Assembly: GCF_017483025.1 (NCBI RefSeq)
Contig: NZ_JAFUMA010000066.1
Coordinates: 62,001-126,000, forward strand
Direction: 5' to 3'
Length of the DNA stretch: 64,000 bases
From: Anaerotignum sp.
GTDB taxonomy: Bacteria; Bacillota; Clostridia; Lachnospirales; Anaerotignaceae
Each line of letters opens with the position of its first letter. Positions within the stretch are counted from its first letter, which is position 1. A program made the translations under genes and the position numbers. Below the pieces are notes generated by a model, which was given only the letters and a program-made list of their open reading frames with translations, had not been told where the DNA came from and made no database searches. Positions 1-64,000 of this stretch are shown here, in pieces.

Positions 1-1110
1 GGCACAGCCCTGTCTGTTGTTCAGCAGATCACGCAGGCTGAAAAAGAAGCTGCCATTTACGTTATAGTCTTCGTTGACTTCCAGCTGCTCTGTCACTTCC
101 GCCGCAACAACATCTTTATAAATACCGTGGCCAATATACAGCTTTACGCCTGTCCCTTCCACAACGTCGCTCCACCATTCTACCAACGTTTCATAATCGG
201 CGTAGGCATTGCCCTGTTCCCAGTAGATCTGGGGCACGATATAATCCACCCAGCCTTTTTCTACCCATTTTTTCGCATCGCCAAAAACGGAATAATAGCC
301 TTCTGTGCCCCTTGTGGCTGAACCTTCGTCATCAGAAGTGCTGTTTTTCCAGATACCCATGGGGCTGATGCCGAATTCTACAGAGGAATCGGCGTTTTTG
401 ATGGTCTTGTAAACCTTTTTGATCAGATCATCCACATTTCCGCGGCGTTCATTTGCCACCACGCCGTCCCTGTCCTCTCCCTCGGGCAGAGGATAATTGG
501 AAGGATAGAAATAGTCGTCAAAATGGATGGCATCCACATCGTAGTTTTCCACGATTTCTTCCACTGTATCGCAGATGTACTCCTGCACGTCCCCATTGGC
601 AGGGTCGTAATACATAGCCCCATTATAGGTCAGGATCCAATCGGGGTGCTGTCTCGCCATATTATCAGCAGAAAGAGCCGTCAGGTCTGTGCCGGAAGTA
701 GTGATGCGGTAGGGGTTCATCCATGCATGGAATTCCATGCCCCTCTTATGGGTCTCTTCGATCATAAATTCCATCGGATCATAACCGGGGTCCATGCCCT
801 GCACTCCCGTCAGTACGGCACTCCAGGGGTTCAAGTCGGATTCATAGAAGGCATCGCCCTTAGGGCGCACCTGAACCACAACCGTATTCAGCCCCAATTC
901 CTGGGCCTTCTCCAGCTTCTGGATAAATTCGTTCTTCTGGGCATCCTCATTATTCGTGGTAGAGGGATAATCGGCACTGTAGACCGTAGAGATCCAGACT
1001 GCCCGCATATCCGTTGCGTCCGCCGCATAAACCTCCTGGGCGCCGATGCTCACCACGCTGATCACACCACAAAGGACACCTGTACAAAGTTTTTTCAAAT
1101 ATTTATTCAT
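1..1110 (-). CDS. GHL10-family (DUF187) glycoside hydrolase-like protein, secreted, partial
   Basis: The gene starts at the ATG at 1108-1110 behind an AGGTGAT ribosome site and runs off the left edge, leaving about 370 codons of its N-terminal part. The first 30 residues form a signal peptide ending near VYAADAT. The mature part opens with MRAVWISTVYSADYP and contains VVVQVRPKGDAFY, EFHAWMNPYRI and DAIHFDDYFYP, which are the hallmarks of the GHL10 TIM-barrel family. Family members are secreted or surface proteins thought to act on cell-wall or other polysaccharides; the substrate cannot be read here. It is transcribed divergently from aroE. The C-terminus, which may carry wall-anchoring domains, is outside the window. 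Confidence 0.85.
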   Translation of the reverse strand, partial: MNKYLKKLCTGVLCGVISVVSIGAQEVYAADATDMRAVWISTVYSADYPSTTNNEDAQKNEFIQKLEKAQELGLNTVVVQVRPKGDAFYESDLNPWSAVLTGVQGMDPGYDPMEFMIEETHKRGMEFHAWMNPYRITTSGTDLTALSADNMARQHPDWILTYNGAMYYDPANGDVQEYICDTVEEIVENYDVDAIHFDDYFYPSNYPLPEGEDRDGVVANERRGNVDDLIKKVYKTIKNADSSVEFGISPMGIWKNSTSDDEGSATRGTEGYYSVFGDAKKWVEKGWVDYIVPQIYWEQGNAYADYETLVEWWSDVVEGTGVKLYIGHGIYKDVVAAEVTEQLEVNEDYNVNGSFFFSLRDLLNNRQGCA

Positions 1111-1171
1111 ATGTATCACCTGATTTCTTCTGATTTTAAAATTATGTCTTTTCCCCTAATGGTATCAGTTT

Positions 1172-1201
1172 ATCATAGAATCCCCGGAAAAAACATTACA
1201 A
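1172..1201 (-). promoter_or_regulatory. Candidate sigma-A promoter for the GHL10 gene
   Basis: On the minus strand TTGTAA is followed after 18 bp by TATGAT, about 60 bp upstream of the ATG. The -35 is a modest match. Confidence 0.4.
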
Positions 1202-1230
1202 AAACCTTAAACTTCTTCCCGAAAAAGAGA

Positions 1231-1259
1231 TTGCATAAATTTTCTATTTGCATTAAGAT
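1231..1259 (+). promoter_or_regulatory. Candidate promoter for aroE-aroK
   Basis: TTGCAT and TAAGAT are separated by 17 bp and lie about 50 bp upstream of the chosen start, in the AT-rich divergent region. Confidence 0.5.
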
Positions 1260-1311
1260 AGATACATCCTATCCTTTGATAGAAAAAACGAAAGATATGA
1301 GGTGGATTCCC

Positions 1312-2559
1312 ATGAGATACGGCCTGATCGGCGAAAAATTAGGACACAGCTTTTCCAAGATCATCCATGAACAGCTGGCGGACTATACATACGACCTGAT
1401 TCCCTTAACGAGAGAAGAACTGGATACCTTTATGACGGAAAAGAAATTCTCCGCTCTGAATGTGACCATTCCCTATAAAGAAACTGTCATCCCCTATCTG
1501 GATGAAGTGGATGCCCACGCACAGAAGATCGGCGCGGTCAATACCATCGTCAACAGAGGCGGCAAGCTCAAAGGCTATAACACAGACTTTTACGGCTTCC
1601 GCTATATGCTGCAGAATAACGGCATCGACGTGGCAGGAAAAAAAGCCCTGGTGCTGGGCAAAGGCGGCGCATCCAAGGCAATCATCGCTGTTTTGGAAGA
1701 GCTGGGCGCATCTGAAATTTTAACGGTATATTATAAGGAAAACCCCGCTACTATCACATACGAAGAATGTTATAAAAACCATTCCGACGCAGAGATCATT
1801 GTCAACACAACACCTGTGGGCATGTATCCCAAATCCGATGACTGCCCCATCGATTTGAGCAGATTCCCCAATCTGAGCGGTATTGCAGATGTAGTATATA
1901 ATCCCTTGCGCACACAGCTCATTTTAGAGGCAGAAAAAAGAGGCATCAACGCGGCGGGTGGCCTGGAAATGCTGGTGGCTCAGGCAAAATATGCTGTGGA
2001 AATTTTTCTGGATACCCAAATCGACGATGCCCGCATCGCAGAGATCAACACCGGTCTGGTGAAAGAACGCTCCAACCTGGTGCTGGTGGGCATGAGCGGC
2101 TGCGGCAAGACCACCCTGGGCAAGCTGGCGGCAGAAAAGCTGGGCAAGACCTTTGTGGATACGGATGAAATCATCGTGGAACGCATCGGCATGCCCATCT
2201 CCGATTTCTTTGCTAAAGAAGGGGAACCTGCCTTCCGTGCCATCGAAACAGAAGTACAGCATGAGGTTTCCAACCTGAATAATGCAGTCATCTCTACCGG
2301 CGGCGGCATCGTGAAAAATCCCCTGAATGTGGAATATCTGCGCCGCAACGGGCGCACCATCTGGCTGAAAAGAGAAGGCGACCTGCTCCAGAGCGGCCAC
2401 GGCAGACCCCTTGCCCCCGATCAGGCGGCTACCCTGAAGCTCTATCAGGAACGTATCCCCCTTTACACCGCGGCAGCAGAAGCCGTTGCCGAAAATAGCG
2501 GTACTCTGGAGGAAGGCCTGGAAGCCATCCTTGCGGCCTATGAAAAAACACTGAAATAA
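1312..2559 (+). CDS. aroE-aroK: Bifunctional shikimate dehydrogenase / shikimate kinase (AroE-AroK fusion)
   Basis: A 415-residue fusion of two consecutive steps of the shikimate pathway. Residues 1 to about 250 are shikimate dehydrogenase: GHSFSK substrate loop, NVTIPYKE with the catalytic lysine, GYNTDFYG, the GKGGASKA NADP loop and the terminal MLVAQAKYA. Residues from about 258 are shikimate kinase: GMSGCGKTT Walker A, DTDE, FRAIE, GGGIV and the GHGRPL lid. Dehydrogenase makes shikimate, which the kinase phosphorylates, so the fusion may help channel it. The frame is open far upstream, but the ATG at 1312 has a GAGGTGG ribosome site and gives a normal N-terminus. It is a single-gene unit followed by a strong terminator. 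Confidence 0.93.
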   Translation: MRYGLIGEKLGHSFSKIIHEQLADYTYDLIPLTREELDTFMTEKKFSALNVTIPYKETVIPYLDEVDAHAQKIGAVNTIVNRGGKLKGYNTDFYGFRYMLQNNGIDVAGKKALVLGKGGASKAIIAVLEELGASEILTVYYKENPATITYEECYKNHSDAEIIVNTTPVGMYPKSDDCPIDLSRFPNLSGIADVVYNPLRTQLILEAEKRGINAAGGLEMLVAQAKYAVEIFLDTQIDDARIAEINTGLVKERSNLVLVGMSGCGKTTLGKLAAEKLGKTFVDTDEIIVERIGMPISDFFAKEGEPAFRAIETEVQHEVSNLNNAVISTGGGIVKNPLNVEYLRRNGRTIWLKREGDLLQSGHGRPLAPDQAATLKLYQERIPLYTAAAEAVAENSGTLEEGLEAILAAYEKTLK

Positions 2560-2582
2560 ATAAATCAATACAACAAACAAAG

Positions 2583-2614
2583 CCCCCTTCCCGATTTGGG
2601 AAGGGGGTTCTTTT
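2583..2614. terminator. Intrinsic terminator between aroE-aroK and iscU
   Basis: A perfect 10-bp stem CCCCCTTCCC/GGGAAGGGGG with a GATTT loop is followed by a T-rich tract on the plus strand. It lies between convergent genes; the minus-strand tail is less T-rich. Confidence 0.85.
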
Positions 2615-2656
2615 GTAATAGAGGGGTGTACTTTGAGTTTATTTATATGCTATCTT

Positions 2657-3088
2657 TTATTCGTGATGATGTTTTTCGTCGATATCATTTACAGGGGGTT
2701 CCAATCCTTCGATTGTAACATTGTTTTTCTGTGCATAGTCCCACAGGGCAGCATGCAATGCTTCCTCCGCCAGACAGGAACAGTGTACCTTTACAGGAGG
2801 CAGACCATCCAGGGCTTCCATAACAGCTTTATTTGTTACTTCCAGTGCTTCCTGAATTGTTTTGCCTTTTACCAGTTCTGTCGCCATGGAGCTTGTGGCA
2901 ACGGCTGCGCCGCAGCCAAATGTTTTGAATTTCGCATCCTGAATGATGCCGTCTTCGATTTTCAGATATACTTTCATGATGTCGCCGCATTTCATATTGC
3001 CTACCTGGCCAATGCCGCTGGCATCTTCAATCTCGCCAACATTTCTGGGATTCATAAAATGATCCATTACCTTTTCGCTGTATTCCAT
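2657..3088 (-). CDS. iscU: NifU/IscU-type iron-sulfur cluster assembly scaffold
   Basis: A 143-residue scaffold on which sulfur from IscS and iron are assembled into clusters before transfer to target proteins. The three ligand cysteines are in MKCGD, FGCGAA and HCSCLAEEA, and the family opening EYSEKVMDHF is intact. It is the single-domain form, without the NifU C-terminal ferredoxin or Nfu domain. The C-terminal HHH is a natural tail. It sits 65 bp downstream of iscS with its own AGGAGG ribosome site and is presumably cotranscribed with it. Confidence 0.93.
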   Translation of the reverse strand: MEYSEKVMDHFMNPRNVGEIEDASGIGQVGNMKCGDIMKVYLKIEDGIIQDAKFKTFGCGAAVATSSMATELVKGKTIQEALEVTNKAVMEALDGLPPVKVHCSCLAEEALHAALWDYAQKNNVTIEGLEPPVNDIDEKHHHE

Positions 3089-3153
3089 AAAGGATCCTCC
3101 TTTGTATATTCCTAGTTTTCTATATTTCCAATCTTATTATCATTTTTCTTTCA

Positions 3154-4335
3154 TTATTTATTTGCTTTCATCGCATCTTCGTAAACAGGAGACATATCTC
3201 TCAGTCTCTGTACGATGCCGGGCAGTTTTTCCAGAATGAAATCAACTTCTTCTTCTGTGTTATCTCTGTCCATAGTCAATCTCAGGGAGCCATGAGCTGT
3301 TTCATGAGGCAAACCAATCGCCATCAGCACGTGAGAAGGATCCAGGGAACCGGATGTGCAGGCAGAACCGCTGGAAGCGGCAATACCCAGTGCATCCAAC
3401 AGAAGCAGCAGAGATTCACCTTCGATATAGGAGAAGGAAATATTTGCGTTGCCGGGCAGTCTGTCTACAGGATGACCATTCAGACGGCTGTAAGGGATGC
3501 TTTCCAGAATACCCTTGATCAGTTTATCTCTCAAAGCCACCAGTCTTGCTGTCGTTGTTTCCATTTCTGCCACTGCCAGTTCTGCGGCCTTACCAATACC
3601 TACGATACCGGGGATATTTTCTGTGCCGGCACGCTGTTTCTTTTCCTGTGCGCCGCCAAAGATCAGAGGTGTTACTTTTGTACCTTTTCTGATATACAGA
3701 GCGCCGATGCCCTTAGGTGCGCCCAACTTATGACCGCTCATGGACAGCAGGTCGATATGCATTGCTTCTACATCGATAGGTACATGGCCTACAGCCTGTA
3801 CAGCATCTGTGTGGAACAGAACGCCATGTTTTCTTGCGATTTCACCGATTTCTTTGATAGGCTGAATTGTACCGATTTCGTTGTTAGCAAACATTACGGA
3901 AATCAGGACTGTTTCAGGGCGGATAGCCTGTTCCAGTTCTTCCAGAGAAATCTTGCCATATTCATCTACGCCCAGGTATGTTACTTCTACGCCATGTTTT
4001 TCCAGATATTCTGCTGTGTGCAGGATGGCGTGATGTTCAATCTTTGTTGTGATGATATGGTTGCCTTTGGAAGCGTATGCTTCTGCCACGCCTCTCAGAG
4101 CTGTATTGTCGCTTTCAGAACCGCCGGCTGTGAAATAAATTTCATCAGGCTGCGCATTGATGGCTGCTGCCACCTGTGCTCTTGCATTTTCCAGGGCTCT
4201 TTTGCTTTCTTTTGCAACGGCGTATACGCTAGAAGCATTGCCGTAATGTTCTCTAAAATAAGGCAGGATTTCCTGCAGTACTTCTTCTCTTACAGGTGTT
4301 GTTGCTGCGTTGTCAAAATACATTTTTGTACTCAT
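3154..4335 (-). CDS. iscS: Cysteine desulfurase (NifS/IscS type)
   Basis: A 393-residue PLP enzyme that removes sulfur from cysteine as a persulfide and passes it to the scaffold encoded next to it. The sequence shows YFDNAATTP at the start, the PLP-lysine motif SMSGHKLGAPKG, and the mobile loop SSGSACTSG with the catalytic cysteine. Length and loop fit group I (IscS/NifS) enzymes. The start has a GAGGAG ribosome site. No iscR-type Rrf2 repressor is encoded directly upstream, which is a common arrangement for this operon in Clostridia; a sigma-A promoter sits in front instead. Confidence 0.94.
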   Translation of the reverse strand: MSTKMYFDNAATTPVREEVLQEILPYFREHYGNASSVYAVAKESKRALENARAQVAAAINAQPDEIYFTAGGSESDNTALRGVAEAYASKGNHIITTKIEHHAILHTAEYLEKHGVEVTYLGVDEYGKISLEELEQAIRPETVLISVMFANNEIGTIQPIKEIGEIARKHGVLFHTDAVQAVGHVPIDVEAMHIDLLSMSGHKLGAPKGIGALYIRKGTKVTPLIFGGAQEKKQRAGTENIPGIVGIGKAAELAVAEMETTTARLVALRDKLIKGILESIPYSRLNGHPVDRLPGNANISFSYIEGESLLLLLDALGIAASSGSACTSGSLDPSHVLMAIGLPHETAHGSLRLTMDRDNTEEEVDFILEKLPGIVQRLRDMSPVYEDAMKANK

Positions 4336-4399
4336 ATAAAATCTCCTCTCACTCTCTTATTTATATATCATAGTATTTTTATATGCTTTGTGTGATTTA

Positions 4400-4428
4400 A
4401 ATGTATCATCTTTACCGACATATGTCAA
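4400..4428 (-). promoter_or_regulatory. Sigma-A promoter of iscS-iscU
   Basis: Consensus TTGACA and TACATT are separated by 17 bp on the minus strand, 65 bp upstream of the iscS start. Confidence 0.65.
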
Positions 4429-4593
4429 TAGGAAACTGTAATCTTTCCCAAATTCTTGATAAATGTTTTACTCCTTGAATAAAATATGCGAAAACTTCAC
4501 ATTTTGCGAATATTTTTCAACTTTTTCATTGTATCTGTGTCGCTACCTTTTCCGTCCAAATAATTATCCGTATAATAAGAAATGAGTTTTCGT

Positions 4594-4612
4594 GGGTAAA
4601 TAATATTTATCC
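4594..4612. promoter_or_regulatory. Palindrome upstream of the XRE gene, possible operator
   Basis: The intergenic region 4336-4705 (370 bp, AT-rich) holds the iscS promoter and this near-perfect palindrome of form GGnTAAATAnTATTTAnCC. A TAGAAT -10 candidate follows at 4623-4628, so the palindrome would cover the -35 of the XRE gene. Autoregulation by that protein is an inference. A weaker inverted repeat lies at 4483-4515; nothing else is recognised in the gap. Confidence 0.35.
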
Positions 4613-4705
4613 TGAAATCGGTTAGAATATAAAAAGTTTTCACCGCAATTTGTTTTTTGATTCATTTGCGGAGAAGATTTTTGGCAAGATAAAAGAGGTG
4701 AACCA

Positions 4706-5131
4706 ATGGAATTCAAAGATCGCTTAAAAGCGCTTAGAAAAGAAAAAAAACTGACCCAGGTCAAGCTGGGCGAAATGCTCAACTATGGTTATACAGCGAT
4801 CGCTAACTATGAATCCGGTCGAAATCAGCCTTCTATCCCCGATCTGAAAAAGATCGCTTCTATTTTCAATGTATCCATGGATTATCTGCTGGGGGTCAAT
4901 GATATCCGTCACCCCTACGTGATCGATGATGAAACTGCTGAATTCAATGAATTCCGCCGCTATTATGCCATGCTGAATGATGACAGCAAGGATGACCTGA
5001 TGCTGTATATGCAGTTCTTGGTAGACCGCCAGTCTCGCATAAAGCCCCATCTGCAAAACCTGACCTATGGAGAGCATGAGCCAAAGAGCACGGTCCTAAG
5101 AGTGGCACAGAAGCCTGAAGAATATCGCTAA
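4706..5131 (+). CDS. XRE-family transcriptional regulator
   Basis: A 141-residue protein with an N-terminal HTH_3 domain (residues about 5-60): RLKALRKEKKLTQ, the turn GEMLNYGYTAIANYE, then PSIPDLKKIASIFNVSMDYLLG. The remaining 75 residues are charged, contain a short helical stretch around LYMQFLVDRQ and have no recognised sensor domain. It probably binds DNA as a dimer. Its own upstream palindrome is the most obvious target. The targets and signal are unknown. It is monocistronic and ends at a terminator shared with sodC. Confidence 0.8.
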   Translation: MEFKDRLKALRKEKKLTQVKLGEMLNYGYTAIANYESGRNQPSIPDLKKIASIFNVSMDYLLGVNDIRHPYVIDDETAEFNEFRRYYAMLNDDSKDDLMLYMQFLVDRQSRIKPHLQNLTYGEHEPKSTVLRVAQKPEEYR

Positions 5132-5140
5132 AAACCAAAA

Positions 5141-5169
5141 GACTATGGAAAATCCCATAGTCTTTTTTA
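5141..5169. terminator. Bidirectional terminator between the XRE gene and sodC
   Basis: The stem GACTATGG/CCATAGTC is followed by TTTTTTA on the plus strand and flanked by A-rich sequence on the other side. Confidence 0.8.
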
Positions 5170-5171
5170 TT

Positions 5172-5648
5172 TTATCGGATCACACCGCAGGCAATCTTCA
5201 TCCCACTATTCCCCGCAGGCTGGGTCATAAAATCATCCGGGTGCAGATGGATAACTACCGTTCGCCCGATGACATCTTCCGGCATGAACCTGTCTGTCAG
5301 TACTGCCATATATGCGCTGCCGTTGTTGGAAAAGAGAGGCGGCAAATCCCCCGCATGGTAAGGATGCTCACAGTTTTTCGGGTTGTAATGCCCCTTCGTT
5401 TCCGCAAAATCATCCCCGCCGCAGCCTGTGCCTTCATGAATATGGAAACCGAATACCCCGCCACAGGTATTCTGCTCCGGCAGGCCGCTGATATCCGCAA
5501 TGACCATCACGCCACCATTCATCTGAAAAAGCCATACCGTCCCTTTCAGATCAGGATAAACAGCGGAGCCCCTCAGCATTGCCACAGCAGAGGGCATATT
5601 CTCCAGCTCCTCTAAGATATCCATTTGAAATTCCCGCAAAGAAACCAT
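5172..5648 (-). CDS. sodC: Copper/zinc superoxide dismutase family protein, no signal peptide
   Basis: A 158-residue SodC-like protein. The metal ligands can be followed: HIH in GFHIHEGTG, H in GHYNPK, H and D in YHAGDLP, and H in VVIHLHPDD. The cysteines for the conserved disulfide are in GTGCGG and KIACGV. Cu/Zn enzymes convert superoxide to peroxide and oxygen. Unlike most bacterial SodC it has no signal peptide or lipobox, so it should stay in the cytosol. The ATG is preceded by AGGGGAG. It is convergent with the XRE gene and separate from the recN operon. Confidence 0.87.
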   Translation of the reverse strand: MVSLREFQMDILEELENMPSAVAMLRGSAVYPDLKGTVWLFQMNGGVMVIADISGLPEQNTCGGVFGFHIHEGTGCGGDDFAETKGHYNPKNCEHPYHAGDLPPLFSNNGSAYMAVLTDRFMPEDVIGRTVVIHLHPDDFMTQPAGNSGMKIACGVIR

Positions 5649-5701
5649 TTTCTTCTCCCCTTTTTCACCATCCTATCCCTAATGCTTATCCTTTGTGCAA
5701 A

Positions 5702-5727
5702 AGAAAAAGGACTACGAAATGTAGTCC
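5702..5727 (-). terminator. Terminator of the asp23-recN operon
   Basis: On the minus strand the stem GGACTAC/GTAGTCC with an ATTTC loop is followed by TTTTTCTTTT, directly after the recN stop. Confidence 0.85.
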
Positions 5728-5742
5728 TAATATCCACATGCA

Positions 5743-7419
5743 TTATTTTTCTATAATAAGTTCTCTGGCTGCCGCTAATGTGGTCTCCGTCACGTCGCTG
5801 CCGCCCATCAGCCTTGCCACTTCCAGCACGGAGCCTTCCCCCTCCAGCGGAGTGACTTTAGTCGTCGTTTCTTCACCGTTGCTTTCCTTTTCGATAAGAA
5901 AATGGCTGTCTGCCATAGCTGCAATCTGGGGCAGATGGGTAATGCAAAGGATCTGACGCTTTCCTCCAAGGAATCGCATCTTTTCGCCCACCTTGCGGGC
6001 TGTTCTGCCGCTGACACCGGTGTCGATCTCGTCGAAAATAAACGTCCCGATCTCATCCGCATCTACCAGCACCGTTTTCAGTGCCAGCATGACGCGGCTC
6101 ATTTCCCCGCCAGATGCGATCTTTGCCAGGGGCTTCAGGCTTTCCCCTGCATTGGCGGAGATCAGGAATTCCACCTTATCTTTGCCGTCTGCACCCCAGT
6201 CGGCTTTTTCGTCGATCTGGATATGGAATCTGGCATTTTTCATTTCCATATCCTGTAGGGCTGCTTCAATCTGTTCCGCAACCTGCTCTGCCGTGGCTTT
6301 TCTGCGGGCAGTCAGGGTATCCGCCGCCTGTGTCAGTTTTTTCAGTTCCTTTTCCTTTTCCGCCATCAATTCAGCCACTATTTCGCTGCTGTTGGAAAGG
6401 AAATCCAATTCTTCCACCACTTTATCATAAAAGGCCAGGGCAGCTTCTACGCTGCCGCCATATTTTCGTTTTAATTTGTAAATCAGCTGCAGGCGTTCCT
6501 CGATCTCCTCCAGAGTTTCGGGGTCAGCTTCCTGTCTGTCCGCTTCCCGTTTCAGTTCCCTTGCCGCATCTTCTACTGCCGCATAGGCATCCGCCAGTGC
6601 ATCCACAAAGGACTGCAGACTGTTGTCGTATTCCGCTGCTTCCTGCAGTTTTGCCAGGGCATCCCCCAACTGGTCACAGGCAGAAGGCATATCTCTATTG
6701 CCATCATAAAGGAGCGCAATGCTTTCCCCCGTCAGATGCATCAGCTTTTCCATGCTGCCCAGTCGTTTTTTCTGCTCCAGCAGCTCTTCTTCCTCTCCTA
6801 AACGCAATTCTCCCGCTTCCAATTCTTCTTTTTGGAAGGAAAGGATATCCATGCGCTGTTCCCTCTGGCTTTCATCCCCCATAAGGGCATCCAACTGTTT
6901 CTCCAGCTCCTTCAATGCATGCCAGCTTCTCTTATATTCCTCCATAGCATCGCCAAAGCCTGCGCCGCAGAAACGATCCAGCAGGCGGATATGCTTCGAA
7001 GGGTTCAACAGGGACTGATGCTCATGCTGTCCATAAATATCGATCAGGTCTTCGGCAATTTCCTTCAACATACCAACGGTGACCGTGGAGCCATTGACAC
7101 GGCAGACGGATTTCCCCGTTTCGCTGAGAGTACGGGTGATAAGGACAGAGCCGTCCTCTTCCGGCTCGATGCCATTTTCCTCCAGTTTTTCCCGCAAGGC
7201 TTTTGTATCCACAGCAAATAAAGCCTCTACAGAAGCCTGTTTTTCGCCGCGGCGCAGAAAGTCCTTCCCTGCTCTGCCGCCCAGGGCAAACTGCAGAGAA
7301 TCGATGACCATGGATTTACCCGCGCCCGTTTCGCCCGTCAGGATATTCAGCCCCTCCCCAAAGGAAATCTCACTTTCCCTGATGAGTGCCACATTTTTGA
7401 TATGCAGATGTTCCAGCAT
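5743..7419 (-). CDS. recN: DNA repair ATPase RecN
   Basis: A 558-residue SMC-like ATPase that gathers double-strand break ends for recombination. The Walker A loop is GETGAGKSM near residue 35, followed by the long coiled-coil arms rich in E, K and L, and the C-terminal half carries the ABC signature ASGGEMSRVMLAL and Walker B FIFDEIDTGVSG. Length is normal. It is the last gene of the operon, 20 bp after argR, the classical argR-recN order in Firmicutes, with a strong GGAGGG site. Confidence 0.95.
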   Translation of the reverse strand: MLEHLHIKNVALIRESEISFGEGLNILTGETGAGKSMVIDSLQFALGGRAGKDFLRRGEKQASVEALFAVDTKALREKLEENGIEPEEDGSVLITRTLSETGKSVCRVNGSTVTVGMLKEIAEDLIDIYGQHEHQSLLNPSKHIRLLDRFCGAGFGDAMEEYKRSWHALKELEKQLDALMGDESQREQRMDILSFQKEELEAGELRLGEEEELLEQKKRLGSMEKLMHLTGESIALLYDGNRDMPSACDQLGDALAKLQEAAEYDNSLQSFVDALADAYAAVEDAARELKREADRQEADPETLEEIEERLQLIYKLKRKYGGSVEAALAFYDKVVEELDFLSNSSEIVAELMAEKEKELKKLTQAADTLTARRKATAEQVAEQIEAALQDMEMKNARFHIQIDEKADWGADGKDKVEFLISANAGESLKPLAKIASGGEMSRVMLALKTVLVDADEIGTFIFDEIDTGVSGRTARKVGEKMRFLGGKRQILCITHLPQIAAMADSHFLIEKESNGEETTTKVTPLEGEGSVLEVARLMGGSDVTETTLAAARELIIEK

Positions 7420-7439
7420 AAAGCGTCCCTCCTTGCCAT

Positions 7440-7895
7440 TCAGGCGCTATGGATGATGCGATAGAGTTTTTCGATGATGACTGCCGCCTGATTATGGGTG
7501 CGCACCACGCAGAAAACCGTATCGTCCCCGGCAATCGTCCCCAAAATCTCGCTGTTCTGCATATTATCCAGGGCAACAGCCACAGCCATGCCCATGCCAT
7601 CCAGTGTTTTGATGACGATCATATTCTGGGCATAATCCATCTTCAGCACAGCTTCCTTGAAGACACGGGTCAGCCGTTCTGTCACCTCTGTGTCGTTCCC
7701 GGTAATGACTGCATATTTCTGACGCCCTTTTTCTGTGGCGATCTTTGTCAGCTTCATTTCGCGAATATCACGGGAAACGGTGGCCTGGGTCACCATAAAG
7801 CCTTCTTCGCAAAGCTTCTGCGCCAGTTCATCCTGTGTTTCGATATCGTAATTTTCGATCAGTTCCAAAATTTTTGCATGTCTGGCGATTTTCAT
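7440..7895 (-). CDS. argR: Arginine repressor ArgR/AhrC
   Basis: A 151-residue regulator of arginine synthesis and catabolism. The N-terminal winged helix has LIENYDIETQDELAQKL and VTQATVSRDIREM. The C-terminal hexamerisation and arginine-binding domain shows the GTIAGDDTVFCVV core. Arginine binding lets the hexamer bind ARG boxes. It lies between nadK and recN with short spacers, so it is cotranscribed with them. No ARG box was identified with confidence in this window. Confidence 0.95.
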   Translation of the reverse strand: MKIARHAKILELIENYDIETQDELAQKLCEEGFMVTQATVSRDIREMKLTKIATEKGRQKYAVITGNDTEVTERLTRVFKEAVLKMDYAQNMIVIKTLDGMGMAVAVALDNMQNSEILGTIAGDDTVFCVVRTHNQAAVIIEKLYRIIHSA

Positions 7896-7932
7896 CGCTG
7901 CAACCCTCCTTACTTTTTACAGAAAGAAAAAA

Positions 7933-8787
7933 TCACTTGGATAATTTATGTCGCAATACTTCATAAAAACTCTGTGGTTTTGTTTTGATAATGGTCGTAC
8001 ATACTTCCGCCCGGCGGATCTGCACCACGTTTTTGCCCGTCACGGTCTTGTTATCCTGCCCGTCGGCGCTGATGGTGAAAGGGGTATCCTCTCTGTTGGG
8101 GTTGACCTCCACCGTCACCACATCGTCTGCAGAGACCACGATAGGTCTGCTGTTCAGCGTATGGGGGCAGATAGGCGTGATGGCCATGATCTGGGCATCT
8201 GCCTTCAGAACAGGGCCGCCTGCAGAAAGGTTATAAGCAGTGGAGCCTGTGGGCGTACAGATGATAACACCATCAGCCATCAGGGTGTCTACGTATTCAT
8301 CGTTTACAAACACATTGAATTCCAGAATTTTATACAGATTGCCGCGAGTGATGCAGATATCATTCAGGGCGATCATCCCTGTTTCCCGCACGTCACCCTT
8401 GGCAAGGCTGCACTCCAGCATCATGCGCTGTTCCAGTTTATAATGACCGCTGAGCACCTTATCGATGGCCAGCTCCGCGTTGTTTTTTTCCTCCGCCGTC
8501 AAAAAGCCCAGTGTCCCCAGATTGATACCAAGGATCGGCTTATCAAAATGGGCCGTTCTTCTGCCGACCCCCAGCAGCGTGCCATCGCCGCCCAGGGAAA
8601 TCAAAAAATCGCTGTTCTGATAAAGCTCTTTTTCCTCTCTGGCATACTGGGGCAGCTCCGCCAGTTCCGCCACCTTTTCGGAAAGCTGAGGCTCACAGCC
8701 CTTTTCCAGCAGATAGTTCACCAGTCGTTTCGTTACGGCAAGCTCTTTATCCTTCTGTACGTTGGGTAAAATTGCTACTTTTTTCAT
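7933..8787 (-). CDS. nadK: NAD kinase
   Basis: A 284-residue ATP-NAD kinase, the enzyme that makes NADP. The diagnostic LGGDGTLLG motif is at about residues 65-73, followed by GINLGTLGFL, LNDICITRG and the TPTGSTAYNLSAGGP loop that binds substrate. The C-terminal beta-sandwich is complete. NADP supply fits the neighbouring isoprenoid genes, though the linkage is general in Clostridia. Ribosome site GAGGTG; nine bases separate it from tlyA. Confidence 0.95.
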   Translation of the reverse strand: MKKVAILPNVQKDKELAVTKRLVNYLLEKGCEPQLSEKVAELAELPQYAREEKELYQNSDFLISLGGDGTLLGVGRRTAHFDKPILGINLGTLGFLTAEEKNNAELAIDKVLSGHYKLEQRMMLECSLAKGDVRETGMIALNDICITRGNLYKILEFNVFVNDEYVDTLMADGVIICTPTGSTAYNLSAGGPVLKADAQIMAITPICPHTLNSRPIVVSADDVVTVEVNPNREDTPFTISADGQDNKTVTGKNVVQIRRAEVCTTIIKTKPQSFYEVLRHKLSK

Positions 8788-8796
8788 TTCAGCACC

Positions 8797-9627
8797 TCAT
8801 TTCTCTGCTGAAAGTATTTTATGCGATTCGGACACGACTTCTTCCAGTCTTGCCGCCACTTCTTCTTCGCTCATACCGCTCTGGCTCTTGTCCAGATAAA
8901 TGAGATATTCGATATTACCTTCGGGGCCCTTGATGGGAGAGAAATCCAGCGCCAGAATCCCCAGATTCTGAGCACGCACATAATTCACGATCATTTCGAT
9001 GACCTCTCTATGTACGTTGATATCTCTGACTACGCCCTTTTTGCCGACCTTTTCTCTGCCCGCTTCAAACTGAGGCTTGATGAGGCATACCAGCTGACCC
9101 TTGGAGCCCAAGACGCCCAACACTGCAGGCAGCACCTTCGTCAGGGAAATAAAGGAAACATCGATAGAGGCAAAATCACCCTCATCGGGCACCTGTTCAT
9201 GGGTCACATAGCGCACGTTAGTCTTTTCCAGACAAACGACCCTCTCATCATTGCGCAACTTCCACGCAAACTGACCATAGCCTACGTCGATGGCATAAAC
9301 CTTGCTGGCGCCATTCTGCAGCATACAATCTGTAAAGCCACCGGTGGATGCACCGATATCCAGACAAATCTTGCCTTCCAACTGCACGCCAAATTCATTG
9401 ATGGCTTTTTCCAGCTTGTAGCCGCCGCGGCTGACATATTTCATCTGGCTGCCTTTTACCTTGATATTGGCGTTTACGGCAACCTTTGTACCTGCTTTAT
9501 CTTCCTTCTGGCCGTCAACATAAACGTTGCCCGCCATGATATATGCTTTCGCCAGTTCTCTGGAGTTTGCCAGACCCTGCTGTACCAGTAAAACGTCTAA
9601 TCTTTCTTTTTCTACCTTTTCTGCCAT
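8797..9627 (-). CDS. tlyA: TlyA-family rRNA 2'-O-methyltransferase
   Basis: A 276-residue two-domain protein. Residues 1-65 form an S4 RNA-binding domain (RLDVLLVQQGLANSRELAK) and the rest is an FtsJ-like Rossmann methyltransferase with LDIGASTGGFTDCML as the SAM site and the catalytic lysine in YVSRGGYKLEKA. Family members methylate ribosomal cytidines; some have been called hemolysins. I chose the ATG at 9627 because GGGAG is 8 bases upstream of it; an ATG at 9633 overlaps the dxs stop and has almost no spacing. Confidence 0.9.
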   Translation of the reverse strand: MAEKVEKERLDVLLVQQGLANSRELAKAYIMAGNVYVDGQKEDKAGTKVAVNANIKVKGSQMKYVSRGGYKLEKAINEFGVQLEGKICLDIGASTGGFTDCMLQNGASKVYAIDVGYGQFAWKLRNDERVVCLEKTNVRYVTHEQVPDEGDFASIDVSFISLTKVLPAVLGVLGSKGQLVCLIKPQFEAGREKVGKKGVVRDINVHREVIEMIVNYVRAQNLGILALDFSPIKGPEGNIEYLIYLDKSQSGMSEEEVAARLEEVVSESHKILSAEK

Positions 9628-9629
9628 GG

Positions 9630-11498
9630 TCATTCTCCCAATCTCTTTTTAATGCTTTCATAGATGCCCGCAGCATCCAACCCATACCGTTCAAAAAGCT
9701 GGTTCTGCGTGCCCTGTTCGATATATTTGTCTGGGAAAGCCAGATTCAGCACATCTGCCTGAATGCCCGCGTCCCCGTAAAATTCCAATACTTTGGAGCC
9801 AAGACCGCCCTTGCGAAGGTTGTCCTCCACAGTTACGATATGCTCACATTTTTCCGCCGCTTTTCGCAGCATTTCTTCATCCACAGGCTTGATGAAACGC
9901 ATATTCACCAGCATGGGATGGTATCCATCCGCTTCCAGCATTTTCGCCGCTTCCGCCGCCGCTTTCAGCATATGGCCTTCTGCCAGAATGGCAATTCTTT
10001 CACCTTCCTGAATGAGTTCTGCCTTGCCATATTGGACAGGCTGTTTATTTTCCTCGAATGCTGTTTCCGCCGCGCCTCTGGGGTAACGCACCGCAATAGG
10101 GCCATCCCATTTATTGATGGCGAAATCCAGCATTTCTTCCAGTTCCCAGTCATTCTTTGGAGAAAGGACAGTCATGTTGGGAATATGGCCCAGGAAGGAC
10201 AGATCAAATACGCCCTGATGGGTCTCCCCGTCTGCGCCGACGATACCCGCTCTGTCGATGGCAAATACCACATGCAGGTTCTGCATGCAAACGTCATGAA
10301 CGATCTGATCATAGGCCCTTTGCAGGAAAGAGGAATACACCGCAAAAACAGGGGTAATACCGCCTTTCGCCAGTCCTGCCGCAAAGGTGGTGCCATGCTG
10401 TTCCGCAATGGCCACGTCAAAGAAGCGTTTCGGGAAGGCTCTCTGAAATTTTTCAAAACCTGTGCCGCCGCTCATGGCTGCAGTGATGCCGACCACCTTG
10501 CTGTTTTTCTTACCAATTTCCACCATCTTCTCCCCGAAAACGGAAGACCAGCTTTTACCGCCTTTGGAAGTGGAAAGGCCTGTTTTCAGGTCAAAAGCGC
10601 CTACGCCGTGGTAATCCCAGGGGCGTTCCTCCGCATAGGGATAGCCTTTGCCCTTGATGGTCTTCACATGGATGAGGACAGGGCGGTTCATTTCTTTTAC
10701 ATTCTGGAACAATTCAATCATATCGGGCAAATCATGCCCATCCACAGGGCCGATATATTTGAAGCCCAGCTGTTCAAACAATGCCCCTTGGGTCAACAGC
10801 ATCTTCGCCCCATCGCGCATGTTTTTCAGCACCTGATATGTCCCTTCGCCAATGACAGGCACGTTGTCTCTGAACTGCTTCACCGCTTCCTTCCAGCCGC
10901 GATACTGATAGCTGGTGCGGAGATTGTTCAGGTGCTTGCTCATGGCGCCCACATTTGTATCGATAGACATCTGATTGTCATTCAGAATGACGATCAGACG
11001 AGTATGTTCTCTGCCGGCGTTGTTCAGCGCTTCGTAGGCCAGGCCGCCCGTCATGGAGCCATCCCCGATGACTGCAATGACATGTTCCTTCCCGCCCATC
11101 AGGTCTCTTGCCTTTGCCAGACCCAATGCCGCAGAAATAGACGTGGAGCTGTGCCCCGCCGCAAAAGCATCACAATCGCTTTCATTGGGCTTCGGGAAGC
11201 CGCTCAGGCCATCCATCTGTCGCAGATGGTCGAAGCCTTCCTTTCTGCCCGTCAAAATCTTATGGATATAAGCCTGATGGCCTACATCCCATACGATTTT
11301 GTCCCTCGGCAGATCGAAGCAGTATTCCAAAGCCACCGTCAGCTCCACCACGCCCAGATTGCTGGCCAGATGACCGCCGGTCTTGGAAACCTTCTGCAAA
11401 AGGAATTTGCGCAGCTCTTTACACAGCTGCTTCAGTTCTGTATCGTTCAATTTTCTGATATCTTCAGTGGAATGGATGTGTTTCAAAATTCCGTCCAC
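9630..11498 (-). CDS. dxs: 1-deoxy-D-xylulose-5-phosphate synthase
   Basis: A 622-residue thiamine-diphosphate enzyme that condenses pyruvate and glyceraldehyde 3-phosphate, the first step of the MEP isoprenoid pathway. Seen are the GDGSMTGGLAYEALNNAG cofactor motif, GHDLPDMIELF, the glutamate in IAEQHGTTFAAG and the transketolase C-terminal domain. It probably starts at GTG (11496-11498) after GGTGAAA. With ispA two genes upstream, the operon holds both the entry and a chain-building step of isoprenoid synthesis. Confidence 0.95.
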   Translation of the reverse strand: MDGILKHIHSTEDIRKLNDTELKQLCKELRKFLLQKVSKTGGHLASNLGVVELTVALEYCFDLPRDKIVWDVGHQAYIHKILTGRKEGFDHLRQMDGLSGFPKPNESDCDAFAAGHSSTSISAALGLAKARDLMGGKEHVIAVIGDGSMTGGLAYEALNNAGREHTRLIVILNDNQMSIDTNVGAMSKHLNNLRTSYQYRGWKEAVKQFRDNVPVIGEGTYQVLKNMRDGAKMLLTQGALFEQLGFKYIGPVDGHDLPDMIELFQNVKEMNRPVLIHVKTIKGKGYPYAEERPWDYHGVGAFDLKTGLSTSKGGKSWSSVFGEKMVEIGKKNSKVVGITAAMSGGTGFEKFQRAFPKRFFDVAIAEQHGTTFAAGLAKGGITPVFAVYSSFLQRAYDQIVHDVCMQNLHVVFAIDRAGIVGADGETHQGVFDLSFLGHIPNMTVLSPKNDWELEEMLDFAINKWDGPIAVRYPRGAAETAFEENKQPVQYGKAELIQEGERIAILAEGHMLKAAAEAAKMLEADGYHPMLVNMRFIKPVDEEMLRKAAEKCEHIVTVEDNLRKGGLGSKVLEFYGDAGIQADVLNLAFPDKYIEQGTQNQLFERYGLDAAGIYESIKKRLGE

Positions 11499-11531
11499 GA
11501 TTTCACCAACTCTCTATTGCTACAAAATGCA

Positions 11532-11963
11532 TCAAAGCCAAAGGCCAATGATGATACCCAATACTGCCCCCGCGGCAACTTCCAGAGGGGTATGCCCCAG
11601 AAGTTCCTTCAATTCGCCTACATCCGGCATCTTATGATCCAGAATCAGGTCGTTCAAAATTTCCGCATGTCTGCCTGCTGCTCTTCGGATGCCCTGGGCA
11701 TCATACATGGTAACGAAAGAAAAGATCAGCGCCACGGCAAATAACGGGGAATCGAACCCATGGTATTTCGCGATACTAAAGGACAATGCCATAGTAAAAG
11801 AGGAATGGGAGCTGGGCATGCCGCCTGTCCCCATGATGCGGGATGCATCAAATCGTTTTTCCGTAATGAGTGTCAAAATAATTTTGATACCCTGTGCTGC
11901 TGCCCAGCCAATGATGGCAGCCCAAAGGGGTGTATTTTGCAGAATCGCTTCGAAGTTATACAT
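11532..11963 (-). CDS. Divergent PAP2-family membrane protein (YuiD-like)
   Basis: A 143-residue membrane protein with AAIIGWAAAQGIKI, GTGGMPSSHSSF and GVLGHTPLEVAAGAV-like segments (seen as LLGHTPLEVAAGA). SSHS and GHTPLEV are the shrunken acid-phosphatase motifs of the DUF212 group. Relatives may act on lipid phosphates. Its place between dxs and ispA suggests a polyprenyl phosphate role, but that is inference. Three to four hydrophobic stretches are visible. Confidence 0.85.
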   Translation of the reverse strand: MYNFEAILQNTPLWAAIIGWAAAQGIKIILTLITEKRFDASRIMGTGGMPSSHSSFTMALSFSIAKYHGFDSPLFAVALIFSFVTMYDAQGIRRAAGRHAEILNDLILDHKMPDVGELKELLGHTPLEVAAGAVLGIIIGLWL

Positions 11964-12004
11964 AGACTCGCCTTCTTTCTGCTTATTTTAAAAAGGAATA
12001 CTCC

Positions 12005-12892
12005 TCAAAATGTTCTGGTCAAAAGATATTTTGTCAGTTCCAGCAAAAATTCGCAGCTTTCTCCCTGTTTTTTCCAGATATCAATGGCTTCATCGGAAAG
12101 CTTCGCCGCAATTTCTCTGGATTTTTCGATGCCAAACAGTGTTACGTATGTTGTTTTCTCATTCTTTTCATCACTGTGGATGGGTTTGCCCAATTCTTCC
12201 AGTGTGCTTGTCACATCCAGAATGTCATCCAGAATCTGGAACGCTACACCGATCTTTTCCCCAGCCAGACCGAACTGTTCCGCCGTTTCTTTGTCGGCAC
12301 CGCCAACGATAGCGCCCGCTTCCAGTGCCCCACGGATCATTGCCGCTGTTTTATGCAAATGGATAAAATCCAGCGTTTCGATATCCAGTGGTTTGCCTTC
12401 AAAATGCACATCCACCACCTGCCCCGTCAGCATACCGAAAATGCCAGCCCCATGGGCAATGGCTTTCATAGCGCCTGTGGTCTGGGGTGTGGGATTTTTC
12501 AGACAGGCATCCGCCATAGTCTCCATGGCATGATGCAGCAGGCCATCGCCAGCCAAAATCGCCATATCTTCGCCGAATACCTTATGGCTTGTCAGTCTGC
12601 CGCGGCGATAATCATCGTTATCCATGGCAGGCAGATCATCATGGATCAGGGAATAGGTATGAATCATTTCCAATGCGCAGGCAAAGGGCAGAGCATCTTC
12701 CTTCTTGCCGCCAACTGCCTCGCAGGCCGCCAGCACCATCATAGGGCGCAGTCTTTTACCGCCCGCCATCAGGCTATAGCGCATGGCTTCAAAAATCACA
12801 GGGGGAAATTCCTGCTGTTCGGGTACGGATTTTTCCAATGCTGCTTCAATATAGGCGCATCTATCTTTCATTTCCTGTTTTAAATCCATCAT
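12005..12892 (-). CDS. ispA: Polyprenyl synthetase, probably farnesyl diphosphate synthase
   Basis: A 295-residue chain-length-specific prenyl transferase. The first aspartate-rich motif is HDDLPAMDNDD and the second is DDILD; GGKRLRP and GQVVDVHFEG are also typical. The length and the DDLPAMDND form match short-chain (C15) bacterial enzymes. The product would feed undecaprenyl phosphate and quinones. Its start overlaps the stop of xseB (TGATG), so translation is coupled. Confidence 0.92.
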   Translation of the reverse strand: MMDLKQEMKDRCAYIEAALEKSVPEQQEFPPVIFEAMRYSLMAGGKRLRPMMVLAACEAVGGKKEDALPFACALEMIHTYSLIHDDLPAMDNDDYRRGRLTSHKVFGEDMAILAGDGLLHHAMETMADACLKNPTPQTTGAMKAIAHGAGIFGMLTGQVVDVHFEGKPLDIETLDFIHLHKTAAMIRGALEAGAIVGGADKETAEQFGLAGEKIGVAFQILDDILDVTSTLEELGKPIHSDEKNEKTTYVTLFGIEKSREIAAKLSDEAIDIWKKQGESCEFLLELTKYLLTRTF

Positions 12893-13125
12893 CAGTCAAC
12901 CTCCGCCTGAAAAGGCTCTTCCTGCCAAAGTCCTGCTTCTTTCCTGAGAAGGACGATCTCACCTTCTGCCGCTGCAAGCTTTTCCTTGCACAGGGCAGAA
13001 AGGCTCAACCCCTCTTTATACAATGCAACAGCTGTTTCCAGCGGTGCTTCCTCCTGCTCCAGCTGTTCCACGATCTCCTCCAAGCGTTCCATCGCTTCCT
13101 CAAAGGATAGCTTCTTTTTCGCCAT
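12892..13125 (-). CDS. xseB: Exodeoxyribonuclease VII small subunit
   Basis: A 77-residue helical protein with the family core SFEEAMERLEEIVEQLE and a long amphipathic second helix. It assembles in several copies with XseA into the single-strand exonuclease. The ATG at 13125 follows GGCGGTG and lies 26 bases inside the xseA 3' end, so the two genes overlap. Confidence 0.92.
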   Translation of the reverse strand: MAKKKLSFEEAMERLEEIVEQLEQEEAPLETAVALYKEGLSLSALCKEKLAAAEGEIVLLRKEAGLWQEEPFQAEVD

Positions 13126-14335
13126 GGGCAAACACCGCCTTTCCTGTTACTTCTGCCCGCAGGATGCCGTCTTTCATGCGCACCTGCACAGCCTGTCCAA
13201 CTGCTGCCGCTTCCGCCGTCGTCACAGGCTTTCCCTTTTCATCCATCAGCAGGGCATAGCCCCTCTGCATGATGGAGAAAGGAGAGACTGCCTCCAATCT
13301 GGCTTCTGCCGCCGTCAGCTTCTGTTTATCCTTCTCCAGCTTTCGCAAAGTTTCTCGCAGCAAAAGCCGTTCCTTTTCTTCCAAATACATTTGTGTCCGC
13401 TGGATGCGTTCCAAAGGACGCTTCAAAACGGGGCGCTCCTTCAAAAATTCCAGTCGGCGCTTGGATGTGGTCAGAACCGCCTGCACGTCTCTGTCAAGAC
13501 GATTCATCAGTTCCTCCAAATCCGCTTTGATTCTATCCAATGGCTCCGTCGCCAGTTCCGCCGCCGCAGATGGCGTAGGCGCCCGCATATCCGATACAAA
13601 ATCCGCAATGGTAAAATCCGTTTCATGGCCCACTGCGGAAATGACAGGTAATTCCGATGCAAAAATGGCGCGAGCAACGATCTCCTCATTGAACGCCCAC
13701 AAATCTTCCATAGAACCACCGCCGCGGCCAAGGATGATGACATCTGCCTGTCCCCAGCCGTTTGCCAGTTTGATGGACTTTACGATATCCTCCGCTGCAT
13801 ATTCCCCCTGCACCAGCGTAGGGAAAACCGCAATTTTCACGCGAGGGTCTCGTCTTTTCGCAATCTGGATAATATCCCGCACCGCCGCCCCTGTAGGGGA
13901 AGTAATGACAGCGATACAGCCCACATGCTCAGGAATTTCTCTCTTGAAATCTGCATCAAACAGGCCTTCCGCCGCCAGTTTTTCCTTCATCTGCTCAAAG
14001 GCGATCTGCAGAGCACCCATGCCCACAGGTTCCAGAAATTCACCATACAGCTGATATTGCCCTGTTTTCTCGTAAAGGGAAACATGTCCATACAAAATCA
14101 CTTTCATGCCGTTTTCCGGCTCAAAGGGGATCTGCATAGCATCCTGTCGAAAAATGACACAGGAAATGGCCCCCTGGGCGTCTTTCAGGGTGAAATACCA
14201 ATGGCCGCTTGAATGGGCCTTAAAATTGGAAATTTCCCCCTGCACCAGAAGGCTGTTGAGTATAAAATCATTTTCCAGCAGATTTTTGATATATCGGTTG
14301 ATCTGCCCCACCGAGAAAACCTTCGGTTCGATCAT
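13100..14335 (-). CDS. xseA: Exodeoxyribonuclease VII large subunit
   Basis: A 411-residue catalytic subunit that trims single-stranded DNA. The N-terminal OB fold carries SVGQINRYIKNLLEN and the catalytic domain has ITSPTGAAVRDI, ILGRGGGSMEDLWAFN and SAVGHETDFTIADFVSDMRAPTPSAAAE-type sequence. A coiled coil follows. The C-terminus overlaps xseB and its start overlaps the nusB stop by four bases. Confidence 0.95.
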   Translation of the reverse strand: MIEPKVFSVGQINRYIKNLLENDFILNSLLVQGEISNFKAHSSGHWYFTLKDAQGAISCVIFRQDAMQIPFEPENGMKVILYGHVSLYEKTGQYQLYGEFLEPVGMGALQIAFEQMKEKLAAEGLFDADFKREIPEHVGCIAVITSPTGAAVRDIIQIAKRRDPRVKIAVFPTLVQGEYAAEDIVKSIKLANGWGQADVIILGRGGGSMEDLWAFNEEIVARAIFASELPVISAVGHETDFTIADFVSDMRAPTPSAAAELATEPLDRIKADLEELMNRLDRDVQAVLTTSKRRLEFLKERPVLKRPLERIQRTQMYLEEKERLLLRETLRKLEKDKQKLTAAEARLEAVSPFSIMQRGYALLMDEKGKPVTTAEAAAVGQAVQVRMKDGILRAEVTGKAVFAHGEKEAIL

Positions 14336-14730
14336 TTTGCTACCTTGCCCAGCACGCCGTTGATGAAAGCAGGCGCTTCATCAGAGCTGAATTTTTTCGC
14401 CAGTTCCACTGCTTCGTTGATGGCAACGCCAACGGGTGTTTCCCCAAATTTCATTTCGTAAACAGCCAGTCGCAGGATGGCCAGATCCACTTTATTCATG
14501 CGTTCAGGGTCCCAACCCTTTGCGCATGCAGCGATCATACCGTCGATCTCATCCATATGTTCATTTACCCCTTCCACTTCGGAAAGGATGAATGCTTTTT
14601 CTGTTTCTTCCACAGGCTCATCCTTTTCTGCAAAGAAAAGTTCTTTCACCTGTTCAAATTCTGCCGCTTCGCTGAAATCCATCTGGAACAGCAGGAAAAA
14701 CGCATTCTTTCTCGCACTTCTTCGGCTCAT
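14332..14730 (-). CDS. nusB: Transcription antitermination factor NusB
   Basis: A 132-residue all-helical RNA-binding protein that joins NusE (S10) at boxA in rRNA leader transcripts. It begins MSRRSARKNAF and has the family signatures LFQMDFSE, NKVDLAILRLAVYEM and VAINEAVELAKKF, with a terminal FINGVLGKVAK. The ATG at 14730 is preceded by GGAGGT; eight further in-frame codons upstream are unlikely to be used. It overlaps xseA by four bases. Confidence 0.94.
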   Translation of the reverse strand: MSRRSARKNAFFLLFQMDFSEAAEFEQVKELFFAEKDEPVEETEKAFILSEVEGVNEHMDEIDGMIAACAKGWDPERMNKVDLAILRLAVYEMKFGETPVGVAINEAVELAKKFSSDEAPAFINGVLGKVAK

Positions 14731-14792
14731 AACATACCTCCGTATTTCATACACGAAAACATTTTCGTCTCAGTAAATTTCCCTTTAAAACA

Positions 14793-14832
14793 CCAGACGG
14801 GTTCCATCGGCATAAACCATGAAACCCGTTTG
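14793..14832 (-). terminator. Hairpin between asp23 and nusB, weak terminator or processing site
   Basis: ACGGGTT pairs with AACCCGT and the stem extends through CAT/ATG. On the minus strand only a short TTTT follows, so partial termination is more likely than a full stop. Confidence 0.4.
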
Positions 14833-14851
14833 CATACATTTTCACCGATGA

Positions 14852-15217
14852 TTATTCTTCATCCTCAGCTTTCGCTTCTTTTTCCTTCACAACGCCGGAA
14901 ACGCTGACATTTACAGCAGCCACATTCAGGCCTGTCATGGTTTCCACTGTGGATTTTACTCTTTCCTGCACTTCTGCAGCGACCTTCTGCACCTTTGTGC
15001 CGAATTTCACAATGATTTCCATATCCAACACTGCTTCGTTTTCATCCTTGGCGATCTTCACGCATTTTGTGTGACCTTTTTTGCCAAAGAATTCCACAAT
15101 GCCTTTGCCATGGGCGCCGGCTACAACGCCTTCCACTTCCAGTGCTGCTGTCACAGCGATCACGCCTACCACTTCATCTGCGATCTGGATCTGGCCATTC
15201 ATTTTATTTTCAGACAT
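14852..15217 (-). CDS. Asp23/Gls24 family envelope stress protein
   Basis: A 121-residue protein of the DUF322 family: GQIQIADEVVGVIAVTAALEVEGV, then VDMEIIVKFG-like sequence (seen as LDMEIIVKFG) and VQERVKSTVETMTGL, VNVSVSGVV. Members associate with the envelope and are often encoded at the head of the nusB operon in Clostridia, as here. The C-terminal tail is acidic. The start at 15217 follows GGAGGT; 25 upstream in-frame codons are excluded by that site. Confidence 0.9.
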   Translation of the reverse strand: MSENKMNGQIQIADEVVGVIAVTAALEVEGVVAGAHGKGIVEFFGKKGHTKCVKIAKDENEAVLDMEIIVKFGTKVQKVAAEVQERVKSTVETMTGLNVAAVNVSVSGVVKEKEAKAEDEE

Positions 15218-15326
15218 GTTCCTTACCTCCTGTTTTTGGGTTTTATTCATGATTTCATGCAAAAATCCTGTATACCTTGCGGGAAATTCCAAACAATACC
15301 TTTTTTCCGCGCATAATTATGTTTTG

Positions 15327-15355
15327 ATTATAACAGATAGTCACCTTTTTTGCAA
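15327..15355 (-). promoter_or_regulatory. Sigma-A promoter of the asp23-nusB operon
   Basis: TTGCAA and TATAAT are separated by 17 bp on the minus strand, between the spoIIIA terminator and asp23. Confidence 0.65.
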
Positions 15356-15379
15356 TGAATTATGCAGGAATTCATGCAT

Positions 15380-15403
15380 AAAAAAGGGCCGTGCAAGCGA
15401 CCC
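15380..15403 (-). terminator. Terminator of the spoIIIA operon
   Basis: On the minus strand GGGTCG pairs with CGGCCC around CTTGCA and is followed by TTTTTT. Confidence 0.75.
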
Positions 15404-15417
15404 TCTCTGACTTTCCC

Positions 15418-16059
15418 TTATTTTGCTTTCTGTAATGTGTTGATGCGGATCTTGGATGCATCCATCCCCGTTTTCCGCTTCACGATATCTTCGATCTGGG
15501 CTACTTCCGCATCCGTCAGGCTGTCCTTATCTACCACAACATCCACTGTATCATCATCGATGCGGACATAGGCTTCGCTGAAGCCCTTGGATTCGATCAT
15601 GGCTTCCGCCGCCGTTTCCTTTTCGATGCGTTCCTGCAGCTGCATCATGTTTTCTGTGCATTTCGCTTTCTGTTCCTGGCTGATGTTTTCATTATTCAGC
15701 ATTTCTGTCAGGATATCCTTCTGCTTCGCCCGGGACTGTTCTCTGTCCAGCTTTGCTTCCGCAAAATATTCAGAGCCTGTCAGGGCCTCGCTGCCGGCAG
15801 AAACATAGATGGCTGCACCGTCTCCCGTAGTCTCCGCCACTTCCGCCGTGATAGGGTCAAGCGCCAGTTCCGCCGTATCGATATCATCGGGCAGAGCGGA
15901 GTAATCCACCAGCGCCGTCACGTCCCCTTCTTCTGTCAGCTGCAGCGCTGTCTGGTTCCCTTCCGAAGAACGGCTTTCCTGAAAATTCAAATACCCCGCT
16001 GCTGCGATCATCACTGCCAATGCGGTGACCACTACTTGATTCCTCTTAATGACAAACAT
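15418..16059 (-). CDS. spoIIIAH: Stage III sporulation protein AH
   Basis: A 213-residue mother-cell protein with one N-terminal membrane segment (VVVTALAVMIAAAGYL) and a large outer domain. In B. subtilis it meets the forespore protein SpoIIQ across the septum to form the feeding channel. The C-terminal ring-building motif is visible as ESKGFSEAYVRIDDDTVDVVV and LTDAEVAQIEDIV. No spoIIQ gene is in this window. I prefer the ATG at 16059, which has a correctly spaced GAGGGGG, over one two codons upstream. Confidence 0.9.
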   Translation of the reverse strand: MFVIKRNQVVVTALAVMIAAAGYLNFQESRSSEGNQTALQLTEEGDVTALVDYSALPDDIDTAELALDPITAEVAETTGDGAAIYVSAGSEALTGSEYFAEAKLDREQSRAKQKDILTEMLNNENISQEQKAKCTENMMQLQERIEKETAAEAMIESKGFSEAYVRIDDDTVDVVVDKDSLTDAEVAQIEDIVKRKTGMDASKIRINTLQKAK

Positions 16060-16073
16060 TCCCATTTCCCCCT

Positions 16074-16631
16074 CTATTTCATTTTCAAAACTGCGATCTT
16101 ATGGGCAGGCACATCCAGAAGCGCCTGTGCCGCCTGATTGAGCGCCGCGCAAACGGTGGCATCTCCGCCGCCTTCCGCCACAATGACGACCCCTTCCACC
16201 TCCGGCGATGTTTCCGAAAGGATAAGAGGCGAGGTATTGCCGCTTTTATCCTCCGTCAGGATGGCGGTGTTTTCCACTCGCAGGCTTTCCGAAGTTTTTC
16301 CGCCGTCCTCTGTGTAGGATTCCTCCCGCACCTCATCTCGGGCAACGGTCTTTTCCTCCGTCCTGCGGTAGGTCAGCATCACGTCCACCTGTCCCGCCCC
16401 TTCGATTTTGGAGAGGATCTCTGCCATGCGTTTTTCGGTCTCCCCGTCATTGCCGATGGCTGTCTCCGTACGTTCCTCCTGCGACGAAACCTCCGGTGCA
16501 TCCCCGCCAAAGGAAGAAAAGCTCTTTCCCGCCGCCAAAAGCAGGATGCCCGCCATCAGCGCCAGAAACACATTACTGCGCATCTTCTTGTTTTCCGGGC
16601 TAAACAGCCCCTTAAAAACATCCTTTTGCAT
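16074..16631 (-). CDS. spoIIIAG: Stage III sporulation protein AG
   Basis: A 185-residue protein with a short cytoplasmic start, one membrane helix (VFLALMAGILLLAAG) and a ring-forming domain. Family cues are EKRMAEILSKIEGAGQVDVMLTY and VEGVVIVAEGGGD. SpoIIIAG forms a large ring within the channel between mother cell and forespore. It is four bases from spoIIIAF and in the usual order. Confidence 0.93.
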   Translation of the reverse strand: MQKDVFKGLFSPENKKMRSNVFLALMAGILLLAAGKSFSSFGGDAPEVSSQEERTETAIGNDGETEKRMAEILSKIEGAGQVDVMLTYRRTEEKTVARDEVREESYTEDGGKTSESLRVENTAILTEDKSGNTSPLILSETSPEVEGVVIVAEGGGDATVCAALNQAAQALLDVPAHKIAVLKMK

Positions 16632-16635
16632 CTTC

Positions 16636-16887
16636 TCACCCTTCTTTTGTAAATCCGTTGTATGTATCTGACCATTCCTGCTCCAGTCTCATAGCTGGCA
16701 GTTCGAAACCCTCCGTTTCACCGAACAGCCGAAGAAAGGGGCTCAGCACCGCTGTCAGCACCAGTACCCCCAGCACCAACTCCGCGTAGCGGCGATACTT
16801 CCCCTCGGGCAGGAGGATGCCCACCAAAGCAGAGAAAATGGTCAATGCAGTTATGGTTTTAATATATGCCGTAAATGCTTCCATCAT
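16636..16887 (-). CDS. spoIIIAF: Stage III sporulation protein AF
   Basis: An 83-residue (short) form of SpoIIIAF, with two membrane helices (TITALTIFSALVGILLP and YAELVLGVLVLTAVLSPFL) separated by EGKYRRY. B. subtilis SpoIIIAF is roughly 200 residues, so the soluble C-terminal domain is nearly absent here. The start was set at the ATG two bases after the spoIIIAE stop, with GGGAGG upstream. Confidence 0.82.
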   Translation of the reverse strand: MMEAFTAYIKTITALTIFSALVGILLPEGKYRRYAELVLGVLVLTAVLSPFLRLFGETEGFELPAMRLEQEWSDTYNGFTKEG

Positions 16888-16889
16888 GC

Positions 16890-18008
16890 CTACAAGCCTC
16901 CCAACAAAAGCAGTGCTGAAAATAAAAACATCCCTTCCCCCAGGAAAACCACGCCAAGAAGAAGCCCAGTGTATTCCCCTGCGGCAGAAATGCAATCCAC
17001 CAGCCGTTCCTCACAAATAAATTCCGCCGCTGCTGCCGTCAGCTTGAACACCAGCATGATGACCAGCAGCTTCACCACCAAAGGGATGCATAAAAGCAGC
17101 AAAAACACCGCCGCCGCAACCAGCGTACCGCTTTTTAAAGTGCCTGCCACAGCCGCCGCCGTTTCCACCGCACCGCCCATGACATTCCCCACCACAGGCA
17201 CAGCCCCTACGGCGATCTTCGCCGTTTTTGCCGCCAGGCCATTCAATGCTCCGCCGCCGATCTTTTGCAGGGAAATCAGCAGCATAAAGGCCATCGCCGC
17301 ACCCTTCATGCCCCAGCTGATGCATTGCCGCAGAAGCTCTGCAAATTTTCCAAGGATGGGCCGTTCCGAAATATGATCTGCCATTTCCAAAGCAATTGCC
17401 AACAGGATAGCAGGAATAATGATATAACTGACCGCAACAGACAACGCCGCCGAGCCGCCCATGATAGCCGGCCCCATCAATGCTCCCTGGGTCAGGTTAC
17501 CGGAGGAGGCAGAAAGAATCAGAAAAATGGGCACCATCGCCCCAAATGCCCCACAAATCCCCTTCATCCTCTCCACAACGCCCTCAGAAATGGCATAAAA
17601 CGAGGATAGAATCACCACAACCAGCACCATATAGCAAATATAGAAGCCCATTTCTCCCACAGACTTTCCCTGAAAGGAATCGTTGAACTGCTTCAAAATG
17701 GCACTCAAAATCACCACCAGAAGCAGTTGGGTCAGCAGTTTCCCCTGGGTGCGAAATTCCCCGAAGGCCGCCTCCATTATTTCCTCTTTCAGCCCTGCAA
17801 AGGTGAAATCAAAATCTCCTGACAAAACATCTTTCAGCAGCTTTGAAAATCCCACATCAGCGTCCAAATCCTCTGCCGCTTCATCCACGGCTTCCGTCTC
17901 CAGTTTTTCCAGCTCCGCTTCAATCGTTTGTGTATCTATTTCCGCTGCGAATGCCGCCGTCGGCAAAGCGAAAAGGAGCAGAACCATGATCAGCAAACAT
18001 CTCTTCAT
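16890..18008 (-). CDS. spoIIIAE: Stage III sporulation protein AE
   Basis: A 372-residue polytopic membrane protein with a signal peptide ending ALPTAAFAAE. The first 100 residues are soluble; about seven hydrophobic segments follow, including LLLVVILSAILKQF and AVPVVGNVMGGAVETAAA. It is part of the SpoIIIA feeding-tube complex, needed for sigma-G activity in B. subtilis. The ATG at 18008 starts the signal peptide; upstream sequence in this frame is the spoIIIAD gene read out of frame. Confidence 0.93.
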   Translation of the reverse strand: MKRCLLIMVLLLFALPTAAFAAEIDTQTIEAELEKLETEAVDEAAEDLDADVGFSKLLKDVLSGDFDFTFAGLKEEIMEAAFGEFRTQGKLLTQLLLVVILSAILKQFNDSFQGKSVGEMGFYICYMVLVVVILSSFYAISEGVVERMKGICGAFGAMVPIFLILSASSGNLTQGALMGPAIMGGSAALSVAVSYIIIPAILLAIALEMADHISERPILGKFAELLRQCISWGMKGAAMAFMLLISLQKIGGGALNGLAAKTAKIAVGAVPVVGNVMGGAVETAAAVAGTLKSGTLVAAAVFLLLLCIPLVVKLLVIMLVFKLTAAAAEFICEERLVDCISAAGEYTGLLLGVVFLGEGMFLFSALLLLGGL

Positions 18009-18019
18009 CCTGCTCCCCC

Positions 18020-18403
18020 CTATACCAGCCCCATGACCAATTCCAGCAATCCCGTCAGCACGGGAGCCGCCGCCGTCATCATCAAAATCTTTCCCGCCAG
18101 TTCGATTTTTGCCGCCACGGCCCCTTCCCCTGCATCGGCGCAAAGCTGCGCGCCAAACTGGGTCAGATAGGCGATGCCGATGACTTTCAGCACCACGGCA
18201 AAATATCCGCTGCCCACACCGGCTTTTTCCGCTGTTTCCCGTAACAGGGCGACCAGATTTCCCAAGGGAACACAAATCAAACCGAAAATCAAAATGCCCG
18301 TGACGGCAGCAACCAGCATAGCGATTTGTGGGTTTTCCTTTTTCAGCAGGACAGCAAATACCGTCCCTACCAGTCCCAGAGCGATGATCCTTCCCATCTC
18401 CAT
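18020..18403 (-). CDS. spoIIIAD: Stage III sporulation protein AD
   Basis: A 127-residue membrane protein with hydrophobic helices in IIALGLVGTVFAVLL, IAMLVAAVTGILIFGLI and ILMMTAAAPVLTGLLEL. The central YFAVVLKVIGIAYLTQFGAQLC segment is the best conserved part of the family. It begins MEMGRII after AAAGGGG and lies 11 bases upstream of spoIIIAE. Confidence 0.92.
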   Translation of the reverse strand: MEMGRIIALGLVGTVFAVLLKKENPQIAMLVAAVTGILIFGLICVPLGNLVALLRETAEKAGVGSGYFAVVLKVIGIAYLTQFGAQLCADAGEGAVAAKIELAGKILMMTAAAPVLTGLLELVMGLV

Positions 18404-18416
18404 TTGATCGCCCCTT

Positions 18417-18611
18417 TCACAGCTGGAACAGCGTCTGCACCGTATCAAACAGCTGGCTGATATACTGGATGACCCAGAAAAGCACCACTACCAACCCCGC
18501 CAGGGTAGTCATCATTGCCTGTTCCTCTCGCCCTGCCCGGATCAGCACCTGATTCAGCACTGCCACCAGAATACCCACCGCCGCAATGCGAAATACGATA
18601 TTGATCTCCAT
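18417..18611 (-). CDS. spoIIIAC: Stage III sporulation protein AC
   Basis: A 64-residue two-helix membrane protein: VGILVAVLNQVLIRAGREEQA and a second helix LAGLVVVLFWVIQYI. The GREEQA loop is a family hallmark. It is related to spoIIIAD and probably sits with it in the channel base. Confidence 0.93.
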   Translation of the reverse strand: MEINIVFRIAAVGILVAVLNQVLIRAGREEQAMMTTLAGLVVVLFWVIQYISQLFDTVQTLFQL

Positions 18612-18624
18612 TTTCCTTCCCCCT

Positions 18625-19143
18625 TCACAGCAGCGTCACCACGATGAGGAGCCCCGAAAGCCCACCCATGCCATAGTAAAGCCTACCGTTTTTTTCTAAG
18701 CGTTTCTTGCCCTGTTCCAAAGCATGTTCGATGTATCGCAAAAGCAGACGGATGCTGCCTTCCTGCTGTTCCTTATCCAAATAGCCCAAAGTCCTGCCGA
18801 ACAAAAGCACCGCATCCAGATCTTCTGTTGTCAGGAAAGTATGTATCGCCTGTTTTCTCCAGACTTCTTCCCAGATATTTTCCGCCGATGCGCCGTCCCG
18901 TTCTGCCATGCGCTCTGCCGCTTCCTGAAAGATTCCCCCGATGACACCATCGGTTTTCCAGCTGATGCTTTCCAAAACCTCCGGCAAAGGGGCGGAAAGA
19001 TATGCAATCTGACTTTGCAGCAGCAGAATGCCCCGTTCCAGTTCTTCCAGTTCTTTCAGCCGATATTTCTCCTTTGCGGCAAAATATGCCCCGAACCATA
19101 GGGTAGCCCCCAGCACAAGCATAATGCCCGCCAGTCGTATCAT
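18625..19143 (-). CDS. spoIIIAB: Stage III sporulation protein AB
   Basis: A 172-residue protein with hydrophobic segments at both ends (LAGIMLVLGATLWFG and MGGLSGLLIVVTLL) and a soluble helical middle that resembles the GspF domain of secretion systems. RLKELEELERGILLLQSQIAYLSAPL-type sequence and the conserved FGRTLGYLDKEQQ are present. Its start overlaps the end of spoIIIAA by four bases. Confidence 0.93.
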   Translation of the reverse strand: MIRLAGIMLVLGATLWFGAYFAAKEKYRLKELEELERGILLLQSQIAYLSAPLPEVLESISWKTDGVIGGIFQEAAERMAERDGASAENIWEEVWRKQAIHTFLTTEDLDAVLLFGRTLGYLDKEQQEGSIRLLLRYIEHALEQGKKRLEKNGRLYYGMGGLSGLLIVVTLL

Positions 19144-20078
19144 CCCTCGTCCCCCTTCCAGATGATTTTTCCTTCTTTGTCCCGTATTTCTTCTGCCGTA
19201 CCCGCGCCCTTTCGATTGGAAAGGAAAAGATATCTTTCAAAGACTTTTTTGCGGATGAGGGCCTGCATCTGCGGGCGGGTCTCCAGATCGGCAAAGTCCC
19301 GTCCATGGGCTGTAGCAACCAGCTTTACACCTGCATTGAGAACTTCCTCCACCCCATCGATATCCTCTCTGCGCCCCAGTTCATCCACAGCGATGATATC
19401 AGGGGACATACTTCTAAGAAGCATCACCATTCCCTTGGCTTTGGGGCAGCCTTCCAAAACATCTGTACAAGGCCCCACGTCCATTTGGGGGATACCATCC
19501 CGCAGAGGGGCAATCTCTCCCCGTTCATCCACCACGCCTATGGTCTTTCCTCTTTCGCTCAGGCAGCGAACAATATCCCGCAAAAGCGTCGTTTTTCCGC
19601 AGCCCGGCGGAGAAACGATAAGCGTATGGCAAAAAACATCTTTTTCCATCAGCCGAGGCAAAAATTCTTCTCCCCACCCCTTCTGTTCTCTGGCAATACG
19701 AATATTCAGGGCATTGATCTGACGTAAAGTTCGAATCTCGCCGTTTTCTATGACCGCCTTTCCGCAGAAGCCGACCCGGTGCCCCCCTTCTATGGTAATG
19801 TAGCCCTGCCGCAATTCCTCTTCAAAGGCGTAGAGGGAATAGGCACTCAAAAGAGACACTGTCTCCCGCAGATCTGCTGTAGAAACAGGGATCCCGCCCT
19901 CCCAAGGCGCGGGAAGCAGCGCGCCGCTCCTTTCCAATGAAAATATCCCGTCTGCCCGTTTCAGCAATAAAGGCTGTCCGCTCCGCAGGCGAATTTCCTG
20001 GATATCCACAAGGCTTTCCTCCGGCAAAAGTTCTCTGATCTTTCTGGGCAATGCCCGCCAAACTGCTTCTGTCTGCAT
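19140..20078 (-). CDS. spoIIIAA: Stage III sporulation protein AA, secretion-type ATPase
   Basis: A 312-residue ATPase related to GspE/PilT secretion motors that is thought to power the SpoIIIA channel. Walker A is [36 protein letters not shown] (Walker B) and TAHGRD follow. The N-terminal IQEIRLRSGQPL region is the family opening. It leads the eight-gene operon with a GGGAGG site and an upstream motif that fits mother-cell sigma-E. Confidence 0.95.
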   Translation of the reverse strand: MQTEAVWRALPRKIRELLPEESLVDIQEIRLRSGQPLLLKRADGIFSLERSGALLPAPWEGGIPVSTADLRETVSLLSAYSLYAFEEELRQGYITIEGGHRVGFCGKAVIENGEIRTLRQINALNIRIAREQKGWGEEFLPRLMEKDVFCHTLIVSPPGCGKTTLLRDIVRCLSERGKTIGVVDERGEIAPLRDGIPQMDVGPCTDVLEGCPKAKGMVMLLRSMSPDIIAVDELGRREDIDGVEEVLNAGVKLVATAHGRDFADLETRPQMQALIRKKVFERYLFLSNRKGAGTAEEIRDKEGKIIWKGDEG

Positions 20079-20102
20079 CGGCTCGTCCTCCCTTCTTTTC
20101 TC

Positions 20103-20130
20103 ATCTTATGTAACAGTTTCAAAATCATTC
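20103..20130 (-). promoter_or_regulatory. Possible sigma-E promoter of the spoIIIA operon
   Basis: On the minus strand GAATGAT is followed after 13 bp by CATAAGAT, close to the sigma-E consensus, 25 bp before the spoIIIAA start. The B. subtilis operon is known to use sigma-E; the match here is by eye. Confidence 0.4.
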
Positions 20131-20253
20131 TAAAATTATTGCTTCACATTTCATGACAATTTCTTTAAATAATTTAAAATTTTCATTATTTTTTTGCAAA
20201 AAAGTTTTACTTTTTCACAAATGGTGATAAAATACAATCAATAATCTAAGAAA

Positions 20254-20274
20254 TTCGACAGAAATTTTGTCGTT
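20254..20274. promoter_or_regulatory. Inverted pair of Spo0A-box-like sites
   Basis: TTCGACA, a full match to the 0A box, is followed 7 bp later by its inverted partner TGTCG. The pair sits 25-45 bp before the LytTR gene, between it and divergent spoIIIAA. Confidence 0.4.
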
Positions 20275-20298
20275 CTATTCCAAAAAAAGGAGAGCCTT

Positions 20299-20757
20299 AT
20301 GTATACGATTTTGATTTCCAATTCTGACGATGAGATAAAGCAGGCCCTTAAGGATCTATATGCAGACACAGACCAGATCCATATCATGGATAAGGAAGGG
20401 GCCGTGGAACCCCCCTATTGCCGCATCAATACAGCCAAAGGCATCTATAACATTCCCCACAACGAGATCCTGTTCGTGGAAAGCGGGCAGAAAAAATCCA
20501 TCATCCATCTGGCGAATGATTCCATCTGTCTGCCCATCCCCCTGTATCGCATCCGCGATGTGCTTCCTGCGCCTTATTTCGTACAGACCCACCGTTCCTT
20601 TATCATCCATCTGGAAAACGTATCCTATATCGATAAAACAAAAGACCCCTGGGTCATCTCCTTCTTCGGCTCCAATAAGACCGCTTTCGTCAGCCGCAGC
20701 TTCAAAAAAGACGTGATGCAGGTCATCGGCCCCATGCTGGACTGTTTCACCGATTGA
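20299..20757 (+). CDS. LytTR-domain DNA-binding protein
   Basis: A 152-residue protein that is mostly a LytTR domain (residues about 45-145): GIYNIPHNEILFVESGQKKSIIH, then RIRDVLPAPYFVQTHRSFIIHLENV and NKTAFVSRSFK. There is no receiver with a phospho-aspartate; the 40-residue N-terminus is short and acidic. LytTR proteins bind direct repeats and often control surface or signalling genes. It could control the adjacent surface genes, but no binding repeats were identified. AAAGGAG ribosome site. Confidence 0.85.
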   Translation: MYTILISNSDDEIKQALKDLYADTDQIHIMDKEGAVEPPYCRINTAKGIYNIPHNEILFVESGQKKSIIHLANDSICLPIPLYRIRDVLPAPYFVQTHRSFIIHLENVSYIDKTKDPWVISFFGSNKTAFVSRSFKKDVMQVIGPMLDCFTD

Positions 20758-20814
20758 CTTTGCCTTTTTTCGCCGTTACAATAAAGGCAGCAAAGAAAAA
20801 AGGAGGTCATCCTG

Positions 20815-21465
20815 ATGAAAGAATTTCGCCTGGTCGCCTTTGGCGACAGTCTGACATATGGCTATGGCGTATTATCCCATGTGGCATATCCTTCCCGCCT
20901 GGCAAAGGAACTGCCGGAAAAGAACCCCAATATCCGCTGGATGGTCTATAACCGCGGCATCAATGGGGAGACCACCAGGGAAGCTCGCCAGAGGCTGGAC
21001 AGCAACGTACTGCGCCTGAAACCCCATATCACAGCTATCCTGCTTGGTTCCAACGACAGTGCTCTCAACGAAGGCCAGTATCGTACTCCCTGGGAATATG
21101 AACAGAACATGATGTTCATGCTGGAACAACTGCTTGCAACGAAGCATGACGCAAAGGATTTCAACGGAGGTTATTGCCTGCCCCTGCTCATTACGCCTCC
21201 CCCTGTGGTGGATACAGATTTTTACCCTTTCACCACCAGTGATCGTCTGGAGCTGTATCGGGATATCGTGCTGAAACTGGCAAAAAGCTATGGTTGTCCC
21301 GTCATCGATATCTATTCCGCTTTCATGGAAGTCAAAGAAAAGAATGGCTTCGAAGCCTATGATGCCCTGTTCCAGTTTGATGGTGTCCATTGGAGCAATG
21401 CAGGCTATGACGTCTTCTATGCCCTGATGGAGAAAAAGATATTAGAACTGACAAAAGATTTTTAA
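20815..21465 (+). CDS. SGNH/GDSL-type esterase or lipase
   Basis: A 216-residue cytosolic SGNH hydrolase. Block I is FGDSLTYGYG with the nucleophile serine, glycine is in NRGINGETT, block III is LLGSNDS and block V is DGVHWSNAG with the Asp-His pair. Such enzymes remove acyl groups from esters, often on wall sugars or lipids; the substrate is unknown. No signal peptide is seen. It follows the LytTR gene by 57 bp and may share its transcript; a terminator follows. Confidence 0.9.
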   Translation: MKEFRLVAFGDSLTYGYGVLSHVAYPSRLAKELPEKNPNIRWMVYNRGINGETTREARQRLDSNVLRLKPHITAILLGSNDSALNEGQYRTPWEYEQNMMFMLEQLLATKHDAKDFNGGYCLPLLITPPPVVDTDFYPFTTSDRLELYRDIVLKLAKSYGCPVIDIYSAFMEVKEKNGFEAYDALFQFDGVHWSNAGYDVFYALMEKKILELTKDF

Positions 21466-21472
21466 ACGCAAA

Positions 21473-21509
21473 AAAGCCCTGATTCTTTTGAATCAAGGCT
21501 TTCTTTTTT
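21473..21509 (+). terminator. Terminator after the SGNH hydrolase gene
   Basis: TGATTC/GAATCA extended by AGCC/GGCT around a TTTT loop, followed by TTTCTTTTTT; it also faces the convergent SLH-CAP gene. Confidence 0.8.
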
Positions 21510-21513
21510 CTGT

Positions 21514-23169
21514 TTATTTTTTGTTCATCTGTGTGCCCTGGCCGCAAAGGTCAACGGTCACATGGAGCACCTTTGTCTTGGAAGAAACGCCAATACCCAC
21601 TTCCTGCATGGTGCTGTCCATCAGGCCATTATGCTTGGAAGCTGTGCGCATCCATTCCTGATAGATATTCACCACATCGCCACGCTGTCTGGCAATGGTT
21701 TCGGAAGCTGTCAGGAATTCCTTCCCACGCTCCATAATACGTCCGAAAGGCGTAGAGCCATCGGAGCCGGTATAATCAAAATAATTATTGGAAGTCATAT
21801 CTTCAGAATGGGCTCTCGCCACGTCCCAAAGTTTTTTATCCCAAACCAGTAAGGGCAATCCTTTTTCTGTTCTGCGTACCTGAATCAGATCCAGCAGCTG
21901 CATTTCAATATCACCCTTTGTGGTATACTGCAAGGTACTCATAGGGTCTTTTGTCTGCACAAAATCCTTTGTCTGCAGCAACAGGCCACAGATATTGCCC
22001 ATATAATCCAAAGGCACTCTTGCCTCAGATAGCTCATTGTAAATCACGCCGCTGTGTTCCGCGCTGCTGACATAGGCAAGATTTTCAATATCCGCCATCG
22101 TCCCCTTGCCATTCATACTCATATAGGAAAAATCCGTTCCGGGTACAAAAATTTCAACTACTTCGCCATTTTTAAACGTCGCAAAGAAATAATCCACATA
22201 GTCGTTGAGATAAATATATCTATCCAGACCATAAATCGATTCATCGATACGGTCGGGCTCGCCCCAGACTGTTTTCAGTTCTTCTGCCGTCCAGTTCAGA
22301 GATATCTTCTTTTCTCCCACAGTCACCGTCTCTGTTTCCGCTGCGGCTGTCACTTCCCGTTGGGATTCTTCCGGCTTCGTTTCTTCCGGTACGACTACCT
22401 CAGATTCTTCAGGTACGACCACTTCGGGTTCCTCAGGAACAACTACCTCTGGCTCTTCGGGTGCAACCACTTCAGGTTCCTCAGGAACAACTGCCTCCGG
22501 CTCTTCGGGTACGACAACTTCAGGTTCTTCGGGTACGACAGGTGTCAATTCTCCTCCTGTCTGTTCCAAAGCATAGCGATATGCTTTTACGAAAGAAACC
22601 ACCGCTTCCTGCACCGTCATTTCACGGAAAGGGCCATACGTGCCGTCTTCATAACCGGAAACGATACCTGCGCCGTACAGCTGGTCGATGTATCTGTTAG
22701 AGGAATCATAGAGCAAAGCCGTATCGGTAAAAGGATTCTTTACCGCTTCATTTGTCAAGTCAACACCGCAGGTCTTTAGCACACGAGCTACCATGATCGC
22801 CATCTGTTCTCTGGTCAGCGTGCGGTCAGGGGCGAATACGCCGGGTTCCACCCCGCCGATGATGCCCGCTTCATAAGCCGCAATCACATCTTTGTCGTCG
22901 CAGTCAGAAAAAGGGGTAGCCTGTGTAGCTTTCCATTCCTGATCTGTCGTAACATTCAAAAAGCGCATGACCATCTTGCAGAATTCTTTTCTGCTCATGG
23001 GCGATTTTGCCTTCTGCAGTTCCGCATCCGTCAGCAGACCTTCGTGATAGGCAAATTCCATAGAAGGCTTTGCCCAATTGCCCGCATTGGTTTCAATGGC
23101 AGCAAAGGAAGGCACTGCAGCCGTGATACACATTACCCCCGCAAGGAGGAGCGCTGCAAACCGTTTCAT
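21514..23169 (-). CDS. S-layer homology (SLH) and CAP domain surface protein
   Basis: A 551-residue secreted protein. After a signal peptide (ending AVPSFAA) come three SLH repeats to about residue 200, which bind pyruvylated wall polymers; EQMAIMVARVL and VEPGVFAPDRTLT are typical. Residues about 210-267 are an octapeptide repeat rich in PEEPEV that probably spans the wall. A CAP-associated domain (NWTAEELKTVWGEP) and a C-terminal CAP/SCP domain follow, with ARAHSEDMTSNNYF and EVGIGV. Function of bacterial CAP proteins is poorly known. I use the ATG at 23169, because the ribosome site AAAGGA abuts an alternative ATG three codons upstream. Confidence 0.88.
   Translation of the reverse strand: MKRFAALLLAGVMCITAAVPSFAAIETNAGNWAKPSMEFAYHEGLLTDAELQKAKSPMSRKEFCKMVMRFLNVTTDQEWKATQATPFSDCDDKDVIAAYEAGIIGGVEPGVFAPDRTLTREQMAIMVARVLKTCGVDLTNEAVKNPFTDTALLYDSSNRYIDQLYGAGIVSGYEDGTYGPFREMTVQEAVVSFVKAYRYALEQTGGELTPVVPEEPEVVVPEEPEAVVPEEPEVVAPEEPEVVVPEEPEVVVPEESEVVVPEETKPEESQREVTAAAETETVTVGEKKISLNWTAEELKTVWGEPDRIDESIYGLDRYIYLNDYVDYFFATFKNGEVVEIFVPGTDFSYMSMNGKGTMADIENLAYVSSAEHSGVIYNELSEARVPLDYMGNICGLLLQTKDFVQTKDPMSTLQYTTKGDIEMQLLDLIQVRRTEKGLPLLVWDKKLWDVARAHSEDMTSNNYFDYTGSDGSTPFGRIMERGKEFLTASETIARQRGDVVNIYQEWMRTASKHNGLMDSTMQEVGIGVSSKTKVLHVTVDLCGQGTQMNKK
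22375..22542 (-). repeat. In-frame 24-bp tandem repeats coding VVPEEPEV units
   Basis: Seven imperfect copies of an eight-residue unit, with V/A, E/K and P/S variants, code the acidic proline-rich linker of the SLH-CAP protein. Repeats like this change copy number readily. Confidence 0.9.
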
Positions 23170-23188
23170 AAGATTCATCCTTTCTCGG

Positions 23189-23252
23189 AAAGCGGAGCTC
23201 TAAAAAAACTTATACATAAAAACAAGCCTTTCGGCTTTTTCCTCTCCGCTTT
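23189..23252 (-). promoter_or_regulatory. Structured 5' leader of the SLH-CAP gene
   Basis: In the transcript AAAGCGGAG (23244-23252) pairs with CTCCGCTTT (23189-23197), and a nested AAGCC-GAAA-GGCTT hairpin sits at 23224-23237. The outer stem ends a few bases before the ribosome site. An upstream CGGAAA could pair with TTTCCG instead, so two folds are possible. It matches no riboswitch class I recognise. Confidence 0.55.
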
Positions 23253-23327
23253 TCTTAACCTTTCCGCAAAACTGTTTCAAGGTTTTTTCGATTCTGTTAC
23301 AATTTTATGAACATACGTTTGTATTTT

Positions 23328-23355
23328 ATTATAACACAAAATTCCATATTGGCAA
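23328..23355 (-). promoter_or_regulatory. Promoter of the SLH-CAP gene
   Basis: TTGCCA and TATAAT separated by 16 bp on the minus strand, giving a leader of roughly 150 nt. Confidence 0.6.
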
Positions 23356-23429
23356 GGAAAATCGTGTTTTTCTCTCCACAAGAACCATCAAAATGCACAA
23401 ATTTCGGAATCTTTCCACCATTTTGACGC

Positions 23430-23456
23430 AAAAAAAGAGCCGAATCACTTCGGCTC
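23430..23456 (-). terminator. Terminator of the topoisomerase pair
   Basis: On the minus strand GAGCCGAA/TTCGGCTC with a GTGA loop is followed by seven T. It immediately follows the parC-like stop. Confidence 0.88.
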
Positions 23457-23462
23457 GTTCTT

Positions 23463-25691
23463 TTATTCTCCCAATGCCATCTGACCAGGCAGGTTGTTTG
23501 CCGCCTTATCTTTTTCCTGAATAAAATGGCCTGTAGTAGGAATTTTCTTTGTACGATAATATTCATGGTCTTCCGTCAGGAATTCCTCTTTGGTGAATAC
23601 CTGTGTCACGGTGCTGTTTTTCTTCAGCGTGAAGACCTGCACGCCGGTGGCGTTTTTCGTGGCACTGGAAGGAACCAGCTCTGTATTCATCAGAGTCGCC
23701 TTATCCGTATTGCGCATCAGGATGAAGTCGCTTTCCTCGTCGATCTTTGCCATACGAACCAGTTCCGCCTTAGAAGAATACCCATTGATCAGCTTCTTAC
23801 GGTTTGTTTTTGTTTCGTAAGCATTCAAAGGCACCTTTGCCGCCTTGCCGTTGGCAAAGAAGAATACCATCTGCCCTGTGTAATCGGCTGTTGCCGCCAT
23901 ATAAACAATGGTTTCCTCCGCTTCCATATTCAGCAGATTTGGAAGATAATCCCCCAGTACGCTGGCTTTTGTGTCGGCGATATCAGAAGCCTTCATTTTA
24001 TACACATTCTGCTGATTAGAGAAGAAAAGCAGTTCCATCCGATTCATACCATCCTGTTCCATCAGCATCACGTCTTCTTCCTTCATCTTCTGTTCCCCGG
24101 CCATACGCAGGGATGCCTGAGAAATTTTCTTGAAGTAGTTTTCCTTCGTCAGGAAGAAACGTACGGGATAATCTTCAATAAAGTCATCCTTCGTCAGGGT
24201 CGTCACATCATCTTCGTGGATGATCTCTGTCTTTCTTTCCTTGCCGTATTTTTTCGCTACAGCACGCAGCTGCTTGCAAATGATATTTTTGATCTTTGCA
24301 TCGGATTTCAGCGTCTCATTGAGATTTTTGATATCCTCTTCCAGAATCTTCAGTTCTTCGATGCGTTTGATGATATATTCTTTGTTGATGTTACGCAGTT
24401 TGATCTCAGCGATATATTCCGCCTGGATCTCGTCGATATCAAAGCCTGTCATCAGATTAGGTACGACCATTTTTTCTTCTTCCGTATTACGGATGATAGC
24501 AATGGCCTTGTCAATATCTGCCAGAATCTTCGCCAGACCCTGCAGCAGGTGGAATTTATCAGATTTCTTCTGGATATCGAAAGCGATCTGTCTGCGAATA
24601 GAATCCATACGGAATTCCGTCCAGTGTTTCAGGATATCCCCCACGCCCAAAGTCATGGGTCTGCCTTTGATGAGGACATTAAAGTTACAGCTGAAACTAT
24701 CCGCCAGTGGTGTCATGGCATAAAGCTTGTGCATCAACAGTTCCACATTGGTACCACGTTTCAGATCGATGGCGATTTTCAGACCATTCAGGTCGGATTC
24801 ATCTCGCACATCAGTGATATCCTTGATCTTGCCCGCCTTTACCAGCGCAATGATCTTATCTACAATGGCTTCGATATTGGTTGTATAAGGAATTTCATAT
24901 ACTTCGATACAGTTATCCTTTTTATCATAACGATATTTCGCCCGCAATTTCACACTGCCGCGGCCTGTTTTATAAATCTGCTCCAAGTCCTTCCGGCTAT
25001 AAATCAGTTCACCGCCGGTAGAAAAATCAGGTGCAGAAAGATGCTCGCACAAATCAATGGTATCATCCTTGATGAATTTTGCTGTTGCCTCGCAGAGCTC
25101 CGCCAAATTGAAGCTACAGATGGAGGACGCCATACCAACGGCAATGCCCAGATTGGGATTCGCCAAAATATTAGGGAATGTGGTGGGCAGGAGAGCAGGC
25201 TCTTTCATACTGCCGTCGTAGTTATCCACAAAATCTACTGTATTCTTGTCGATATCCGCAAAGACTTCCTGACAAATACCTTCCAGTTTTACTTCCGTAT
25301 AACGGGACGCAGCATACGCCATGTCCTTAGAATAATATTTACCAAAGTTCCCCTCAGAATCCACAAAAGGCACCAGCAGGGCTTCGTTATCCCTGGTCAG
25401 GCGCACCATAGTCTCGTAAATGGCGCCGTCGCCGTGGGGGTTCAGTTTCATGGTCTGCCCTACGACATTGGCAGATTTGGTTCTGTCGCCCTTCAAGAGG
25501 CCCATCAGGTACATGGTATAAAGGAGTTTTCTGTGGGAAGGCTTGAAACCGTCGATTTCGGGAATGGCGCGGGAAACGATGACACTCATGGCATAAGGCA
25601 TGTAGTTGATTTCCAGCGTATCCGTTATTTTCTGTTCCTGTATGAAATTATCATGGTATTCTTTTTTGCTTGTTGTTTTTTTCTTAGCCAT
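23463..25691 (-). CDS. parC: Type IIA topoisomerase subunit A (ParC/GyrA-like)
   Basis: A 742-residue DNA breakage-reunion subunit. The winged-helix catalytic domain has YAMSVIVSRAIPEIDGFKPS-type sequence, HGDGAIYETMVRL and the active tyrosine in AASRYTEV. The C-terminal part has a reduced, divergent beta-propeller without the GyrA box QRRGGKG, which argues for a topoisomerase IV-like decatenase rather than gyrase. It lies 32 bp after its partner ATPase gene and ends at a strong terminator. Confidence 0.88.
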   Translation of the reverse strand: MAKKKTTSKKEYHDNFIQEQKITDTLEINYMPYAMSVIVSRAIPEIDGFKPSHRKLLYTMYLMGLLKGDRTKSANVVGQTMKLNPHGDGAIYETMVRLTRDNEALLVPFVDSEGNFGKYYSKDMAYAASRYTEVKLEGICQEVFADIDKNTVDFVDNYDGSMKEPALLPTTFPNILANPNLGIAVGMASSICSFNLAELCEATAKFIKDDTIDLCEHLSAPDFSTGGELIYSRKDLEQIYKTGRGSVKLRAKYRYDKKDNCIEVYEIPYTTNIEAIVDKIIALVKAGKIKDITDVRDESDLNGLKIAIDLKRGTNVELLMHKLYAMTPLADSFSCNFNVLIKGRPMTLGVGDILKHWTEFRMDSIRRQIAFDIQKKSDKFHLLQGLAKILADIDKAIAIIRNTEEEKMVVPNLMTGFDIDEIQAEYIAEIKLRNINKEYIIKRIEELKILEEDIKNLNETLKSDAKIKNIICKQLRAVAKKYGKERKTEIIHEDDVTTLTKDDFIEDYPVRFFLTKENYFKKISQASLRMAGEQKMKEEDVMLMEQDGMNRMELLFFSNQQNVYKMKASDIADTKASVLGDYLPNLLNMEAEETIVYMAATADYTGQMVFFFANGKAAKVPLNAYETKTNRKKLINGYSSKAELVRMAKIDEESDFILMRNTDKATLMNTELVPSSATKNATGVQVFTLKKNSTVTQVFTKEEFLTEDHEYYRTKKIPTTGHFIQEKDKAANNLPGQMALGE

Positions 25692-25723
25692 TGTAATACC
25701 GTCTTTCTATTTCAAATTAAGCA

Positions 25724-27700
25724 TTAGCTCAAATCGATCATATCTAAATATTTGTGACCTTCTTCAGCGATATGTTCTTTTCTGCCTGACAGGTTTTCCC
25801 CCAGCAGCAGTTCGAAAATCTGCTGTGTACGTTCCGCTTCATCGGGCGTTACCAGAATCAGGCGTCTGGTTTCGGGGTTCATCGTTGTTTCCCACATCAT
25901 TTCCGCTGCGTTTTCGCCCAGACCTTTGGAACGTTTGATCTTCACTTTGCCTTTCAGCTTGGACGTGATCTGCGCCTTTTCCGCATCGGTATAGGCAAAA
26001 TATTTATCCTTCCCGTGACGGATTTCGTACAGGGGGGATTCCGCGATATAGACTTTCTTTTCATAAATCAGGGAAGGAACCAGTCTGTAAATCATCGTCA
26101 GCAGCAGAGTACGTATCTGGAAACCATCTACGTCCGCATCGGTGCAGAGGATGACCTTGCTCCATCTCAGCTGATTGATATCAAAAGAATTCAGACCTTT
26201 ATCGTGCTTGGATTTCACTTCCACGCCGCAGCCCAGAACCTTCATCAGGTCAATGATGATATCGTTGTTGAAAATCTTATTATAATCCGCCTTCAGGCAG
26301 TTCAGTATCTTACCGCGAATGGGAATGATCGCCTGGAATTCCGCATCTCTGCCCTGTTTACAGGAGCCCAGAGCGGAATCGCCTTCCACGATGTAGATTT
26401 CACGTCTTGTTACGTCCTTCGTGCGGCAGTTGACGAATTTTTCCACACGGTTATTCATATCCAGATTGCCTGTCAGCTTTTTACGAATGTTCACACGGGT
26501 GTTTTCTGCTGTTTCGCGGCTGCGCTTATTTGCCAGCACCTGGGCCGCGATCTTATCCGCATCCATCTTGTTTTCAATAAAATAGATTTCCAGCTGCTGA
26601 CGGAAAAAGTCCGTCATAGCTTCCTGAATGAATTTATTGGTGATGGATTTTTTCGTCTGGTTTTCATAGCTGGTCACCGTAGAAAAAGAATTGATGACCA
26701 GGATCAGGCTATCTTCCACATCTGTAAAGGTGATTTTCTTTTCATCCTTCTTATACAGATTGTTGTTTTTCAAATATTTATCAATGGCAAAGACAAAAGC
26801 ATTTTTGACCGCTTTGTCAGGAGAACCGCCATATTCCAGAAAGCTGGAGTTGTGGTAATATTCCAGCACATTTACGTGGTTATTGAAGCAAAAAGCCGTT
26901 TCAAATTTCAGCTTATATTCCGGCTTATCCTCGCGGTCTCGGCCCTTGGTTTCCGTCTGCAGATAGTGGACGGCAGTCAGGCCTTTATCCCCGCTCAGTT
27001 CCGCCAGATAATCCTTGATACCGTTTTCATAGCAGTAGTGGAAAGTTTCGCCGCTTTCTTCATCGTACAGCTCAAACAGCAGACCCGCGTTTACCACCGC
27101 CTGTTTTTTCAGCACATCCTGAAAATATTCCAGAGGAATACGGATATCTGTGAAAACATCTCTGTCGGGGCGCCATGTGATCTGTGTGCCAGTCGGGTGT
27201 TTTTCCGCCGCTTCCTTCATCAGACCGCCGACATTCTCGCCCTTTTCGAAATGCAGCTGATAGCACATGCCATCACGGTAAATCACCGCATCCATAAATT
27301 CGGAAGCATACTGGGTCGCACAGGTACCCAGACCATTCAGGCCCAAGCTAAACTCATAGTTTTCACCTGTATTGTTCTGATATTTACCCCCTGCGTACAG
27401 TTCGCAGAAAACCAGCTCCCAGTTGAAACGGTCTTCCTTGGGGTTATAATCCACAGGGATACCACGGCCATGGTCCTTTACCAGGATGGACTGGTCTTTA
27501 TATCGAATGATTTCGATTTTCCTGCCATAGCCTTCCCTTGCCTCATCAATGGAGTTTGAGAGGATTTCGAAAAAGGCATGCTCGCACCCATCCAGACCAT
27601 CAGAACCAAAAATAACCCCGGGACGCAGACGGACTCTATCCGCCCCTTTCAGGGAAGTGATACTTTCGTTATTATAATTTGAATTTTGCTGCTTCTTCAT
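25724..27700 (-). CDS. parE: Type IIA topoisomerase subunit B (ParE/GyrB-like)
   Basis: A 658-residue GHKL ATPase with Toprim domain. Seen are RPGVIFGS, ILSNSIDEA (ATP Mg ligand), KDHGRGIPV, then the Toprim EGDSALGSCKQGRD and DADVDGFQIRTLLL. The usual GGLHGVG ATP-lid motif reads SLGLNGLGT, a clear deviation, and QSKSIT-type sequence is KKSITNK. It is therefore a divergent member compared with housekeeping GyrB. With the subunit A gene it should form an A2B2 topoisomerase. Confidence 0.88.
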   Translation of the reverse strand: MKKQQNSNYNNESITSLKGADRVRLRPGVIFGSDGLDGCEHAFFEILSNSIDEAREGYGRKIEIIRYKDQSILVKDHGRGIPVDYNPKEDRFNWELVFCELYAGGKYQNNTGENYEFSLGLNGLGTCATQYASEFMDAVIYRDGMCYQLHFEKGENVGGLMKEAAEKHPTGTQITWRPDRDVFTDIRIPLEYFQDVLKKQAVVNAGLLFELYDEESGETFHYCYENGIKDYLAELSGDKGLTAVHYLQTETKGRDREDKPEYKLKFETAFCFNNHVNVLEYYHNSSFLEYGGSPDKAVKNAFVFAIDKYLKNNNLYKKDEKKITFTDVEDSLILVINSFSTVTSYENQTKKSITNKFIQEAMTDFFRQQLEIYFIENKMDADKIAAQVLANKRSRETAENTRVNIRKKLTGNLDMNNRVEKFVNCRTKDVTRREIYIVEGDSALGSCKQGRDAEFQAIIPIRGKILNCLKADYNKIFNNDIIIDLMKVLGCGVEVKSKHDKGLNSFDINQLRWSKVILCTDADVDGFQIRTLLLTMIYRLVPSLIYEKKVYIAESPLYEIRHGKDKYFAYTDAEKAQITSKLKGKVKIKRSKGLGENAAEMMWETTMNPETRRLILVTPDEAERTQQIFELLLGENLSGRKEHIAEEGHKYLDMIDLS

Positions 27701-27774
27701 AGCGACACCTGCTTTGTTTCATTTCTGGCAGACCCAATATCTTGAAATAAACACAGTCTGCCCCACTATATCTA

Positions 27775-27803
27775 ACTTTACAGGAGTTGGAAGGATGTGT
27801 CAA
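27775..27803 (-). promoter_or_regulatory. Promoter of parE-parC
   Basis: TTGACA and TAAAGT separated by 17 bp on the minus strand, 75 bp upstream of the parE start. Confidence 0.55.
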
Positions 27804-27844
27804 GCGAACACTTTTAATTTCTGTCCTCCTTTCTCCAAAACAGA

Positions 27845-27873
27845 TTGCAAAAAATCTGCCTGACTGGTATAAT
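27845..27873 (+). promoter_or_regulatory. Promoter of tRNA-Ser
   Basis: TTGCAA and TATAAT separated by 17 bp, about 30 bp before the tRNA. Confidence 0.65.
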
Positions 27874-27901
27874 GTATAAGTTATTTCATAATTATACCCA
27901 T

Positions 27902-27989
27902 GGGGACGTACTCAAGTGGTTGAAGAGTTCAGACTCGAAATCTGATAGGTCGGGCAACCGGCGCGAGGGTTCGAATCCCTCCGTCCTCG
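27902..27989 (+). tRNA. tRNA-Ser (anticodon CGA)
   Basis: An 88-nt class II tRNA. The acceptor GGGGACG pairs with CGTCCTC with one G-T pair, the anticodon stem CAGA/TCTG holds CTCGAAA with anticodon CGA, a long variable arm follows, and the T arm is GAGGGTTCGAATCCCTC. The discriminator is G and CCA is not encoded. It reads UCG codons. Confidence 0.95.
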
Positions 27990-28106
27990 TAACAGTTTTT
28001 TTGGGCGTTTTCCTTAAAATAAGGGAAACGCCTGATTTTATAAGATCTGCCTATCTTTTCTGCATAAAAACCGTCGCTCTTGGCATACTATAAAATGGTG
28101 ATGTAT

Positions 28107-28577
28107 ATGAAGAAAAGAAAGTATCTCCCCTATATCGTATCTATCCTGATCCCTTTGGCAGTAGGCGGCATCGCTGCTATTTTCACCGTCAAAGGCATGC
28201 CATTCTACAAAACACAAAGAAAACCGTGGTTTACACCACCGGAAATCCTTTTCCCCATCGTTTGGACCATCCTCTACGTCCTCATGGGGATCGGATCGGC
28301 TTTGATCTGGAAATCGGATACCCGGAATAAAACAACAGCATTGAAGATATATGCCGGTCAACTGGCGGTCAATTTCTTCTGGAGCGTAATCTTCTTTGGA
28401 CTGCATTGGTATCTCATTGCATTTTTCTGGCTGCTTTTGCTCATCGCACTGGTGATCCGGATGATAAATGCCTTTCGTTCCATCCGCCCCGTTGCAGCTT
28501 ATTTACAAATCCCCTATCTGCTGTGGTGCTGCTTCGCCGCAATTCTCAATTTTTCAATTTGGTTTCTAAACCGCTGA
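28107..28577 (+). CDS. tspO: TspO/MBR family tryptophan-rich membrane protein
   Basis: A 156-residue protein with five membrane helices. Family marks are PFYKTQRKPWFTPPE, ILYVLMGIGSALIW, QLAVNFFWSVIFFG and the last helix CCFAAILNFSIWFLN. TspO proteins bind porphyrins and related tetrapyrroles and are linked to redox stress. The ATG at 28107 has GGTG six bases upstream; a start two codons earlier is possible. It lies downstream of tRNA-Ser and ends at its own terminator. Confidence 0.9.
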   Translation: MKKRKYLPYIVSILIPLAVGGIAAIFTVKGMPFYKTQRKPWFTPPEILFPIVWTILYVLMGIGSALIWKSDTRNKTTALKIYAGQLAVNFFWSVIFFGLHWYLIAFFWLLLLIALVIRMINAFRSIRPVAAYLQIPYLLWCCFAAILNFSIWFLNR

Positions 28578-28581
28578 GTAT

Positions 28582-28610
28582 GCCATCCTCCATGGATGGC
28601 TTTTCTTTTT
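28582..28610 (+). terminator. Terminator of tspO
   Basis: GCCATCC/GGATGGC followed by TTTTCTTTTT. Confidence 0.85.
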
Positions 28611-28646
28611 GAGAATAATTCCCATTAAAATGCTATATATTGGCCG

Positions 28647-28675
28647 TTGACTTCTCAAACTACACATGATATGCT
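28647..28675 (+). promoter_or_regulatory. Promoter of the H-cluster-like gene
   Basis: TTGACT and TATGCT separated by 17 bp. The 70-nt leader that follows has two small hairpins, AAAGTTA/TAACTTT at 28687-28707 and CTAT..ATAG ahead of the ribosome site. Confidence 0.5.
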
Positions 28676-28747
28676 TTTTCATACAAAGTTAGCGTATGTT
28701 AACTTTCTTGACTATGCCCTTTGGCGATAGCCAGAAAGGAAGTTTAT

Positions 28748-29371
28748 ATGAAATATATATGGATCAACCCAGTTACGGAAAGCATGTACACACCAGCCGC
28801 GTTATCTGCCTTTTTACAGAAAAACGGCTATACGGCAGTTACTGTTTCCACCAACTGGATCAATATTGTAAAAGAAAAATATAAAGCTGCCGTAGCAGAT
28901 TCTTCTCTTCCCGTGATGGATATGCGCTGTCCGAAAATTCTCGAACTGGTAAAAGAAAGCGGCATCTCCTCCGCTGTCACGATACCCGAAATCGAACCCA
29001 TCCTCATCCATTGTGGGCGGGAAATCAGCCAGAGAGAAGACCTTCGCGGCACAGAAAAAATCATCACCACCCCTTGCAAAGCTCTGGCGGATATGGGCAA
29101 CGCCCTTGCCCTGCCGGAAACGACATTCCTGCCCTGGAATGAATTTCTGCGCATCACAGGCAGCGAACCGGCTGCCACTTCCTTAGAGAAAAGTCCTATT
29201 CCTCCCGGCTTTTTTGAAGGACTAGGCTTCTCTCACCACTCCGTCACAGGGGAAACAGAGATTCGGGAACTCTTTCAAAGCGAGGAATTGCATCACACCG
29301 ACCTAGTCGAGCTGCTCTTCTGCAAAGATGGCTGCCATAACGGCGACGGTGTGAAAATATCTGCAAATTGA
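28748..29371 (+). CDS. Small protein with the [FeFe]-hydrogenase H-cluster cysteine pattern
   Basis: A 207-residue soluble protein resembling a stripped-down [FeFe]-hydrogenase large-subunit domain. Compared from memory with HydA, the four H-cluster cysteines have counterparts: Cys61 in MRCPKI (HydA CCPGW), Cys110 in TTPCKA (HydA MPCTSKK), and Cys192 and Cys196 in FCKDGCHNGDG (HydA CHGGCVNGGG). The ferredoxin-like and SLBB domains and most of the active-site shell are absent, and the TSCCP motif is reduced to one cysteine. It may hold a simple Fe-S cluster and act as sensor or cofactor protein; hydrogenase activity is unlikely. It has its own promoter and GAAAGGAAG ribosome site (start 28748). 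The ABC operon follows after an attenuator. Confidence 0.6.
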   Translation: MKYIWINPVTESMYTPAALSAFLQKNGYTAVTVSTNWINIVKEKYKAAVADSSLPVMDMRCPKILELVKESGISSAVTIPEIEPILIHCGREISQREDLRGTEKIITTPCKALADMGNALALPETTFLPWNEFLRITGSEPAATSLEKSPIPPGFFEGLGFSHHSVTGETEIRELFQSEELHHTDLVELLFCKDGCHNGDGVKISAN

Positions 29372-29434
29372 ACCAAAACATATCAGTTTTACCCTCTTTT
29401 CTTTTTGCAACAAGCATGTTATACTGACAAAAAA

Positions 29435-29549
29435 CGTGCTAACCGCAAAGGGTAACACCTGAGCAAAAAGGCGTTCAGACAAGCATGATGAAACCCAGGG
29501 ACAACTGCACCCTTTTCAGAGTCTGCGCTTTTTCGCGCGGACTCTTTTT
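29435..29549 (+). promoter_or_regulatory. Unidentified structured leader RNA ending in an intrinsic terminator
   Basis: A -10 element TATACT at 29420-29425 would start a transcript near 29432. AAAGGGT (29447-29453) pairs with ACCCTTT (29509-29515), closing a domain that holds the stem CTGAGC/GTTCAG (29459-29464/29473-29478) and an unpaired GATGAAACCC segment. A strong terminator, AGAGTCTGCGC/GCGCGGACTCT (29518-29545) followed by TTTTTA, stands directly before the permease gene. CAGAC at 29476-29480 could pair with GTCTG of the terminator. It fits no riboswitch class I know. Confidence 0.55.
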
Positions 29550-29573
29550 ATATACAGAAAAAGGTGAATTTAC

Positions 29574-30341
29574 ATGAAAAAAACACTCTCGGCCCTTGCG
29601 CCTTTTATCGGCATCATCGCCGTATTCGCCGCATGGTTCATCATTTGCCGATTGGGCATATTCAGTACATATGTATTGCCGACACCGGAAAAGGTTTTTG
29701 ATAGTTTTCTGAAAATGCTGGTCTCCGGTGAAATTTTCGAAGATGTCATCATCTCTCTGGTCCGCATCCTGAAAGGCTTTTCCATCGCCTTTCTGCTGGC
29801 CTTTGTTCTGGGGATGTTCCGTTCTCTGGTGCCCGCTTCGGAAAAATATTATGACTATATCGTTCAGTTTTTCCGCAACGTGCCCCCGCTGAGCCTGATC
29901 CCCCTGCTCATCCTCTGGTGCGGCATTGGGGAAACTACAAAAACTGTCATCATCGTACTGGCGTCCTTCTTCCCCATGTATCTGAACATTGTAAAAGGCT
30001 TTACCGGCTGCGACAAGAAGCTGCTGGAAGTGGGCGATGCCTTCGGCTATACAAAATTCGAGAAATTCAAACACATCATCCTGCCCTACGCTTCCGCTGA
30101 TATTCTGGTCGGTATGCGTATCGGCATGGGCTACAGCTGGCGCGCCATCATCGGCGCAGAAATGATCGCCGCATCCAGCGGTATCGGCCACATGATCCTC
30201 TTTGCTCAGGAAATGAGCCGTACGGATAAAGTCATTGTGGGTATTTTCGTAGTCGGCATCGTCGGCCTGGTGACAGATAAAATTTTTGGTATCCTGTTGA
30301 GAAAACTATTTAAAGGGAATGGTGAAAATGGCTGGAATTGA
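29574..30341 (+). CDS. ABC transporter permease, NitT/TauT (SsuC/ThiX) type
   Basis: A 255-residue permease with about six membrane helices. The cytoplasmic EAA loop reads [20 protein letters not shown], and the C-terminal [23 protein letters not shown]-type sequence is the family signature. It moves an organic anion or heterocycle with the ATPase and binding protein encoded next. The gene starts after AAAGGTG just beyond the terminator of the leader RNA and overlaps the ATPase gene. Confidence 0.9.
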
Positions 30342-31038
30342 GTTGAAAAATATACAGAAAACCTATCCCGTGGACGACCATACCATCCATGTTTTGAAGG
30401 GTATCAACTTACAGATCCCCGAAAAAAGCATCACGGTCATCCTGGGTCGCAGCGGCTGCGGGAAAACCACTCTGCTTCGTCTGGTGGGCGATCTGGAATC
30501 TCCCGATTCCGGCGAAATCAATTTCGATGTCGCCCATAAAACGGCCTTTGTCTTTCAGGAATCCCGTCTGATGCCCTGGCTGAATGTTTGGGACAACGTA
30601 AAATTCGGGTTGAAAAAACAGCCCTGCGATGATACGGCTATCCAATCCATCATCGACACTGTTGGCCTGAGCGGCTTCGAAAAAGCCTATCCCAATCAGC
30701 TTTCCGGCGGCATGCAGCAGCGCGTTGCCATCGCCCGGGCCTTGGCGTATGATCCATCCTTCATTATGATGGACGAGCCCTTCGCCGCTTTGGATTACTT
30801 CACCCGCGACCAGATGCAGAAGGAATTGATCCGCCTGCAGAAAAGCCGCGGTGCCAGCATCCTTTTCGTGACCCACAGCATCGACGAGGCCCTGCTTCTG
30901 GGGCATAAGATCGTGGTCATCGAAGACGGGCAGATCAAAAAGGAATTCCTCATCGAAACAGAAAGCGATGAAAGAGATCTGCTGGCAGATGCATTTATCC
31001 AGCTGAAAAGGGAAATTATAGAACAGTTGGATTTATAA
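30328..31038 (+). CDS. ABC transporter ATPase, NitT/TauT type
   Basis: A 236-residue ATPase: Walker [15 protein letters not shown] loop [11 protein letters not shown], signature [15 protein letters not shown], Walker [13 protein letters not shown] and the switch histidine in [10 protein letters not shown]. The PWLNVWDNV and THSIDEA forms match the SsuB/TauB/ThiZ group. The ATG at 30328 follows GGTGA and overlaps the permease stop by 14 bases; an ATG nine bases earlier abuts AAAGGGA. Confidence 0.92.
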
Positions 31039-31047
31039 TGAGGTTTC

Positions 31048-31063
31048 GCTGCCAAAGGGCAGC
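31048..31063 (+). promoter_or_regulatory. Intercistronic hairpin before the binding-protein gene
   Basis: GCTGCC/GGCAGC around AAAG, with no T-tract. It may stabilise the 3' or 5' end of processed mRNA, a common device to raise binding-protein output. Confidence 0.4.
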
Positions 31064-31120
31064 ATTACCATATAAAAGAGAAAAATAAAAGAGAAAAGAA
31101 ACTTATTTTAGGAGGTCAAC

Positions 31121-32071
31121 ATGAAAAAGAGATTTATTGGTATGGCAATGGCAGCCCTGATGGCTGCAACAGCACTGACAGGCTGCGGCGGCGGTTCCGC
31201 AGAAGAATCCCTGGATAAGCTGACATTCACTTATGTAACATCCCCCCTGAACGTGCCTTCCATCATTGAAAAGGAAAAAGGCATCTTCGCAAGCACATTT
31301 GAAGATATGGGCATTTCCGTAGAATATGCGGAACTGACATCCGGCGCAGACCAGACACAGGCACTGGCTTCCGGCGATGTACAGGTGCTGTATGCCGTAG
31401 GCGCAACATCCGTTATCCTTTCCGCAGCAAATGATGCAGATATCAAAGTTCTGAATATGTACAGCCGCTCTCCCAAGGCTTTCTGCATGTATACACAGGA
31501 TGAAAGCATCACTTCCCCCGAAGACCTGCGCGGCAAAACAATTGCAGGTCCCACAGGCACAAACCTGCATGAATTGCTGGTTTCCTATCTGGCAACAGCA
31601 GATATGACAATTGACGATGTAAACTATGTAAATATGTCCATCCCCGAAGCAAAAGCAGCACTGGACGGCGGCAGCCTGGATGTGGCTCTGGTGGCTGGCG
31701 CAACAGCATATCAGGCAAAACAGCAGGGTTACCACCTGATCGCAGATGGTGAAGGTCTGATCGACGCCATCATCGCAGTGGCAGTAACAGATGAATTCTA
31801 CAATGCGCATCCTGAAATCATCGAAAAACTGAAAGAAGCACAGGATGAAATCGCTTCCTTCATCAGCGAAAACGAAGCAGAAGCACTGGCGATCGTTGCT
31901 GCGGCTCTCGACCTTGATGAAGCAGCAGTGGCCGAAATGTACGAATACTATGATTTCTCCACAGAACTGACAGAAGCAGACAAAGCAGGTTTCCAGAACA
32001 CAGCAGATTTCATGTTCGAATCCGGCATGATCGAAAATGAACTGGATGTAAATACTCTGTTCTATGAATAA
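31121..32071 (+). CDS. ABC transporter substrate-binding lipoprotein, NMT1/SsuA type
   Basis: A 316-residue lipoprotein. The signal peptide ends in the lipobox LTGC and a GGGSAEES linker. The mature part has the NMT1/SsuA fold pattern: PSIIEKEKGIF, ALASGDVQVLYAVG, SPEDLRGKTIAGPTGTNLHELLVSYL and PEAKAALDGGSLDVAL. The ligand is unknown; relatives bind sulfonates, thiamine precursors and nitrate-like or other small molecules. It has the strongest ribosome site of the operon (AGGAGGT). Confidence 0.92.
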   Translation: MKKRFIGMAMAALMAATALTGCGGGSAEESLDKLTFTYVTSPLNVPSIIEKEKGIFASTFEDMGISVEYAELTSGADQTQALASGDVQVLYAVGATSVILSAANDADIKVLNMYSRSPKAFCMYTQDESITSPEDLRGKTIAGPTGTNLHELLVSYLATADMTIDDVNYVNMSIPEAKAALDGGSLDVALVAGATAYQAKQQGYHLIADGEGLIDAIIAVAVTDEFYNAHPEIIEKLKEAQDEIASFISENEAEALAIVAAALDLDEAAVAEMYEYYDFSTELTEADKAGFQNTADFMFESGMIENELDVNTLFYE

Positions 32072-32624
32072 TCAAACAATGGACGCAAAAAATATGGTGA
32101 CTGTCCGCAAGAACGGCCCCCTCCTCTCCTTTACCTATGAGGAGCTTCTCGCCCATCATGGCGGCGCCATGCCCGGCGGGGTCGCCCTTGCCTTTCGTAT
32201 GCTGCAGTGGGTCTTCACAGACGTCCTGAAGACCATCCCCGAAAGAGGACAGTGCAGCTTCTACAGCGGCCTTGGCGAAAATGGCCGTGGTATCATCGAC
32301 ACCGTTACGAAAGTCCTTGGCGTCGTGGAAAACGATTCCCTGCGGTTGGATAAAGCCTACAGCCTGGATAAAACAGGCCCTATGGCTCCTGGCGGCGGCA
32401 GATATTATTTCGAATGTGGCACAAAGGATAAGCTGGTAAAGCTGGCGGTGAAAGACGGCGCCATCCCCGAAGAATTTTTCCGCTGCTCCGCAGAAATGCA
32501 TAGAAAACGCCAGAGCGGCGAACCCATCACCCAGGCAGAAACAGACCACCTGCAGCAACTGCGCATAGAGCTGAGCAAAGCCATCCTTGCGGCAGACAGC
32601 AGCGATCTGTTCGTACTTTTATAA
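32064..32624 (+). CDS. FmdE-like protein lacking the conserved cysteine motif
   Basis: A 186-residue soluble protein that looks like a divergent FmdE/GlnB-unrelated formylmethanofuran dehydrogenase subunit E domain. The family motif FHGHxCPG reads AHHGGAMPGG at residues 30-39 and is followed by VALAFRMLQ, so the metal-binding cysteine is lost. CSFYSGLGENGRGIIDTVTKVLG fits the next conserved block (DAIQxxTG). Some cysteines remain (CSF, ECGTK, FRCSAE). The ATG overlaps the binding-protein stop by eight bases with no clear ribosome site; ATGs at 32079 and 32094 are alternatives. It belongs to the ABC operon. The function is unknown; handling of the imported compound is an inference. Confidence 0.6.
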   Translation: MNNQTMDAKNMVTVRKNGPLLSFTYEELLAHHGGAMPGGVALAFRMLQWVFTDVLKTIPERGQCSFYSGLGENGRGIIDTVTKVLGVVENDSLRLDKAYSLDKTGPMAPGGGRYYFECGTKDKLVKLAVKDGAIPEEFFRCSAEMHRKRQSGEPITQAETDHLQQLRIELSKAILAADSSDLFVLL

Positions 32625-32655
32625 ACATCCTATAGAAACTACTCCTCACAAAAAG

Positions 32656-32695
32656 AAAGCGAGAAAATGGACATCCATCTTCTCGCTTTTCTTTA
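32656..32695. terminator. Bidirectional terminator between the ABC operon and the CDF gene
   Basis: AAAGCGAGAA pairs with TTCTCGCTTT, followed by TTCTTTATT on the plus strand and by A-rich sequence on the other side. Confidence 0.8.
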
Positions 32696-33856
32696 TTCTT
32701 TCCCATCGAAACGAATGATCGTTCCATAGTCTTTTTTTCTCTCCAGAAGCTTTCTGTCTATCTCCTGTTTCAATTCCCAATTGGGCCGCTTTGTCTCATA
32801 AGGCACCACCAGGTCGAATACCAGATTTTTCTGCTTTGCTCCGCCCACGATACGGAAGCAATGCATGGATACCTCCGGCGCCACCTCCTGCATGATTTCA
32901 TCCATCACCTGATGCATGTCGTTCCATTCAGCATCATCCGTCAGCACAGGGTCATAATGGATGACCAAATGCACATTCAGCTTTTCCAGCGCTTCACATT
33001 CGATCGTATCGATGATGTCATGCCCCGCCAGCGGGTCGATCCGTGCACTCAGTTCCACATGGATAGAAGCAAAGCATCTGCCCGGGCCATAATCATGGAT
33101 CAACAGATCATGTACATTCAACACCCTTTCATGGGACAGAACCAGTTTATTGATCTTTTCCACCAGCTCCACCTCTGCCTGTTCTCCCAGCAAGGGGGAA
33201 ACGGTCTCTTTCACGGTATTCACCCCGGAATAGAGGATAAACAGCGCCACCAGCAACCCCACATAGCCATCGATATTCACATGGAACAGATACCCTACCA
33301 GACACCCCAACAAAACTGCTGCAGTAGAAACCACATCGTTTCGACTATCCACAGAAGTAGCCTGCAGTGTCAGAGAGTTGATTCTCTTTCCCAGAGTGCC
33401 AAAAAACAGAGACATCCAGAGCTTCACCAGAATGGATGCTGCCAGAATGGCGATGGTAATGAGGGAAAAATCCACCGGCTCGGGATGGATGATCTTCCCC
33501 ACAGAAGATTTCACCAGTTCCACGCCGATGACCAGGATCAGCACTGCAACAGCCAATCCCGATAAATATTCATATCTGGCGTGGCCATAGGGATGGTCTG
33601 CATCCGCAGGCTGCTGCGCCAGGCGGAACCCTAAAAGCGTCACCACAGAAGAGGATGCATCGGATAAATTATTCACCGCATCGGCAATGATGGCGACAGA
33701 GCCCGCCATCAGCCCTGCCAAGAGCTTCCCCAGAAACAAGATGCAGTTGCAAACAATGCCCGCTGCACCCGCCAGCTTCCCCACAGAAGCCCGCACCCGC
33801 ATATCCTCTGTATTCTGATAGTCTTTCACAAATAATCGCAGTAGAAGTTTTGTCAT
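32693..33856 (-). CDS. Cation diffusion facilitator, probable nickel/cobalt exporter
   Basis: A 387-residue CDF exporter with six membrane helices and a C-terminal cytosolic domain. Metal-site residues are in ADAVNNLSDA (helix 2) and SVDSRNDVVST (helix 5), followed by HPYGHARYEY. CDF proteins export divalent metals in exchange for protons. The family and residues alone do not give the metal, but the riboswitch in front is of the NiCo class, so Ni2+ or Co2+ export is the best reading. It starts after GGAGGT and is monocistronic. Confidence 0.88.
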   Translation of the reverse strand: MTKLLLRLFVKDYQNTEDMRVRASVGKLAGAAGIVCNCILFLGKLLAGLMAGSVAIIADAVNNLSDASSSVVTLLGFRLAQQPADADHPYGHARYEYLSGLAVAVLILVIGVELVKSSVGKIIHPEPVDFSLITIAILAASILVKLWMSLFFGTLGKRINSLTLQATSVDSRNDVVSTAAVLLGCLVGYLFHVNIDGYVGLLVALFILYSGVNTVKETVSPLLGEQAEVELVEKINKLVLSHERVLNVHDLLIHDYGPGRCFASIHVELSARIDPLAGHDIIDTIECEALEKLNVHLVIHYDPVLTDDAEWNDMHQVMDEIMQEVAPEVSMHCFRIVGGAKQKNLVFDLVVPYETKRPNWELKQEIDRKLLERKKDYGTIIRFDGKE

Positions 33857-33880
33857 TTTCCTACCTCCAAAAATGATATT

Positions 33881-33922
33881 AAAAAAGCATCTGCAGGAAC
33901 ATATAAACTGTCCCGCAGATGC
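33881..33922 (-). terminator. Expression-platform terminator of the NiCo riboswitch
   Basis: On the minus strand GCATCTGC GGGAC pairs with GTTCC TGCAGATGC and TTTTTT follows. It shares the last conserved aptamer strand, so metal binding should prevent its formation and switch the exporter on. Confidence 0.8.
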
Positions 33923-33979
33923 CTTTCATCCGCTGCAATAAATGCCCGGCCACACGGTTTCCCGCTGCCTGCTCAGTTT
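33905..33979 (-). promoter_or_regulatory. NiCo riboswitch (czcD motif)
   Basis: The minus-strand RNA carries in order the conserved blocks ACTGAGCAGGCA, GCCGGGCA, GCAGC and GGGACAGTT. These are the signature of the NiCo aptamer, which binds Ni2+ and Co2+ cooperatively and often controls CDF exporters. ACTG and CAGT close the structure. Confidence 0.85.
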
Positions 33980-34025
33980 GTACTGTATGAGTGGTTGGTT
34001 CAATGCAGTGCAAAATATTCCTATG

Positions 34026-34054
34026 ATGATATCTTATTCCTAACTTCCTGTCAA
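34026..34054 (-). promoter_or_regulatory. Promoter of the NiCo riboswitch and CDF gene
   Basis: TTGACA and TATCAT separated by 17 bp on the minus strand. The rest of 33980-34140 is AT-rich without other features. Confidence 0.7.
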
Positions 34055-34140
34055 GGTGTCAAAAAATCTTTTTTCTCAATTACGAATTCCAATTTATCGT
34101 TTCATTCATCTTACCATATCCTACTCCCCATTTCAACGCA

Positions 34141-34177
34141 CAAAAAACTCCTGCCTCATCTGGAAGCAGGAGCTTTT
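34141..34177 (-). terminator. Terminator of the hemW-hrcA-dnaJ cluster
   Basis: On the minus strand CTCCTGC/GCAGGAG with loop TTCCAGATGAG is followed by TTTTTTG, directly after dnaJ. Confidence 0.85.
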
Positions 34178-34179
34178 TA

Positions 34180-35358
34180 TCAATCATCCTTAAACAAATC
34201 TTTCATTTTTTCCGTAAAGGATTTCTTTTCTTTTTCTTCTTTTACAGATTCGGGTTCCACTGTAGCTGTAGGTGTATCACCATAGAACTGGCGCAGCAGA
34301 TCTTTCTGTCTTTCGCTCATATCTGTAGGGATCTTCACCTTCAGTGTCACAATCTGGTTACCTCTTACCTTAGGATTTCTCAGGTTGGGCACACCCACAC
34401 CACGCAGTGTCACCACTGTATCTGGCTGTGTACCGGGCTTGATGGTATATTTCTGTTCACCGTCAATGGTTTTGATGATGATATCGCCGCCCAGGGCTGC
34501 CTGTACGAATGTGATAGGCACATCGCAATAGATATCGAAGCCTTTACGGATAAATACGCGATTCGGCTGCACATATACCGTTACCAGCAGATCGCCGTAG
34601 CCACCGCCGTTTTCGCCGATTTCGCCTTTGCCTGCCAGACGGATGGTCTGACCGTTATCGATACCCTTAGGTACATTAACTTCATATTTCTTTGTTTTGC
34701 GTACTTTACCAGTACCACGGCAGGTATTGCAGGGATCTTTGATAATCTTACCTGTACCGCCGCATTTGGAGCAGGTTCTTACGGATGTTACAGCACCAAA
34801 CATGGACTGCTGCATCACTCTTTCCTGACCAGTACCGTTACAGGTAGGGCAGCTTTCCGCATGGGTACCTTCCTTGGTGCCTGTGCCATGGCAGGTATCA
34901 CACTGGTCATAAATCGCTACAGATATTTCTTTCTTACAGCCGAAAACAGCTTCTTCGAAGGTCAGCTGGATGCTTACGTTTACGTCTTTGCCTCGTCTGG
35001 GGCCGTTTCTTCTTGCGCTGCCGCCGCCAAAACCGCCGCCGAAGCCAAACATGCTGCCGAAGATATCGCCCAGGTCGCCCATATCGAAGCCCTGACCATA
35101 GAAGCCGCCGCCTCCGCCCATGCCGCCCTGTTCAAAGGCTGCATGACCAAACTGGTCATACTGGGCACGTTTCTGGCTGTCGCTCAGTACCTCGTATGCT
35201 TCGTTGACTTCCTTGAATTTTTCTTCTGCTTCTTTATCCCCGGGATTCTGGTCAGGATGGTATTTTACCGCCATTTTACGGTAGGCCTTTTTCAGCTCCG
35301 CTTCTGTGGCATCCTTCTTTACGCCCAGTACCTCATAATAATCTCTTTTATTTGCCAA
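34180..35358 (-). CDS. dnaJ: Chaperone DnaJ (Hsp40)
   Basis: A 392-residue type I J-protein. The J domain has [10 protein letters not shown] with HPD; a Gly/Phe-rich stretch follows; four zinc-binding CxxCxGxG repeats read [24 protein letters not shown] and CNTCRGTG; then the substrate-binding C-terminal domain. It stimulates DnaK ATPase and delivers clients. I chose TTG at 35358, giving the standard [12 protein letters not shown] start with GGTGGTGA seven bases away; a GTG four codons upstream is the alternative. Confidence 0.94.
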
Positions 35359-35407
35359 CTTTCTCACCACCTTGCCGGGGTCTTCCCCTATTTCTTAACG
35401 AGAAAGC

Positions 35408-35427
35408 GGGCGGGTACGTTCCCGCCC
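35408..35427 (-). other. Intercistronic hairpin between dnaK and dnaJ
   Basis: GGGCGGG/CCCGCCC around TACGTT with no T-tract. It may reduce dnaJ expression or protect dnaK mRNA. Confidence 0.5.
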
Positions 35428-35454
35428 TCTCTTATCTCGGACTGATATTCTCGA

Positions 35455-37290
35455 TTAGATTTCTTTGCCGTCGCCGTCAACTACATCGGGGCCTGCACCG
35501 TTTGCATCTGCGCCGCCCTGTGCAGCCTGTGCCTGCTGATACAGTTTTTCAGACAGTTTGTAGAATTCCTGTTTCAGGGATTCTGTTGCAGCTTTTACAT
35601 TTTCTGTATCTGCTTCTGTCATTGTTTCAGGTGTCAGGTCTTTTACAGCGTCTTTCAGTTTGCTCAGTTCAGCTTCAACTGTGGATTTGTCTGTGCCATC
35701 CAGTTTATCGCCCAGTTCTTCCATTGTTTTTTCTGTCTGGAAGATCAGAGAGTCAGCTTCATTTTTTGCATCAATAGCTTCTTTTCTCTTTCTGTCAGCT
35801 TCTGCGAACTGTTCCGCTTCTTTTACAGCTCTGTCGATTTCTTCATCGCTCAGGTTAGAACCAGCTGTGATTGTGATCTTCTGTTCTTTGCCTGTGCCCA
35901 GGTCTTTTGCGGATACGTTTACGATACCGTTTGCGTCGATGTCGAATGTTACTTCGATCTGAGGAACGCCTCTTCTTGCAGGAGCGATACCATCCAGTTT
36001 AAACTGACCCAGAGTTTTGTTATCTCTAGCCAGAGGTCTTTCACCCTGTACAACGTGGATATCTACTGCTGTCTGGTTGTCTTCTGCTGTGGAGAAGATC
36101 TGTTTTTTGTTTGTAGGGATTGTTGTGTTTCTGTCAATCAGTTTTGTTGCAACACCACCCAGAGTTTCGATACCCAGAGACAGAGGTGTTACGTCCAGCA
36201 GCAGGATGGAGCCTGCGCCTTCGTCGCCAGCCATCTTACCGCCCTGGATTGCAGCACCTACTGCTACGCATTCGTCGGGGTTGATGCCTTTGAATGGTTC
36301 TTTGCCTGTGTATTTCTTAACTGCATCCTGAACAGCGGGGATTCTTGTGGAACCACCAACCAGCAGAACTTTGTCGATTTCGCCTGTGGACAGGCCAGCA
36401 TCGCTCAGAGCCTGTTTTACAGGGCCCATTGTAGCGTCTACCAGGTCGTGTGTCAGTTCGTCGAATTTTGCTCTTGTCAGTGTTACATCCAGATGTTTGG
36501 GGCCATCCTGGTTCATTGTGATGAAAGGCAGGTTGATGTTTGTGGATGTTACTGTGGACAGTTCTTTTTTCGCTTTTTCAGCAGCTTCTTTCAGTCTCTG
36601 CATAGCCATTTTGTCTTTGGACAGGTCCATGCCTTCTGCTTTCTTGAATTCATCTACCAGGAAGTTGATGACTCTCTGGTCGAAGTCGTCGCCGCCCAGA
36701 TGTGTATTACCATTTGTTGCCAGAACTTCGATAACGCCATCGCCGATTTCGATGATGGAAACGTCGAATGTACCGCCGCCCAGGTCGTATACCATGATCT
36801 TCTGTTCGTTTTCGTTGTCCAGGCCGTAAGCCAGAGCTGCGGATGTGGGTTCATTGATGATACGTTTTACATCCAGACCAGCGATCTTACCAGCGTCTTT
36901 TGTAGCCTGTCTCTGAGAGTCGTTGAAGTAAGCAGGAACTGTGATAACTGCTTCTGTTACTGTTTCGCCCAGGTAAGCTTCTGCGTCTGCTTTCAGTTTC
37001 TGCAGGATCATAGCAGAGATTTCCTGAGGAGAGTAGCCTTTGCCTTCGATGTTTACTTTATAGTTTTCACCCATGTGGCTCTTGATGGAGCTGATTGTGT
37101 TGTCGGGGTTTGTGATCGCCTGACGTTTTGCTGTTTCACCGATCAGTCTTTCGCCGTTTTTTGCGAAACCAACAACGGAAGGAGTTGTTCTTGCGCCGTC
37201 ACTGTTTACGATAACAACAGGCTGGCCGCCTTCCATAACTGCTACACAAGAGTTAGTTGTACCCAAGTCAATACCAATAATTTTTCCCAT
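35455..37290 (-). CDS. dnaK: Chaperone DnaK (Hsp70)
   Basis: A 611-residue Hsp70. [17 protein letters not shown] opens the ATPase domain; [17 protein letters not shown] and [12 protein letters not shown] are the Hsp70 signatures; the peptide-binding domain and the lid follow, ending in a Gly/Ala-rich tail. Codon use is biased toward a small set, as expected of a highly expressed gene. It lies between grpE and dnaJ in the HrcA-controlled cluster. Confidence 0.97.
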
Positions 37291-37341
37291 GATAAATTCC
37301 TCCTAAAGAATATACAATGTTAATTTTCCAGTTGCCTAAAA

Positions 37342-37932
37342 TCAGTTTGCCACTTTAACCATACTGTGGCGGATCACTTTATCTTTATACTTATAACCTT
37401 TCAGCATTTCCAGAACCACTTCGTTTTCGCCGTAGTTTTCATCGTCTTCATGGGCCACTGCCGCGTGCAGGTTAGGGTCAAATTTTTCGCCCAGTGCCTT
37501 GATTTCTTCCACGCCAATGCCACGCAAAACTTCCTGGAACTGCGTCAAGGTCATTTTTACGCCTTTGAAGAACGCATCGTTTTCGTCAACTTTGCCTTCC
37601 TGTACGGCAACGGCTCTTTCCAGATTGTCGATAACGTTCAGCAGTTTTTCCACTGTGCTTCTCACGCCATCGTCATACATGCCGGCTTTTTCCTTTACCG
37701 TACGTTTGCGGAAGTTGTCGAATTCCGCCAGTGTTCTCTGATATTTATCCAGATTGTCCGCAGCCTGCTGTTCCAGTTTAGCGATCTTTTCCGCTGTTTC
37801 ATCCACAACTTCCGCTTCTTCCAGCACCTCTGCTGCTTCCACAGTTTCTGCTGCTTCTTCTACTGTTTCCACAGTTTCTTCCACAACAGCTTCCTGTGTT
37901 TCCAGATTTTCATCCTTTTTCATTTCTTCCAC
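37342..37932 (-). CDS. grpE: Nucleotide exchange factor GrpE
   Basis: A 196-residue protein that swaps ADP for ATP on DnaK. The first 55 residues are an acidic Glu/Val-rich tail, then a long coiled coil (KIAKLEQQAADNLDKYQRTLAEFDNFRKR) and the compact domain NLHAAVAHEDDE and KGYKYKDKVIRHSMVKV. The likely start is GTG at 37930-37932 after GAGGGAA; an ATG three codons later lacks a well-spaced site. Confidence 0.94.
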   Translation of the reverse strand: MEEMKKDENLETQEAVVEETVETVEEAAETVEAAEVLEEAEVVDETAEKIAKLEQQAADNLDKYQRTLAEFDNFRKRTVKEKAGMYDDGVRSTVEKLLNVIDNLERAVAVQEGKVDENDAFFKGVKMTLTQFQEVLRGIGVEEIKALGEKFDPNLHAAVAHEDDENYGENEVVLEMLKGYKYKDKVIRHSMVKVAN

Positions 37933-37947
37933 GTTGTTCCCTCATTT

Positions 37948-38997
37948 CTAGGTATTTTTGTTATTCCCATCGGATAGGTTCCGTAATACATTTTCAATAT
38001 TTTGCACCATTCCATTCAGAACGGAAATGACCTGTGAATAATCCATTCGGGTGGGGCCCACGATACCGATGGTACCTCTGGTATTATCCCCCATCTTATA
38101 CGTTGCCGTGATGACACTGCAGTCCTTCATGCCCTGCACACTGTTTTCACTGCCGATCAGAATCTGGATGTCATTCCCTTTGCTTTCTTCCAGCAATGTT
38201 ACCAGCTGATCCTTTTCTTCCAGTGTCTGGAACAAGGATTTCGCTTTCTGGATATCAGAAAATTCAGGGAAAGCCAGCATATTTCTGGCACCGCTCATGT
38301 GTACCTGAACCTTTTCTGCCGCCCGCATCGTGATTTCGATGGCCTTCAGGATGGGCTGCAGCAGTTCCTGATATTCCTGCAGTTCTGCCTGTATCTTGCT
38401 GATGACTACGCCGTCGATCTCATTCAGTGCGCATCCCTGCAACACTCTGTTCAGGCAGATGCCCATGTAAAAGATCTTTTCTTCGGAAGGCACACTGTCC
38501 ATTTTGATGACATGGTTCTTGATGAAATTATCACCCGTTGCAATGACCAGCAACAAGGATGTGCTGTCCAAAGGCAGCAAACGGATCTGTTTGATCCTTG
38601 TTCTCTGTCCCACAGGTTCAGAAACGAATGTTGTATAATTCGTCAGAAGAGACAATGCCTTCGCCGTTTCTTCCATCAGATAGTCTATCTGGCTGATATC
38701 TCTGGAAATCACACTTTGCAGATATTTCTGTTCTTCCTGGCTCAGCTCCTTCTGCTGCATCAGATGGTCAACATAAAGTCTGTAACCCATATCGGAAGGG
38801 ATACGACCGCTGGATGCGTGGGGCTGTAAGATAAGGCCCATTTCCTCCAGGTCGCTCATTTCATTTCTGATGGTCGCAGAACTGATACCTAAGTTATATT
38901 TCTTGGCAATGGTTCTGGAACCGACGGGTTCCGCCGTTTCAATATAGTCATTGATGATGGCCTGCAAAATTTGTATTTTTCTGTCGTTTAAAGCCAT
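37948..38997 (-). CDS. hrcA: Heat-inducible transcription repressor HrcA
   Basis: A 349-residue repressor. The winged helix near the N-terminus has IIEAVGSRTIA-like sequence (seen as AEPVGSRTIAKKYNLGISSATIRNEM), and the C-terminal domain shows GTIGIVGPTRMDYSQVI. HrcA binds CIRCE and represses the dnaK operon until heat shock occupies GroEL, which helps it fold. A CIRCE is located 25 bp upstream of the start, giving autoregulation. Confidence 0.95.
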   Translation of the reverse strand: MALNDRKIQILQAIINDYIETAEPVGSRTIAKKYNLGISSATIRNEMSDLEEMGLILQPHASSGRIPSDMGYRLYVDHLMQQKELSQEEQKYLQSVISRDISQIDYLMEETAKALSLLTNYTTFVSEPVGQRTRIKQIRLLPLDSTSLLLVIATGDNFIKNHVIKMDSVPSEEKIFYMGICLNRVLQGCALNEIDGVVISKIQAELQEYQELLQPILKAIEITMRAAEKVQVHMSGARNMLAFPEFSDIQKAKSLFQTLEEKDQLVTLLEESKGNDIQILIGSENSVQGMKDCSVITATYKMGDNTRGTIGIVGPTRMDYSQVISVLNGMVQNIENVLRNLSDGNNKNT

Positions 38998-39021
38998 ACC
39001 GTCGCCTCCTTTTCCATTTTA

Positions 39022-39048
39022 TTAGCACTCACTCAATTCGAGTGCTAA
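39022..39048. promoter_or_regulatory. CIRCE operator
   Basis: Perfect TTAGCACTC-N9-GAGTGCTAA, the binding site of HrcA, between the promoter and hrcA. Confidence 0.97.
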
Positions 39049-39060
39049 CTTACGTATATA

Positions 39061-39089
39061 AAGATAGCACTAGCCACCAAGGATGTCAA
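39061..39089 (-). promoter_or_regulatory. Promoter of hrcA-grpE-dnaK-dnaJ
   Basis: TTGACA and TATCTT separated by 17 bp on the minus strand, just upstream of CIRCE. Confidence 0.75.
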
Positions 39090-39149
39090 GTGCTAAATCT
39101 AAAAAAAGTCTCAATTTTATGGTATTTTAAGAAATTATTCACGATTTGT

Positions 39150-40286
39150 TTACAAGAGGAACTTTTCAAAAGCCACATTGCTCACATCGATGCCCCGTCT
39201 CGTCAGGCGGATGCCTTCTGCATTCTCTTCCAGCAATCCTTCCTGTTTCAATTCCTTCATCTGCCCGCCGTAAACTTCCTGCATTTCCTTCCCAAAACGT
39301 TCACGGAATCTTGCAAAGGAAACGCCTTCTGTCAAACGCAGCCCAAGAAACATAAATTCCGCCAAAGCGTCTTCTTCTGTAATGATTTCGATATCTTCTT
39401 TTAATAAGGAAACATCTCCATTGGCAGCGATATATTCCTGCAGATCATAAATATTATGGAAGCGCTCCCCTTCCATATAGGAGTGGGAACCCAGCCCCAT
39501 GCCCAGATATTCCTCCGCCTGCCAGTAGATACGATTGTGGCGGCTCTGTTTGCCTTTCTTCGCAAAATTGGAAATTTCGTACTGCTCGTAGCCTTTTTCC
39601 GCCAGATAATCCACCGCCCAGTGATACATTTTCCTGTCCAGTTCTTCCGATGCAGGCTCCAGCTGGCCTTTTTCATATCTTTCAAAAAAAGGCGTCCCTT
39701 CTTCAATAATCAAACTATAAGCAGAAATATGTTCAGGCTCTAAAGCAGTGATATTTTTCACTGTTTCCTGCCAGTCCGCCATGGTCTGATTTGGCAAAGC
39801 AAACATCAGATCCACGTTTACATTTTCAAAGCCTGCTTCTCTAACTGCTTTGTAATTCTCCAAAAATCCCTCAATGGTATGGATACGCCCCAAGTCCTTC
39901 AACAGCCTGTTCTGCCATGCCTGCACACCCATGCTCAGGCGATTGAAGCCCATTTTCTTCAGGGCAGTTGCCATTTCTCTATCCAACGTGCCGGGATTGG
40001 CTTCCGTTGTGATCTCCGCATCCTCTGCGATGTCCCAGCTTGCAAACACAGCCTGCATCAGCTGCTCCAGCAGGGGAATCTCCAGCGTGGTAGGCGTACC
40101 GCCGCCAAAGAATACGGAAACGACTTTTTTATTGGGATATTCTTTTCCTCTGGCTTTGATTTCTGCCGTCAGGGCATCCACATAGGCCTGCATCAGGCTT
40201 TCTTTCCCTGCCCAGGAAGGGAAATCGCAGTAAAGGCATTTCTGCCTGCAAAAGGGGATATGTATATATAAACCAACCGTATTCAT
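39150..40286 (-). CDS. hemW: Radical SAM protein HemW
   Basis: A 378-residue radical SAM protein with HIPFCRQKCLYCDF, whose CxxxCxxC binds the 4Fe-4S cluster, FFGGGTPT (SAM GGGTP), and the HemW domain SRHNRIYWQAEEYLGMGLGSHSY. HemW resembles oxygen-independent coproporphyrinogen oxidase but lacks its second-SAM features and acts as a heme chaperone in studied bacteria. It stands upstream of hrcA, a frequent Firmicute order. Its ribosome site GAGGAG lies inside the CAT-like gene remnant. Confidence 0.92.
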   Translation of the reverse strand: MNTVGLYIHIPFCRQKCLYCDFPSWAGKESLMQAYVDALTAEIKARGKEYPNKKVVSVFFGGGTPTTLEIPLLEQLMQAVFASWDIAEDAEITTEANPGTLDREMATALKKMGFNRLSMGVQAWQNRLLKDLGRIHTIEGFLENYKAVREAGFENVNVDLMFALPNQTMADWQETVKNITALEPEHISAYSLIIEEGTPFFERYEKGQLEPASEELDRKMYHWAVDYLAEKGYEQYEISNFAKKGKQSRHNRIYWQAEEYLGMGLGSHSYMEGERFHNIYDLQEYIAANGDVSLLKEDIEIITEEDALAEFMFLGLRLTEGVSFARFRERFGKEMQEVYGGQMKELKQEGLLEENAEGIRLTRRGIDVSNVAFEKFLL

Positions 40287-40287
40287 A

Positions 40288-40396
40288 TTATTTCAGCTCC
40301 TCGATCATTCTTGTCAGATTCTGGTGGAACTGGCAAATATGAGAACCATCAATAAACATATGATTCACTTCCACAGAGGGAAATCAATTTTTTCAT
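40288..40396 (-). pseudogene. Remnant of a chloramphenicol acetyltransferase-like gene
   Basis: Upstream of hemW, the minus strand reads VEVNHMFIDGSHICQ then FHQNLTRMIEELK and a stop (40288-40374). This is the C-terminal catalytic segment of the trimeric CAT family, with HxxxDG kept. Just upstream an AGGTGG site and ATG at 40396 begin MKKLISL in another frame, as CAT genes often start. About 500 bp of the middle is missing and the frames do not join, so it is an internally deleted relic. Confidence 0.65.
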
Positions 40397-40500
40397 AGAT
40401 CCACCTTTAAACTCAAATCTTTTCCCTAAATAGTACCATGGAAAAAGGGCTTTTTCAACGCCTGCCAAAAATGAAAAAAATATTAAAAATTCGCCGTTCC

Positions 40501-40529
40501 TTGAAAAACCGTAAAAATAATGTTAGAAT
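40501..40529 (+). promoter_or_regulatory. Promoter of the first LTA synthase gene
   Basis: TTGAAA and TAGAAT separated by 17 bp, about 40 bp before the start. Confidence 0.6.
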
Positions 40530-40567
40530 ATTTTGTTGTACTAAACTAAAAAAGAGGCTTGATATAA

Positions 40568-42463
40568 ATGGAAAAAATAAAAGAGTTCCGATCTAAAATA
40601 GAAACGTATCTCCAAAACAACAAGGCAGCCACCATTTTCATGTGGGCTTTGGTGTTGCTCTATCCCATATTTCTGACACTGACCAGCAACTACCTTTCCT
40701 TCCTTTCCGGGGAAGCACCCATGGAGCTGATGAATGCTCTGCTGACGCAGAATTTCGGCGCATTCCTGCTGGGTATGGTCATCGTTTATCTTTTCTTCGG
40801 CGTTTTCATCTGCCTTTGCAAGCGCATCCCTTTGGCAGCCTTCCTCACAGGCCTGTTTTTCACCATCATGCCCATCGTGGATCTGTTCAAAACCCACATC
40901 TTGAAAGAACACTTTCTCCCCTGGGATCTGCTGCTGGCGAAAAATGCGGACAGTTTTACCACCTTCCTGACCTCTCTGGAAGTGCCTGACGCTATGTGGG
41001 CCATCATCGCCTGCACCGTGGTTTATCTGATTATTCTGTTCCTGCTGCGCCCCACGCTGCCCCTGGAATGGAAAAAACGTATTTTTGGCGCGCCCATCCT
41101 GCTGGCCTGCCTATATCTCTTCACCATGAACAGCTCTGTTCGTGAATGCTACAATGCCTTTGGGCTTTCCCCCAAAGCACCTAACGACCAGACGACAAAC
41201 TACGCAGAAAACGGCTTCATCACTGCTTTTGTGCTGAATTTTTCTTCCCTGAACATGGGCGATCCCGCTAATTACAGCGAAAGCTATCTGGCAAAAGCCT
41301 TCGAGCAATATCAGCCCTCCGAAACCTCCGGAGCAGATTTCCAGAACCCCGATGTCATCGTCATCCTGTCTGAATCCTTCTGGGACCCTACCACCCTCAA
41401 CGGCGTGACCTATTCTGAAGATCCTCTGAAAAACTACAGACGCATCGCAGAAAACCATCCCAGCGGCAATATGGTCTCCTGCACCTTCGGCGGCGGCACG
41501 GTACGTCCCGAATTTGAAATCCTGACAGGCATGACCACAAGCATGCTGCCCTCCGGCAACGTGCCTTATCAGCAGTATGTTTTCGACGATATCTTTTCCT
41601 ATGCCCGCCATTTCAAAAACCAGGGCTATGATACCATCGGTATCCATACCTACCAGAAGGAATTTTACGAACGTGACCGGGCCTATCCTCTGCTGGGCTT
41701 CGATACCATCCTGGGGGAATATGACCTCCACGCGGAACACCATTGGAACAGCGGCCCCTATATCACCGATGAGACCATGACAGAAGAGATCATCTATCAG
41801 CTGGAACAGCCCCATGAAACAGGCATCTTCATTCAGGCTATCACCATGGAAAACCACGGCCTATATTATGATAAATATGACCCTTCCGACTGGGATATCA
41901 AGGCCTATTCTGATCTTCTTTCCGAAGAAGATACCAATATCCTGCAGAATTACTGCAAGGGCGTATCCGATTCCGATGCACAGCTGGGCAGACTGTATGA
42001 TTATGTGATGAATCGGGAGAAACCCACCGTCGTTCTCTGGTATGGCGACCATCTGCCTACCCTGGGCAACGACTTCCAGGTCTACAACTCCGTGGGCAAT
42101 ATCGCCTCCACCACCTCCTCCGACTGGACAACGGAAGAGAAATACAAAATGTTCTCCACTCCCTATGTCATCTTCAGCAACTATGACACAGGCCACGAAT
42201 ATCGTGCCGAAGGGGAACCCGTATCTCCTTATCTGCTGACAGCTCTCATGTGCGATTACATCGGCGCACCGGAAACCGTACGAACCAATTTCCTGCTGGA
42301 TCTGTATAGCGTCTGCCCCGTCATCAGCCCCTATTATGAACTGTACACAGAAGGCAGCGATGCAGCCACAAGAAATAAATACATCAAGCTCCACGAGCTT
42401 CTGACCTATGATGATCTGATGGGCGAACAATATTTGACAAAGGAATTTCTTCCTCAGGACTAA
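40568..42463 (+). CDS. LTA synthase family sulfatase-like membrane protein
   Basis: A 631-residue polymerase-type enzyme with five membrane helices in the first 200 residues and an extracellular alkaline-phosphatase-fold domain. DVIVILSESFW carries the metal-site glutamate, GGGTVRPEFEILTGM the catalytic threonine, HTYQKEFYERD and LWYGDHLPTLG the remaining metal ligands. LtaS-like enzymes transfer glycerol phosphate from phosphatidylglycerol to a growing polymer or sugar. The exact acceptor is unknown. A second, longer member of the family is at 53662-55917 with only the core in common. Confidence 0.88.
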   Translation: MEKIKEFRSKIETYLQNNKAATIFMWALVLLYPIFLTLTSNYLSFLSGEAPMELMNALLTQNFGAFLLGMVIVYLFFGVFICLCKRIPLAAFLTGLFFTIMPIVDLFKTHILKEHFLPWDLLLAKNADSFTTFLTSLEVPDAMWAIIACTVVYLIILFLLRPTLPLEWKKRIFGAPILLACLYLFTMNSSVRECYNAFGLSPKAPNDQTTNYAENGFITAFVLNFSSLNMGDPANYSESYLAKAFEQYQPSETSGADFQNPDVIVILSESFWDPTTLNGVTYSEDPLKNYRRIAENHPSGNMVSCTFGGGTVRPEFEILTGMTTSMLPSGNVPYQQYVFDDIFSYARHFKNQGYDTIGIHTYQKEFYERDRAYPLLGFDTILGEYDLHAEHHWNSGPYITDETMTEEIIYQLEQPHETGIFIQAITMENHGLYYDKYDPSDWDIKAYSDLLSEEDTNILQNYCKGVSDSDAQLGRLYDYVMNREKPTVVLWYGDHLPTLGNDFQVYNSVGNIASTTSSDWTTEEKYKMFSTPYVIFSNYDTGHEYRAEGEPVSPYLLTALMCDYIGAPETVRTNFLLDLYSVCPVISPYYELYTEGSDAATRNKYIKLHELLTYDDLMGEQYLTKEFLPQD

Positions 42464-42473
42464 ACGCAAAAAA

Positions 42474-42504
42474 GACGAGGTTTCTGACCTCGTCTTTCTT
42501 TTTT
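42474..42504. terminator. Bidirectional terminator after the LTA synthase gene
   Basis: GACGAGGT/ACCTCGTC around a TTCTG-type loop, then TTTCTTTTTT on the plus strand and A-rich on the other. Confidence 0.85.
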
Positions 42505-42505
42505 A

Positions 42506-43090
42506 TTAAATTTTCTTTCGGAACAACCCATGCTCACTGCAGCAAAGATAAATTTCCCCTCTGCGCTGGCGGGGCAAACGCACCTCACCGGACTGCTCAG
42601 GATAGAGCCGTACCACTGTGGCTCTGTCCCAAGAGACTAGGGCCGCAAAGGTGATATAATGTTCCTTCGTCATTTCATGGTCGAAGGTGATAAAATATTC
42701 GTTATCGATCTCTTCGATCTTGATATCGTGCATTTCGTCTGTTTCCTGCGCTTTCATAGGTGTCAGCTTTCTGCCGCAGCAGGAGATTTCGCCGCCCCCT
42801 GTGCTCCAGAAAAGATTCCCGCAATGCTCGCAGCGGATAAATTTCATTCGTTTCATATTCCCCGTTTCCACTCCTTTTTCGTGCAACTGTCCTTCCAGTA
42901 TCTTTTCGATATCCACACCGTATAAGGCAGAAATACCCTTCAGCATGGAAACATCAGGCAGGCCTGCGCCCCGCTCCCATTTGGAGACAGTGCGATCGCT
43001 GATCTGCAGCACCTCTGCCACCTGCTTCTGGGTCATGCCCCGTTCCTTCCGCAGTCGGCTCAGTAATTCTCCTGTTTTCATCATATCCAC
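42506..43090 (-). CDS. XRE regulator fused to a desulfoferrodoxin/superoxide reductase-like domain
   Basis: A 194-residue fusion. Residues 5-65 are an XRE helix-turn-helix (SRLRKERGMTQKQVAEVLQ, SDRTVSKWERG). Residues 87-105 form a desulforedoxin-type Cys4 site (CEHCG and SCCG). From 118 on the sequence follows the superoxide reductase fold with candidates for all center II ligands: His121 (EMHDI), His138 (DHEM), His144 (EHYI), Cys184 and His187 (CSEHGLF). It could be a transcription factor that senses superoxide, oxygen or iron through the metal sites. GTG at 43090 follows GGAGG; upstream in-frame codons are not needed. It is monocistronic. Confidence 0.78.
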   Translation of the reverse strand: MDMMKTGELLSRLRKERGMTQKQVAEVLQISDRTVSKWERGAGLPDVSMLKGISALYGVDIEKILEGQLHEKGVETGNMKRMKFIRCEHCGNLFWSTGGGEISCCGRKLTPMKAQETDEMHDIKIEEIDNEYFITFDHEMTKEHYITFAALVSWDRATVVRLYPEQSGEVRLPRQRRGEIYLCCSEHGLFRKKI

Positions 43091-43169
43091 GGCTCTCGCC
43101 TCCTTCTTCTTTATCATAATCGTTTCTTTTCCGAATAACAACAAACGCACCGTAGAGTTTTCTTCAATA

Positions 43170-43194
43170 GAAAAAGCCGTCCTGATGGACGGCT
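43170..43194 (-). terminator. Terminator of xerD
   Basis: AGCCGTCC/GGACGGCT with an ATCA loop on the minus strand, followed by TTTTTC. Confidence 0.85.
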
Positions 43195-43206
43195 GTATTT
43201 TTTCAC

Positions 43207-44091
43207 TTACGCGCGGGGATGCGCTTTTGCATATACATTTTTCAATTTCTGATTCGTCAGCTTTGTGTAAATCTGTGTGGTAGAAATATCAGAATGACCC
43301 AGCATTTCCTGCACAGAACGCAGATCCGCTCCATTTTCGATCAGATGTGCCGCAAAGGAATGGCGCAGCATATGCGGGGTGATGTCTTCCTCAATACCAG
43401 CTTTTTTCGCATAGGACTTGATGATCTTCCAGAAGCCCTGACGGGTCATGGGCCTGCCGTTGCAGTTCACAAACAGTGCATCCTCTTCCGGCCTAGAAAT
43501 CATATTTTCGCGCACCTTTTCCATATATCTGCGCAAAGAGAACTTTGCCTGAGCGCCGATGGGAATGATACGGCTTTTGGCATCGCTGCCGCAATGGATA
43601 TATTCCAGGGAAAGGTTGATATCCTCCACCTTCAGGGAAATCAGCTCTGTCACACGGATGCCTGTAGCATACAAAAGTTCCAGCATGGCCTTATCTCGGA
43701 TCTCTTTGTCCTCGTCACCATTAGGCTGTTCCAGCAGCAGCTCCACTTTATCCAAAGATAAAATTTCGGGAACCTTCTTTTCCACCTTAGGCATCTCCAA
43801 GTCCGCCGCAGGGTTTTCTGTTACATAGCCTTTGCGCTGCAGATACTGATAAAAAGAACGAATGGACGCAATATTTCTGGACACAGTTGCCCCTGCCTTA
43901 TGCTGCTTCTGCAGTTCATAGACATAAGCCATCACGTTCGTACGATTCACCTTTGCAGCATCCAGGACGCCGGATTCCTTCATAAATCGGCAAAAGCCCC
44001 GCAAATCTCTGCCATAGGAGAGCACGGTATTTTCTGATGATTTTTTTTCTTCCCGTAAATATTCGGTAAAATCAACAATGCGCTGTTCCAT
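43207..44091 (-). CDS. xerD: Tyrosine recombinase XerD
   Basis: A 294-residue site-specific recombinase that resolves chromosome dimers at dif with XerC. The N-terminal SAM-like domain (FTEYLREEKKSSENTVLSY) precedes the catalytic domain with ATGIRVTELISL (Arg), HMLRHSFAAHL (His-Arg), LGHSDISTTQIY (His and nucleophile Tyr). The neighbours spoIIM and nudF are the usual ones for the housekeeping Xer protein in Firmicutes, so this is not an element integrase. Confidence 0.93.
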   Translation of the reverse strand: MEQRIVDFTEYLREEKKSSENTVLSYGRDLRGFCRFMKESGVLDAAKVNRTNVMAYVYELQKQHKAGATVSRNIASIRSFYQYLQRKGYVTENPAADLEMPKVEKKVPEILSLDKVELLLEQPNGDEDKEIRDKAMLELLYATGIRVTELISLKVEDINLSLEYIHCGSDAKSRIIPIGAQAKFSLRRYMEKVRENMISRPEEDALFVNCNGRPMTRQGFWKIIKSYAKKAGIEEDITPHMLRHSFAAHLIENGADLRSVQEMLGHSDISTTQIYTKLTNQKLKNVYAKAHPRA

Positions 44092-44261
44092 TCAAACAAT
44101 CCCCTTCGTTCATAGTATCTTAAATTATACTGAGTTTTTCAGGGATTGTCGATATATTTTGTTGAAAAAATGTAAATTTTGTGAACTTTTTGTGAACAAT
44201 TGACCCAAAATCAATAAAAATTCCGTAAAAAATGGGCTCACCCTCCATTTTCACGAAACTT

Positions 44262-44837
44262 TTATGCCAGCAGAATGGCCCGTTCCACCCCCGCAGCAGC
44301 CGCCAGCAGCACGATGGATACGCCGAACAAAATACAGTATTCCATCTGTTTACGCCGTCGTTCCCGCTTCAGGGCGCGCTTTGGGCCTTCCTCCTGCCAG
44401 GAAAGCAGATAATAAATGGATGCCGACATAATAATAATATAAGCCGGAATCAACAGCAGATTCTGAGGCAGAAAGGTTGCCGCGGAAAAGAGAATACCCT
44501 TTGCGCCATAGGTGGCCATCATCATAGCAGAAGTGAACCCCACGGCAACGCTGCGGAAGAGAAACGCCGCTCCCGCAAAGAAAAGCCCCAGCTGCATCCA
44601 GCCTCCCAGCCAGATAATGATGTCATACTTCAGATATTTCCAGAAGATAGAAAGGAAAGAGGCTTCCGATGTTTCCTCCAGGGCAATCTGCAGGAAAACA
44701 GACAACTCCCCCTGCTGCCCCGCAGGCAAAAGATTTGCCGCCAATGCGCCCCCGGCTGTGCCCAATAAAAAAGATAGACAAACGATGCCGATAATCTTCT
44801 GCACCTGTTTGTCTATCCCTCGTTTTTTCTTTTTCAT
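44262..44837 (-). CDS. spoIIM: Stage II sporulation protein M
   Basis: A 191-residue polytopic membrane protein with about five hydrophobic segments (IIGIVCLSFLLGTAGGALAA, IIIWLGGWMQLGLFFAGAA and others). The FLLGTAGG and GAAFLFRSVAVGF segments fit SpoIIM, which with SpoIID and SpoIIP dissolves septal wall and drives engulfment. I set the start at the ATG 44837 because GGGGGG abuts the alternative start two codons upstream. No spoIID or spoIIP gene is in the window. Confidence 0.88.
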   Translation of the reverse strand: MKKKKRGIDKQVQKIIGIVCLSFLLGTAGGALAANLLPAGQQGELSVFLQIALEETSEASFLSIFWKYLKYDIIIWLGGWMQLGLFFAGAAFLFRSVAVGFTSAMMMATYGAKGILFSAATFLPQNLLLIPAYIIIMSASIYYLLSWQEEGPKRALKRERRRKQMEYCILFGVSIVLLAAAAGVERAILLA

Positions 44838-44884
44838 AGCCATCCCCCCTGGTATAGGGTATGGCTCGTCTGGCTCGATTATGC

Positions 44885-45412
44885 TTATTTTCTCGTCATC
44901 CAGGCAAAAATCGCCGCAATGGTCTTTCCATCTTTGATCTCACCTTTGTAGATCATATCTACCGCCTCATCCAGCGTATATTTTTCGATCTCCAAAAATT
45001 CATCGGCATCCAGCTTCTGCTGCCCTTCTGTCAGGTCTGTGGCAATAAACAGCGTGATTTTTTCTGTGCAGTAGCCCACGGTGGGATACATCTCGCAGAG
45101 GAATTCCAACGTTTCTGCCTTTTTGCCCGTTTCCTCCTCCAGCTCACGCAGCACGCCTGCTTCAGCGTCTTCCCCTTCTTCCAGCACGCCGGCAGGGATC
45201 TCCAGCAGCATTTCCTTGAAGGCATGGCGATACTGACGGACAAAGATCAGGCTGCCGTCATTATCCACAGCCAGAACCGCCGCCGCATTTTTGCCGCGAA
45301 CGACAGTCTCTCTGTAGGCTTCGCTACCATCAGGCATACGCAGCTTGTCCACTGTAATGGTCACGATCTTTCCTTTATGGGTCACATTGCTTTCCAATAC
45401 TTCGTAGCTCAT
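44885..45412 (-). CDS. nudF: Nudix hydrolase, probable ADP-ribose pyrophosphatase
   Basis: A 175-residue Nudix enzyme. The Nudix box reads GVLEEGEDAEAGVLRELEEETG, that is GX5EX7REXXEEXG with the small change VLRELEEE. FVRQYRHAFKEMLLEIPAG upstream and the acidic tail fit NudF, which splits ADP-ribose to AMP and ribose phosphate. It precedes spoIIM and xerD as in other Firmicutes. GGAGAG ribosome site. Confidence 0.9.
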   Translation of the reverse strand: MSYEVLESNVTHKGKIVTITVDKLRMPDGSEAYRETVVRGKNAAAVLAVDNDGSLIFVRQYRHAFKEMLLEIPAGVLEEGEDAEAGVLRELEEETGKKAETLEFLCEMYPTVGYCTEKITLFIATDLTEGQQKLDADEFLEIEKYTLDEAVDMIYKGEIKDGKTIAAIFAWMTRK

Positions 45413-45430
45413 ATTTTCTCTCCTTATTTA

Positions 45431-45480
45431 AAGGAAAAGGCGCTCTGTAGGTTGGCTCTCAGCCAACCATCGACAGCGCC
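45431..45480 (-). terminator. Terminator of the aminotransferase gene
   Basis: On the minus strand GGCGCT/AGCGCC closes a second stem GGTTGGCT/AGCCAACC, and TTTTCCTTT follows. Confidence 0.75.
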
Positions 45481-45509
45481 TCTCCCGATGGCTTTTGCCA
45501 TGTTTTCGC

Positions 45510-46706
45510 TTATTTCAGCTCTTTTACCATCGCTTCGATACGATCCATGCCTTCTTTGATCAGTTCCATGCTTGTTGCATAGGACAAACGGATATAATCG
45601 GGCATGCCGAAATCTGCACAGGGCACCACTGCCACATATTTCTTTTCCAGCAGGATAGACGCAAAATCTGCCGCCGTTTTGATTTCCTGTCCATCGTAGG
45701 ATTTCCCATATGTGCCGGAAACATCCGCAAATAAATAGAATGCACCCTGAGGCTTCAGAGCAGAGATGAGAGGAATGCCCTCTTCTCTTTCATAGATATA
45801 GTCTCTGCGTTTTTTGAATTCTACGCACATTTCCGCTACACAATCCTGAGGGCCATTCAGGGCTGTAATGGTAGCCACCTGAGCGATGGTGTTAGGATTG
45901 GATGCCATATGGGACTGCAAGGATGCCATCAGCTTTGCGATGGGCAGAGGTGCAGCCGCATAGCCGATTCTCCAGCCTGTCATGGCATAGCTCTTGGAAA
46001 CGCCGTTGATGACGATGGTTCTATCATAAATTTCCTTGCTCAGAGAAGCGATGCTGATATGTTCCTTGCCTTCATCGTAGATCAGTTTTTCATAAATTTC
46101 ATCGGCGATCACCAGGATATCGTGGCTGATGGCAAATTCTGCAACCATTTCCAGATCCGCTTTACTCATGACCTGACCTGTAGGGTTGGAGGGTGTTGTC
46201 AGCACGACAGCCTTTGTTTTTTCTGTATATGCGTTTTCCAGTTCTTCCTTTGTCATCATGAACTGGTTTTCTTTCTTTGTATAGATGATCACAGGCACAC
46301 CGCCGGCAATACGAACCATTTCGGAATAGCTCAGCCAGAAAGGCGCAGGGATGATGACTTCATCGCCTTCATTCAAGATCGCCATGAATGTGTTGATCAG
46401 GGAATGTTTTGCGCCATTGCTGATGACCACCTGGGCAGGTTCATACTCCAGGCCATTGTCTCTTTTCAGTTTATCGCAGACAGCCTTGCGCAGCTCGGGC
46501 ATACCTGCTGCAGGTGTATAGCGTGTCTGTCCATTATGAATAGCATCGATACCGGCCTGGCTGATGTGGGCAGGTGTATTGAAGTCGGGTTCCCCTGCGC
46601 CAAAGGAAACGACATCCAGCCCTGCGGCCTTCATTTCAGCCGCTCTGGAAGAAATTGCCATTGTGGTAGATGCTTTGATACTCATTGCTTTTTTAGATAA
46701 TTCCAT
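45510..46706 (-). CDS. aspC: Class I pyridoxal-phosphate aminotransferase (aspartate type)
   Basis: A 398-residue aminotransferase of the AspB/AspC 1b group. GAGEPDFNTPAHI opens the substrate pocket, SNPTGQV and IADEIYEKLIY bind PLP, VSKSYAMTGWRIGYA holds the PLP lysine, and RLSYATS the carboxylate-binding arginine. It should convert aspartate and 2-oxoglutarate to oxaloacetate and glutamate; related specificities are possible. ATG at 46706 follows GAGGTGAAG. The small membrane protein gene follows the same strand upstream by 46 bp. Confidence 0.9.
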   Translation of the reverse strand: MELSKKAMSIKASTTMAISSRAAEMKAAGLDVVSFGAGEPDFNTPAHISQAGIDAIHNGQTRYTPAAGMPELRKAVCDKLKRDNGLEYEPAQVVISNGAKHSLINTFMAILNEGDEVIIPAPFWLSYSEMVRIAGGVPVIIYTKKENQFMMTKEELENAYTEKTKAVVLTTPSNPTGQVMSKADLEMVAEFAISHDILVIADEIYEKLIYDEGKEHISIASLSKEIYDRTIVINGVSKSYAMTGWRIGYAAAPLPIAKLMASLQSHMASNPNTIAQVATITALNGPQDCVAEMCVEFKKRRDYIYEREEGIPLISALKPQGAFYLFADVSGTYGKSYDGQEIKTAADFASILLEKKYVAVVPCADFGMPDYIRLSYATSMELIKEGMDRIEAMVKELK

Positions 46707-46752
46707 TTTCTTCACCTCGTAAATATATTTTTATTTTTATCTTTTGTAAGAT

Positions 46753-47262
46753 TTATTTTTTCAGGAAAATTTTTACGCCGAAAATACCCATAGCCGCCAG
46801 GCAGACACCCATGAATTTCATATACATGATGGGTCTTACCTCTTCGCTGAAGGTAATGCCTACCTCGTCGCCGAAATGAACGGTCGTATCATAGGCGATG
46901 ACACCGTCGCTGACCATATATGTCATTTCATCTACGCCAAGTACGCCATTGACACCGGCATAAAATTCGATCTCTTTATATTTATCGAAAAACATGCTGC
47001 GTCCATAGGTGCCGCAGGCTCTTTCGCCATCCTCTGTCTGCATGGCAAAGGTGATGCTGTTGCCATATTCCGCGCTGGCGATCTCTTCCTCCCCATGGCC
47101 GACGATCTTCTGCTCCTCCGCTCTGGCACAGAATACGCTTTCCAGTTCATCATAGGTATAGGGATGCCTGCCGAAGCCATTGAACAGGAAAAAACCCGCC
47201 AAGGCCACAACGACCATAACGATCACGCCTTTGATAATGATTTGTTTTCCGCTCTTTTCCAT
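46753..47262 (-). CDS. Hypothetical two-helix membrane protein
   Basis: A 169-residue protein I do not recognise. It has an N-terminal helix IIIKGVIVMVVVALAGFFLF, an extracytoplasmic domain of about 100 residues with PYTYDELESVFCARAEEQ and a single further cysteine in ERACGTYG, and a C-terminal helix IMYMKFMGVCLAAMGIFGV. The central part resembles no known domain to me. The ATG at 47262 is nine bases after AAAGGAA. It probably shares a transcript with the aminotransferase gene downstream. Confidence 0.65.
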   Translation of the reverse strand: MEKSGKQIIIKGVIVMVVVALAGFFLFNGFGRHPYTYDELESVFCARAEEQKIVGHGEEEIASAEYGNSITFAMQTEDGERACGTYGRSMFFDKYKEIEFYAGVNGVLGVDEMTYMVSDGVIAYDTTVHFGDEVGITFSEEVRPIMYMKFMGVCLAAMGIFGVKIFLKK

Positions 47263-47374
47263 CTCATATTTCCTTTCCGAAGATCCTGCGTAAAAATCGC
47301 GAATTTTTCTCCTATAATTTATTATTTTATAATGACATGACAAGAATTACAACGAAAAATCGCAATTTTTTGTA

Positions 47375-47413
47375 TAAAAAAAGAACAGAATGTCTTACAA
47401 CAGCTTCTGTTCT
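47375..47413 (-). terminator. Terminator of the crotonase gene
   Basis: AGAACAGAA/TTCTGTTCT on the minus strand with a 14-nt loop, followed by TTTTTTT. Confidence 0.8.
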
Positions 47414-47422
47414 CTTTTTCTC

Positions 47423-48202
47423 TTATTTCCCTTTGAACCTGGGCTTGCGCTTCTGCAGAAATGCTGTGACAGCTTCCGTATGGTCTTCTGTTTTTGCAGA
47501 TTTCACAAAAAGCTCTGCTTCCAGTCGGCAATAGGCTTCGTAATCCCGATAAAACGTATCCCAGTAGATCTTCTTCTGCATGGCAATGGCCGCCAGAGGC
47601 CTGTTTTTCAACTTTTCCGCAAAGTTCAACGCTTCTGTCATCAGTTCTTCTTCCCCGACCACCTTTGTCGCCAGGCCAAGGCGCAAGGCTTCTTCCCCCT
47701 TGATGGGTTCGCTGAGGGCCATCATCTCGATGGTCTTTGCCAGCCCAACCAGATGATACAGATGATAGATTGCCCCTGTATCGCCGCAAAGAGCAACATT
47801 GGAAAAGGCCGTCATCAGGGTGCTTTTTGCCGTCATGATACGGAAATCGCAGGCCAGCGTCAGGGCACAGCCAGCCCCAGCCGCAACACCATTGATGACT
47901 GCCACCACGGGCTTTTTACATTTGCGCACAGATGCAGACATCTCCCCTGAAAGGATCGAAACATCATAACTCAGGAAACCGGGGTTGGCCATCTGCTGGA
48001 TATCTCCGCCGACAGAAAAATTTCTGCCGCTGCCTGTCAGCAAGATGACCTGCACGTTTTCATCCCCTTCGCACAGATAGATGGCTTCTGCCACCTCCTT
48101 GAAAAATTCCCCGTCAAAGGAATTACCCGCCCCAGGGCGGTTCAGTGTCACCGTAGCAATATGATTTTCGATATTGATCAAAACGCTGTCGAATGTTTTC
48201 AT
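47423..48202 (-). CDS. Enoyl-CoA hydratase/isomerase family (crotonase) protein
   Basis: A 259-residue crotonase. GSGRNFSVGGDIQQM and NGVAAGAGCALTLACDF line the acyl-CoA oxyanion hole. The first catalytic glutamate of hydratases is absent; the segment reads FSNVALCGDTGAIYHL, with Asp at the second position. This pattern fits PaaG-type isomerases better than classical hydratases. Its role, perhaps in CoA-ester fermentation, cannot be set from the neighbours (spo0A upstream). GGAGGGG ribosome site. Confidence 0.83.
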   Translation of the reverse strand: MKTFDSVLINIENHIATVTLNRPGAGNSFDGEFFKEVAEAIYLCEGDENVQVILLTGSGRNFSVGGDIQQMANPGFLSYDVSILSGEMSASVRKCKKPVVAVINGVAAGAGCALTLACDFRIMTAKSTLMTAFSNVALCGDTGAIYHLYHLVGLAKTIEMMALSEPIKGEEALRLGLATKVVGEEELMTEALNFAEKLKNRPLAAIAMQKKIYWDTFYRDYEAYCRLEAELFVKSAKTEDHTEAVTAFLQKRKPRFKGK

Positions 48203-48285
48203 CTTTCCCCTCCGTTCTCAATTTGCGCTTTTTTTTAATATTCAACGAATTTAGACAAAATTCCTTCCTTTTTTACCATTTCCAA

Positions 48286-48310
48286 AGAAAAAAGGCGCAT
48301 TACTGCGCCT
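48286..48310 (-). terminator. Terminator of spo0A
   Basis: AGGCGCA/TGCGCCT around GTAA on the minus strand, followed by TTTTTTC. Confidence 0.85.
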
Positions 48311-48318
48311 CGTTTCAT

Positions 48319-49122
48319 TCAGCTTATCTTTTTCGGTCTTTCCTTTCCCTGGATGCGAAAATATTCCGAAAGGGCAGCGATAAACTGTCCGTTGGTAGGC
48401 TTTTCCGCAGGCAGATAGCCTGCCACTTCGAAATAGACCTGGGGGCCATTCTTTTTCCATGCGCTTTCAATGGCATGGCGGATGGCGCGCTCCACCTTGC
48501 TGGCAGTCGTTTTATACATCCGCGCAATGTCCGGATACAGCCCCTTGGTAATGCCCACCAGCACATCCTGATCTTCCACTGCCATCAACACCGCCTTGCG
48601 AATGTAATGATAGCCCTTGATGCTGGCGGAAATTCCCATACGGCTCAGCAGTACGGAGATCTCCCCTTCCAGATTGCGGAAGGGGTCTTCCTCCGCCTCC
48701 TGTACCACTTCTTTTTTCTTCTCCTGGACAGCGCAGCCATTTTCCTGCTCCAGCAGCTGATGGATGCGTTCCATCAAGAGTTCCCCCTGAATGGGCTTCG
48801 CCATGTAATAATCTGCCCCTAGTGTGATGGCACGGCGCACCAGTTTATCGCTGTCAATGGCAGAAATCAGGATGCAGATACAACCAATGCCTTCCTTCTT
48901 CAGGTTTTCCAATACCCAGAAGCCATCCCGTTCTCCCAGGAGGACATCCATCAGAAGCACATCTGGTTTGGTCTGCCTCACCATTTCCAGCAGCGCAGGG
49001 CCGCTGTCTGTCATACCCAGAACTGCCATATCCCCTTTTCGTTCCAGGCACCGCTTCAGCCGCTGCAGATAAAATCCGTCCCGATCCGCCAGTATCACTT
49101 TGTTTTTTTCTTTTCCTTTCAT
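48319..49122 (-). CDS. spo0A: Sporulation master regulator Spo0A
   Basis: A 267-residue response regulator. The receiver has VILADRDG and the phospho-aspartate in DVLLMDVLLG; IVSAIDSD-type switch sequence and YYMAKPI follow. After a 30-residue linker comes the Spo0A effector domain with the recognition helix TTASKVERAIRHAIESAW. Phosphorylated Spo0A starts sporulation and changes many surface and metabolic genes. The ATG at 49122 follows GGGGTG. In most Clostridia spoIVB lies next to spo0A; here they are about 8 kb apart. Confidence 0.96.
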   Translation of the reverse strand: MKGKEKNKVILADRDGFYLQRLKRCLERKGDMAVLGMTDSGPALLEMVRQTKPDVLLMDVLLGERDGFWVLENLKKEGIGCICILISAIDSDKLVRRAITLGADYYMAKPIQGELLMERIHQLLEQENGCAVQEKKKEVVQEAEEDPFRNLEGEISVLLSRMGISASIKGYHYIRKAVLMAVEDQDVLVGITKGLYPDIARMYKTTASKVERAIRHAIESAWKKNGPQVYFEVAGYLPAEKPTNGQFIAALSEYFRIQGKERPKKIS

Positions 49123-49161
49123 AAAAGGACACCCCATTTCTTATACACTCTTTCTGTTTTC

Positions 49162-49197
49162 CGACAGAAAAAGCGGCTTCCCTTCCGCCTTCTGTCG
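49162..49197 (-). promoter_or_regulatory. Inverted repeat with 0A-box-like ends upstream of spo0A
   Basis: CGACAGAA and GCGG pair with CCGC and TTCTGTCG, 40-75 bp before spo0A. The ends resemble the 0A box core GTCGA/TCGAC. A TATAAT at 49203-49208 on the minus strand may be the promoter -10. Confidence 0.45.
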
Positions 49198-49368
49198 ATT
49201 TCATTATAAGGGCTGTCAAAAAATTCTGCCATACGACGGGAACCAAATGCGCTTTTATGAGCGCAAATACCTGAAAAAGGTCTTTTTTGCCGTTCAGGGG
49301 TGAAAAATGACTTTTCGAGCAAGTTCAATATTTATTTGCCGTTAAAGCGGTCTTCTCCGCTTTTCAAA

Positions 49369-49394
49369 CAAAAAAGACCGATTTTATCGGTCTT
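49369..49394 (-). terminator. Terminator of the methyltransferase gene
   Basis: AAGACCGA/TCGGTCTT on the minus strand, then T-rich. The T-tract is preceded by the stop codon inside the stem. A second stem AAAGCGG/CCGCTTT lies at 49344-49363. Confidence 0.75.
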
Positions 49395-49980
49395 ATGTCA
49401 GTTCAAATATTAAAATACGTTCCCGTTCATCCTTACCTTCGAAGAGGTCTCTGCAATCGATCTCCTCCACAAAAGCCAGCGCGTACATAGTCATCAGATA
49501 AACCAGATATTCATCATTGGGATAATAGAAAAGCAACCGCATTTTTCTGGGGTTTTCGTAGTAAGATTCTAAAATACGCCCCATAACGCTTTTCAAAATC
49601 TCCACGGAAAAGGGATTGAAAAAATAGAAGCAGTTCGCATCCTCCACCTGAAACTCTTCCGCGTTGACGCAAAGAAAGGTCACGCCCTGTCCTTTTGCAG
49701 CAGTCGTTTTATTCTGCTCCGCCTGTTGGAAAATTTCTTCGTTATATTCCAGACCAATGGCACGGCAGCCAAGGGCATAATGCAGGAAAAAGCCCACTCT
49801 CCCCTTGCCGCAGCCATAATCCACTAAAATACTATCTTTGCTGATATAGCCGCTTTCTGTCAGCCGCTCTAAAACAGAATAAGGCGTCGGTTCATAGGGG
49901 TAATGATACTGGTCTGCATGGGCATCCAGCCGCCCAATGGTATGTATTTTCAGTTTTTTATCCCACTGCTGTTCTGTCAT
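49393..49980 (-). CDS. SAM-dependent methyltransferase
   Basis: A 195-residue class I methyltransferase. Motif I is LVDYGCGKGRVGFFL, acidic AIGLEYNEEIF follows, and FYFFNPFSVEIL is motif IV. The substrate is unknown; relatives act on small molecules or proteins. The gene lies 10 bp downstream of the small membrane protein gene and should be cotranscribed. The GAGGAATGAG ribosome site supports the ATG. Confidence 0.83.
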   Translation of the reverse strand: MTEQQWDKKLKIHTIGRLDAHADQYHYPYEPTPYSVLERLTESGYISKDSILVDYGCGKGRVGFFLHYALGCRAIGLEYNEEIFQQAEQNKTTAAKGQGVTFLCVNAEEFQVEDANCFYFFNPFSVEILKSVMGRILESYYENPRKMRLLFYYPNDEYLVYLMTMYALAFVEEIDCRDLFEGKDERERILIFELT

Positions 49981-49990
49981 GTCTCATTCC

Positions 49991-50200
49991 TCAGGCCGCA
50001 GGGCCGATGATGCCTTTCATCAGCAGAAAAACCAGCACCAGACAAAGGACAAAAACACCGCCCCATTTTACCACAGAATGTTTTTCCTTTTTCAGCTGAA
50101 TCCCATAAACGAAGGCGATGCCGGAAAACAGCGCCGCGATCCAGCTGCAAAGCAGAAGGATGATATATATTGGCTCTGGAACGATAAGCATACTATCCAT
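49991..50200 (-). CDS. Small two-helix membrane protein of unknown function
   Basis: A 69-residue protein with hydrophobic helices YIILLLCSWIAALFSGIAFVY and GGVFVLCLVLVFLLMKGII, joined by a basic loop KKEKHSVVKW. I recognise no family. It has a good ribosome site (GGAG) and leads a two-gene unit with the methyltransferase. Confidence 0.6.
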   Translation of the reverse strand: MDSMLIVPEPIYIILLLCSWIAALFSGIAFVYGIQLKKEKHSVVKWGGVFVLCLVLVFLLMKGIIGPAA

Positions 50201-50270
50201 GAAAATTCTCCTTGTTCATATCATAAACGTTCTTTTCGATAATGAATTATTATATCATAAAAAAATCCGT

Positions 50271-50297
50271 AAAAAAAGAGCCCGCATTTCTGCGGGC
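50271..50297 (-). terminator. Terminator of degV
   Basis: GCCCGCA/TGCGGGC around GAAA on the minus strand, followed by a T-rich tract (TCTTTTTTT). Confidence 0.85.
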
Positions 50298-50322
50298 ATA
50301 AAAATCATATAAAAATTTCAGA

Positions 50323-51177
50323 TCATTTCTTGGAGAAGCCAGCCAGGCCAAAAGCCGCAGGGCCGCCATGGGTCGTAATAACACCGCCGGCCTGGATCCA
50401 TCTTGTCTTTTTGAAGCCTGCTTCTTTTGCTGCATTTTCAACCACTGCACGCACTTCATCGGAGAAGCCGATCACATATACGAGCCACAGACATTCTCTG
50501 TCCAGATCATATTTTTCTGCATAATCTGCTACCAGCTGTGCTGCCACCTTGTTCATCTTGCCGCGATATTTCTTTGTCGCCATCAGCTTACCATCCAGAA
50601 TTTCAATGACGGGATGCAGATTCAGGATGCGGGCCCCCAGGAATGCCACGTTGCTGACACGACCACCAGCACGCAGGAATTCCAGATTATCAGGCATAAA
50701 GCACATATTCGCGCGGGAGATCAGGTCTTCTGCCGCTTTTACTGCTTCTTCGATGGTCATATCGGGGTTGTCTCTCAAAATTTCCGCCATAGCAATGACG
50801 ATATTGCACTGGCCTGCAGAAACCTGCTTTGTATCGATGATGGTCACATAATCTCTATCTTCCGCCGCAATCACTGCGCTCTGCATGGAGCATGTGGTGA
50901 TGGCAGAATAGGCCAGATACAGCAGGTGGGCATCGGGGTATTCTGCATGGATGGCATCAAATGCTTTTTCAAAGTCCTCGGGCGTGCTGCCGCTGGTTTT
51001 AGGCAGCTTGCCTGTGGACTGATAGTAATCCACGATTTTTTCAACAGGGAATTCGCCATCGTCCAGTGTTTCTGTATCAAAAGAAACATGCATGGGAACG
51101 ATCTTAACACCATATTCAGCCGCCAGCTGGGCATTTACATCAGAACCGGTTTCAGCAACAAGAATGATCTGTTTCAT
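50323..51177 (-). CDS. DegV family fatty-acid-binding protein
   Basis: A 284-residue DegV/FakB-type protein. The sequence has VPMHVSFDTETLDDGEFP, PKTSGSTPEDFEKAF with the TSGS fatty-acid headgroup motif, SAGQCNIVIAMAE, and the C-terminal GPAAFGLAGF with GGVITTHGGP. FakB proteins bind fatty acids for phosphorylation by FakA. Several paralogs usually occur per genome and this copy's lipid preference is unknown. It is monocistronic, with a promoter overlapped by a palindrome. Confidence 0.92.
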   Translation of the reverse strand: MKQIILVAETGSDVNAQLAAEYGVKIVPMHVSFDTETLDDGEFPVEKIVDYYQSTGKLPKTSGSTPEDFEKAFDAIHAEYPDAHLLYLAYSAITTCSMQSAVIAAEDRDYVTIIDTKQVSAGQCNIVIAMAEILRDNPDMTIEEAVKAAEDLISRANMCFMPDNLEFLRAGGRVSNVAFLGARILNLHPVIEILDGKLMATKKYRGKMNKVAAQLVADYAEKYDLDRECLWLVYVIGFSDEVRAVVENAAKEAGFKKTRWIQAGGVITTHGGPAAFGLAGFSKK

Positions 51178-51219
51178 AACTATTTCCTTTCGTTACCACT
51201 TACAAGGTTATCTTAAATA

Positions 51220-51248
51220 ATCTTACATGGTTTACGATACCATGTCAA
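51220..51248 (-). promoter_or_regulatory. degV promoter with a palindrome in the spacer
   Basis: TTGACA and TAAGAT lie 17 bp apart on the minus strand. The spacer contains the perfect inverted repeat ACATGGT-N7-ACCATGT (51225-51245), which overlaps both elements and is a good operator candidate. Confidence 0.6.
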
Positions 51249-51320
51249 TGGTTTTGTCATACTCCTCATATTTCCTGTAAAGAAAACTTTGCTTTCTTTG
51301 TCCCAAAAACCTCTGCTTGC

Positions 51321-51373
51321 ACAAAAAAAGGACACAAAATGCTTCCTCCTGCAGGGTTGCCCTTTGTATCCTT
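51321..51373 (-). terminator. Terminator of the MATE-kinase gene
   Basis: On the minus strand AGGATACAAA pairs with TTTGTGTCCT (one G-T pair) around a large loop, and TTTTTTT follows. Confidence 0.7.
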
Positions 51374-51387
51374 TTCTATTCATTCTT

Positions 51388-53376
51388 TTATTTTTTCACA
51401 AGGCTGCAGATCAGCTCAGCGCAGGTATCGATGCCCATGGATGCATCCAGGCACAGGGTATAGTTGCGGGGTTCTCCCCAGTTCTGCCCGGAAATATTGC
51501 GATAATATGCCGCTCTGGCATCATCGGAGCGCTTCAGATAGCGATAGGCTTCCTCTCTCGTATCGCCATACATCTCCATGATCTTATTCACACGGTATTC
51601 CTTTGGCGCATGGATGAAGATGCGGATCACATTATCATAATTTCGCAGCACATAGTCTGCCGCTCTGCCCACGATGACGCAGGCGCCATTGTCGGCAATT
51701 TTATGGATAACCTGTTCCTGGGCAATGACGGCCTGTTTTACCACTGTCGTACTCAGATATAGCTCATTGAGGATGCCGGGCGCATTATCGTTCAAATCAG
51801 AAATAAACGCTTTATCCAGACCGCTTTCCTGTGCCGCCAGAGCTGTCATTTCTTTATAGTAGAAAGGAATGTTCAGTTTTTCTGCAACCACTTTGCCGAT
51901 CTGCTTGCCGGCAGTACCATGTTCTCTGTTGATAGTGATAATCGTACCGGGCTGAGAAGCCTTGATGATACAATCTGCAATTTCTTCTGCCTTTTCCTCT
52001 TTTTTCAGGCCCCGGAAGAAGGGCACTGTCAGGCAAAGGATAACAACAACTGCTACCATATCAGCCATAGGCGCCGCAAACAGGATACCATTGATACCGT
52101 TGCCCGCTTCTGCGCTTTCCAGGAAACGAGGCAGGAAGAGAGCCAGAGGTGTAAAGCAAACGATGTCTCGGATCAGAGATGCCACCACCGCGCGAACGGA
52201 CTTGCCGATGGACTGGAAGAACACCGCTGTCATCTTCACCAGGCAAGTAATGGACATCAAAGAAAGATAAATACGGAAGGTCTTGATGGCAAATTCCTGA
52301 TACAATGCGTTCCCGGAACCAAAAATACCAATGACCAATTCAGGGCGAAGCTGGAAAATCAACGTTGCCACAATGCCAACAACCAACGTGGATTTCAGCA
52401 CCAGCTGATAGGTTTCGCGCACACGATCCATGCGTTTCGCGCCGTAGTTGTACCCGAAAATAGGCTGACCGCCCAGAACAATACCCGTTACGATATTGCA
52501 GACTACCGTATACACTTTTGTCTGGATACTGAATACGGAAATAGGAATATCAGGGCCGTATTTAGACAATGCGCCATAATGAGCCAGCGTCATATTGCCG
52601 ACCAGAGACAGCACAACAATGGAGATCTGCGTCACGAAGGTGGCTGCCCCCAGGGAAATGGTGCTGCGCAGGATGGCCCCATCTGGAAGAAAGCTTCTCT
52701 TTGTCAGAACAAAGCTCTTCGGCTTTCTGAAATAAACGGCGCATACAACGAAAGATGCTACCTGACCGATGGCTGTGGCCCATGCCGCACCGGCAATGCC
52801 CCATTTCAGCAGAAAAATGAAAACAGGGTCTAAAATGATATTGATGACAGCCCCTGTCAGCATAGCTGCCATGGCAAAGGCAGGGCTGCCATCCGCACGG
52901 ATCATGCTGTTCATCACATTCAGCAGCAGATAGAAGGGGAAGAACGCCGCCACGATACGGAAATATTCCACCGCCATATCCAAAGTCTGGCTGGATGCAC
53001 CAAAGAGACTCATCAGAGGTGTGGCAAACAGCTGACAGATCAGCAGCAGAACGATACTGATCAGGAATGTAACGGTGATGCCTGTACCTACGCATTTATG
53101 GGCACTGTCGGAGTCCTTTCTGCCGGCACAGATGCTCAGATAAGAGGCTGCACCATCCCCTACGCACCATGCAAAAGCATTGGCAATACAGATAACAGGG
53201 AAGGATACCCCTGTTGCTGCGTTACCCAGATAGCCCAATTCACTGTTGCCGATAAAAATCTGATCGACGATATTATAAAGGGCACTGATCAAAAGCCCCA
53301 TGACACAGGGCACAGAGAATTTCAGCAATAACTTCGAAATTTTCTCCTGCCCCAGGATCATATTTTCATTTTCCAT
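51388..53376 (-). CDS. MATE efflux transporter fused to a cytidylate kinase-like domain
   Basis: A 662-residue fusion. Residues 1 to about 455 are a 12-helix MATE transporter (LLLKFSVPCVMGLLISALYNIVDQIFIG, NSMIRADGSPAFAM, PIFGYNYGAKRMDRVR). Residues about 477-662 are a cytidylate kinase-like domain: IITINREHGTAGKQIGKVVAEKL has the GxxGxxIG P-loop variant, IPFYYKE and VIVGRAADYVL follow, and a DVIRIFIHAP-like strand. MATE pumps expel cations or drugs with Na+ or H+; the kinase-like domain may bind or phosphorylate a nucleotide. It is preceded by a guanine-type riboswitch. GGAGGAG ribosome site. Confidence 0.88.
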   Translation of the reverse strand: MENENMILGQEKISKLLLKFSVPCVMGLLISALYNIVDQIFIGNSELGYLGNAATGVSFPVICIANAFAWCVGDGAASYLSICAGRKDSDSAHKCVGTGITVTFLISIVLLLICQLFATPLMSLFGASSQTLDMAVEYFRIVAAFFPFYLLLNVMNSMIRADGSPAFAMAAMLTGAVINIILDPVFIFLLKWGIAGAAWATAIGQVASFVVCAVYFRKPKSFVLTKRSFLPDGAILRSTISLGAATFVTQISIVVLSLVGNMTLAHYGALSKYGPDIPISVFSIQTKVYTVVCNIVTGIVLGGQPIFGYNYGAKRMDRVRETYQLVLKSTLVVGIVATLIFQLRPELVIGIFGSGNALYQEFAIKTFRIYLSLMSITCLVKMTAVFFQSIGKSVRAVVASLIRDIVCFTPLALFLPRFLESAEAGNGINGILFAAPMADMVAVVVILCLTVPFFRGLKKEEKAEEIADCIIKASQPGTIITINREHGTAGKQIGKVVAEKLNIPFYYKEMTALAAQESGLDKAFISDLNDNAPGILNELYLSTTVVKQAVIAQEQVIHKIADNGACVIVGRAADYVLRNYDNVIRIFIHAPKEYRVNKIMEMYGDTREEAYRYLKRSDDARAAYYRNISGQNWGEPRNYTLCLDASMGIDTCAELICSLVKK

Positions 53377-53415
53377 TTTCTTCTCCTCCTTTTCTTCCTG
53401 AATAAAAACGAAATC

Positions 53416-53478
53416 AAAAAAACCGTAATGGCTTTGCTATATTCCTTCTGAAAAAGGCTTATAGCAAAACTATTACGG
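53416..53478 (-). terminator. Expression-platform terminator of the purine riboswitch
   Basis: CCGTAAT and TTTTGCTATA pair with TATAGCAAA and ATTACGG around a loop, then TTTTTTT on the minus strand. The 5' arm is aptamer sequence (P3 and the 3' side of P1), so a bound ligand blocks the terminator. Confidence 0.85.
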
Positions 53479-53520
53479 TAGTTTGTAGACACATTCATCC
53501 AATCATGAATTTATATAAGC
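53457..53520 (-). promoter_or_regulatory. Purine riboswitch aptamer, guanine type
   Basis: The minus-strand RNA fits the three-way purine aptamer: P1 GCTTAT/ATAAGC, P2 ATTCAT/ATGAAT, junction GTGTCTAC in place of TTTCTAC, P3 AACTA/TAGTT, then TTGCT where the discriminating base is C (position 74 of xpt numbering), which selects guanine-like ligands. Position 51 is U, so the 2'-deoxyguanosine class is less likely. Confidence 0.88.
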
Positions 53521-53561
53521 ATTTATAAAATTGTACAGTCATCGGAACTATACAATGAGAT

Positions 53562-53590
53562 ATTATAGCACAGTCTTCCCCGCGATGCAA
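53562..53590 (-). promoter_or_regulatory. Promoter of the guanine riboswitch
   Basis: TTGCAT and TATAAT separated by 17 bp, 40 bp upstream of the aptamer. Confidence 0.7.
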
Positions 53591-53601
53591 TACCCTCTTG
53601 C

Positions 53602-53631
53602 AGAAAAACAGCGGCGGAACGTTCCGCCGCT
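53602..53631 (-). terminator. Terminator of the second LTA synthase gene
   Basis: AGCGGCGGAA/TTCCGCCGCT with a CG loop on the minus strand, followed by GTTTTTCTG. Confidence 0.85.
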
Positions 53632-53661
53632 ATTCTGCCTTTCTGTTGTGTTTCCATTCGC

Positions 53662-55917
53662 TTATCGCTTGCTGTCTCTTTCCTGCTGGATCTCCAGCCG
53701 TCTCTTTGTTGCTTCATCCAGGCCTTCCATAGCCGCCTCATCCAAAAGACGTTTTTCTTCTTTCAGTTCATCTGTATAAGGAAGCAGACGCCCTTCCAGA
53801 TAAACATATTCTTCGGAGGTTCGGAAGATGGTATTGCTGGAGCCCACCTGGCTGATGGTGACTACATCCCAGTCCTCAAGGTGGCTCTTTTTCAGCTTCA
53901 GCATATTGGTATTGATGAACTTGCGGGATTGCTTTTCGCCATTGATATATACCTGGCTCCATTTCGTAAAGTTTTCCCCGATGAGGGTGTAATATCCCTC
54001 CACGGATTCACTCATATACAAAATCTTCGCATCCCGAACGCCCATTACCATATGGCCTTCTGTGATAACGGGATTCCCGTCATATACATACTGCTTGCCA
54101 TAGAGCAGGTCATACTGCAGCAGCTCCAGGTCCATCATGTATTCATAGTTATTGGTATCTTTTCTTGCCTGATGATAATTGAAAACGGTGCCTGCATGCA
54201 GACCCAGACGTTCCATAACCGTCGCCATCAGCTGATAGGTAGGGATCGTTCCGTCCTGTTTTTCCAGGCCGATATTATCCCAGATCACATAATTGGTGTT
54301 GAACAGGGAATTGCTCTTCATATCGGAATCCTGCAGGCCCAGCGTAGGCAGATGGTCGCCATAGAATACGACTACTGCAGGCTCTCCCCGTTTATCCACC
54401 ATATCCACCAGATTTTTCGCAAAGGTATCCATTTCGTATACCTGGTTACAGTAATAATCCCACTGGTTATTCTTTTCCTGTGTCTCCAGACCGCCTGCCA
54501 TCAGATGAGGGTCCTTGCTGATCCTTTCTTCGGGATAGCTGCCGTGGCCCTGTACGGTGATGGTAAATACAAAGTCCTGCTGTTCTGTGCTATCCAGACA
54601 GTCTTCAATATGGGTCAGCAGCACATCGTCCTTCGCCCAGCCTGTCTCAGTGGTTTTGAAATTCATGAATTCCTTACATACGAAGGTGTCGAAACCGATA
54701 TTATTGAATACCTTCGCACGGCTATAGAAATTACCGCTGTGGTTATGGATGGCATGGGTGCCATAGCCAAAAGAGCCAAAGGCCGTTGCGGCACTTTCTG
54801 CCGTGTTTTCCTTCAGATATGTCTTGTAGGGATATTCCCCGGGGCCAAAATATCTCAGGCTCATGCCTGTCAGCACTTCAAATTCCGTATTCGCTGTGCC
54901 CGCGCCGATGGAAGGCACCTGGCAATAGCCAGAAGAATATTCTTCTGCCATTTTTCTCAGATTGGGCAGCGGGTCTTTAGATGTCTGCAGCGCCTCAAAT
55001 TCCGATGTATCAAAGAAGGATTCCAGCTGTACCACGATCACATTGGGCAGCACTTTTGCTTCCGATGTGTTTTCCGTTATGGCTCTGTCATTGCTGACTT
55101 CCATCATCTTCGCTTCTGTATAGCCATTGGGCTCGGAAATCCCTGTATTAAAGATACTTGCCGCGAAGCAATAGGGAAGACCATAATCCTGATATGCGAA
55201 TGCGATATTTGCAAAATACGTAGAAACGATACGATTTTCGACCACATAATCTGTCAGGGCCACATAGCCGCCAAAGGATGCCGCAACCAATACCCCAGAC
55301 AACAGATAATTGATCTTTCCTTTATACTTCCCGGCCATTTTCCAAAGGTAGATGACCAACAGGATAGCAAACACGATGGCAGCGATCAACCCTGCCAGTT
55401 CCAGATTATTGAAATAATTCGTGGAAATGGAAAGACCTTCCTGCAGCGTCTTCAGATCCTGCGCATTGAAGGGTGTTACTCGTCTGGACAGGATGACGCC
55501 GTTCACAATACCAAGGGTCAGCCAGAGCAGCGTGATGATCACGCGGGTAAATACACGCCGTTTGAACAGATACGTGATGGAAAACGTCACAAAGATCATA
55601 AAAGCATTATACAGAAACGCCTTTGTAGATACCCTGGAATATTCCCATGCTGCAAACACAGAATGTCGGGAAATGGCTTCGATGATAAAATAAATGATGA
55701 TCGCCCATACCCCATGCAGCACCAGAGAAAACTGATTCAGTCGAGGATAGATTTCCTGCAGCTTTTTCCCAAAAGCACTGTTTTGAAATGCCTCTGTTTT
55801 TGCAATGTGGTGATCACACAGCTTCTGGCGAAACGCCTTCACATTCGACCATCTCAATGCTTTCAATTGATTTATCGCGCCTTTGATATCAGGCTTTTTT
55901 ATCCGAATTTTTCTCAT
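53662..55917 (-). CDS. LTA synthase family protein with extended N- and C-terminal regions
   Basis: A 751-residue membrane enzyme. A basic 60-residue N-terminus precedes about five helices. The extracellular sulfatase-like domain has NVIVVQLESFFD (metal glutamate), GAGTANTEFEVLTGM (catalytic threonine), HNHSGNFYSRAK and VVFYGDHLPTLG. About 130 residues beyond the usual end (MVMGVRDAKILYMSESVEG onwards) form an extra domain that may bind carbohydrate, ending in a charged helical tail. It probably makes or modifies a polyglycerol-phosphate polymer. It is encoded behind an intrinsic terminator that lies between its promoter and start. Confidence 0.88.
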   Translation of the reverse strand: MRKIRIKKPDIKGAINQLKALRWSNVKAFRQKLCDHHIAKTEAFQNSAFGKKLQEIYPRLNQFSLVLHGVWAIIIYFIIEAISRHSVFAAWEYSRVSTKAFLYNAFMIFVTFSITYLFKRRVFTRVIITLLWLTLGIVNGVILSRRVTPFNAQDLKTLQEGLSISTNYFNNLELAGLIAAIVFAILLVIYLWKMAGKYKGKINYLLSGVLVAASFGGYVALTDYVVENRIVSTYFANIAFAYQDYGLPYCFAASIFNTGISEPNGYTEAKMMEVSNDRAITENTSEAKVLPNVIVVQLESFFDTSEFEALQTSKDPLPNLRKMAEEYSSGYCQVPSIGAGTANTEFEVLTGMSLRYFGPGEYPYKTYLKENTAESAATAFGSFGYGTHAIHNHSGNFYSRAKVFNNIGFDTFVCKEFMNFKTTETGWAKDDVLLTHIEDCLDSTEQQDFVFTITVQGHGSYPEERISKDPHLMAGGLETQEKNNQWDYYCNQVYEMDTFAKNLVDMVDKRGEPAVVVFYGDHLPTLGLQDSDMKSNSLFNTNYVIWDNIGLEKQDGTIPTYQLMATVMERLGLHAGTVFNYHQARKDTNNYEYMMDLELLQYDLLYGKQYVYDGNPVITEGHMVMGVRDAKILYMSESVEGYYTLIGENFTKWSQVYINGEKQSRKFINTNMLKLKKSHLEDWDVVTISQVGSSNTIFRTSEEYVYLEGRLLPYTDELKEEKRLLDEAAMEGLDEATKRRLEIQQERDSKR

Positions 55918-55974
55918 TTACAGACAACTCCTTATGATTTCTGCTTTGAATCATTTCAAAGCTTCAAACGGAAC

Positions 55975-56007
55975 AAAAAACGTCCTTTGCAGCAATCTGC
56001 AAAGGAC
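55975..56007 (-). terminator. Intrinsic terminator in the leader of the second LTA synthase
   Basis: A perfect 11-bp stem GTCCTTTGCAG/CTGCAAAGGAC with an ATTG loop, then a G and six T, on the minus strand. It lies downstream of a good promoter (56033-56061) and upstream of the LTA gene. Confidence 0.85.
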
Positions 56008-56032
56008 ATAAATGATACAAGACTACTTTCTG

Positions 56033-56061
56033 ATGATAGACTTGAAATGTCGATTTGTCAA
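56033..56061 (-). promoter_or_regulatory. Promoter of the second LTA synthase gene
   Basis: TTGACA and TATCAT separated by 17 bp on the minus strand. Confidence 0.65.
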
Positions 56062-56076
56062 GTTTTTAAGAGAATT

Positions 56077-56196
56077 TTAAGAAATTCCCAGCATATTCTC
56101 AATAAAGATCCCGCAGCCTCTTTCCGGGCCATTGACCATCACATAAGCCACAGCCCCAATGAGTTTCCCATCCTGCAAAATTAGACTGCCGCTCAC
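56077..56196 (-). pseudogene. 3' fragment of spoIVB (duplicated, diverged)
   Basis: The minus strand codes SGSLILQDGKLIGAVAYVM then VNGPERGCGIFIENMLGIS and a stop. It matches the last 37 residues of intact SpoIVB (57265-58293) with about ten changes, including SGSP to SGSL beside the catalytic serine. DNA identity is roughly 80 percent over 105 bp. The stop codon of the nucleotidyltransferase gene falls at its upstream edge. Confidence 0.85.
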
Positions 56197-57008
56197 GAGT
56201 GATTATCATTACGGATAACATCTATCTGCCTCCCTGAAATCACTTTTTTCAATTCGCAGATAATCCTTGCAACATCTTCGCCCACGCTATCCAAATCTGT
56301 AAACAAATCTGCGTATAGCTGATTGATATTTTCCTCAAAATTGGCAGGAAGCACACTGCACTGTTTTTTGCACAGGGAGACAAGACGTTTTTCACCCGGA
56401 TGAGTCAGCTCGTTCATCGCCCAGATAATATCAAAGTAGGACTCCATAAATGCCGCGGTTCTGTGTCCGATACTCACCAAGTCTTTCCGCTCTACTGCCT
56501 TTGCAATTTGCAATGGATAAGCCGGCATTGCATCGGATATAAGCTTCATGTTTTTGCTTATGATATTTTCTTTCAGCTGCTTTGGATATGGCATTGAGAA
56601 ACGATCTTTAACAGCCTGTAAACGTCCATCTCTGTCATAAATGATTTTGCAGGTTTTCAAATTATGCCACATACATGTAGTGTAACCATTACATGCCTGA
56701 TATTGCTCTACTACAGAAGCGACATTTTCTGCAAAGCTATCCAGATCACGATAAAGGATATCGATGTCAATTCCATTCTTTAAAACACAGTTATCTTCAT
56801 ATTCCCAAAAATGGTTGCCGATTTCCATGAAGGAACAATACTTTTCTAATATGCAGAGACGCACATCCTCCTCTATCGCTGAAGTGCAATACAGATAAAC
56901 ATCGTAATCTGATTTTTTATCATATACTTCGCCTGCCCGGGAACCACCTAAAGCAATTGCTTCGATTTGCGGCAAAGCTGCGAATTCATCAAATAATTTT
57001 TCTACCAT
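56193..57008 (-). CDS. Nucleotidyltransferase-fold protein (DUF4037-like)
   Basis: A 271-residue protein with the polymerase-beta-type motif GGSRAGEVYDKKSDYDVYLY: GS, then DYD as metal ligands, and a third aspartate in GIDIDILY. The helical C-terminal part resembles aminoglycoside or lincosamide nucleotidyltransferase relatives. Any antibiotic link is conjecture. The ATG at 57008 follows GGAGG; a TTG start five codons upstream is less likely. The gene is richer in A and T than its neighbours and stands between a spoIVB fragment and intact spoIVB, which suggests acquisition. Confidence 0.75.
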   Translation of the reverse strand: MVEKLFDEFAALPQIEAIALGGSRAGEVYDKKSDYDVYLYCTSAIEEDVRLCILEKYCSFMEIGNHFWEYEDNCVLKNGIDIDILYRDLDSFAENVASVVEQYQACNGYTTCMWHNLKTCKIIYDRDGRLQAVKDRFSMPYPKQLKENIISKNMKLISDAMPAYPLQIAKAVERKDLVSIGHRTAAFMESYFDIIWAMNELTHPGEKRLVSLCKKQCSVLPANFEENINQLYADLFTDLDSVGEDVARIICELKKVISGRQIDVIRNDNHS

Positions 57009-57213
57009 GCCCATGGCCTCCAATCATAAACAAATATCTATAAATCCAGTATAGCATAAAAACAAAAAACAATAGAAGACAAACTCCAAAATGTAATTTC
57101 TGTTTGCAATCACAACCTCATTTGCACCTTTACAGAACACAACAATCCGGCCGTATTCTTCAAATTGGCTAAAGGTATATATTTCATAATTGTGCCTCTC
57201 TTTCTTTTTGTAC

Positions 57214-57258
57214 ATAAAAAGCAGGCAACACAATAAAATATTCATTGCATTACCTGCT
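57214..57258 (-). terminator. Terminator of spoIVB
   Basis: AGCAGG/CCTGCT extended by CAAT/ATTG in an imperfect stem, then TTTTTATG on the minus strand. The following 57009-57213 stretch is AT-rich and has no gene I can support. Confidence 0.65.
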
Positions 57259-57264
57259 TTACGG

Positions 57265-58293
57265 TTATTCAGCCGCTTCTAACATATTCTCTATAAAAAT
57301 GCCATAGCCTCTCGTCGGATCATTGACCATCACATGGGTCACAGCCCCGATGAGCTTCCCATCCTGCAAAATTGGGCTGCCGCTCATGCCCTGCACGATA
57401 CCGCCTGTCAACGCTAGCAGTTCTTCATCGGTGATGCGGATGGTCATATCCTTATTGTTTTTCCCGCCGTTTCGATTGATACTTTCAATCTTCAGAGAAT
57501 ATTCCTTCACCGCTCCGCCTTCCAGATTGGAAAGAAGAACGGCTTCACCTTTTCTGATTTCCTCCGCTGCGGCAATAGAAAAAGCTGCTCCGCTGAAAGC
57601 TGCTTTCTCCGCTGTACCATAAATGCCTGCCTCCGTATTTTTTTCGATGCAGGCCAGTTTCCCCTCCGTATCTACTTTTCCTGTCAGTTCCCCTGCTTTG
57701 CCTTTCTCTCCTTTTATGATTTCCGTCAGGTCGGCCTCCAACAGAGAACCTTCCCGTATCGACATCAGTTCGCCCGTATCCACATCGTAGACACCATGGC
57801 CCAATGCCCCGAAATTGCCATTATTCGGGTCATAATAGGTCACAGTGCCAATGCCCTGGATGCTGTCCCTGATCCAGACGCCGATCTTGTAAGTCTGATC
57901 TGCCATACTGAATACAGGGGTGATCTTCACTTCCTTTTTCCTGCCATCTCGTTCCAGAAGCAGTTTCATCGGCTCGCCGCCGCTGTTTTCCACTGCCGTA
58001 AGAAATGCTTCCTTATTTTCCAGTTCCTTCCCATCCGCCTGCAAAATCAGATCTCCAATCTTCAGGACGCCTTTGCTTGGCTCATAGGTCTCGTTATCCT
58101 CGCCGCTGACAAAGCCCGTCCCCAAAACCAGAAGACCTTTTGTATCCATGGTAACGCCGACGGTCTGCCCTACCGGCACCAACTCCTGCGCTTCCGATGC
58201 CCGGGCCGTTTGGGGCAGCCAGAGCAGAATGGGTATCAAAACTGCCAAAATCGGAAATACTGAAAAAAATCGTTTTTTCTCCGTCTGCTGCAT
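57265..58293 (-). CDS. spoIVB: SpoIVB peptidase (S55)
   Basis: A 342-residue serine peptidase of the forespore that cleaves SpoIVFA to start sigma-K processing. It has an N-terminal membrane anchor (VFPILAVLIPILLWL), a PDZ domain (GVLKIGDLILQADGKEL) and the S55 catalytic domain with His in GALGHGVYD and Ser in QGMSGSPILQDG. ATG at 58293 follows GGAGAGGAG; in-frame codons upstream are untranslated leader. Its 3' end is partly duplicated at 56077-56196. Confidence 0.93.
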   Translation of the reverse strand: MQQTEKKRFFSVFPILAVLIPILLWLPQTARASEAQELVPVGQTVGVTMDTKGLLVLGTGFVSGEDNETYEPSKGVLKIGDLILQADGKELENKEAFLTAVENSGGEPMKLLLERDGRKKEVKITPVFSMADQTYKIGVWIRDSIQGIGTVTYYDPNNGNFGALGHGVYDVDTGELMSIREGSLLEADLTEIIKGEKGKAGELTGKVDTEGKLACIEKNTEAGIYGTAEKAAFSGAAFSIAAAEEIRKGEAVLLSNLEGGAVKEYSLKIESINRNGGKNNKDMTIRITDEELLALTGGIVQGMSGSPILQDGKLIGAVTHVMVNDPTRGYGIFIENMLEAAE

Positions 58294-58460
58294 CTTCTCC
58301 TCTCCCAACTGTATTTTTCGGAACAAAAATTTGACGTTTTTTGCTCCGTATTTACTTTCTCTGAAAAAGAAAATCGATATACCGCCCAAAAGCACCAGAA
58401 TCATACAACCTGCGACAGCTTCAAAGAAATCGTCCTCTGGCAATTTTTTTATTTTGAAAT

Positions 58461-58486
58461 GAAAAAAGGGTGCCTTAGACACCCTT
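58461..58486 (-). terminator. Terminator of dacF
   Basis: AAGGGTG/CACCCTT on the minus strand followed by TTTTTC; the dacF stop codon lies in the stem. Confidence 0.75.
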
Positions 58487-59654
58487 AAAACCACTGACGA
58501 AGCATCCGCTGCAGCATGGTATTGATATTGGCCTTTTCCACCGTTTCCGCTGTTACCAGATCCGTTCGCCCCACTTCCTCGCCGTTGATGAGATAAACCA
58601 GTTCGCCTGCCTTTTCTCCCGCTGCCACAGGGGCATCCATGCCGGGTAAAGTTTCCGCCCTTGTTTCCCAATCGCTTCCTGCATCCTTTTTCAGAAGCAT
58701 GGAAATTTCTTCTTTTACTATTATAGGAACAGTATTCTTCATCCCCTTCGTCACGGGGATCTCTGCCATCTCCTGCCCCGCAGGCAGACCCTTTTGGGCG
58801 CTAAAATTTGCAAAGCCATAATCCAGCAGCTTCATAGTCTCCTGAAAGCGCACCTTGAAATCAGGCGCCGCCATGACAACACCGATCAGATGCAGCCCAT
58901 TTCGCTCTGCCGTGCCAGAAAGGCAATAAAGGGCTTTTCCGGTAGAGCCTGTTTTCAGCCCCGTTGCTCCTTCGTACCATTTGATGAGCTTATTGGTGTT
59001 CGTCAGGCCAAATTCAGATTCCCCCTTGCGGGTCTTATGTACAATAGTATCCTGCCATGTGGTGGTGTATTCCTGAATTTCAGGGAAACGGGTCATCAGT
59101 TCCCGGCTCATCAGAGCGATATCATAGGCGCTGGTCTCGTGTCCATCCACATCCAGCCCGCAGGCATTGACGAAATGAGTCTCTTGCATGCCCAGTTCTT
59201 CCGCCTTTTTATTCATCCGCTCCACAAAAGCCTCTTCGCTGCCTGCCACAAATTCTGCCATAGCCACCGCCGCATCATTGGCAGAAGCAATGGCGATGCA
59301 TTTCGTCATATCTGCCGCTGTCTGGTTCTCTCCCGGCTCTAAAAACACCTGTGAACCGCCCATGCTGGCTGCGTGTTCGCTGACCTGCACACTGTCCTCC
59401 CATTTGAATTGCCCCGCCTCTTCTGCTTCATAGATCAAAAGCATGGTCATCACCTTCGTCACGCTGGCAGGGGGCATAGCTTCGTGGCTGTTCTTTTCGT
59501 ATAATACCTTCCCCGTTCCTGCATCCATCAGCACCGCACTTTTGCTTTCCAACGTCAGCGGGTCTGTCTCCTCTGCATAGACAGGCAATAGCGACCCGAT
59601 CACAAAAATCAGCGTCATCAGTGCCGCCAAAAACCCCTTTCCGTATTTTTTCAT
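58485..59654 (-). CDS. dacF: D-alanyl-D-alanine carboxypeptidase (DacF/PBP5 type)
   Basis: A 389-residue S11 carboxypeptidase that trims peptidoglycan pentapeptides. The signal peptide ends SLLPVYAEE; SVTK (in PPASVTKVM) is the nucleophile motif, SAND the second and KTGSTGKA the third. The C-terminal beta domain and amphipathic helix (NINTMLQRMLRQWF) for membrane binding are present. Its place beside spoIVB fits a sporulation role as with B. subtilis DacF, but vegetative use is possible. Confidence 0.92.
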   Translation of the reverse strand: MKKYGKGFLAALMTLIFVIGSLLPVYAEETDPLTLESKSAVLMDAGTGKVLYEKNSHEAMPPASVTKVMTMLLIYEAEEAGQFKWEDSVQVSEHAASMGGSQVFLEPGENQTAADMTKCIAIASANDAAVAMAEFVAGSEEAFVERMNKKAEELGMQETHFVNACGLDVDGHETSAYDIALMSRELMTRFPEIQEYTTTWQDTIVHKTRKGESEFGLTNTNKLIKWYEGATGLKTGSTGKALYCLSGTAERNGLHLIGVVMAAPDFKVRFQETMKLLDYGFANFSAQKGLPAGQEMAEIPVTKGMKNTVPIIVKEEISMLLKKDAGSDWETRAETLPGMDAPVAAGEKAGELVYLINGEEVGRTDLVTAETVEKANINTMLQRMLRQWF

Positions 59655-59800
59655 CCGCCCATTCCTCCCAAAAACATCTTACTGACACTGTATGTTTTCC
59701 TCAAAAAAGATATGTCTTTCGAAAAAATTTGTCGACTTTCTTAATTCTTTCTTAAATTCATGGAATTTTAATAAAAACCCCTTCGTTTTATAATATAATC

Positions 59801-59830
59801 TTGATATAGTTGTTACAACTTTGATATAAT
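59801..59830 (+). promoter_or_regulatory. Promoter of the SLH acidic-repeat gene with a small palindrome
   Basis: TTGATA and TATAAT separated by 18 bp. AGTTG and CAACT form a palindrome within the spacer (59809-59821), a possible operator. Confidence 0.55.
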
Positions 59831-59867
59831 GTCATTATCTATGAAAAGAAAAAGGAGGTCTTTCTCT

Positions 59868-61892
59868 ATGAAATACAATAAAGCAAAACATTCCGTTGCT
59901 TTTGTACTGGCTGCCCTGTTGGCTTGCCAGCCTGTTTCTGCCGCTGCAATCACATTCGCAGACATGAATCAGGTGCCCTGGCCCGGTGCAGAAACATCTA
60001 TCAATAAAGCGGCCGAACTGGGCCTGGTCGTTGGGGAAACGATCAACGGTAAATCCTATTTCCGTCCCAGAGATTCCGTTTCTCTGGCCGAATCCTGTCA
60101 GCTGGCATATAAATTGCTGATCCAGACAGGCAAGGCATCCTCCGATTCTTCCATCACTGAAAAATGGTCTACCGTTCTGACTACATATGGCATCCACGAA
60201 TGGGCACATCCTGCTATTTCCTTCTGCCTGGAAGAAGGCATCATCTCCATCTCCAATCTAGGCAGCTTTATGAAAAACGGCTCCAATCTGCCTGCTACAA
60301 GAGAACAGGCCGTCACTATTCTGGGCCGTGCCCTGACAACAGGCGTATCCTCTTATACAGCTAACGCAACATCCACCAAATTCAATGACAACGGCAGCAT
60401 CTCCTCTGAGGCAAAGCCCTATGTTGCACTGTTGAATGAAGTTGGCGTAGTCAATGGCGATGATACAAATAAATTCAACCCTAAAAGCACACTGAACCGT
60501 ACAGAAACAGCCGTGTTGGTCTCCAATCTGTATAAAGTGCTGGATGAAGCGGCTGCGCCCGTGGTAACGCCCACTATTACTTCCCAGAGCGGTACCATCA
60601 AGGATATGAACAGCCTGTATGTAAACTTTGAAAACAGCAACGCTTACTATCTGTTCTCCACCAGCGGTGTTACTGTAACGCTCAACGGCGATTCCTCTTC
60701 CGTTTCCGAACTGCTGACACTCTTTAAGGATGGCGGCACCATCACAGCAACTCTGACACTGGACAGCAACACCCGCGTGACAAAACTGGCGGCAACCTCC
60801 GATGACACAGAGAAAACAACTGAAAAAGAAACAGAAGGCACACTGACAAAAGTAAAATACGATGAAGATGACGACGACGGCTATATCGTTATCAATAAAA
60901 CAAGCACCTACACCATTGATGACGCCGGCGATGTAGATATCGAAATCGATGATGATGAATACGATCTGGAAGAACTGTATGATCTGTTCGAAGAATGCGA
61001 AGAGGATGACAAAACCATCGAAGTAGAAGTTACTCTGAACAGCAAAGGGAAACTGACAAAAATCGTAGGTTCTGTAGAAGATGATGATGCCGTCAAAGGC
61101 GAAGTAAAATCCATGAGCTATGATGAAGATGACGAAGAAGGCTCCATCAAAATCGGCAGCAAAACCTACGAAGTAGAAGATACCAGCGACGTGACCGTGA
61201 AGATCGATGGAAAAACAGAAGATTTCGAAGAACTGTATGACCTGTACGAAGATGATGAATACCTCTATGTAACACTGACTCTGGATGATGATGACTACAT
61301 CACGAAGATCGTTGCATCTACAGAAGAAGAGGATGCTGAAGAAGAGGTAGAGGGCGAAGTAGAAAAGGTCGAATGGGACGAAGATGAAGACGAAGGCTCC
61401 ATCAAAGTTGACGGCGATACCTATGACGCCCCCGATACAGAAGATGTGGAAATCGAAATCCAGGACGGTGATACTGAACTGGACAGCTGGGAAGAATTGT
61501 ACTATGCCTTTAAAGATGGCAAGGAAATCGAAGTAGAACTGGTCGTTGACGGTGATGAGGTAACTGAAATCACAGGTAAAGTAACCGTAACAAAAGGCTA
61601 TCTGGTTGGCTTTGGCGACGACTACCTGAAACTGGAAGGCAAGAAGAGCGAAGACAGCTTCAAATATTACTTCACAGAATACGACAGAGATGATGAAGAC
61701 GAAGAAGAAGACTGGGAAGACGATGCAAAAGATATCGATGTAAACGGTCTGAACAATATTGATAATCTGTACGACTTCTATGACGTATGGCTGGATGACG
61801 ATGATACAGATCTGGATGATGATGTATTTGAAATGAAAATCACACTGGATGATGACGGCTTCATCGTAGAAATCGATGCTGACCTTACATAA
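59868..61892 (+). CDS. S-layer homology protein with five acidic tandem domains
   Basis: A 674-residue secreted protein. The signal peptide ends at SAAA; three SLH domains fill residues 28-225 and should anchor it to wall polymer (SINKAAELGLVVGE, ATREQAVTILGRAL, LNRTETAVLVSNLY). From 240 to the end five related units of 70-100 residues follow, each with an opening turn, a DVTVKIDG-like strand, a DxEELYDLYED helix and an ITKIV strand. The later units are extremely rich in Asp and Glu. I do not recognise the unit; Ca2+ binding or a charged surface layer are possibilities. The ATG at 59868 follows AAAGGAGGTC. Confidence 0.88.
   Translation: MKYNKAKHSVAFVLAALLACQPVSAAAITFADMNQVPWPGAETSINKAAELGLVVGETINGKSYFRPRDSVSLAESCQLAYKLLIQTGKASSDSSITEKWSTVLTTYGIHEWAHPAISFCLEEGIISISNLGSFMKNGSNLPATREQAVTILGRALTTGVSSYTANATSTKFNDNGSISSEAKPYVALLNEVGVVNGDDTNKFNPKSTLNRTETAVLVSNLYKVLDEAAAPVVTPTITSQSGTIKDMNSLYVNFENSNAYYLFSTSGVTVTLNGDSSSVSELLTLFKDGGTITATLTLDSNTRVTKLAATSDDTEKTTEKETEGTLTKVKYDEDDDDGYIVINKTSTYTIDDAGDVDIEIDDDEYDLEELYDLFEECEEDDKTIEVEVTLNSKGKLTKIVGSVEDDDAVKGEVKSMSYDEDDEEGSIKIGSKTYEVEDTSDVTVKIDGKTEDFEELYDLYEDDEYLYVTLTLDDDDYITKIVASTEEEDAEEEVEGEVEKVEWDEDEDEGSIKVDGDTYDAPDTEDVEIEIQDGDTELDSWEELYYAFKDGKEIEVELVVDGDEVTEITGKVTVTKGYLVGFGDDYLKLEGKKSEDSFKYYFTEYDRDDEDEEEDWEDDAKDIDVNGLNNIDNLYDFYDVWLDDDDTDLDDDVFEMKITLDDDGFIVEIDADLT
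60585..61889 (+). repeat. Five diverged in-frame repeats coding the acidic domains
   Basis: Units cover residues 240-310, 322-402, 410-485, 495-571 and 574-674. They share position-specific motifs but little base identity, indicating old duplications. Acidity increases from the first to the later units. Confidence 0.75.
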
Positions 61893-61903
61893 TTTTAAAG
61901 ATC

Positions 61904-61930
61904 AACCCCCGCATTTTGCGGGGTTTTCTT
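61904..61930 (+). terminator. Terminator of the SLH acidic-repeat gene
   Basis: AACCCC and CGC pair with GCGGGGTT around ATTTT, and TTCTTTATTT follows. Confidence 0.85.
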
Positions 61931-61933
61931 TAT

Positions 61934-61962
61934 TTGACAAAATCTGCCCGGAGAGATATGAT
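61934..61962 (+). promoter_or_regulatory. Promoter of the cobalamin-riboswitch operon
   Basis: TTGACA and TATGAT separated by 17 bp, directly after the preceding terminator. Confidence 0.7.
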
Positions 61963-61970
61963 AAAGAAAC

Positions 61971-62115
61971 CATAGATACGGACAGGAATCCGGTGCGAAT
62001 CCGGAACAGTTTTATCCCTGCTGTGTGAGCAACGAAAAAAGTCATATACCACTGGAGGCTTCTCTGGGAAGGGACTTTGAGTAGGCTTTTGGCTCGAGTC
62101 AGAATACGCGTCCGG
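61971..62115 (+). promoter_or_regulatory. Cobalamin riboswitch
   Basis: Conserved blocks occur in order: GAATCCGGTGCGAATCCGGA, CCCTGCTGTG near GTGAGC, ACCACTGG and CTGGGAAGG, then CGAGTCAGAATACG. GGAC/GTCC closes the structure. These are the P3, J6/3 (GCCACTG box, here CCACTGG) and 3' core of B12 riboswitches. Confidence 0.88.
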
Positions 62116-62162
62116 AAAAATATCTAAACAACCAAAGGCATAAATTGGGGGTTTCTTTTTGT

Positions 62163-62186
62163 TTCCCTCAAGAAAATTGGAGGGGA
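62163..62186 (+). promoter_or_regulatory. Ribosome-site sequestering hairpin
   Basis: TTCCCTC (62163-62169) pairs with GAGGGGA (62180-62186), which is the ribosome site of the next gene. This suggests that cobalamin binding blocks translation. No intrinsic terminator was found here. Confidence 0.6.
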
Positions 62187-62191
62187 TTTTT

Positions 62192-62581
62192 ATGAATAAA
62201 AAAACCATGATTTTAGCAGCCATTCTTTTCGTTCTCTGCTTTGCCGCAGGAAGGATCTATTCTCAGAATAAAGGGGAAACCATAGCCGGCGCAAAGGAAA
62301 TCGATGTGATCGTTATCCACGCAGACCAGAGCGAAAATACCTTTACTTACCAAACCGATGCAGAATATCTGGGCGAAGTGCTGCTGGAAAATAAACTGGT
62401 GGATGGCGAAATGGGCCAGTACGGCCTCTTCATCACATCCGTTGACGGAGAAACTGCCGACGACAGCAAGCAGCAGTGGTGGTGCATTACCAAAGGCGGC
62501 GAACAGTTGAACACTTCCGCTGATACCACTCCTATTGTGGACGGCGACCAATTCGAACTGACCCTGACGGAGGGCTATTGA
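62192..62581 (+). CDS. DUF4430 (transcobalamin beta-domain-like) extracellular protein
   Basis: A 129-residue protein with an N-terminal membrane anchor (MILAAILFVLCFAAGRIYS) and an outer domain of the DUF4430 type: TFTYQTDAEYLGEVLLENKLV and SKQQWWCITKGGEQLN, ending in a strand VDGDQFELTL. DUF4430 is related to the C-terminal domain of transcobalamin and intrinsic factor, so surface binding of cobalamin or a precursor is likely given the riboswitch. TTGGAGGGG precedes the start. The stop overlaps the next ATG, giving coupled translation. Confidence 0.82.
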   Translation: MNKKTMILAAILFVLCFAAGRIYSQNKGETIAGAKEIDVIVIHADQSENTFTYQTDAEYLGEVLLENKLVDGEMGQYGLFITSVDGETADDSKQQWWCITKGGEQLNTSADTTPIVDGDQFELTLTEGY

Positions 62582-63087
62582 TGGAACGCAGCAAAGTTTA
62601 TGACCTGGCATTGATGGGCGTGCTGACTGCCCTGCTTTTCATGGGACAGGTCATCATGTCATTTCTGCCAAATATCGAAATCATCAGCTTGCTCATCCTC
62701 CTGTATACCATCTTTTTTGGCAGGAAAGTTTTCTGGATGATCTACTGTTTCGTTTTTCTGGAAGGATTTCTGTATGGATTCGGTATGTGGTTCTTCAATT
62801 ACCTCTATGTCTGGACTGTACTAGCACTGGCCTGCATGCCTTTGAGAAACAACCGTTCTGCGGTTTTCTGGAGCATCGTTTCCGGGTTCTTCGGTCTTTC
62901 CTTCGGCACTCTCTGCACCCTGCCCTATCTTCTCACAGGCGGCCCCGCAGCGGCCTTCTCCTACTGGGTATCCGGTCTGGGGTTTGATATCACCCACTGC
63001 ATCGGCAATGTAGCGCTGTGTCTGGTGCTGTTCAAGCCATTATACTGCCTTTTGGAAAAAATAATAAAAATAAAAGCCCTGAGTTGA
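62581..63087 (+). CDS. ECF transporter S component, probably for cobalamin or a precursor
   Basis: A 168-residue membrane protein with about five to six helices, a typical ECF S unit: VYDLALMGVLTALLFMGQV, then hydrophobic segments ending VALCLVLFKPLYCLL. S units bind vitamins and use shared EcfA-EcfT ATPase modules, which are not encoded here. Its position under the cobalamin riboswitch and its coupling to the DUF4430 gene indicate a cobalamin-type substrate, but specificity was not proved. Stop and ATG overlap as TGATG. Confidence 0.8.
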   Translation: MERSKVYDLALMGVLTALLFMGQVIMSFLPNIEIISLLILLYTIFFGRKVFWMIYCFVFLEGFLYGFGMWFFNYLYVWTVLALACMPLRNNRSAVFWSIVSGFFGLSFGTLCTLPYLLTGGPAAAFSYWVSGLGFDITHCIGNVALCLVLFKPLYCLLEKIIKIKALS

Positions 63088-63107
63088 AAATACTCAAGGC
63101 TTTTTTT
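63073..63107. terminator. Bidirectional terminator between the B12-uptake genes and metH
   Basis: AAAGCC and TGAGT pair with ACTCA and GGCTTT around a TGAAAAT loop; TTTTTTT follows on the plus strand. Confidence 0.8.
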
Positions 63108-63115
63108 CATTACTC

Positions 63116-64000
63116 TTATTTCAGGTTTGCGTTGATTTCATCCGCATAACGCACACCTTCCATGGCGTCCTTGGCATATTTATCTGCACCGATCTTATCC
63201 GCATAATCCTGTGTCAGGACTGCGCCGCCAACGACTACCTTGCACCAGGGCGCTTCTGCACGCATCAGCTTAATGGTCTCTTCCATAGCGGGCACTGTCG
63301 TTGTCATCAGGGCACTCAGACCACACAGGGGCGCATGCTGTTTCTTTACCTCTTCCACGATGACCTCGGGCGCAACATCTCTGCCCAGGTCTGTCACATC
63401 GAAGCCGTAGTTTTCCAACAGCAGCTTTACGATATTTTTACCGATATCATGAATATCACCTTTTACTGTCGCCAGAACGAAGCTGCATTTCGCTGTGCTT
63501 TCACCCTTTTCGCTGGAAACAGCCGCCTTGATCTTTTCAAAGGCACTCTTCGCCGCTTCCGCCGCCATCAAAAGCTGAGGCAGATATACTGTCTTTGCTT
63601 CGTAGCCCTTGCCTACGATATCCAGGGCAGGGATGATCTCATTCTGCACGATCTCCAGAGGGGCTGTTTCCTCCAGCAACTTCGCTGTCAGTTCCCCCGC
63701 CTGGTCTTTCAGGCCTTTCACGACTGCTTTCTGCAAAGCGGATTTATATTCTTCAGAAGATGCATCGGGCTGGGCTGCTGTCGCAGCTGTTGCTGTCGCC
63801 GGAACAAAATTGGATGCAAAGTTGATGTAATCCCCGCAGTTTTCATCCAGACCATGAAGGGCACGATATGCGTAATATGTCTTCATCATATCCGCGGAAT
63901 TGGGGTTCATGATGGCCGCAGAGAGACCATTTTCCAGACACATCGCAAAGAATGTGCTGTTCACGAAATCTCTGTTGGGCAGGCCAAAGGAAATATTAGA
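63116..64000 (-). CDS. metH: Cobalamin-dependent methionine synthase (MetH), C-terminal part
   Basis: The minus strand runs in from the right edge with SNISFGLPNRDF, the end of the pterin (methyltetrahydrofolate) binding domain, then NGLSAAIMNPNS. A helical cap (LLEETAPLEIVQNEIIPALDIVGKGYE) and the cobalamin domain follow, with the His-on motif GDIHDIGKNIV, SALMTTTVPAME and VVVGGAVL. The C-terminal SAM-activation domain of E. coli MetH is absent, as in many Clostridia. It stands beside the cobalamin uptake genes and should need their product. Confidence 0.9.
   Translation of the reverse strand, partial: SNISFGLPNRDFVNSTFFAMCLENGLSAAIMNPNSADMMKTYYAYRALHGLDENCGDYINFASNFVPATATAATAAQPDASSEEYKSALQKAVVKGLKDQAGELTAKLLEETAPLEIVQNEIIPALDIVGKGYEAKTVYLPQLLMAAEAAKSAFEKIKAAVSSEKGESTAKCSFVLATVKGDIHDIGKNIVKLLLENYGFDVTDLGRDVAPEVIVEEVKKQHAPLCGLSALMTTTVPAMEETIKLMRAEAPWCKVVVGGAVLTQDYADKIGADKYAKDAMEGVRYADEINANLK

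Follow-up and report, generated by a model that had tools for sequence, protein, structure and literature searches.

The window (the whole 64,000-nucleotide stretch of Anaerotignum sp. DNA analyzed here) contained, within positions 28647–32695 and all on one strand, a promoter, a palindromic operator, a gene for a 207-residue protein (the mini-protein), a leader RNA, a NitT/TauT-type ABC importer and an FmdE-like gene. The initial annotation had described four of these parts, namely the mini-protein, the leader, the importer and the FmdE-like protein. All were found in the order and on the single strand that it gave, and the permease, ATPase and NMT1-type binding protein each matched the importer class that it had named. 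The features of the locus were as follows:

28647–28675, + strand: promoter-like site TTGACT-17-TATGCT with an extended -10 (9/12 match, a level at which matches in the region were no more numerous than in shuffles; its position agrees with the operator and the gene start)
28687–28704, + strand: iron-box-like operator AGTTAGCGTATGTTAACT (AGTTAG-N6-CTAACT type with one mismatch; 18-bp palindrome)
28748–29371, + strand: gene for the predicted mini H-domain protein, 207 aa (ATG at 28748; stop codon ends at 29371)
29417–29425, + strand: extended -10 element of the leader RNA, TG-T-TATACT, as seen in the alignment itself
29432–29553, + strand: leader RNA with genus-level conservation and an intrinsic terminator at its end (5' end placed from the -10 element)
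29574–30341, + strand: ABC importer permease (BPD_transp_1; SsuC/SaoP/TauC-like)
30319–31038, + strand: ABC importer ATPase
31121–32071, + strand: lipoprotein substrate-binding protein, NMT1/SsuA-like
32064–32624, + strand: FmdE-fold protein, optional in the operon, without the metal-ligand motif of FmdE
32656–32689, unstranded: hairpin terminator separating the fmdE-like gene from a convergent cation-efflux gene

The mini-protein of the window matched the [FeFe]-hydrogenase H-domain family in Pfam (PF02906) below threshold (E = 0.022), and 45 of 62 homologs matched it, with a best E value of 7e-12. An AlphaFold (AF2) model built with 62 homologs had a pLDDT of 91.7. In a fold comparison, all 50 PDB matches listed were [FeFe]-hydrogenases (probability 0.99–1.00, TMq 0.61–0.69), and the rmsd of 6–9 Å across long gapped alignments suggested a remodelled version of the H-domain. 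As modeled, the mini-protein is a shortened [FeFe]-hydrogenase H-domain. It has the same fold as HydA (CpI 4XDC, DdH 1HFE and 8A6T), but comprises only 207 residues, with ~60 fewer between loops 2 and 3 (C110 to C192, compared with C133 to C277 in HydA alignment A7), and lacks the accessory Fe-S domains.

Exactly four Cys residues were invariant in the 62 mini sequences (C61, C110, C192 and C196; contexts RCP, TPC and CxxxC in the window protein), and conservation of a fifth cysteine of the window protein, C89, was not universal. The four match the cubane ligands of [FeFe]-hydrogenase in loops L1, L2 and L3, in the same order as in HydA and with identical CxxxC spacing, which bears out the initial claim that the four hydrogenase cysteine positions are present. 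In an hhalign comparison of the mini family with 11 HydA domains the last cysteine loop (L3) alone was aligned (66.6%), and the correspondence of L1 and L2 is by motif order. Arg60 precedes C61, and Leu113 occupies the third position after C110, where HydA has Lys; at the motif level, both the extra proton-channel Cys of L1 and the cyanide-contact Lys of L2 are replaced. In HydA, this Cys takes part in proton transfer and the Lys contacts cyanide. Their replacement makes it unlikely that the mini-protein is a hydrogenase. Judging from the conserved residues, it most likely holds one cluster, probably of the [4Fe-4S] type, on the four invariant cysteines, and an active H-cluster is probably absent.

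The initial annotation had also offered the mini-protein as a sensor. In such a regulatory role it would report H2 or redox state to the importer, and the H-domain fold, as well as a gene for a TM1266-like hydrogenase regulator that adjoins the system in two congeners (G006 and G008), could be read in this way. However, the mini-protein has no DNA-binding or signaling domain and has not retained the residues by which HydA holds its diiron site; we found nothing in favor of the sensor role itself and give it only a very slight chance.

The leader RNA ended in an 11-bp terminator stem (29518–29545). Folding of the region 29430–29553 gave z = −4.2, and z fell to −2.0 when the terminator was left out (29430–29519), indicating that the terminator supplies much of the folding signal. 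The consensus fold showed little covariation (2 pairs, with a slightly unfavorable covariation term), and thus RNA structure past the terminator is not established. Of the structured leader described initially, the leader with its terminator was confirmed but the additional folding was not. An Rfam search of the leader found no family at the gathering score, and relaxed thresholds gave matches at chance level only, so that a known riboswitch was rejected. Of 58 family genomes, five had the leader, namely that of the window and those of four congeners, also where the mini gene was absent, and the TATACT part of its -10 element was kept in five congeners in the alignment. Seen only in the genus of the window, the leader is not supported as the core locus part that it had been taken for.

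The FmdE-like protein of the window scored below the curated cut-off of PF02663 (E = 0.2, 12.2 of 22.9 bits), and the best match among 16 FmdE-like members had E = 0.001. A profile search against PDB sequences yielded chance matches only, and a fold comparison was therefore needed. The AF2 model (pLDDT 93.9) matched only one PDB entry significantly, the FmdE-like protein 2GLZ (Foldseek probability 1.00, TMt 0.69), whose metal ligands are His15, His17, Cys19 and Cys55 (PMC2954224). The window-type subfamily shares this fold, but the His-x-His-x-Cys...Cys metal site is gone throughout; in its alignment a single His (H32) is near-invariant, and none of the Cys residues is conserved. The protein had been called cysteine-less and FmdE-like, of which the second part holds and the first does not: C64, C118 and C143 are present, and it is the metal-ligand motif that is missing. 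The gene occurred in 16/69 loci, nearly always immediately 3' of the binding-protein gene. Since most loci lack it, we rejected the FmdE-like gene as part of the operon core, where the initial annotation had placed it.

The mini and importer genes form a conserved bacterial operon. A search in which each species was represented by a single genome detected 68 mini loci, distributed over Bacillota, Treponema and other spirochaetes, Campylobacter, a fusobacterium, a deltaproteobacterium and a Calditrichales genome, and the mini gene was followed by the permease gene in 62 of 65 loci; the pairing that the initial annotation had seen in one genome is therefore conserved across genomes. Pairwise distances of the mini-protein correlated with those of the permease, ATPase and binding protein (r = 0.87–0.88 over 58 loci), a correlation fed by both operon inheritance and species history. 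The importer occurred without an adjacent mini gene in four genomes (G002, G004, G006 and G616). In G616, a close relative of the binding protein (67–74% identical) was found with its permease and ATPase, and both the mini gene and the iron box were absent. The G616 importer adjoins genes resembling those of an ABC importer for sulfate. When the neighbors of the operons were clustered, no additional partner recurred whose meaning was clear.

The closest solved structures to the binding protein were SsuA and TauA, and it was most similar to binders of aliphatic sulfonates, taurine and nitrate. This similarity, as well as the sulfate-importer-like neighbors in G616, favors a reading in which an organosulfur (sulfonate-type) compound is imported as a sulfur source and the mini-protein is an Fe-S enzyme that acts on it. 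However, the curated NCBIfam cut-offs for SsuABC were not reached (SsuC, 179 of 347 bits; SsuA family, 152 of 163.5 bits), the operon contains no known desulfonation enzyme, and sulfur genes did not recur around the operons in the neighbor clustering. The Sao importer (SaoP/SaoA/SaoX, NCBIfam) consists of homologous NitT/TauT-type ABC subunits, but all three window subunits fell far under the Sao cut-offs.

We then counted iron-type boxes in the 150-bp upstream regions of 67 mini operons, with the upstream regions of 698 other genes as controls. A Fur box (≤4 of 19 mismatches) was present in 13/67 operons and 3/698 controls (shuffle mean 0.1). AGTTAG-N6-CTAACT (≤2 mismatches), a consensus first spotted in the same upstream set in which it was later counted, was found in 32/67 operons and 10/698 controls (shuffle mean 0.6). 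The window operon has a box of the latter type and no Fur box. The two boxes never occurred together, and 22/67 operons had neither, among them every Campylobacter and Lactococcus locus and the majority of those from Treponema. Support independent of the counted set came from exact copies of AGTTAG-N6-CTAACT in five genomes, which lie by feoA-feoB, FecCD permease, Dps, flavodoxin/DUF3793 and Rrf2 genes; a Fur-family gene lies ~0.9 kb downstream of one copy. The presence of one or the other box in 45/67 operons, and of AGTTAG-N6-CTAACT also before feoAB, FecCD and flavodoxin genes, is new here and yields a consensus iron box for genomes of the Lachnospirales type.

An orthologous operon, with the gene order of the window, is present in Clostridium difficile. 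We equate the C. difficile-type loci with CD630_29890–29920 because of gene order and because a published 40-base ssuA2 segment (PMC7438776) matched our locus L085 at 39 of 40 positions. These genes are ssuA2, ssuB2, ssuC2 and a gene for an 'iron hydrogenase-like' protein, to which the publication assigns no role (PMC6311696). Their RNA was up at low iron (log2 2.6–3.5) and in a fur mutant (log2 4.4–6.1), in which the mini-protein was also up (5.8) (PMC6311696). In the C. difficile-type locus we found a 15 of 19 Fur-box match 36 bases before the mini gene; the publication found no Fur box there and interpreted the operon as one for sulfonate uptake (PMC6311696). The C. difficile operon differs from that of the window in that it has no FmdE-like gene and no gap between the mini and permease genes able to hold such a leader RNA.

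Iron-linked regulation of the operon is thus well supported, and the metal-related role proposed initially agrees with the iron boxes and the low-iron response in C. difficile (PMC6311696). Two iron-box forms, an importer and a cytosolic, probable Fe-S protein together suggest uptake of an iron compound with reductive release. We therefore tentatively favor, at somewhat short of even chances, an iron-starvation import operon in which an H-domain-derived, probably [4Fe-4S], protein would receive or reduce the imported compound. Several observations weigh against import of an iron compound: the sulfonate, taurine and nitrate binders as the nearest relatives of the binding protein, the setting of its close relative in G616 beside sulfate-importer-like genes and without the mini gene, the four genomes that hold the importer without an adjacent mini gene, the operons with neither box, and the absence of a Fur box and the sulfonate reading in PMC6311696. 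The same reading of the C. difficile operon favors sulfonate import, for which iron co-regulation could be understood since Fe-S cluster supply couples sulfur and iron. However, sulfur alone does not explain why orthologous operons bear two different iron-type boxes by lineage, and we regard sulfonate import as a possible but rather unlikely alternative. The sulfur or nitrogen compound that the initial annotation had offered as substrate is thereby neither confirmed nor refuted. Another candidate is an iron-free, iron-sparing compound, such as a thiamine pyrimidine precursor, imported via the NMT1-type binding protein. The family name NMT1 fits this proposal, and in one lineage (L018/L041, a single contig) three apparent thiM-thiE-thiD genes precede the system at a distance of 0.25 kb. 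This adjacency was limited to that lineage, the Rfam search detected no TPP riboswitch in the window, and the H-domain and FmdE proteins would be left without a role, making this explanation very improbable.

A further candidate is a salvage system in which the importer would take up an organometallic precursor of the H-cluster that other microbes release, such as an Fe-CO-CN synthon or the diiron subcluster, and the mini-protein would carry it to HydE, HydF or HydA. The hydE-hydF genes lie directly upstream of the mini gene in L052 and L059 and are divergent from the importer or mini gene in the congeners G006 and G008. Such adjacency was seen in three lineages, against ~0.1 expected by chance (a rough estimate that was not computed), and the operon has a genuine, though modest, link to hydrogenase maturation. 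In addition, six system-bearing genomes had strong HydA matches with HydE, HydF and HydG all under cut-off. However, when HydA and HydG were counted in 216 genomes of the order, HydA without HydG was common (63 of the 152 genomes with HydA), and of the 9 genomes in this background that carry the system, 5 were without and 4 with HydG. The window genome and four congeners have no HydG over cut-off, yet the background showed no association, and the argument that the importer replaces HydG was dropped. Moreover, Campylobacter carries the system but has no PF02906 match, and the mini-protein lacks the cyanide-contact Lys. A literature search found no importer of H-cluster precursors. Salvage in this form appears quite unlikely, and a dedicated importer plus carrier for H-cluster-type iron compounds made by other microbes slightly more doubtful still; if true, it would let bacteria mature HydA without their own cofactor synthesis.

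Under the favored reading, import of an iron compound during iron starvation, scarcity of iron would cause an iron-dependent repressor to leave the promoter. This repressor may be Fur in some lineages, and in the lineage of the window a putative regulator of the AGTTAG-N6-CTAACT box would act in its place. The lipoprotein binding protein would capture a small, presumably iron-bearing compound, which the permease and ATPase would import. In the cytosol, the mini-protein, with a [4Fe-4S] cluster on its four invariant Cys, would receive the compound and may reduce or dismantle it, freeing usable iron; the FmdE-fold protein, where present, may be an accessory in this processing step. If so, a widespread 'sulfonate transporter plus hypothetical protein' is recast as an iron-regulated unit, the hydrogenase fold gains a new setting beside an importer, and the operon becomes a candidate for acquisition of iron or an iron cofactor in gut anaerobes, including C. 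difficile.

The known system that would work most like this is the FhuBCD importer with the FhuF reductase, also an iron-regulated importer plus a cytosolic Fe-S protein. FhuF serves iron-regulated import by Fe-S-dependent reductive release from ferric siderophores (PMC8068687), and by analogy we infer that the mini-protein may reduce or dismantle its compound with its own Fe-S cluster. The likeness is one of function: the folds are unrelated, the FhuF cluster is [2Fe-2S], the ABC importers belong to different classes, and reduction at the window locus is a proposal.

As a background, we used 216 genomes of the order of the window genome, each at least 95% complete, in which HydA ([FeFe]-hydrogenase) was called when the score exceeded the TIGR02512 cut-off. 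HydA was present in 152 of these genomes and the maturation protein HydG in 104, and 63 contained HydA with no HydG match. Strong HydA matches were found in Lactococcus reticulitermitis (locus L113, genome G793), whose HydA motifs read as intact, three Erysipelotrichaceae genomes (G800-G802), one Fusobacteriaceae genome (G812) and one Oscillospiraceae genome (G815); none of the maturation proteins HydE, HydF and HydG scored over the cut-off in these genomes, several of which are MAGs. The HydE of the window genome (L146, 6381-7435) reads as 251 aa, compared with ~350 in congeners, possibly because of a frameshift or assembly error.

The window contained the following RNA elements:

29432-29553, leader RNA, conserved at genus level
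33906-33986, (-) strand, NiCo riboswitch, known Rfam family
53442-53538, (-) strand, purine riboswitch, known Rfam family
61932-62130, (+) strand, cobalamin riboswitch, known Rfam family

The NiCo riboswitch preceded a cation-efflux gene. The leader RNA belongs to no Rfam family; it had a single strong match in each genome possessing one, and was retained upstream of the permease gene even where the 207-aa H-domain protein was absent.

In Peptoniphilus (L058, 13682-15768), genes reading as larE-larC come after the optional fmdE-like gene; in a Lachnospiraceae MAG (L052, 13685-14626), a cobW-family gene takes this place. The palindrome AGTTAG-N6-CTAACT, seen in genomes G787, G786, G790, G000 and G004, looks like an iron-regulon box.
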